DNA of 33,304 nucleotides from Spirogloea muscicola. Lineage: Eukaryota > Streptophyta > Zygnematophyceae > Spirogloeales > Spirogloeaceae. The notes under the pieces are model-generated. The model was not told the DNA's origin, did no database searches, and saw only the letters and a program-made list of their open reading frames with translations. Every line of letters begins with the position of its first letter. Position 1 is the first letter of the stretch. Shown here one piece after another: positions 1 to 33,304 of the stretch. The stretch spans positions 1 through 33,304 of the forward strand of contig WELB01000434.1 in the NCBI GenBank assembly GCA_009602725.1, read 5' to 3'. The position numbers were made by a program, and so were the translations under genes.

Positions 1-48
1 GGCTGGTTATTCCAGCCCCTATTCTCAATGGGCGAGCACTTTCTTCTT
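1..48 (+). repeat. Retroelement 3'-terminal hairpin and tail (type A)
   Basis: This is the second half of the hairpin seen throughout the window. The arms GGCTGG and CCAGCCCC are followed by the tail CTCAATGGGCGAGC and then CTTTCTTCTT. The same string ends every better-preserved copy of the non-LTR element here, about 100 nt after its stop codon, so I read it as that element's 3' end. The 5' side is cut by the window edge. Confidence 0.7.
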
Positions 49-104
49 ATAGTGGGCCTGGCCGGGCAAGCCTCCGGGGTTCCTGCCCCTGGCTCGTCCC
101 TCCA

Positions 105-632
105 AGGCTCGAGCTAAAGAGCTGAAGTATGCTGATCATCCGCCGGAAGACGAGTTCTTCCCGCTGGCTATCGACATCCATGGGGCGTTGGGTGCTCGGT
201 GGCTCGAGCTGCTCAACCAGTTCGCCCGCCACGCCATCGCCCGCCGCTTCCATGAGGAGCCGGTGGACTTTCCTGCAGCCGGGTCGCTCGCGCAGGTGTA
301 CCGCATGCGCGTGGCCGTCTCGCTGCAGAGGTCTATGGCCCGTGCGCTGCACCTGCGTGCCGGCAGAGCCCTCGCTGCTGCCTCTGGATCTGGCCATGGG
401 ACCCACTTCCAGGAGCCTAGCATCTCTGACCTGCGACTGCTTAGCAGGAAAGAGATCGTGTATTAGAAAGAAATGCAGGGGTTTAGCAGGGGTTACTGAG
501 TAATTCGTAGCTGCTTTGATTCGTTTTGTGCTTGTCTTTCTTAGTTCTTCCCCTGGCCCCCTTCTTGTACTTTGTTCATTCTATTTTGGGCTGGCTGTTC
601 GAGCCCCTATCCTCAATGGGCGGGCCCTTTCG
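105..632 (+). pseudogene. 5'-truncated non-LTR retroelement copy, type A (RLE end plus 3' UTR)
   Basis: Translation across frames gives the element's C-terminal coding end: AKELKYADHPPEDEFFPLA, then ALGARWLELLNQFARHAIA, then AAGSLAQVYRMR and LQRSMARALHLRAGRALAA, ending SISDLRLLSRG before a TGA at about 500. The type A 3' UTR follows, then a hairpin at 584-623 with tail CCTCAATGGGCGG. No ATG-led complete frame remains, so this is a dead fragment. Near the stop codon a 34-bp stretch (449-482) lies between two copies of TTAGCAGG, which displaces the normal ending. The copy runs directly into the next one at about 630. Confidence 0.8.
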
Positions 633-1139
633 CGCCGGACGCCAAGGAGCGTAAATACGCGGACCACCCGGTGGGCGACGAATTTGGTCCCCTCGCAGTC
701 GACGTACACGGGGCCTTCGGCGCGCAAGGTGGCTTGACTTGCTTCACCGCCTTGCGCAGCAGGCCGCGGCCCGCCGCCACGGGCAGCAGGGCGAGCAGCC
801 CGGCTTCAATGTCGCCGGGTCCCTCGCGCAGGTCTTCCGCATGCGGTTGGCCGTCTCGCTTCAGCGGTCCCTTGCGTTCGCAGTCCACTTGCGCGCAGGC
901 CGAGCTTTGGCGGCGGCCTCCGGCTACCGTCAGGGCGACGTCTTTCTCCCGGCTAGCTACTCCGACTTGCATCTCCTGACTAGAGGTTACTGAGCGTCCT
1001 CTGGCGTGATGTCTTAGTCCTAGTCCAACGGCATGGACTGTAGTGTATTTCTTTTTCGGCACCTCTTTCTTTGGCTTGGGACATTGTCCATTCATTTTGG
1101 GCTGGCTTTGCCAGCCACTCTTCTCTATGGGCGAGCACA
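632..1139 (+). pseudogene. 5'-truncated non-LTR retroelement copy, type B
   Basis: It begins immediately after the previous copy's tail. The coding remnant reads AKERKYADHPVGDEFGPLAV, then GSLAQVFRMRLAVSLQRSLA, then SYSDLHLLTRGY with a TGA at 991-993; a frameshift lies near 735. The type B 3' UTR contains ACATTGTCCATTC and ends in a hairpin (GGGCTGGCTTTGCCAGCC) with tail TCTATGGGCGAGCAC at about 1094-1138. Its 3' UTR differs clearly from type A although the protein end is homologous, so at least two lineages of the element have been active. Confidence 0.8.
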
Positions 1140-1249
1140 CCTCTTTCTTTGAGGCGAGCCCTGGCGATGGCGCCCAGCCAGATAGACCCTCAGACGAGCT
1201 AGAACAATACACAGGACTGCACTCATGTAGGCGCTAAGCGGGGCCATCA

Positions 1250-1670
1250 GAAGAAAGTGCTCGCCCATAGAGAAGAGAAGTGGCACTCCTAAAGGGGGCA
1301 AGATCTGCGAAAAGCCAGCGCGAAAAGAATTGACAAAGGCTCGGAGGGGCCTAAAAGCACTCAGCAGCTACGAAGGGGCCTGAAGATGCTATGTCAGAAC
1401 GGGGGCAGGATGGATCACTCAGTACTTACGAGTGAGGAGCCTCAAATCCGACAGACTAGCTGCCGGAAATCTATCCCCCTGACGAAAGCCGGAGGCCGCA
1501 GCGAGAGCACGGCCAGCACGCAGATGCAAAGCATGGGCCATGGACCGCTGAAGGAATCTCATGCGACAGACTTGGGCCCACGAGCCAGCGGCGTTGAAGT
1601 CAGCCGGCTCACTGCGCCTGCGGGCCACAGCGTGCCGCGCAAGCCTGGCCAGCAGAGAAGAGGGGCTGGG
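1250..1670 (-). pseudogene. 5'-truncated non-LTR retroelement copy, minus strand
   Basis: Read on the minus strand, it encodes RRRSEPADFNAAGSWAQVCR, then LQRSMAHALHLRAGRALAAA, then SLSDLRLLTRKY with a TGA at 1419-1421. The 3' UTR then runs down to the tail TCTATGGGCGAGCACTTTC at about 1251-1275. Its hairpin is degraded. The upstream boundary near 1670 is where similarity to the other copies stops. Confidence 0.72.
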
Positions 1671-1682
1671 CCATCAGGGTCC

Positions 1683-1792
1683 GGTTCCGCTTCAGCGTCT
1701 TTCTGTCCATTCCTTAGTCCATTCAATTTCTGTTTTTTTTTGGGCTGGCCACTCACAGCCACCAGTCAATTTGGCGCTTTTAGAGAAAGAAA
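1683..1792 (+). repeat. Type D retroelement 3' end (hairpin with TCTCACAGCC-like arm)
   Basis: GGGCTGGCCACTCACAGCC is followed by CAATTTGGCGCTTTT. The same arrangement occurs at 7631-7692, 20850-20905 and 28460-28520. It is the 3' end of the lineage to which the near full-length element at 4330-7690 belongs. No coding part is attached. Confidence 0.6.
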
Positions 1793-1797
1793 AGAAA

Positions 1798-2710
1798 GGG
1801 CTCGCCCATTGAGGATATGGGCTGGAACAGCCAGCCCAAACAAAAGAGTGAGCAGAGTACAAGAAGGGGGGCCAGGCGAAGCACTAAGAAAGACAAGCAC
1901 AAAACGAAACAAAGCAGCTACGAATCACTCAGTAACCCCTGCTAAGCCGTCGCAGGTCAGAGATGCTAGGCTCCTGGAAGTGGGATCCCTGGCCAGAGCC
2001 AGAGGCAGCAGCGAGGGCTCTGCCGGCACGCAGGTGCAGCGCACGGGCCATAGACCGCTGCAGCGAGACGGCCAGGCGCATTCGGTACACCTGCGCGAGC
2101 GATCCGGCTGCAGGAATGTCCACCGGCTCCCCTGGAAGCCGCGGGCAATGGCGTGGCGGGCGAGCTGGTTGAGCAGCGCGAGCCACCGAGCACCCAACGC
2201 CCCATGGGTGTCGATAGCCAGCGGGAAGAACTCGTCTTCCGGCGGATGGTCAGCATATTTGAGCTCTTTTGCATGAGCGGCGCAGGCGACCGCATACCTA
2301 GCCTGGGTGGCACACTGGGCTGGGTGGGAGCGGTCGAATGCGTCGGTAGTAACTACGTCCAGGAGAAGACGTGGCCCACCGGCTTGTGGGGTGGCCACAA
2401 GGTCTACACGACGTGCGTGGAGACCGTCGGCCCTTTCCTGGAGCGGCATGACGCCGGAGTGCTCCGCTGCCACCGAGAAGCCCGCCTCCACCAGGATGCC
2501 ATGCATCGCATCCCGGAGGCGGTCATGGGCCGTTGTTTGCTCTCCGCCGTGCGAACAGCGCAGAACGTGAGCAACCAGAAGAAAGAGCTCGCCCACTGAG
2601 GATAGGGGCTGGAGCAGCCAGCTCCCCCGGCTCGGCCCCGCGCTCGCCACACTCGCATTGACGCACGCCCTGGAGGCATGGCGGCGGCAGGCCTAGGAGC
2701 CGGTGGACGG
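1798..2710 (-). pseudogene. Non-LTR retroelement 3' part with zinc finger and RLE domain, type A
   Basis: This is the best-preserved C-terminal region in the window. Read from 2710 downwards it gives HRLLGLPPPCLQGVRQCECG, then VLRCSHGGEQTTAHDRLRDA (C-x-C ... C ... H, a zinc-finger-like pattern). Next come RRVDLVA ... LLLDVVTTDAF and HAKELKYADHPPEDEF, then the conserved end to SISDLRRLSRGY with TGA at 1929-1931. The order R-x-(P/V)D, about 12 residues, D-V, then K-x-x-K-Y resembles the restriction-like endonuclease of R2-type LINEs; that assignment is by motif only. The 3' UTR and hairpin lie at 1798-1925. The copy is disrupted by a 36-bp insertion at 2577-2612. The 5' truncation at about 2710 abuts an oppositely oriented fragment. 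Confidence 0.8.
2577..2612 (-). mobile_element. 36-bp retroelement 3'-tail micro-insertion with target duplication
   Basis: The stretch between AGCAACC (2570-2576) and AGCAGCC (2613-2619) is absent from the homologous position in the element at about 6920 and breaks the zinc-finger reading frame. On the minus strand it is the second hairpin arm CCAGCCCC plus the tail CCTCAGTGGGCGAGC and CTTTCTTCT. Removing it and one 7-bp flank restores ELAAHVLRC, matching the intact order in related copies. The two flanks differ at one base. Confidence 0.78.
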
Positions 2711-2806
2711 CACTGGCCCCTGGCCCCCTTCTCGTACTTTGCTCATTCTTTTTTGGGCTGGCTTTTCCAGCCCCTATCCTCAAATGGGCAAGCCCTTTTT
2801 CCTCTT
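2711..2806 (+). repeat. Type A retroelement 3' end (UTR, hairpin, tail)
   Basis: This plus-strand fragment starts inside the type A 3' UTR (TGGCCCCCTTCTCGTACTTT). It continues through the hairpin TTGGGCTGGCTTTTCCAGCC to the tail ATGGGCAAGCCC. It sits head-to-head with the truncated minus copy ending at 2710. Confidence 0.7.
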
Positions 2807-2845
2807 TCGGCGTGCTCAGCGTGCTCAGGCTAATGCCTTGCACCA

Positions 2846-3300
2846 GAAAGTGCTCGCCCATTGAGGAGAGGGGCTGGACAAGCCAGCCCAAAAAAGAATG
2901 AGCAAAGTACGAGAAGGGGGCCAGGGGAAGAAAGAGCGCGCCCATAGAGAAAGGGGGCCAGCAAAGCCAGCCCAGAAAGAATGGACAATGGGGAAGCGCT
3001 AAGAAAAGCAAGCACAAAAACGAAGCAAAGCTGCTACGAATCACTCAGTAACCCCTGCTAAGCAGCCGCAGATGAAGAAGAAAGAGCTCGCCCATTGAGG
3101 ATAGGGGCTGGAACAGCCAGCCTAAAAAAGATGGACGAAGTACGAGAAGGGAGCCAGGGGAAGAGCTAAGCCAAAAGAAGAAGAAAGGCCTCGCCCATAG
3201 AGACGAGGGGCTGGCAAAGCCAGCCCAAAAAGAATGGACAATGTCCAAAGCCAAAGAAAGAGATGCCGAAGAAGGACTACTCTACCAAACGCAACAACAC
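2846..3300 (-). repeat. Head-to-tail stack of four retroelement 3' ends
   Basis: Four units follow one another on the minus strand, each with hairpin and tail. In minus-strand order they are: type B (about 3300-3185), type A UTR (about 3180-3080), type A with coding end CTTAGCAGGGGTTACTGA (about 3075-2932), and type A UTR (about 2930-2846). Each unit's tail (ATGGGCGAG plus CTTTCTTCTTC) runs directly into the truncated 5' end of the next. This is the pattern expected if new copies insert at, or are primed from, existing 3' tails. Confidence 0.75.
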
Positions 3301-3337
3301 GCTAGGGAAGCTCAATACCCACGGGTAACAATAATGT

Positions 3338-3768
3338 GCTCGCCCATAGAGAAGAGTGGCTGGCAAAAAAGCCAGCCCAAAAAGAATGGACAATAAGCAA
3401 CAGCAGGTCAGAATAACTCGATGCGGGGAAGGAGGCGCTCCGACCCGGAGGCGGCGGCCACAGCGCGTCCTGCGCGCGTGTGGACTGCGAGGGCAAGCGA
3501 ACGTTGGAACGATACCGCCAGGCGCATCCGAAAGACTTGGGCGAGCGACCCGGCGGCGTTGAAGCCGGGCAGCGCCCCGGACAGACCCGGCCTCCGGTCA
3601 ATAGAAGGTGCTCGCCCATTGAGAAGAGGGGCGGTCAATAGCCTAACGGGCAAGCCGCTGGAGGAGATCCAGCCAGCGGCTGCCGAACACCCCGTGGACG
3701 TCGTTCGCCAAGGCCGCGAACTCGTCGCCAACCGGGTGGTCAGCTTATTTGCGCTCCTTTCCCCGGCA
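3338..3768 (-). pseudogene. 5'-truncated type B retroelement copy carrying a micro-insertion
   Basis: The minus strand encodes a degraded AGERSANKLTT segment (compare AKERKYADH in other copies), then GFNAAGSLAQVFRMRLAVSF, VHTRAGRAVAAASGS and SYSDLLLL. It then jumps directly into the 3' UTR (ATTGTCCATTCTTTTTGGGC) without the usual stop region, so an internal deletion is present. The hairpin and tail are at 3338-3395. A 28-bp insertion at 3605-3632 interrupts the coding part. Confidence 0.72.
3605..3632 (-). mobile_element. 28-bp retroelement tail micro-insertion with 9-bp target duplication
   Basis: The 28 bp lie between two perfect copies of GGTCAATAG (3596-3604 and 3633-3641). On the minus strand they read GCCCCTCTTCTCAATGGGCG then AGCACCTT, exactly the second hairpin arm remnant and tail of the retroelement. 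The host sequence is itself a retroelement coding fragment. The perfect flanking repeat and the identity of the insert make this a convincing, extremely short retro-insertion. Confidence 0.82.
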
Positions 3769-3960
3769 AGCACAAGAAGAAACAAAGCTCTTACGAATGA
3801 CTCAGGGCCACTTTACACTTGCCCGGTCGGTCACTCATTGACCTCGACTTGGCCTCAAATTGGCAGAATTTTGACCCCGGACGTCCATACAACGCGCGAC
3901 ACGTAGCCCCGGAACGTGACCGACCGGGCAAGTGTAAATTGGCCCTCAGTAACCCCTACA
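3769..3960 (-). repeat. Type A retroelement UTR/stop region interrupted by a small inverted-repeat element
   Basis: Flanks 3769-3805 and 3945-3957 match the type A stop and early UTR seen at 3010-3060: TTACGAATGACTCAG on one side and TAACCCCT on the other. Between them lies the element at 3806-3944. The uninterrupted version at 3037-3056 acts as an empty-site reference. Confidence 0.75.
3806..3944. mobile_element. 139-bp MITE-like element with 29-bp terminal inverted repeats
   Basis: The left end 3806-3834 begins GGCCACTTTACACTTGCCCG and the right end 3916-3944 is its reverse complement with one mismatch (C/A at position 6). The element is flanked by CTCAG at 3801-3805 and 3945-3949. The related sequence at 3037-3056 has a single CTCAG, so the second copy is a 5-bp target-site duplication. 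It has no coding capacity. The terminal repeats and duplication fit a non-autonomous DNA transposon; I cannot assign the superfamily. Confidence 0.88.
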
Positions 3961-4042
3961 TAACCTACAGCAGATTGACCCGCTCAGTAACCACGGGTCA
4001 AAATACAAAGGTCGCTAATTGATGCCTGAATACTAGATGGCA
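3960..4042 (-). repeat. Type C retroelement coding end and UTR fragment
   Basis: On the minus strand ATTAGCGACC ... TTGACCCGTGGTTACTGAGC matches 11085-11140, where the same region encodes ASDLYVLTRGY followed by TGA. It is a third lineage of the same 3' end. Confidence 0.6.
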
Positions 4043-4080
4043 GATACGAAGCCCTTCTGCCACCAGAAGGGCTTCGTATC
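4043..4080. repeat. Perfect 17-bp stem, 4-nt loop hairpin
   Basis: GATACGAAGCCCTTCTG (4043-4059) and its exact reverse complement (4064-4080) are separated by CCAC. It is not the retroelement hairpin and has no T-run after it. It could be a very short foldback element or the relic of a palindromic insertion. Confidence 0.8.
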
Positions 4081-4089
4081 CACCAACTA

Positions 4090-4290
4090 GAGCTCGTTCA
4101 GCTTTCTGGCCCGCGCGCTACACCTTCGTGCCGGCCGAGCACTAGGTACTAGAATGTGCTTGCCTTTGTACTTGGCCATTGGCCTTCGTTTGTTTTCAAA
4201 TACACGAAATTTCCTTTCGGCCCTCGTCCGTTCCTTTGGGCTGGCCTCTCACAGCCACTGCGCGCAACGTGGCCGCGCTTTCCGAAAGGC
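4090..4290 (+). repeat. Internally deleted retroelement fragment with type D hairpin
   Basis: 4095-4135 still encodes FLARALHLRAGRA of the C-terminal region. The sequence then passes into a 3' UTR (ATGTGCTTGCCTTTGTACTT, shared with the minus strand of about 11030-11050). It ends in the hairpin GGGCTGGCCTCTCACAGCC at about 4238. The near full-length element begins downstream. Confidence 0.6.
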
Positions 4291-4464
4291 TCAGGTCTAA
4301 TCCCCTCCGGCTAGGCCGCGGGCGCCCCACTATCGCCACAACCCCGGGCCGCTGCTGGCGCCGTCGCGGCCGCCGCCCACCCTCCTCGCCCTCCTCCACT
4401 CCATCAACGCACCATCTCCGCCGCCGCCGCCACCGCCATTCCCTCTCCCCTCGCCATCGCCTTC

Positions 4465-4620
4465 ATGCGCGCCTCCCCCGCCCCCCCCCCTTCTCCTCCG
4501 CCGCCGTCACCACCGCCAGCGCAGCCCGAGCTCGTGCCGTGCCCACGGTGTCAGCGGCAGTTCAGCGGCGCGCCAATTGTGCTACACACACACCGAACAC
4601 TTCTGCAGCGGGCGGCAGCA
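4465..4620 (+). pseudogene. Element N-terminal C2H2 zinc finger remnant
   Basis: After a Pro-rich stretch the frame gives CPRCQRQFSGAPIVLHTHR. The spacing C-x2-C, then 11 residues to H-x-H, is close to a C2H2 finger of the sort found N-terminal to RT in RLE-type LINEs. A neighbouring frame continues with DLDLAALHRQEALPLLRHVP and RWARPHLRRYL, a segment I believe is typical of the region before RT in related algal elements. Confidence 0.55.
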
Positions 4621-5149
4621 GCGGTAGCCCAGGCTGGCGTGTCCCACCAAGGCCCACGCCACCCGGTCCTCACCACTGGCAGTGGGCTGCTGACCTCGAC
4701 CTGGCCGCGCTTCACCGGCAGGAGGCTCTCCCGCTCCTGCGCCATGTTCCACGTTGGGCGCGCCCGCACTTGCGTCGCTACCTCCGCCCTGTCTTGCACC
4801 GCATCGTGGCGGACCACGATGCGGGATGAGGCAGCCTGGAGAATTCCCATTCTTTTCATCCGGCTGCTACTCGTCCGCGCACCCCCCTTGAGAGCGGGCG
4901 GTGGGAGGAGCTTCTGGCGCAGCACGACGCCTCAGTGGCTGCGGCGGCAGCTGGTCGCCGCACTTCGCAGGCAGCCCCAACGCCAGACAGGGCGGCCAGT
5001 GTCCGCCACGCTTTTTGCCTTGGCCATGCAGGGGAGCTCTCAAGGACCGTGCAGGCGCTTGATGATTTGGTGTTGGCGCTGGCGAATGGGGACCAGCGGC
5101 AAGCCCTCTCGTCCCTCCATCCCCGGCGCGCTCTCCCCCGCCCTCGTGG

Positions 5150-6535
5150 TTGGCTTCCTACGCACTGCAGGAGGAGGTGGTCCTCGATGCCGCAGCTCTC
5201 CGCAAGTTCCTGCAGAGCAGCCGGCGCCCAGCTGCGGGCGACCCCTCGCGCAAGCTTACGGAGCACCTGCGGCAGCTCTTTCTGGAGAGGGACGAGGCGG
5301 ACTTTCAGGCGCGGCACCAGGTGTGTCAACACTTTGCCCAGGATCACGTCCCTGCCAGCATCCGCAATGTGCTCTGTGCCAGCACCCTGCTGGCCCTCAG
5401 CAAGGCCAATGGAGGCGCCCAACTGTTCGCCATAGGCGAGGTGCTGTCTGATGGGACGGGCACCGTGGCAACAGCAAGCAGAACAGCCCCAGACACACCT
5501 GGCGCTGCACCAATGCGGCGCCGGCCTGCGGAGCGGCAGCGAAGCCGATGTCCACGGGGTGCGGGCCACCCTTGACCTGCACCCTGAGTGGGTGGTGCTT
5601 GCGGTGGACATCCGTAATGCCTTCGACAGGGTCGACCGAGCCGCTGTCACCGAGGAGCTGTGGGAGGCCTTCCCACCCTGCCGTTCTTCCCACTAGGCTA
5701 TGGCCAGCCCTGTGATCTGCTCTGGAGGACAGGCAACGAGGGGGTGGAGGTCCTCCGGTCTACCACGGGCACCCGACAGGGGGACTGGCTGGCCGGGTTT
5801 TTCTGCGCGCTGGCCCGCAACCGTGCGCTGAAGGCCACGGCAGCTGCGCACCCGGGTGTCCTCGTGCCCACCTACGCTGACGACACCACGCTGGTGGGGC
5901 ACCCAGCCGAGGTCATGTCTGCCTTCGCCACCCTTGAGGAGCAGCTGGGGGAGATCGACCTGGGCATCCGTGCGGAGAAATGCAGTGCCTGGTCCCCGCA
6001 GGGCCTGCCAGCCCTCCTACCCCTGCCCTCCAGCTGTCAGACACCAGCCGGGGGCCTCACCCTCCTTGGGGTCCCCTTAGGCTCACCAGCCTTTGTGGTG
6101 GATCAGCTGCAGGCACGGCTGCAGGAGCATCTCCGGCCAGCGGACCGCCTCCAAGAGCTGCAAGACATGCAGCTGGCGCTCGCCATGCTCACGAGGTGCA
6201 TTGCACAGCCGCCGCAGTACCTGGCCGGAGCCCTCCCTCCCTCCCTTGCAGCGCAGGCCGCCTACGCAACCTTTGATGCAGGTATCCTGGCCAGCGCAGC
6301 GGCCCTGGTCCAACACCCGGCCTTCCTGGAGTCGCCGACTGCGGTGCAACAGGCCTCCCTGCCTGTGAGCCGTGTTGGTCTGGGCTGCCGCCGACTTGCC
6401 CGCTCCTGCCGGGCTGCATACCTGGGTAGCTGGGCGCAGGTTGCGGCTCTGGTGGCCCAGCGATCCATCCGGCATGGGGTAAGCCTGCTGGAGCAGGTGG
6501 CTGCGGACGTGGAGACCGGCGCGTTGCCTTTCTAG
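5150..6535 (+). pseudogene. Reverse transcriptase domain of the non-LTR element (frameshifted)
   Basis: Three frames join. At 5150-5440 LLALSKANGGAQLFAIGEVL matches the N-terminal RT motif. At 5570-5695 AVDIRNAFDRVDR is motif A with its catalytic Asp. From 5660 TGTRQGDWLAGFFCALA is motif B, TYADDTTLVG is motif C with the catalytic DD pair, and LGIRAEKCSAW is motif D. The thumb and downstream helical region extends to a stop at 6533-6535. The catalytic residues are intact although the frame is broken at least twice. Confidence 0.85.
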
Positions 6536-6769
6536 GCGGCTTCACACTTGGCCCGGGATCCGCTGCTCTCGGACCACCCCACCCTGGTGCAACGGGCAGT
6601 TCCTTCTGAATACCTCTCATGCACGCCCGACCTTTGAGCCCAAGCTCGCCTCATGGCGGTGGTGGATGCGGCCTCGTCCACCGCGGCGATGAAGTTTCTG
6701 CCTTTCGACGACCTTCGGGGACGTGCCGACGGCTGCTGTCTGCATCCTCCCCAGGGGCTGCAGCCCGGT

Positions 6770-7561
6770 TGTTTGCCTTGCCCATATACGACGCGCTCCA
6801 TATGCCCGATGACGTCTTCCGCACGGCTGTACACCACCTCCTCGGCCTCCGTCCACCCTGCCTCAGTGGCGTGGTGCAGTGCGAATGCGGGAGGCGCGGT
6901 CCGGATGTGGCATCTCTGGCTGCCCGTATGTTACGATGCACACGAGGTGGGGAGCAGACCGGCACTCACGACCTGCTCCGCAATGCAATGTACGGCATCT
7001 TCATAGAGGCAGGTCAACCAGTGGCACTGGAAACTCCAGTGTCATGCCTCTGACAGCTGGGGCGGATGGCCGCCTCCATGCTTGGCGCGCCGATCTCGTC
7101 GCCAGCGCGCTGGCTCATTGCAGACGTCGTCACCATCGACTGCGTCGATTCCAGGAGCGCCCAATGCTCGTCGGAGGAGGCGGGCTACGCAGTCCGCCAA
7201 GCGGCGGGCGTCAAGGAGGCAAAATACCGCGATCACCCATCGGGCGACGAATTTGTCCCGCTCGCCGTCAACGTACACGGAGCCTTTGGGTATCGGTCGC
7301 TCGACCTCCTCCAGCTCCTTGCGAGGCATGCAGTGGCCCGCCGCCAAGGGCAGCAGAGCGAGCAACCCGACTTCTAATGCCGCCGGGTCGCTTGCTCAAG
7401 TGTTTAGGATGCGCCTGGCCGTCTCGCTGCAGAGGTTCCTTGCCTTTGCCGTCCACCTGCGTGCAGGCCGCACCTTGGCTGCTGCCTCCGGGTTTGGTCA
7501 GGGCGACGTCTTTCCGCCCTCTAGCTATTCCGAGCTGCAGTTGCTGACTAGAGGATACTGA
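6770..7561 (+). pseudogene. Element zinc-finger, RLE-like and conserved C-terminal region
   Basis: 6790-7050 gives DVFRTAVHHLLGLRPPCLSG, then VVQCECGRRGPDVASL and MLRCTRGGEQTGTHDLLRNA, a C-x-C ... C ... H pattern. After a frameshift, RADLVA and IADVVTID carry the putative RLE acidic residues, and GVKEAKYRDHPSGDEF carries K-x-x-K-Y. Another shift leads to NAAGSLAQVFRMRLAVSLQR and SSYSELQLLTRGY with TGA at 7559-7561. The last 60 residues recur in every truncated copy, so copies here are 3'-anchored. Confidence 0.75.
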
Positions 7562-7619
7562 GAGCCTCCTTGCTGACGTCTTGGCGCTTATTATCGTGCT
7601 TCTTGCGCCATCCGGCCCT

Positions 7620-8110
7620 TGCAGACCCTATCCATTCTTTTGGGCTGGCTTCTCACAGCCAGTGCTGTCAATCTGGAAGCGCTATTTGCTTGTCAGTCAC
7701 CCTGGGCTGGCCATTCGCAGCCATCGTCCCCTTTCTTTCTGTGACCTTCTACACTCTGTTGGGTGGCCTCTCGCAGCCCTTGCTTTGGTATGGGAGAGTT
7801 GTTTCTCCTCTGCGCCGAATCAGACCCTGTCCAGTCGTTTTGGGCTGGCTGTTCGCAGCCATCGCCCCCTTTCGTTCGGGCCCCTTAGGAAGAGCTCACT
7901 TTCTTGTCAGAGAGCTTCTCTTACTCCGCGCTAGGTCAGCCCGGCGCTTGCTTCGCCCCTTCAGAAGAGCTGCTTCTAGTCCCACTTGACTTCACAATCA
8001 CGCTTGTGGAGAAGGTCTTCCAAACGAGCTCTTCTCAAAGAGAAAATGCATATGAACAAAGGGGGCGATGGCTGTGACAGGCCAGCCCAAAACTGACTAG
8101 CAGAATCGGA
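7620..8110. repeat. Cluster of type D retroelement 3' hairpins
   Basis: Hairpin cores of the form GGGCTGGC ... CAGCC occur at about 7640 (plus), 7703 (plus), 7770 (plus, degenerate) and 7838 (plus). GGCTGTGACAGGCCAGCCC on the plus strand at about 8070-8090 is the minus-oriented form. Between them are short tracts such as CCCCTTTCTTTC. The first is the true 3' end of the element at 4330-7690; the others are separate truncated copies. I see no gene. Confidence 0.6.
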
Positions 8111-10590
8111 GGGAAAGCCTTAGTTAGGAAGGCGCACACTGAGATATGATGGAAGGGAGGCCAAAACAAGCCAGTAAAATATTGGTAAGAAGAACAGAAG
8201 CACAATAATGAAGCACAGAGTCTTAGGTACCAGATGGAAAGACATGGAGAAGTACAAGTGGAGGGGGACATTAGGAACCACGAGTTACTTCTTAACGAGT
8301 TTTACGGACTAACCGCCTCAGCAATACATATAGCTACGATTGATGGCCACCCAGTAAGCCCTTGTAGAGACGTCAATGACGAGCCTCTGAAGAGAGGATT
8401 GCTGTGGCTGCTCCAAGGCCGATGGCAGTGAAATGCTAGCCGAGGAAGACAGAAGACACGAGACACAATGTCCGTGTCGACAAGGTCCAGGCAGTGGCTT
8501 TAGGTAGAGACGTCGGCCCCTCCAGGAGGCCAGCGCCAATCGCATGATACTCCACAAACGCTCGGGAAGGCCATGCTGAGGGTCATGATTTGTGGGTTGC
8601 TCGCTCCAAGCTTTAGCCCCATATGCTCAACGCTTATTACTGGCATTGGACAGGGACAATCGCCAGCTATACCAGGGAGTAGGCAATGTCATTGCCGTAG
8701 GAAAAGAGTACACATCACATTCACTTGCACAAGTATCCCGGTGCACCATATAGCAATCGACAGATTGATTGCTGGCACGACTACAATCAAGCCTTGGAGA
8801 CAGTGGCGATTGCTGCTTGTGGGCACGTTGTCCACAATGGGAGGACAACAAAGGTCTGTGTTGCCAGTATGTGGTGTCCTGTAGCCAGTATGTTCCGTTC
8901 GTTTACCACGAAGGTCAAATGTGCACTCTGCATCTGCAGTGTCGACCAAGGCAAGCATCAAATTTGCTTGCATGATGTGAAGATCTATGTCGACGCTAGC
9001 ATAAGGACTGCTGTGTTTCGAGCAATTGTCAGCTTTGCGAACAACAAAAGCACGCCATGGGTGACGTTAATTGTACTGGTGAATGCAATTCAAGTATTAG
9101 GAATGGAAGACTACGAGCCTCAAAATAAGGGGTTCAAGAGGTGTGGGAGTACCAATTGCACACAGGACTCAAAATCGTGCAATCCCTTTTGCCTACATCT
9201 TTGACTGGGCATGTGTTAGTCTCGCAATTACGCAATTACCTGTGGCTATCACCTCTGCTAGGTACTTCGTCTTGGGCCCGCTCAATCCTTAAGCTGCTGT
9301 CTTCCCTTGTGCAAGTAAGCAACATGAGGTTAGGACAACTGCCCAGCGGAGGTGATAGCCAAAAGGTACTACGCTTAGCTGAGCTCAGCTTACCTCGTAA
9401 GCACTTGTGAGCAAGGCCTATGTTTCTCATATATTTGCATGCTTCCGAGGACTGGGGGAGTCATTTCTGCTGAGTGCTGAGCTCGTTTAATTGGGTTTGT
9501 CAGAATAATCAATGCCAGCCTGCAGGAACCGTAGCTTAGTCATTCATGGCAGGATTGGTAACAATGGGTAATATGGAAATCTCAGGCATCTCAGGCAAAG
9601 GGGGACTTCTTCAATGGTAATTGTTCAACATCAGCTTCCGCATGAGCTGTAGCATCATATCCGTGTTGGTTACTTGTGGTCAGTGGTTTACTCCACTCTT
9701 GTAACATGGTGAGTTATTACATATCATCAGGAAGTTTAGCGTGACACCTTTAAGCAATACCTATGTACATTTTCTCCTGATGGTGCAAATGAACGAAAGT
9801 CATCTGTAGCAGATAGTAGTGGTCGTGCTAGTAAACGGAAGGGCGATTTGATCTAGAATTGTTGGCTAAATCAATCGGGATACACAATAGCTAGAGTAGT
9901 CAAGGCAAAGACTTCAACTCTCTTCTTAGCTGGTCATAGTACAACACAGCGTCAAGTCAGCATCATGAAAGATCAGGTGCAAGTGTAAGGTGGCTTTCTT
10001 CCTGTCTTTTCCTCTCTTACTCACTCTAGGTGAGTATGTGACAGTGGTTGCTGAAAGAGGTCTTTCCCAGCCAAATTGGATGACGAGCTCAGGTACAGAC
10101 ATTTAATACTGGAGACATACTTGTGCATTCTTAACATATATGAACATGTTCCAAAGCTTGCATTACAGAAGTTGTTCACACAACAAAACTGAAGGTAAAA
10201 TGTGTACCGATTGAAATGACCGCACTCTTTACATTCCATACCAATCTCCGGTTTATAAAATACACCAGAGTTTGCTTTCAACTGATCTGAGAGTTTTGAA
10301 TGATAAGTTACTACAAAATTGAGATAGCCCAATAGGCTTTGCAGAAACGACTTTGCGACTCTGCATGATTGCTCTTATTGCTCTATCAGAGGCTCTTTGA
10401 CATGTTAAGCGAAGAAAATTCTTGTGCAGCAAATGTGCACTACACCATGTTTAACCTGTGCAGCAAACATAAGCTCGAGTTAGGTTTGGTTGGCATTTCT
10501 ACCTCGTTGCAGTAGATAGCAGCAATACAGACTTACATACAGCAATCATCTTTGCAGCACGACAAAAGCAGCAGTTTAGAGTGTTGAAAG
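8111..10590. other. Region without a supportable gene
   Basis: This stretch is lower in GC than the island before it and contains only short open frames with no recognisable motif. 9244-9259 and 9345-9360 form a 16-bp inverted repeat with one mismatch. Part of the right end (10000-10590) may be the 3' UTR or a last unrecognised exon of the nuclease gene, because a good donor (AACAA|GTAAGG) overlaps the predicted stop at 10593. Confidence 0.5.
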
Positions 10591-10592
10591 AA

Positions 10593-13500
10593 TCAGGCCT
10601 TACTTGTTAGCTGGCAAGAGTCGGGTTGCATTGCCGTGCCGCCAACTGGGGTGTAGCCGGTGTTGCAAGTGCACTGGAAGTCGGTTTTCGATATGGCAGT
10701 GCAGGTGGAGAAGGCAGGGCAAGATCCTTTGCCGCACTTGAAGTTGGGCGGTGGAGGAGGAGGGGGGCTTGGTGGAGGAGGGGGGGCTGGCTGGCAGGAT
10801 TTGGGCTGCATGGCCGTGCCGCCGACCGGGATGTAGCCGGCGTTGCAAGTGCACTGGAAGTTAGTGGGAGACATAGCACTGCAGGTGGAGAAGGCAGGGC
10901 AAGATCCACTGCCGCAGCGGAAGTTGGGCGGCGGAGAGGGGGGGCGGGGAGGCGGCGGCGGCGGGCGAGGAGGGGGAGGCGGGCGGAGGAAATGCGTGTA
11001 TATTAAGAGATGGGGAGGCCATGTGTGGCCAAGTACGAAGGCAAGCACATTGGACAAATGTACGTCACCTGCTGCTAAGCTGACCCGCTCAGTAACCACG
11101 AGTCAGCACATAGAGGTCGCTAGCTGACGCTCGAATACCGGACGGCAATTGACTAGCTCTTGNGGAGGAGGCGGGGGCGGGGGAGAGGGAGGAGGTGGGG
11201 GCGGGGGAGAGGGAGGAGGTGGGGGAGGAGGTGAGGGAGGAGGTGGCGGCGGCGACAGAGGCGGTGGCGGCGGCGGCGAGTGGGGAGGAGGGGGGGAGCG
11301 CGCTGCAGGTAACAGCAGAGATGCAGCTTGTCAGCAGGCGGCTACCATGGAGTAAGCGCAGACAGCAGCACGATCGCAGCAGATAAATTCCAGAGTTCAC
11401 AGAGAAATGGTGCACACGGTCTGAGTACCAGGAAAAAGAGTGTACCTCTCTTCGTAATGCGGGCGACTGTGGGGTCATGATCCGAGACTACGGTAGGGTC
11501 CGATAGGGCGAATTCAGAGTCCACATGAATGGGCTCGATGCCAGTGACGCGGCTGAGCAGAGGTGTGGACACCAAGAGATGATCCAGCTCCTGGCTGTTG
11601 CCCTGATAGACGTATGAGTAGCGCTGGCTGACAGGGAGGAGGTAATCTGCCAGCGTCGTCAGACGCCAGTTCGGTGCGATGGGGGACTGGAGAATCTGAA
11701 GCGGGTTGGACCAGGCAAAGTCGTTGAGGTCGCCACCCAGGATGACGTTAGCATTCGGATCTGCCGCCACCAGCGTCGAGAGGAAGTTCTGGATCACGGT
11801 GGCTTGCTTGTTGCGCTGCACCTCAGAGCTGAGAACTGGGGTGGGCTGGTGCACGCCGAAGAGGTAGTCGTCACCACCCTTGCTGTTGAGGTGATTACCG
11901 CACACGAAAATCTTCTCACCATCAATGAGGAACTCACCCACCAGAGGCTTCCTTGACGAAACCCAGGCAGAGTTGCCGGGATCGATCCTGCCAGGGCTCC
12001 AAGAGAGCTGAACTTCGCCTGAAGAGGATGTGACAACCGAAACGGCATCGTATGTGGGGCTGGAGGAGCCATTGTACGGCCTGTCAACAAAGGTAACCTG
12101 GTCCGGACGGAACATGAAGACTTGCCGGATGTTGCCACCTGGCTGGCCACCGTCCGTGCCATTCTGAGGGTCAATCTCGCGATAATCATAAAGGGGGCCA
12201 CCTGCGGCTGTGATGGCTGCGATTATGCGTGCCATGGTGACGTTGCAATCCACCACGCCGGCGGGATTGGGAACATCCCCTGAGTTAGGGGCTGCTTGAC
12301 TCTGCTGGATCTCCTCAACGATGATGATGTATGGCGAAAGCATGTTGTTGACCACGATGTTTGCAACTGCATCAAATTTAGTTTGCGGAGCTTGGCCTCC
12401 AAAGTTCTCCATGTTGAAGCTGGCAATGCTGAACTCTGTGGATGTTGGAACAGTTGCCACCGTCTTGGACAGGTGGTTGTCAATGCGGGTCGGCACTCCG
12501 TTGGTGATGGGGAACCTGGTTGCAGAGCGAGCAGATCAGTCAAAACAAGTAGACATAGAATTGAGATCACACGCTTCCTCAGTGGTAAAGGATGCGAACT
12601 CTAGGGTCTAGGCTTCGATGAGAGCACTCACTGGTACTGGCCGAAGTCGTAGTCAACATAGGCAACAATGGGACCCCCAAAGTTGTCACCAACATTGAAG
12701 GGAGGGAAAACTTTCCCAGCAGCAGCGTTATAGAAGCGTGCGTCCGTAACAGTGATGATCTCAGGGTTGTAGTTGTCTGGCTGCAGAACGATGCCACCAC
12801 GAGGCGTACGGACACCAGGGCTCACAATTGAGCCATTGTCTGCCAGCACTGGCATCTCACCAAACTTGTTTGCCGGGCCAGAGACAACGCTGCAACCGTG
12901 GAAAAGCGCAGCAATAAGTTGTTTGTACACCCATCCCTCGCTACACTTCTGCTCCATACTCTTAAGGACAACATGCACCACACACCACCTTAAACAGTAG
13001 AATATCAAAGCAACCTGTCACATAGCAGAGCGAGCAATGAGTAATACATGAATGCAGGCGGCAGCGCTGAAGCACTCACGCATTGTTAATCTGCACGAGC
13101 ATGGCCTCCAGGCTTTCATAGAAGTCAATCCCACGGTTGACAGGGTCGTATACGGAAAAGCCTCCTGGGCCACTGATGTTCTGAGTGGGGATTGTCCGGC
13201 CTCCGTCTCCCAATATGATTGGAGAAGGCCTGCAAGCAACCAAAAAGAGAAAAATCCTGTGAACCTGTAGCCTGTGTAGTACAATCCACCTTAGCCCCAA
13301 AAACACTGGTAATCTAATGCTGGTGCGGAGTGTATCAGCTTCTTACAGTGTGTTTCCAGTGGAGAGTGTCGTAACGGAGCCAGACGTGGCGGTTGTACCA
13401 GTAGCCAACTCGGTGACCGACAAGCCGCCAGAGCCTGGGAAGTACTCCTGAATCTTGCCATTCACTTGCAGACTGTCCCCCACGGAGGGTGCATATCTAA

Positions 13501-15335
13501 CTCTATTCGAGGTGAACACGAACACTGCTTCCGATGTGCCATCCACATTATCGTACTGGCTCTCAGGGTTCTGGAGGTAGAAGCCTGTGGTAAGGGTGAC
13601 TGTAACAATGCCCTGCGTCGTCACGGATTTGCCTGTGTACGGGGAGGTGTGATTCTGGCCTTGAATGTCATGAATGTTGGTCAAGGTAACAGCCGGCGCG
13701 GGTGGCGGGCTGGCGACCGGGGTCGGAGGCGGGCTGGCGGCGACTGCGGGTGGCGGGCTGGCGGCGACTGCGGGAGGCGGGCTGGCGGCGACTGGGGGAG
13801 GTGGGCTGGCCGCGACTGCGGGAGGCGGGCTGGCGGCAACTGCGGGAGGCGGGCTGGCGACAGGTGGGGGTGGAGCAGGTGCTCCGCATAGATTGCCAGT
13901 CCCAACAGTTGGCGCATAGAGTTTGAAGTCAGCACTGTTGTTGTCCGTGTCCTTCGCATCTGCCGCGGAAGTTGACACAAAGAATCTGAAGTCAGATTGT
14001 TGTTACTCGTGTCCTTTGCTCTCTCAAGGAAAGTGAAGCCTTATCAGGCAAACACACTAACTCTTCTCCGGTTTGGAAGAGCATGGATACCTGTGTGCGA
14101 GTAGACCTGTAGATGATATGTCCTGACCTTAGCAATAATTACATCTACTTCTCGTTTTAAGGACTCCTCCTGAGCTAATCCAGAAGGCCAGCTTACCTGG
14201 GCAGCGCTGGAAACTGACAACCAAGGTGGTGCTGTCAGAGCCGGTAGGGGTGCCCTCAGTTACGCCGGAGATTGTGGCACCCCCGTAGGACATGGAATCT
14301 ACGACCACAGAGCCCTGCACATCCAGCAGCCAGACTTAGCACCCACCATTGCAATCCCAGCAACCAGACCAGAAGAAAACATCATAATGTTGCAGCGCTC
14401 CAGTCACTGCTCCCAATGGCGAGCAAGGATGGTCCAATGTCCGTGCATCATACCAGGTAGATGCCAGCACCACCACCTCCGCTGTTGCGGATAAGATCAG
14501 TTCCGCCCGTATTTGTATCTGACTGCATCAACAGAGCCACGATGTGATTAAGTGCAGTCACAAACTTTTGCCTTGCGAGGTTTCAGCCTGCATACTGAGG
14601 TCATGGCTGGTGACAGAGCTGCTGATGCACAGCTGTCAGTGCCAATTGCAAGCATAACTGGCCATGCAACTAAGTAAGGGCATTGGGTGTGAAAGCAGCT
14701 CCTGCCTAGACTGCACTGCATACAATGCCACTGAATACATTTTCGTTTAGGCCAATATATCAGTCTCACTTTCGCACTGCAATGTGCTCGCTTCAATCTT
14801 AGGCAGGTGGGTGGGTGTGCCTTACTGCGATGGGCAAGTTGCAGGGTGTGACGTGCTGGGCGTTGTTGGAGCAGATGACGAAGTACTGGCCAGGAGTCAG
14901 TACAAAGTTTGGGAGAGGAACAGTGTTGTACACGGCGCCGGTCTTGTCAATCAACTTGAATGTGTACGCGCTCAGCTGGATGGGAGCTGTGCCCGCGTTT
15001 GCGAGCTCAATGAACTCCGTGTAGTCAGTGTTTGGCTGCTCAAGCGGACGGTTTTGCCAGCCAGCCAAGTCAGCAAGTCCACCCTACTGAAAGGTTTCTG
15101 CTGCTGCTGAGTGCTGAGTGCTGAGTGCAGGCGGAGCTGCCAGCGACTGCCTCTGCGACGATAGCATCACGGGATTCAAAGCCCTGTGGGTTGCCAGAGG
15201 GCACACAGCACAGTCGGCGGAGGAAACCTGGTCGACATCGATCTCGTTGATGACGAGCGTGGTGGAGACGGCGGAGGCGGGCGCGAGCAGGGCGGCGAGC
15301 GCGAGCGCCGCCAGCAGCAGGCGGCTGGGCGTCAT
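10593..15335 (-). CDS. Secreted ExeM/NucH-type nuclease with lamin-tail, OB-like and EEP domains
   Basis: This is probably an extracellular, metal-dependent endonuclease. Exons (minus): 15335-15228, 15083-14826, 14522-14454, 14314-14197, 13959-13347, 13229-13080, 12889-12632, 12515-11446, then 11302 onward; all join in phase. The N terminus is a signal peptide (MTPSRLLLAALALAALLAP). A lamin-tail domain follows (VINEIDVDQ ... TDYTEFIELANAGTAPIQL ... DTDNNSADF), then a Pro-rich linker (PPPAVAAS repeats). Next is an OB-fold-like segment (IVTVTLTTGFYLQNP ... VGDSLQVNGKI). The EEP domain shows FNMENFGG, VEEIQ, GNHLNSKGGDD, GGDLNDF, ELDHLL and SDHDPTVARI, so the catalytic Glu, Asp, Asn and His positions look present. 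A second poly-Pro tract and two six-Cys modules (10600-10930) probably form the C terminus, but a retroelement fragment and an N separate them from exon 9, so that join is uncertain. The domain order matches bacterial extracellular nucleases. Confidence 0.9.
10600..10940 (-). repeat. Tandem pair of six-Cys (EGF-like) modules in a Pro-rich setting
   Basis: The minus strand encodes two near-identical modules. The first runs from NFRCGSGSCPAFSTCS to FQCTCNAGYIPVGGTA and ends PKSC. The second runs from NFKCGKGSCPAFSTCT to FQCTCNTGYTPVGGTA and ends PDSC. Each has six Cys with C-x4-C-x5-C ... C-x-C spacing, and they are separated by PPPPPSPPPPPPP. The DNA repeat period is about 180 nt. They resemble EGF-like or cell-wall attachment modules; a binding role is inference. 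Confidence 0.75.
10990..11162 (-). repeat. Type C retroelement 3' fragment inside the nuclease gene region
   Basis: The minus strand reads ASDLYVLTRGY, TGA and a 3' UTR that includes ATGTGCTTGCCTTCGTACTT, matching 4150-4175 and the minus strand of 3960-4042. It sits between the Pro-rich exon starting at 11302 and the six-Cys modules. It may be intronic, or it may be a disruption or misjoin. Confidence 0.7.
11163..11163. other. Ambiguous base N (probable assembly join)
   Basis: The single N falls exactly between poly-Pro coding sequence on one side and the retroelement fragment on the other, both hard to assemble. Confidence 0.6.
13688..13880 (-). repeat. 24-nt minisatellite encoding PPPAVAAS
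   Basis: Inside exon 5 of the nuclease gene a unit of about 24 nt repeats, giving ASPPPAVA with PV and TP variants. It forms the flexible linker between the lamin-tail and OB-like domains. Copy number probably varies between strains. Confidence 0.8.
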
Positions 15336-15402
15336 GGTGGGGCGCTCGGCCTTCCTGCGGCCGGTGGGAGTGACACTTAAGCAAACTGGTTGGGCCCTCA
15401 AC

Positions 15403-15409
15403 CTTATAG
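15403..15409 (-). promoter_or_regulatory. TATA-like box upstream of the nuclease gene
   Basis: The minus strand reads CTATAAG about 68 bp upstream of the ATG at 15335-15333, in otherwise GC-rich sequence. Distance and sequence suit a core promoter with a short 5' leader; no transcript evidence is available. Confidence 0.4.
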
Positions 15410-15900
15410 CCCCGACGTTCGCTTCGCGCCGCCTTCCCCCTCCCCCCTCCTCCCTCACTATCTCTCCTCCTTCGCGCCGCCTTCCCCTCCCTCCTCCCTC
15501 TCTCTTCCCCCCCGCAGCTGGGAGGAGCAGGGCGGGCCCCGCCTTCACTCCGCAGCCAGCCGCCCCGGGAAAGTTGCAAATCTGTGCCGGCCAAGATCCG
15601 CCGCTTCGGGCCCAAGCGGCGATCGGGCTGGGCCGCCGTCCCGGGCGGGTGGCTGCTGGCGCGCCGCCTGGGCTGGGCTGGGGTGGGTACTGCCAAGACT
15701 GGGCAGGGCCGCCAGGGGACGTGAAAACCATGTCAGAAGGGAGGTGTAAAATTATAAAGTGTGCGACGTGTGTGGAAGATACAATTGTAGTAAGCTGTGA
15801 CGACAGGGAAGAAGCAGCTCTTCTCAAGTGTGAGCTTTTCCAAGGATTGGGCGAGGGTCAAATAAAAGCTGGGTAAAGAAATGGATGGGGGGAGAGAAGA
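15410..15900. other. Upstream region of the nuclease gene, no gene seen
   Basis: The stretch is GC-rich with pyrimidine-rich tracts (CCTCCCTC repeats on the plus strand at 15430-15510). Apparent frames are low-complexity and show no recognisable domain. It probably holds promoter sequence. Confidence 0.45.
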
Positions 15901-15904
15901 AAAA

Positions 15905-15968
15905 AGAAAGTGCTCGCCCCATAGAGAAGAGGGGCTGGCAAAGCCAGCCCAAAAACAATGGACAATGG
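15905..15968 (-). repeat. Type B retroelement hairpin and tail
   Basis: On the minus strand CATTGTCCATTG leads into TTTTGGGCTGGCTTTGCCAG, then CCCCTCTTCTCTATGGGGCG and AGCACTTTC. The unit is solitary, about 60 bp, and flanked by G-rich and A-rich simple sequence. No coding part remains. Confidence 0.7.
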
Positions 15969-16279
15969 AGGGGGGGGGAGTGAGAAGGGGGAAAACGGGG
16001 GGGGGGGAAAAATAGAAAAAAAGTAAAAAAGAAAACGGGAGGCAAGCAGGCGAGAACAACGCATAGTCAACTAAAACGAGGTGAAACCCTGGTTGGCCAG
16101 GTCCCCCCAGAGCAGGAGAGGATTGCATGCGAGAGATGAGATAGATGAAGAAGGCGCGCGGGGCGCATGAATTGAAAGGGAGGCCATAGATACGAAGAAG
16201 CAGCTCTATGAGGCCAGCCCTATGAAATTGTACAAAGGACTGAAAGGGAGACTGAACGAGAGAAGGCGCGCGCGGAGCG

Positions 16280-16335
16280 CATGAACTGAAAGAAGAAAGG
16301 GCTCGCTCATTGAGGAAAGGGAGGCCAGTTCAAGC
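16280..16335 (-). repeat. Degenerate retroelement hairpin/tail
   Basis: AGAAAGGGCTCGCTCATTGA followed by GGAAAGGGAGGCC on the plus strand is a diverged minus-oriented tail and second hairpin arm. Confidence 0.5.
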
Positions 16336-16369
16336 CAATGCATTGTTCAGGAGAGAGATGGGGGGGCGA

Positions 16370-16500
16370 AGGGTGCATGCGCTTGGCGGTATCGTTCCAG
16401 CGATCCCTTGCCCACGCTGTCCACACGCGCGCAGGACGCGCTCTCCGGCTCTGGCCGCTGCCTCTGGGTCTCGGCGGAGTGCCTCCTGCAGAAGAAGAAA
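16370..16500 (+). pseudogene. Short plus-strand retroelement coding fragment
   Basis: MRLAVSFQRSLAHAVHTRAG and RALRLWPLPLGLGG match the C-terminal coding end of the element. It is cut on both sides and leads to a minus-oriented tail (AGAAGAAGAAAGTGCTC) just before the N at 16507. Confidence 0.65.
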
Positions 16501-16506
16501 GTGCTC

Positions 16507-16507
16507 N
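16507..16507. other. Ambiguous base N (probable assembly join)
   Basis: The N sits between a minus-oriented tail remnant and minus-strand coding sequence of the element. Like 11163, it marks a repeat junction. Confidence 0.6.
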
Positions 16508-16712
16508 GGGCTCTGCCGGCACGAAGGTGCAGCGCCCGGGCCATGGACCTCTGCAGCGAGACGGCCAGGCGCATTCGATACACTTGCGCCAGCGACCCGG
16601 CTGCAGGGAAGTCAACCGGCTCCCCATGGAAGCGCCGGGCGATGGTGTGGCGGGCGAGCTGGGTGAGCAGCTCGAGCCACCGAGCGCCCAGCGCCCCATG
16701 TGTGTCGATGGC
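16508..16712 (-). pseudogene. Minus-strand type A retroelement coding fragment
   Basis: The minus strand gives IDTHGALGARWLELLTQLAR, HTIARRFHGEPVDFPAAGSL and AQVYRMRLAVSLQRSMARAL, then HLRAGRA up to the N. It abuts a plus-strand copy of the same family at about 16715, so the two form a head-to-head inverted pair sharing about 55 bp of the same coding region. Confidence 0.75.
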
Positions 16713-16714
16713 CA

Positions 16715-16985
16715 ACCACCTGCAGAGGTCCATGGCCCGTGCGTTGCACCTTCGTGCCGGGAGAGCCCTCGCTGCTGCCTCTGGCTCTGTCCAGGGGACC
16801 CACTTCCAGGACCCTAGCCTCTCTGATTTGCGGCTGCTTAGCAGGGGTTACTGAGTAATTTGTAGCTGCTTTCTTTCTTTGTGTGCTTTGGTTTCTTAGC
16901 GCTTCCTCTGGCTTCCTCTGGCCCCCTTCTCGTTCTTTGTTCATTCTTTTTTGGGCTGGCTTGTCCAGCCCCTATCCTCAATGGC
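16715..16985 (+). pseudogene. Plus-strand type A retroelement 3' end
   Basis: It encodes LQRSMARALHLRAGRALAAA, then SLSDLRLLSRGY with TGA at 16851-16853. The type A UTR follows, with the hairpin TTGGGCTGGCTTGTCCAGCC and tail CCTCAATGGCCGAGC at about 16945-16985. Confidence 0.78.
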
Positions 16986-17182
16986 CGAGCTTTGGCTCCT
17001 TCCCTGCCTCGAGCTACTCGGACCTGATGTTGCTCACTCGCGGGTACTGAGCTTCCCTAGTATGTTGTCGTGATTGGTAGCGTAGAGGAGTCCTTCCTCG
17101 GCATCTCATTCTTCGGCTTTGGACATTGTCCATTCTTTTTGGGCTGGCTTTGCCAGCCCCTCTTTCTCTATGGGCGAGCCTT
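16986..17182 (+). pseudogene. Type B retroelement 3' end in tandem with the previous copy
   Basis: It begins directly at the previous tail. The coding remnant is SYSDLMLLTRGY with TGA at 17048-17050. A type B UTR (GGCATCTCATTCTTCGGCTT, ACATTGTCCATTC) follows, with a hairpin and tail TCTATGGGCGAGCC at about 17130-17180. Confidence 0.75.
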
Positions 17183-17520
17183 CTTTAATGAAGGGAGAGG
17201 CGGCGGCGGGATCAGCTGCCTGGCCAGATGGCGGACGCGGAGCCGCCCAGGGCCCCGCGATCCCCGCGCAAAGATGCCCGCCGCGTGGCACGGCGCGCGT
17301 CGCGGCGCGAGGCGCCACGCCGCGGCGCCACGTCGCCCCAGGGTTCGGGAACGTCCTCTCATTGGCCGGATTGGCATCTCGGCAGGGCCAGGCGTGGAAG
17401 ATGCTGCCCGCCCCGGTGCCGCCCCGGGGCTTGCGCGGGAGAAGATGCCGTCCCCAAGATGCCGGGCTGCTGTGCTGGTGCCCTGGCGGGCCCTTCTCCC
17501 TGAGCAGGGCGGCGCAGGGG
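17183..17520. other. GC-rich stretch of unknown origin
   Basis: The composition is far more GC-rich than the flanks. Frames are Arg/Ala/Pro-rich with no recognisable motif. It lies between two retroelement 3' ends and may be the body of another, unrecognised repeat. Confidence 0.4.
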
Positions 17521-17524
17521 TGTT

Positions 17525-17745
17525 GCTCTTTGGATTTTGTCCATTCTCTTTGGGCTGGCCTTTTCCCAGCCCCTCTTCTCTATGGGCGAGCAATCTCTTC
17601 TTCTGCGTGACTTCCAACTTGCTTATATCTTGGGGCTGCAGTTCACAGCCCTCGCCCCCTTCGGAAAAGCACCTCTCTACCTGGCCAGAAAGGGCTTCCT
17701 TCCTTTGGGCTGGCTTTTCCAGCCCCTATCCTCAATCCTCTCTCT
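17525..17745 (+). repeat. Three consecutive retroelement 3' hairpins (types B, D, A)
   Basis: Type B hairpin and tail lie at about 17535-17595 (GGGCTGGCCTTTTCCCAGCC, CTATGGGCGAGCA). A type D-like GGGCTGCAGTTCACAGCCC lies at about 17630. A type A GGGCTGGCTTTTCCAGCCCC lies at about 17705-17735. No coding part is attached to any of them. Confidence 0.65.
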
Positions 17746-17764
17746 CTTCTTCTCTTTTCACGGC

Positions 17765-18091
17765 CATGGCCCCCGTAAGTAGAGAAGGTCTTCCGAGAGG
17801 TGGCGATGGCTGTGAGAAAGGAAAAGAGCGCGCCCATAGAGAAAGGGGGCCAGCAAAGCCAGCCCAGAAAGAATGGCCAAAAGAGTGAAAAGAATGTGCT
17901 CGCCCATGAGAGAAGAGTGGCTGGCAAAGCCAGCCCAGAAAGAATGGACAATATCCCAAGCCAAAGAAAGAGGAGCCGAAAAAGAACTACACTACAGTCC
18001 ATGCCTTTGGACTAGGACGAAGACATCAGCCAGAGGACGCTCAGTAATCTCAAGTCAGGAGATGCAAGTCGGAGTAGCTAGCCTGGGGAAA
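17765..18091 (-). repeat. Minus-strand stack of retroelement 3' ends
   Basis: On the minus strand a type B copy runs from its coding end (CTAGCTACTCCGACTTGCAT at about 18060-18085) through its UTR to a hairpin and tail at 17893-17960. It is followed directly by a second type B hairpin at 17826-17885 and a type D fragment at 17770-17825. Confidence 0.7.
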
Positions 18092-18152
18092 TTCTTTTTG
18101 GGCTGGCTTTGCCAGCCCCTCTTTCTCTATGGGCGAGCCATCTTCTTCTAAG
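18092..18152 (+). repeat. Type B retroelement hairpin and tail
   Basis: ATTCTTTTTGGGCTGGCTTT, GCCAGCCCC and TCTATGGGCGAGCC are followed by ATCTTCTTCT. It abuts the truncated 5' end of the minus-strand copy at 18091, another head-to-head junction. Confidence 0.72.
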
Positions 18153-18339
18153 TAGAGGCCATTGAACCATTAGAATGGATAAGCTGCTTTCACAGGGATC
18201 CCCATCCCCTCCCCGGCCAGCTTCCCATCTCGTCTGACGTGTCCTCCCTCAGATGCTGGGTGAGTCCATCGAGGCAGCTCCTACTGCCTCTTTCTCCTGC
18301 GCCACGTGCCTCTGTGTGATGAGCAGATACTAAGCTTGG

Positions 18340-18600
18340 CGCTCTCTGAACGTTGTCCAAACAACTTGGGCTGGCCATCCAGTCACTGCCGCCAGGCAAG
18401 AGCACTCCTCTTCTTTTTCAATCATCTCCTATCATGTCATGCGCACCGCGCTCCTTCTCCTTTGGGCTGGCCTGACACCCATCACCCCCTTCCGCAAAGC
18501 TGCTGCTTCTTCAGAAGAAATAGCTCTCCCATCTCAAGGCAATCGCTGTGAGAGGCCGGCCCAAAGAAAAAGGAAGCCCAAAGGAACTTACAAGGGTCTG
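18340..18600. repeat. Type D hairpins in inverted arrangement
   Basis: CTTTGGGCTGGCC at about 18460 (plus) and GGCCGGCCCAAAG at about 18555 (minus-oriented) are reverse complements with one mismatch, about 90 bp apart. A further plus copy with GGGCTGGCCATCC lies at about 18368. The inverted pair could fold as a foldback unit. Confidence 0.55.
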
Positions 18601-20770
18601 AAAGGACGTGTCTTTTCGTGTTGTCTTCTTATGTGACGTACCTGGGGCTGACACTCTGCCACGGCGGCCAAAAAGCGGATGCTGGGGTTTTGCACAGAAT
18701 TGGGCGGTCGAAAGTGAGGTCGCACTGGAGCAGGTGAGGAAGGAAATTGGGCGTGTGCTGATAGCGGATGAGGAAGTAGTCAGTGTAATGTATGGAGGAG
18801 ATGTGTGTTAGGGGAGGAGTACTGGGGGTCGCGGCCCTTCTGGAATGCTATAATGCCCGCTTCCAAGCGCAGCTTCTTCTAGGATGCGACAAGCCATCGA
18901 AGCTGGGATTTCATTCTCGCTTGCTCCTCTGTCGTCAATTATTCCCCCAAGCCGACCCAGAATTTTCTGGTGGCGTGAGAGAGCATCTTCTGGGGGGATG
19001 GACGGCCGCACTTGGATATGGGCTATATCTTCCTGTAGACGAGCTTGCCCGAGGCACACTATGCGCCCATTCTTTTGCTACAGGATTCTCAGACGTCTCG
19101 CTTTGCATCTGCATGCTGGCCATACCTTTGGCTGCCGCCTTTGTTCACAGCGGCACAACTCCTTGTCCATTTCATGGGGCTGGGGCTGGCTTCTCACAGC
19201 CCTCGCCCCCTTTGGATGAGCTTACTTCCTTGCTGCAAATTGTTCCTACTTTTGCCTTTTGTGTGCTAAGAAGAGAATGATTAAAAGTGCAAAAAGTTCA
19301 GCTATGGCAACCACTTGTTGTGGTGGCCTTTTGCCCCATATAGGTTGGGGCCTCCTATTGGCCTTTTGTCCAGTCTTCGTAGCTGGCCCTTCACCGCCGT
19401 CCACGAAGAGCTAGCTCTCTCTGCTATGGCAGAGGTCATAGCCCATGCGAAGGGGCTGTAGGTGGTGCAGAAGCTCATGCCCACGCTTTCTGTATGGACT
19501 ACCGTGCCACCAGCCCCACAACCCACAGCCGCCCTGAGTGTACCTGCAATGCCTCGTCTGCAAACCGTGATATGCCGTGACATGCCGTGAGGAGCTTGTA
19601 CGCTCATGTGAGCTCGTGAGGACTCTGAGCATCTATTCGCTTGTAAGGATCATTGATGTCGTCAAGGCCAAACAAGATGCGTGATGGGGGAGCATGAGTA
19701 CTTGTATGCTGCTAAGCTTCTCCCATTCTGACTCTTCTGAGTAGGCTTGCCAACCGTTGCTGCACTTCTTAGCCCTTTTCTCCTTTGTACTTTATGCAGC
19801 CATCTTGGGGCCACAATTGTGCGACATTTGATGCGCCCCAGCCTCACCGTAGCCGCGACCAATGGCCCCGGCTAGGCATCTAAAGCGAGCCCAACGAGCA
19901 GGGAAAGCTATATACAAAGGCGCGCGGTGCGATTGAACTAATGGTGAGGCCATGCTGAGCCAACAGTGGCCATGCAGGGAAAGGGGAAAGGGTCAAACTC
20001 AGAGGATATGTCTTCGTGGCCCTCCCGAGTTTTGGTGACTGAGGCGGTAGTCAGACAGTTCATAAATAGCAGTCTTTCGGCCCGTCTTGAAATCGATCAT
20101 GAGCCGCCTCGGACATCGTATCAGCCAAATTTAGGTAGACAGGCATCTCATCTGGACGTTGCAAATCGACAATCCACGAGCAAGTAGTGCCACATGTACT
20201 TGCAAGCTGGACAAGTGCACGTCCAAGCCTCTGAAGCTGTGGCGGCACCTGCAGCTGTCGCTGGCCGCCGCAGCCGTTGCTCTTATGCACTGCCTCCAGA
20301 TAAGTATGTGAGGGGAACTGTCTGCAGTCCAGGCAGTTCCTCAGACGAACTCACTGATGTCCATTCTCACGCTTTTGCACCTTGCGGCAACGTCAACTTT
20401 CATCTGATACTGTTTCGCGCCCTAATTATGATGGTTACGACGCTAAAAACCCGGCCCAGGTCTGCAATAGGACTGGCACGTTGCTCAGCCGTCCGCCTCA
20501 AATGGTCCACGGCTCTTTTTCTATACCTCATAATCCCCCTCCTAGAAGACCGTATCTATTTGCGACGCCAGCACTTATCGCTGTAGCCTGGCCAATAAGA
20601 CCAAATGATTTCCCCGGAACTCTGAGAAAAGTCACACTGTTACATTAGCCACCTTAGCATAGGGCTTCTTATATGTAGCTTAATCTGGGCTACGGCTACG
20701 GTTGCTGCAACAACTAGTTTCTGCCTGAACAATGTTATGGCTTGAATTGGCAACCATATTTCATGCGCAC
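18601..20770. other. Region without a supportable gene
   Basis: Only one further type D hairpin (GGCTGGCTTCTCACAGCCCT at about 19185-19205) and a diverged tail near 19940-19960 are recognisable. Open frames of 100-160 codons exist, but none has a recognisable domain or an exon structure I can defend. Confidence 0.5.
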
Positions 20771-20915
20771 CGCGCGCCTTCTCTCTCTTTTTGGTCTGGC
20801 CCCTCACATCCATTGGCTACTCTTGAAAGCGCTTTGCTCTTGACCTTGTCCATTCCTTTGGGCTGGCCTCTCACAGCCACCGGTGTCAACTTGGAAACGC
20901 TGTTTGTTGTTTTCT
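20771..20915 (+). repeat. Type D retroelement 3' ends (two)
   Basis: A degenerate copy (TGGTCTGGCCCCTCACATCC) at about 20791-20810 is followed by a clear one at about 20848-20905. The latter reads CCATTCCTTTGGGCTGGCCT, CTCACAGCCAC, then TGTCAACTTGGAAACGCTG. The extended tail matches 7655-7685 and 28500-28530. Confidence 0.65.
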
Positions 20916-23063
20916 CAATTTGAGGACGCTTGGCTCTGCCGGTGTATAAGCGCCGCTGGCGAAAGAGCTAGATCTTTGCTATCAAGTGATCCACACACCA
21001 CCCACCATTGCATACACGCCGTCAATGATGTGATCGCCCCCATGGTTGGTGCTGCTACACGTTGATCATATCCTTCACTGAGCTCTTATGCACGGTGTGT
21101 TGCTCATCCAAGTCGCACATTCTTTCGGCTGGCCTATATAATCCACCGTCTGTTGACGAGTGCTCTGTTGTCTTCCTCAGAGGTCGGTAGAGGTGAGACC
21201 AGCTTTGCTACCTCTGATGAGTCTGCAAATTCGAAATGGGGTGCAACATCTTTTGCATCGAAGCTAGAGAATAGCGAATGAGGTCTTACATGCCAGATTA
21301 CCATATTGTCAATGTTCTATTACAGCTCATTCTGCTGCAGTAATGACTCATTCTCTTTTGCTTCATCAAGCACTGCTGTCGCTGCTGCTCAAAGGTGCAA
21401 TATCTCAATAGCATGTCTCTTGTTTGTGCTGCCCATTGCTTTCATGGAGTATTACTGCAAGAATGTTGGCGCAAGGGCAGCCGAAATAGTCCAAGGAGTA
21501 CAGAGTAAGACCACATCGAGATTAGAACATATACTTCTTCGGAGGTCAGCGTGAATGTATTCAGCCTCTAAGATATCAAGCCTCAGACCCTAACAGCTTC
21601 GCACAAGAGCCACAGGTGGCATAAATTCAGGTGATTTTGTAGCAAGCTTTCTGGTTTCTGAAGAATAGAGGATCAGCTTGACTAGATAGGTCGATGTCTA
21701 ATTTTCGACCACTCTACAGCTGCCTGGCTACTGTTGTATAACTGTTGCACATGAAAACTAGGAGCACAGCAGAATATTAGCACAGCTAACAGTCAAGCAG
21801 CGAGCAAAGCGGCTTACAGGCTTTCTGTTGACCAAGATCAGGTCAGCGAGGTCGCTTCATGTACGACACATTGCTCAATCGGCTTCACTCAATGATGGGT
21901 GTGATGATGGCGTGACGGCAGGCAGTATCGACATTTCTGCTGAAGTCGTTTCTGGCCGGGGCTCCCTATGTTCAGTGTGCCTCTTCTCAGTCTGATAGTG
22001 GGTGCGGCTGTCTATGCCTCTCCAGCACTCCCAAGCTCTTGCGCTGAGTTGCCGTGCTAGTCACAGATTAGCAGCTGCCTCTCGCTTGCACCCATCTTGG
22101 CCACATCTCGCACCCATCTTGGCCACATCCAGCTTCATTTTGCTGAACAGAAGTATTGAGCGTCCCCCTTGTAGCTGAAGGCTCACTAACGTAGAGAGAC
22201 CCTTACCCATGTCTATACAAGTCTCGATGGCCTTCAACGTCGATCAATGTTATCAGCACTGCATACATGCCAAGTTGGTCCACACCGGTGCAGTGGCCTG
22301 CAGTGTTAGCTTGACGGCAGCATTTCGGTAATGCCAAGGCGCCATTCCAGGCGTGGCGTACAGGGTGCTCGTTACTAGCTACGGGCACTTTGCCACGCCC
22401 TGCGTATGGCAAAACTATTCCTGCCCTTAGGCAGGTAAGATTTGGGGTTTTAGCTTGGGCGAACGAAGATTGGGCGACAACGATGTTACCATAAGGTTGG
22501 CACCACCGTAGCACCTCTTGGTTGCATACTTCTTGGTTGGAGTATGTGCTATACGAAAGAGACTTGACAGGAAGAGTAGTAGGACTGTTGTGCGTGATGA
22601 TTAGCATCCTTTCCTAATTGACAGATGTATTGATGCATTGAACTTTGTCTCATCGAACATCACGTCTACATCAACCAAAATGAGCACAGTCGCCAGAGCT
22701 TCCAAGTCAACCGACAGTAAGCTCTCACAGTATGTGTCCAACCCAAAACCCCTGCCCAAGCACTTTCTTCTGCCACCATGATGAGATAAACCCTTAAATT
22801 CATACTTGGCACACCAGGTTTGCCCTGATCTCGCACATACTCCTCTGACTGGAGGCCACGTCAGTCACATGTGTCGAACTGCAGTGACAAGAAGTGCAGT
22901 TTCCCACCAGAGGAGTAACAACCTGTTCTTAATGTCCACCCCATGCACTATGATACAGCATTAGGGTCCATTCAGAACCTCTGCAGTAATCAATCTCAAG
23001 ATGTATGTAACATGGCAGGCTGACTGTCATACAAGGGTTACTGAAAGTACGAGGCTGATGTCA
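20916..23063. other. Intergenic region downstream of the lyase gene
   Basis: I see no domain-bearing frame. A 19-bp direct repeat CACCCATCTTGGCCACATC occurs at 22089-22107 and 22111-22129. The last few hundred bases before 23064 presumably include the lyase 3' UTR. Confidence 0.5.
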
Positions 23064-26000
23064 TCAATGAGTTGCCAATGGAGGCGCAGGGGCCTCGAGC
23101 CTAATGTAGTCGTACATGGCAGCTACAAAACTGTTGCTCGCCTTCCTTGAGCATAGGTAAACATTATTTTCGCCTGCTTTCAATGCTTTAGGTGATAAGG
23201 TTACATCAAAGGCCTGATACAAGCCGTGGTGGCTGGCTCTTGCGACGGCGTTGTCTTTGCCCATCTGCATAGTGTCAAATGTAGGTCGCTTTGTCCGGTC
23301 AGGTTGGTTAACAAATACCTGCCAAAGAGTGCATTCATGAAACAAGACACTGAGGGTCACATTATCAAGTGTAAAACAACAACAGTACAGGTAATTCTCA
23401 TGGAATCAAATATCTCTTGCCTGCTTCCTTCGACAAGCACAAGCACTAGAATGGTTCACAACCCTCCTATTTGCTCTGTGAAAGTTACTCCTCAAACCAC
23501 TGCTACCTCGCATTGTGATAGTGGCAGTCCCATGAACACATGCATCGCAAACAATACCTGTATAGCAGCATTTGATGCTGCTGCAACAGCCAGACGGAGC
23601 ACATAGCTGCCAGTCAATTGCACGTTAGCCAAATGGAACTGGATTGTCCATGTTGTTGGGCTGGTCGCTCCCTTGGCATCGATCCTGTATAGAGATGCAG
23701 GTATTAGCATGATCAATCTCAGTCAAGTATGCCTGACCTTGACTGCATACATTGAGATGCAGTACTTATACCACTTTAGCTGCTAGTGGTAGCTGCAACT
23801 GCTGACCTTGGTACATGGGCCCACCACCAGTCCTTCCTCCAGTCCGAGGAACCAACGGTATAGACAAGGTCATGTGTTGGAAATGATTTTGAATAAGGCT
23901 CCCACAAGCCATGTTGCCGGAATCTGAGACAAACACATATGCAGATACAAAAAGGATATAGCAAGTCTGAAGACAAGAGAACAAAGAAATTCAAGAGGAC
24001 AACATCTTGCCCTGCATGAAAGCCTCATGAGCTAAATGGCAAATCAGCTTCCCTATCTCGGCCTCAACACGGCTGCTGAAGAAAGCCCTTAGAAAGGGGG
24101 TGGAACACCGTAAATTTGGTGGGCTTGAATGGGGGGGTAATAGACTGTTTAAAGTTACCTGTGAGGATAGTTGTTGAGGTACAGGCGATTGTTGTGCTGC
24201 GGGTCTGGTGGAGGCACATAAAATTTCGAGGAACATCGATCAGATATTCCAATTTCCCAGATTGTTGGGCCTTGACTAGGAGTCTCAAATATAAGCTGCT
24301 CAAAGTCAACTGCCTGGCCTGGGCCTAGTGTGATGCTCTGGCCTTCCTGCTTGTACTCGCCGTACACGCCCGGAACCCAGGCATACAAATCGTACGTTCC
24401 TGGCCTGACATGGTTGATCACAAACTTGCCATTGGAGTCTGCCTGGGACCAGAATTGGTAGCCCTATTTGCAATTATCAACACAAGCTCAAGATGAGACA
24501 GATGAGAATGTTCAAGAAGAACACAAGCACCATCATGTTATTTCAAACACTAGCAATGCTTGCTGCAAGATGGCATACCAATCTGATCTGTAGGCCAAAG
24601 CTTGGCTAAGAGCACGCGTGCTAGTGTGCTCCACATGTCAAATCTACCTTGCTTTCTGTTTGCCAAGACCCCTTCAACCCAGGTAGCGCCAACCCCAGAA
24701 AGGCATACTTGGCAGGATAGGGGCCTGGACTTCGGAAGCTGCATTTGAGTAAGGGAAAGTTTTTTTTAAAAAGCCATGCAGATAAGAGCTGGAGAAGTGC
24801 CTCCACTATTTACATGCTCAAAGTACCAATTGTTGGGGTGCTTGTTGAAGAGTGCATTTGTAGTGATGAATGTGTATGGCTGGGTAGCTATTATGCTTAG
24901 AAAGTCATAGAAAGCAACCCCTTCTACTACCAATGCTTATACTGTGACAAGGTACCCACTTGTCTTTCACAAGAAGTTGCCCGGCGACAGTTGCTCGCTG
25001 GTTTGCTTTCAGAAAGTCAGCCGAAGCTGGGAAACTGTATGGCCATGCTCCTACTTCTGCTAGCATCTGTCGTCCATATAAAACAGGGCATCATCAGCCA
25101 ACCAACTGAAGCCACCACGTAAGGTGTCTATCTGTAGCAAGAATATAGGGTCAAGCTACTGATACATGGAATCAAGGGAGATGAAAAAGGCCATCATGCT
25201 AAAACGAGAGATTAGCTTGCCACCAAATCCTGGCAGAAATGAGCAATGTTGTCGACAATAGATTATCACAGAACCTGCGCTTTGGCATCTTGCCACAAGA
25301 ATGACCGGTGTTCAACTCCTCTTGGAGCAAAATTAACATGTATGAAAGTAGGCCCAAAAACTTTGGTCCACGGTTCACCACCAGTCCACGTGGGACAACA
25401 GGGAGGCCCGGCATAGTGTCCACTGTGATACATCTGATGACCCGTCATCAATAACAGAAAGTCAATGTGCAGCATCATGCGAGAATCTCAGACACCCTGC
25501 TTCTCGCTAGCCAAGTACTCTTATGAGTAAGGGTGATCAAGAAGCTACCACATCAGAGCCGCAACATCTTGATGCTGATTTTAGTATGTAAACATCAGTG
25601 TGACTGCACCATACTCACTGACAGAGAGACGGGGCCACAGTGTGATGTGAGGTTTTGCTTCACGGGACCACCATTACGGTACTCATCACTGGCATTGATA
25701 ACCCAGAAGCCTACTGGCGGCGCATCACTAATCCAGCCATGGACTCGGTTGTCTTTATTGTCGCAGGAGTAGTGATACTTGTCATCAATCTGCCCCAAGA
25801 ATGAGACATTCCACAACATACAACTTAAGTTCACATCACCAAACACGATTGCATATGATCACCCCTGACTCTATTGCCCTGCCTTGAAATTTTTGACTTA
25901 GCTCTGCTTACAATCACCATGAGCCAGGCACATCATGGACTTGCCACCCTTTTCTTATGCATTTTGCTCAGTCATTGCCTTCTAATGACAAATGAAATAG

Positions 26001-27867
26001 CCTTCACTCAGCAGCAAAGATTTCTCACCTCCCCTCTGAGGGCTGGATTCACAGGGTTCACAAGCAGGCAGGCTTCAACAGGACTAAGAGCCTTGCCACG
26101 AGGCGGAGCCCGGTCTTTGCCACCTGGCATCAACCTCTGCCTGTCGTCTGCAAGCGCCATGTAGTGAAACCTGTAAAGCAACTGACAAGGTGAGGTGATG
26201 CTTCTGCCATAGCAGTCCACAGGTGATGCGGATGTACCAAATTCCTGGCAAATAGGCACCAAATTACTGATGTTGCAGTTTGTCAGAGCTCTGCCTACTG
26301 ACTTGTCATCTCGAAGCTTGATGCAGAAGCGGGTCTGGCTCATGGTCATGTCTGGCACACCCTGCGGTCGATGGTAGATGGCATATGTGTAGAAGCCTGT
26401 ATTTCCTCGCAGCATAAGAAATCTGTGACAAAAGCCTGAGCTACATCAGTCATCAACTCCTTTGTGTGAAGCATGAACTTTGGGAAGACTATACCCTTGT
26501 CTGTCTGCTGAACGCAAGGAAGTGGAGTGCCATTAGTCACATCTGTGAGTCTGGGTGGCATTGACAAATATTGGAGCGGAACTGACTGGAATTCTGTTCT
26601 TGTATTGTCCTTGGTCAAAACAGGCAGTAGGGTGTTGTTTTCATGGACAGACCCCTAAATCTGTACAGAAACTTAGCCTTGTGCCTACTTCATCAGTCTC
26701 ATACCTCTTGTCTATTGTCAAAGGGACCATAGGAGGCTGAGCATGGGGATTGTACGGTCTGACAAAAGAAACCTCCACGCAATCATGATCTTTTCTGACG
26801 ACGTGGTACTCTGTAGCATGAATTCTGCACATAGTAGAGCATAATAAGTAAGAGCCGAAGGAGCGCCGTAAGCAGTAAAACTTAGTCCATATATGCTTAG
26901 TATCGGACAATAGCCACAAGTCTTGACCAAGGTGCGGATATCAAGGCGCAGAGATTGTGTAGCTTCACCAGGAGATACCATCACACATACTGCCTGGACA
27001 AAGGACGAGCTAAATCCAGGCTAAGTGGTGTCACAAAGAGAAAGCTGCATGACGATTACACATCGAATATGTCCTTTGCGCCAGGGGGACACCAATTCAG
27101 GTCCCAGTACCTGCGGGGCTGCACAGTTGGAGCTCATCTGCAACGTGGCTGGGCTTTATCCAGCTTGACTAGAAGCACTTCATAGAGCTCGCAGCAATAT
27201 GGCCTATGCATTTCTGCGCCCCTCTCTACGCAACAGAGCACTGCTCTATGCTCTGCACAACCTGTAGTCAACTGCTGGCGAAGGCTGGAGATTACCCCCT
27301 GTTGGTCTCCGGATTTGCGACCTCAAAGAAGTTGTCAAGGCCCCCAAAGGCCAGGCCCGAGACGATGCCCGACGGCTTCAGTATTGTGAGCTTGACAATT
27401 CCGTTCTCAATGATGACCTGGTCAAGAGCACGCCCGGGAGCACATTTGCGCCGATCAGGACTTGTCAGATCTGTGCATGCTTCCGTCGCTTCCGTCACTT
27501 CCTCGGGCAGGATTAGATGCAGTAGTATTGACGAAATAAGTGAGACGATATGGTCATCTGCTTGATTGACCCAGGAGTACGACCTGAAAGAAGACCTAAG
27601 CCTGTCTGCCTGCGACCAGCACACAACGTCAGCTGTTCATCAACCCGGCCATCTTGGATATCCATCGGTCCATGATTGCTGCAGGGGCTTGAAGTTGACA
27701 ATGCCACACAGAGAATTTGTGAAAGCAGAACCCGAGCAACAATCTAACTTATCTGGAAAACGTTTCCAAGGAGCTGTGCGTGGCAGAGGCATCACCTCCT
27801 TGCGTCCATCTTGGAGCTGCACGTGTGGCCCCGCCGTCCCGCCGCCTGGCGGCTTCGCAAAAGCCAT
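23064..27867 (-). CDS. Rhamnogalacturonan lyase, plant-type polysaccharide lyase family 4
   Basis: Predicted to cleave the rhamnogalacturonan I backbone by beta-elimination. Exons (minus): 27867-27796, 27417-27296, 27110-27060, 26824-26705, 26422-26303, 26170-26029, 25789-25619, 25433-25275, 25066-24960, 24729-24648, 24463-24159, 23923-23807, 23684-23558, 23318-23064. They total 1950 nt, 649 residues, with every phase consistent. The N-terminal catalytic domain shows VIIENGIVKLTILKPSGIVS, NRGYWDLNW, FHYMALADDRQR, KYHYSCDNKDNRVHGW and NGGPVKQNLTSH. The His in VHGW is the likely catalytic His by family knowledge. The middle FnIII-like domain has KGSWQTESKGYQFW and INHVRPGTYDLYAWVPG. The C-terminal carbohydrate-binding-like domain has GPTIWEIGISDR, WRKDWWWAHVPR and MYDYIRLE. 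The length is typical of plant members. The first exon and any signal peptide are uncertain, and the exon 9-10 junction is the least secure. Confidence 0.92.
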
Positions 27868-28424
27868 CACTTGTCGAATCCTCGCTTTATCAAGTATGCC
27901 GCGGAAGCTGGAGTCCAGCTCGCCCGTCGTCAGAGCAGCTGCGAGCAGCAGTCACGGGGAAAGGGCAGCGGCCTGGCGGCGAGGGTCAGGTCGCCGAGGC
28001 TTGTCCCGCGACCACCATTGATGCCGCAGCGACATCAGCTGGGGCCCCTGGCGCAGTCCATCCGATAGAAGACTGACGAGCGCCGTTCCGCTCCCCGTGG
28101 TGTTCCCTTCTGCCGCAACGGAGCCGGCGACGGGCTGCGGAGGTGATGGGGGCGCACCTCGCCGGCCGCGCGATGTATGCGGCGGCGATGGCGCCGCAGG
28201 TGGCGGCGCAGGCTCCGGCGCTGCGAGGTGATTTAACCACAAGGAAGTGTTCAATAGCGCCGGAACGGCCTGAAGGGAGAAATGAAAACCGTTGGCAAAA
28301 AGGCACTGGCTCCCTCCCGGCCAAGCCAGCCAAGTGAGCTCGGGCGCGGCTGCCACACGGCATCGCCAAAGTGCGCCACTTGGCTACAAGAGATAGAAGT
28401 GTTGAATAACCCTCCCCCCCTTCA
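27868..28424. other. Upstream region of the lyase gene
   Basis: On the minus strand the frame stays open for about 29 codons above the chosen ATG (LLLAAALTTGELDSS ... IRQV) and begins just after an AG that could be an acceptor (TGCTCGCAG). An upstream exon encoding a signal peptide is therefore possible. Further up, 28000-28350 is GC-rich with Pro/Ala-rich frames I do not recognise. Confidence 0.4.
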
Positions 28425-28535
28425 TTTTACCCATCCGGCCCTGTCAGACCGTGTCCATTCCTTTGGGCTGGCCTCTCATTTGGGCTGGCCTCTCACAGCC
28501 ATTCCCGTAGATTGGAAAACGGTGTTTTCATTGTA
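28425..28535 (+). repeat. Solitary type D retroelement 3' end with internal duplication
   Basis: CCATCCGGCCCTGTCAGACC matches the UTR at 7610-7630. TTTGGGCTGGCCTCTCA then occurs twice in tandem before CAGCC and the tail GATTGGAAAACGGTGTTTTC. It is the only copy seen between the lyase and HAUS5 genes. Confidence 0.65.
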
Positions 28536-28539
28536 GAAA

Positions 28540-29297
28540 CTAGACTGACTAGTGCTGGAGTGAGAGACTCTTCCAGTAGTGCTGGTGGGCACAGGAGGGC
28601 AGAACGAAAGAGTAGGGCAGAGGGAGTGGCAGCTCCCAAGGGGCAGTGGCTGGTAGTAGTAGCTGCAAGCTAGCTAGTACTTAAGGGGGAAATTTGATCC
28701 AGTAGCAACAGGGGCAGAAGAGGTTCTGAAAGTGGACATGAAGCAGCTAGATCAGGCGAACTTCTGGTCTCAAGCAAGTCAGGCCAGTGCAAAAGAACCA
28801 CACGAATGCATCTGGGTGCCGAAGAAGAAGCTTGGGCGCACGCAGAGAGCTCTGAGCTCCCGGCAGAGGCAGTGGTCGTGAGCAGTCAGCCAGAAGTGAA
28901 TGCAAAGGACTGGGCTGCACTGACAGAAGAAGGCAGGGGAGGAAGGACGCCGCAAGGAGAGGCCGGTGGAAGGGGCTGAGCTCGAAAAGAGGAGAGGAGA
29001 GAGGGGATGATGCTGGGTGGCGGATGCCAACTCTTGGCGACTGGCCATGATGTCGCATTGATTGTCCAATGCTTTGGTACCAGCAACGGCCAACAATTGC
29101 CGCCTCTGGCTGACTCCGTGCTCCCACTGTAAGATACAGCAGGTTGGCTTGAAAGAAGCAGGCCAAGAAGGCCACTCTCACGTGAAAGAATGCACGAGAC
29201 TGGATGCAGAAGACCTGGCGAAGTTGTCTGCTCTCGAGGCATGCCAATGGAGACCAATATGTGCTGGCAGCTAGCTACGCAAGACAAAAGTGGGAGA
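28540..29297. other. Intergenic region downstream of HAUS5
   Basis: No domain-bearing frame is recognised on either strand. It presumably includes the 3' UTR of the gene ending at 29298. Confidence 0.45.
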
Positions 29298-32200
29298 TCA
29301 TCGCAGGCGCTCGCAGCACTGCTTGACGTCATTCAGCCACGTGCGTACATCCTTGCCGTCGACCTTGACCCAGTCCACCACAGTTGCTGCGGGCTGGTTC
29401 CACCAGTCATCCACCTGGCGTGAAGACACAGCACAGCGTGAGACCATTGGCACGTCGGCCTCCCGATTCAATGATGACGGTGGGCATGATCATTGAGAAA
29501 TATTTGAGTCCTGCCATGCTAGGACCTAGAGCCTTATGTACTTAAGCTTCAAGAGTGGCAGAGTCCAGACCATGGCATGAACGGTCTGCCCCTTCTCTTG
29601 CGCACTGGTAGCCATGCCCATGGCCGCCTCCATCTTTGGGAGCCACCTCTCCTCCATTTCTTTCTCCTGCTCTGCAATGGCTCTAACGCACTGTGCGGCC
29701 TCCCTGGAGCAATCCACCCGGAGCTTTATCACTTGCAGCACAGATCCATAAGGGATGATTTGCTTGATGCACTCTACAGGGGAAAGCGAGCGTGCATATA
29801 GCATCAGCTCATACTAGACTTGTCTTTATGAGCGGCAAGCAGAGGCTGACCTGTGCAATCGTCCAGAGCTTGTTTGTGAGGCCGCATTTGCTTCCCAGCC
29901 TTGAGTCACAATGTCCCGCAGCGATTCCCTTTCTCTCAGAGCAGCCTCAGTATGTGGCACAATGTGCTGAGCTGAGCAGCAGGGGAAGCGTGCTTTCAGT
30001 TCCCCCAGCAGTGGCTCAAGCAACACCTCCTCTGGCTTGCTACCTGCCACCAAAGCATCGAGCCATGCCCCAATGTATATCGTTAACAAAAGTAAAGATG
30101 GCCGTGCACTTTATGCTTTGCGTCTAGCTCAGTCACTGGAGCCATGCCGCAGTTGATGCCTCAGATCCTTCATGAACTTAATGACAACTGGAAGCTCTGC
30201 CAATATACGAGTGCTGCCCATGCGGAGACCTTGCAACATTGCGCAGGGATCATGCATATCAGTCACAGAGTGACTCTACTGTTAATTGACGAGCTGGGCA
30301 TCACCGTTGCGCTTCACATATGCTGTGAAGGCGACTGCCTCATGCTCAATGAGTCCCCGCATAAGGTCAGCCTGAATGCCCACTTCCTGGAAAATGGACT
30401 TATGATCGTGCTCTGAAGCAATGGCCATGTCCTCGACGTACTTGGGCCAGCCTGCTGCAGCAGCCTGCCAGCACAAGTGCACCAAATGAATGGCTTGATT
30501 AATTGAAAGCTCTTATATTCATCATCCTAAAATGCTAAGAAAGTAGAGTAAACTAGACTAAGCAGTGAAGCCACAAGCTGCTACAAGCGGGTGCACAATT
30601 GACGTGCTCTTGCATTGGCGGCTTCTGTGAGATCAAGGTAGAGCTGCTCCAGCCGGGCTCTCCGAGCATCAAAGTCGGCAATTTGCCGCCACTTCTGCTG
30701 CACGATGTCCTGCGCCTCCTTCCGCTCCCGCCTCAGCTGGATGAGGCTAGCCAGCTCCTTAGCGAGGCAATCCGCTGCCGCCTTGCTGGACGCAACTTTC
30801 CTCTCTAGCTCCCAGACTTGTACCTGTGTGAGCAAGGAAGCTGAGGTTTGCTTCACAGCATGTAGGAGTTGTGGTCTAGAGGTGTCACACTCACTTCAGA
30901 TTGTTTGAACCAAGTCATTAGCGCAGAGTGTGGTTGAGTTCCACGATGTCAACAATGCAGCTCTTGGCCTTGACCTGCTTTTTCTCTCAGACCTGCAAAA
31001 CGCCGGCACTGTCGACCAGTGTGACACCCTCGCCAGGCTGACAGCCAGCTGTAGCTGTGGACTCCTCCAGCTCCCTGACCACCCGGTCCAGCGTAGCCTG
31101 AGCCTCGGCGGCCTCGTTGCGCGCTGCCTCGGCCTCCATGAACTGCTGAACATGGGCTCTCTGCACAATTGTTTTGCCAGCAAATGCTGCAACTCATGAA
31201 TCTCCTTCTGACATTGTTACATGACAATGTTCCTGCCGATGCAAGTAGATCAGCCTTAATTCAGATCGTGAGAAGCCCAGAGCGGACCAGTCACCTGTCG
31301 CTCTTGTAGCAGCTCCTTGGTCGACTTTGTCACCCTCTGCTCACACTCAGCAGCATCTCTGCTGGTGCAGGCTGCTGGCCCGTTATCGCAGATACTTGTA
31401 CAGCTCCCGCCGACCCTGTCAGAGGAGAGCTCCTATCTAGCTCAGCAGCAGTGCAAGGCTACAACCCACTGGGCTAATCATTCCACATTCCCAGGCTGCA
31501 GTGCCACAAGAGCGACACAGAAAGGACAAGTCCTGGGTATCACATGTTTGGCTGTCAGGGGTTTTGAATGCTTGAACCTACTGATATACAGTTGTGAGCC
31601 CTCAGCTCTGATGCACTGTGTCTTGACGTCAGAACACCTGCCCTTGAGCTTTTCCAAACAGTAAAAGAAACAGCTGAGTGACATACCATGCAAGGAAGTG
31701 ATTGGGGGCCATACATCGGACTGCCATGACTCGGACTGCCATGATTCTGTTGTATGTTGGCGGAGTTGTTGGCCACCTCCTGCAGCTGCGCGGCCGCTCC
31801 GGCAGCGTCCCAAGCCAGCTCCTCCAGCAGCGCCCGGGGCTCCATCCGCATGGCCGCCAGCCGCTCCTCCAGGCCGCCCAGGTGGAAGAGCTCGTCCACC
31901 TGCACGCCTCTGCCGCAGGCTGCAGCGCCGTCCGCTGACTTGTTGTCAGGGTACGCCTCTCGGAGGTGGTCAACAATCGCCCGAGCTGACGCCTCGCAGG
32001 CCTCCCGCACGGCCGTCTGCGACGCCGTCTCGCAGCGCTCGGCTGGCCCCGCCCCCAGAGTGGGCGCTGGCAAGCAGTACAGCATGGCCTCCGCCTGCAT
32101 TACAGTGATGTTTTCGTGTCCCTGTAAAGATGTTAACAATCCAACAGCTAGTTGGTCGCTAGTACACAGAGTATTACTTAATTGTCTGAGATGATTAGCC

Positions 32201-33188
32201 ACATAGTGCAATTTTTAGTTGCAAATCATTGCTGCTTGGCCAGACGGCTTGCAGTGCAGCTTCACCTGCTCACTCTTGTCCGCCGTGCAGCCTGCGGCGG
32301 CCCTCAGAGATGTCGACAGGCCATCGAGGTACTCGCTGAGGACATGGAACAGCAGCCGGCAGCGCGACTGGAAGGCCTCCAGCAGTAGCGCCTCGCTCCT
32401 GTGATCCGGGATGTGAGCCTTGTTGAGACTTCGCAACTTGCGGGCATTCGGCCAAAGCAAAGGCACTGGTCTGGCAGCAGTGCAGCAGCCAATGCGAGGC
32501 CTGACTTTATGCGGCTGGTCTCCTCGAGGTTGTCCCGGCGGCAGATGTCTTCCTGGAGCAGCAACGACATCCCCTGCCGCAGCTGGCTCTCAGCGTCGGC
32601 CACCTGGCCGCGCAGGGCCCTCACTTCGGCGGCGGCCACTTCTCTCGTGGGCCCGGTGGCACAATGCACCGCCGGAGTTCGCGCATCGGTGGCAGCTGGC
32701 CTCCCGTGCACGAGCAGATTCTTCCTGACCACCGACAATGTTGCGGGTCGCTCATCAGTACAAGCGACTCGCCAGGTGGAGGGTCTAGCAGCAACGTCTC
32801 ACGGGACTGAGCTTGCGCCTGCTCAGACCCATTCTGGATGTCCGCGTGATGACGTTATACACGGCATATTCGATTATGCAAGCAGTGCCTGCTGCGCTTG
32901 TACCTGATATGCTGCACCGTCCGCTCCGAGCGGACGCGCTGCGTGAGGAAGCGCCACACAGGCTGCATGTTCCCCCGGCAGAGTGGCGCCACGTCCTCTG
33001 GCGACAACGTGGGCGGCCTGCGGCGGCGCACGGGGGCAGCTTGCGGTGGTCAAGGCCTCAATATTAGGCGTAAGACATTGGGCTTCGAGGCGGAGCCTCG
33101 GCCTTGCGACGGGCGCGGCATACCGGCAGTGCATCTCGGCAGTGAGCCAGCTCGCGACCTCCTCGGCCAGGCTGCTGCTGCCCGCCAT
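29298..33188 (-). CDS. HAUS5: HAUS augmin-like complex subunit 5 (AUG5)
   Basis: This is a subunit of augmin, which recruits gamma-tubulin to existing microtubules for branching nucleation. Well-supported exons (minus): 33188-33124 ([19 protein letters not shown]), 33017-32904 ([20 protein letters not shown], then ERTVQHIR), 32724-32506 (KNLLVHG), 32398-32266 ([20 protein letters not shown]), 32121 to about 31735, about 31370-31294, 31160-30993 ([17 protein letters not shown], coiled coil), 30974-30945, 30823 onward ([18 protein letters not shown], then [13 protein letters not shown]), about 30480-30290, about 30050-29845, about 29790-29571 ([19 protein letters not shown]), and 29414-29298 ([20 protein letters not shown]). 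The CRGNM-x-PVW-x-FL, RKEA-x-D ... FDARR and WW-x-QPA-x-TVVDWV-x-VDG motifs match land-plant AUG5. Exons 1-4 join in phase. The exon at 30974 meets a TAA unless it ends early (ATC|GTGGAA). Several central and late junctions are approximate. Confidence 0.88.
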
Positions 33189-33304
33189 GGAGCCCGGGCC
33201 GAGGTAACCGGCTGGCGCCCGTGGCGGGCACCTCCTTGCGGAGCTGGGGAACGGACGGGTGTTGAGTTTGGCGAATGGCGTTTTTCTGAGGAGAGTGGGC
33301 AAGG

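Follow-up and report, generated by a model that had tools for sequence, protein, structure and literature searches.

The question raised by this locus is whether a fragment of retroelement tail shorter than 30 bp, enclosed by a short perfect direct repeat, is an insertion in its own right and, if so, whether it belongs to a class of such insertions and by what process they are made. In the window (the whole stretch of DNA analysed, 33,304 nucleotides from Spirogloea muscicola) the first-pass annotation had described a 28-bp tail insert with a perfect 9-bp target-site duplication (TSD), which proved to be real and can be refined to an insert of 27 bp with a 10-bp repeat. Read directly, positions 3596-3641 consist of GGTCAATAG, 28 bp and GGTCAATAG again, and on the minus strand, which is the sense of the element, the order is CTATTGACC, GCCCCTCTTCTCAATGGGCGAGCACCTT, CTATTGACC. 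Comparison with empty paralogues gives a 10-bp duplication, CGGTCAATAG, which occupies 3595-3604 and 3632-3641, and a 27-bp insert; 28 + 9 bp and 27 + 10 bp describe the same junction, one base being common to target and insert. The parts of the locus are as follows.

3487 to 3744, minus strand: target, the C-terminal part of the ORF in an older, degenerate copy from the same LINE superfamily; its joined flanks translate as LLQRLAR*AIDRRPGLSGALPGFNAAGSLAQVF
3595 to 3604, no strand: left copy of the TSD, CGGTCAATAG, found a single time in each of the ten aligned paralogues (L121-L130)
3605 to 3631, minus strand: 27-bp insert (28 bp with the shared base 3632), the 3' tail of the element, sense CCCCTCTTCTCAATGGGCGAGCACCTT; exact 28-mer in L012, L013 and L074, absent from the ten aligned paralogues
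3632 to 3641, no strand: right copy of the TSD, from the sequence and the paralogue alignment

An empty-site query of 221 bases was made by joining both flanks with one repeat, and paralogues were used as empty sites. The query aligned to all 40 scored loci (of 2,137 first-look candidates) with 88-97% identity, over its whole length in 34 of them and over 216-220 bases in six. The ten paralogues that were aligned to the window are all without the insert and carry the target once, with substitutions in the target site of three (L124, L125 and L130). A 10-bp match in a search space of 15 x 21 would be expected by chance with a probability of about 3e-4 at equal base frequencies. The exact 28-mer was found in three of 162 fetched loci, and the insert is therefore a true family tail. 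The earlier statement that it is exactly the tail of the local element thus holds for the family and fails for the locality: no second identical 28-mer is present within the window, where three other copies at no more than 3 mismatches differ by 2, 2 and 3, so that the "local element" would be a subfamily located elsewhere in the genome. In our judgement the 27-bp insert is very probably a genuine, extremely 5'-truncated LINE insertion made via target-primed reverse transcription.

The tail 14-mer of the family, GCTCGCCCATWGAG, occurs 8,919 times in exact form in 153.1 Mb, as against a single occurrence of the reversed control. The 3' UTR of the element closes with a short hairpin followed by the motif CTCWATGGGCGAGC and a tail of pyrimidines, ACTTTCTTCT; in copy L144, whose frame is open over 1,350 codons from stop to stop, the short 3' UTR ends in the hairpin GGGCTGG-N5-CCAGCCC, then the 14-mer, then ACTTTCTTCT. 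For three tail types, the terminal 59-61 nt were calculated to form this hairpin with energies between -15.3 and -19 kcal/mol; the z-scores, -1.3 to -2.3, are modest. A second long copy (L143), likewise with RVT_1, has a stop-to-stop frame of 1,418 codons, and frames of 1,300-1,560 codons are open in 23 of 150 scored reverse transcriptase (RT) loci. The L144 ORF matches RVT_1 (E 8e-16), and in PDB it hits three R2 sequences (E 7e-7 to 1e-6) and nothing else at E <= 0.1; the apurinic-type endonuclease domain Exo_endo_phos, sought in the two long ORFs at E <= 1, was not found, unlike in Dualen/RandI. The element is probably an R2-like LINE of the RLE type with a single frame of about 1,350-1,420 codons. 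Two C-terminal motifs, CxC..H..C and R.DLV..DVVTTD..AK.KY, are conserved by eye in a four-sequence alignment and look like a restriction-like endonuclease, to be regarded as a candidate domain; a PDB profile search with the four C-terminal sequences returned nothing at E <= 1, and a one-sequence structure model of a window protein is of low confidence (pLDDT 48.8). The flanks vary between copies and lie on many contigs, at odds with the 28S rDNA-site specificity of R2. In L143 at about 4730-4800, a short piece of foreign sequence separates the hairpin from the motif in the tail of this long-frame copy.

The family is dense in the window itself, where 18 tail motifs with at most 2 mismatches were counted against 0.61 expected. 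The following relatives were located by motif scan or, for the last one, by a match to RVT_1.

1259 to 1272, minus strand: second very short tail copy, extending about 5 nt past the 14-mer
2852 to 2865, minus strand: A-type tail copy, a neighbour of the insert
3086 to 3099, minus strand: A-type tail copy that includes hairpin and 3' UTR, a neighbour
3338 to 3351, minus strand: B-type tail copy with hairpin, a neighbour
5753 to 6460, plus strand: RT region belonging to a degenerate relative of the family (RVT_1 E 4.5e-6, short of the gathering score)

A flanking repeat of at least 6 bp was sought around the tail copy at 1259-1272 and not found; the RT region is 64-81% identical to the 149 other scored loci. 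Three further places in the window were recorded as separate observations. At 455-500 (minus strand) ATTTCTTTCTAATACACGATCTCTTT lies in the 3' region of the element with CCTGCTAA on both sides and ACCCCTGC as filler, from which a second repeat family seems to make micro-insertions as well. Other repeats at 7600-7900 and 18360-18560 carry a GGGCTGG...CAGCC stem without the GGGCGAGC motif (by eye) and are perhaps related LINE or SINE tails. An endonuclease/exonuclease/phosphatase domain (Pfam E 2e-9) is encoded by an ORF at 11342-12535 (minus strand), near proline-rich ORFs.

A class of micro-retroinsertions had been proposed from the window alone, together with a scan for tails and a test of their flanks for duplications, which was run here on part of the short copies in the genome. 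For each copy the longest exact repeat between 5' flank and 3' flank was compared with those obtained with swapped 3' flanks. In set S1, the genome-wide copies ending at GCCCC in the hairpin arm (23 matches fetched, 22 used with L070 off-centre, 3 dropped, 19 tested), a repeat of at least 8 bp flanks 8 of 19 copies and 3 of 342 controls, and the mean repeat length is above that of all permutations (0 of 10,000). In S2, a second selected set (61 matches, 38 fetched, 18 dropped for a second repeat in 13, a hairpin present in 4 and a duplicate in 1, and 20 tested), the corresponding figures are 4 of 20 and 25 of 380, and one permutation in 10,000 reaches the mean; the signal is weaker than in S1 because the S2 flanks are pyrimidine-rich. 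Pooled, the two sets give 12 of 39 against 63 of 1,482 controls. A wider sample of tail copies from one contig, taken together with 10 of 11 copies from the window, gives 21 of 92 against 7.6% of 2,760 controls, and unselected short copies (<25 nt) give only 3 of 25 against 3.5% of controls. A further set, S4 (19 matches, 10 fetched, 4 dropped), was kept outside the statistics, and a loop set (9 matches, 7 fetched) was judged by eye. A clear duplication is missing in many short copies, the repeat being below 8 bp even in 11 of the 19 copies of the cleanest set, S1; age, short duplications or a changed target may account for this.

Individual cases in the selected sets include repeats of 13 bp (L103), 10 bp (L065) and 9 bp (L074 and L077), and in the sample repeats of 12 bp around a 23-bp insert (L037) and around 37 bp (L033). 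As counted by eye, empty paralogues exist for 12 short insertions no longer than about 50 bp, namely the case in the window, two copies in L008 (611 and 419), L038, L048, L065, L066, L073, L083, L085, L111 and L116. Two of these are cut inside the 14-mer, L111 with an insert of 12-13 bp and CCTGG repeated, and L116 with an insert of 14 bp and only CAG repeated; L085 and L116 have merely 2-3 bp of repeat in spite of the empty paralogue. The proposed class therefore exists, with flanking repeats above chance and with these 12 empty sites. The hallmarks of target-primed (LINE) insertion are all seen, namely a TSD of variable length, the gain of the insert plus one repeat relative to the empty site, and a fixed 3' end with a variable 5' cut-off, the fixed 3' end being partly by design since copies were selected via the tail. 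As separate observations, tails of different subfamilies lie at the same place of the element ORF (GGTCTATGG) in L065 and L073, possibly a preferred target, and short tails stand in tandem, two or three in a row, in L095, L020, L022, L041 and L102, which points either to template jumping or to repeated insertion into tails already present.

The lengths of the copies were examined in the sample, which covered 80 of 100 listed places among the 8,919, on one contig and with an exact 14-mer required (the listing is not strictly consecutive, and places beyond about 1 Mb of C1 are on the plus strand only), and gave 82 copies; in six of these a second repeat adjoins the tail copy, and they were censored at that point. 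The median extension 5' of the 14-mer is 54.5 nt, with a single copy running to the examined limit of 600 nt, so the premise that ordinary truncation leaves hundreds of bases fails for this R2-like LINE family. After censoring, the 5' end lies in or before the terminal hairpin, within 24 nt of the 14-mer, in 17 of 82 copies; the first count was 20 of 82, from which censoring removed three, namely the loop variant L017 and two with the second repeat, L007 and a single copy in L009. Scaled to 8,919 occurrences this would be about 1,850 copies (95% 1,190-2,740), extrapolated from one contig. Across bins spanning 0 to 400 nt the hazard of truncation lies between 0.4% and 1.9% per nt, about 1% per nt overall, and the 5' ends fit an exponential with a mean of 84 nt (KS p = 0.94, before censoring) or 96 nt after censoring. 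The highest hazard, 0.019 in the bin of 50-60 nt (95% 0.008-0.037), is taken as noise. In all likelihood the micro-insertions form the short extreme of a single exponential distribution of lengths, whose mean is about 85-95 nt past the 14-mer.

Two explanations of the short inserts had been offered at the outset, a stop of reverse transcription at the terminal hairpin and a tiny 3' RNA as template. If the hairpin blocked reverse transcription, a discrete class of tail-only inserts would result, and both the calculated stability of the hairpin and the start of the reported insert in its 3' arm agree with this; however, the hazard in the hairpin is 0.0108 per nt (14 truncations in 1,293 nt) as against 0.0109 elsewhere up to 300 nt (58 in 5,326 nt; binomial p = 1.0), so the hairpin is not a block, and genome-wide pattern counts are without a pile-up (61 before the arm, 23 in the arm and 9 in the loop, with the caveat that the share of events admitted differs between patterns and not every match is a truncation). 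We regard a hairpin block as very improbable indeed. A short 3' RNA could have served as template either as one defined, SINE-like species or as random 3' decay fragments copied to their end. One defined RNA would leave one fixed 5' end, and the 5' ends are instead spread exponentially, so a single small RNA is not the template; random fragments would yield the same exponential and would explain a short mode alongside a long one, but interrupted cDNA accounts at least equally well for the overlap often seen at 5' junctions. Taken as a whole, the short-RNA explanation seems to us rather unlikely, with some real chance left to it.

The short copies could also be longer insertions that were later trimmed by deletion, and a few may qualify, as the hairpin arm is still present upstream in 3 of 22 S1 and 4 of 38 S2 copies. 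In the positive cases, however, the repeats directly abut the short inserts and the empty paralogues lack both the insert and one repeat, which makes trimming improbable in the extreme. DNA-templated patch repair of the polymerase-theta type, copying tail DNA into breaks, is a further possibility; short inserts, microhomology and filler are typical of it. Set against this are the repeats of 8-13 bp that flank many inserts and the counts of words, which drop steadily away from the 3' end as if copying starts at the tail (a comparison of word counts and flanking repeats, and hence a partial test), and we consider patch repair highly unlikely. Template jumping with a second repeat, whose tail ACACGA stands directly 5' of the short tail in 13 of 38 fetched S2 loci and in some sampled copies, was also considered and rejected: in L081, L091 and L100 the second element sits inside the tail of a Y copy, with TCTTCTCT repeated in L091 and L100 and TCTCTAT in L081 (by eye). 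These three are the checked ones of the 13 S2 loci, the other ten having been dropped on the presence of the second repeat. The ACACGA-tailed second family, inserted in Y-family tails with a short target repeat, gives false "chimeric" tails.

The exponential of abortive copying, as preferred above, would leave few long copies, and the numbers of long copies were assessed in the uniform A1 subfamily. The word next to the tail (28 bases) occurs 991 times, that at about 300 nt upstream 189 times and that at about 2,000 nt upstream 50 times, which amounts to a loss of about 0.61% per nt early on and 0.078% per nt further out; copies that escape the first word, for example those with another hairpin loop such as L023, are included in the counts of the upstream words. 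The early rate held constant would leave 0.006 copies at 2 kb as against the 50 words observed, and a second, processive mode beside the abortive one is therefore likely, on the assumption that the three words are equally conserved. On balance we are slightly inclined to think that the usual product of this LINE is a micro-insertion, thousands of tails of 12-100 bp being scattered by an abortive state that stops constantly at about 1% per nt and the full-length copies being made by a rare processive state, so that the family would mainly generate small, indel-like insertions.

In the mechanism that we propose, the element protein would bind the tail RNA, the endonuclease would nick the target beside a pyrimidine-rich site, and the RNA tail would anneal to the nicked end. 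Synthesis of cDNA would start there and then, at about 1% per nt and with no favoured stop, the enzyme would fall off or meet end joining; the cDNA end would be joined to the other strand via a few bases of microhomology or filler, giving a duplication of variable length, and full-length copies would be the product of the rarer processive mode. Among 37 copies with a repeat of at least 7 bp, the upstream repeat overlaps the insert in 24, extra bases are present in 12 and one junction is flush, and the repeat starts with C or T in 34 (with CT in 14); choosing the longest repeat inflates the figures both for overlap and for the C/T start, and some of the repeats are pyrimidine runs. The junctions would fit both microhomology joining and pairing of the CUUUCUU tail to the nicked target.

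Many inserts, some of them below 30 letters, thus appear to be spread genome-wide, and repeat annotation could easily miss these. If the activity of a LINE can result mostly in inserts of 12-100 bp, repeat annotation underestimates LINE activity and its share in small insertions. The near-exponential cut-offs in thousands of copies form a natural record from which the ending of reverse transcription in vivo can be read quantitatively, and the cause of 5' truncation (intrinsic processivity, template decay or host end joining) becomes directly testable. For ZfL2-2, longer inserts are reported in Ku70 and Artemis mutant DT40 cells (PMC2666801).

The closest relatives of the element may lie in the R2 group of RLE LINEs (R2, NeSL, HERO, CRE and R4), with which it shares a single ORF and to which it is apparently alike in its RT and, by eye, in the candidate C-terminal motifs. 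Four of the five RLE clades are mostly target-specific and HERO has many non-specific members (PMC4640811), whereas the insertions described here are scattered. The green-algal LINEs in the tables of one review are L1, RandI and RTEX (PMC3747384), and L1 and Dualen are carried by Chlamydomonas relatives (PMC8226300); a literature search that covered few subscription papers found no paper on RLE elements in green algae. The R2 element of Blattella germanica is alike in its random 5' truncation and differs in that its copies lie at the rDNA site, the surveyed cut-offs being within 456 bp of the 5' end of the element (PMC7650587). Stringent-type LINEs of the UnaL2/ZfL2 kind have a stem-loop near the 3' end, as do the three folded tail types (PMC4176376). 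A similar search, again covering few subscription papers, found no account of a class of very short LINE insertions or micro-insertions. Truncated LINE copies span 100-1,000 bp according to the above review (PMC3747384), as against the median of 54.5 nt past the 14-mer and the 17 of 82 copies within 24 nt found here. Human L1 and zebrafish ZfL2-2, which are target-primed and 5'-truncated, likewise show variable 5' cut-offs, TSDs and microhomology or extra bases at the 5' junction (PMC2912911; PMC2666801), and the micro-insertions of this algal family are an extreme variant of this ordinary 5' truncation.
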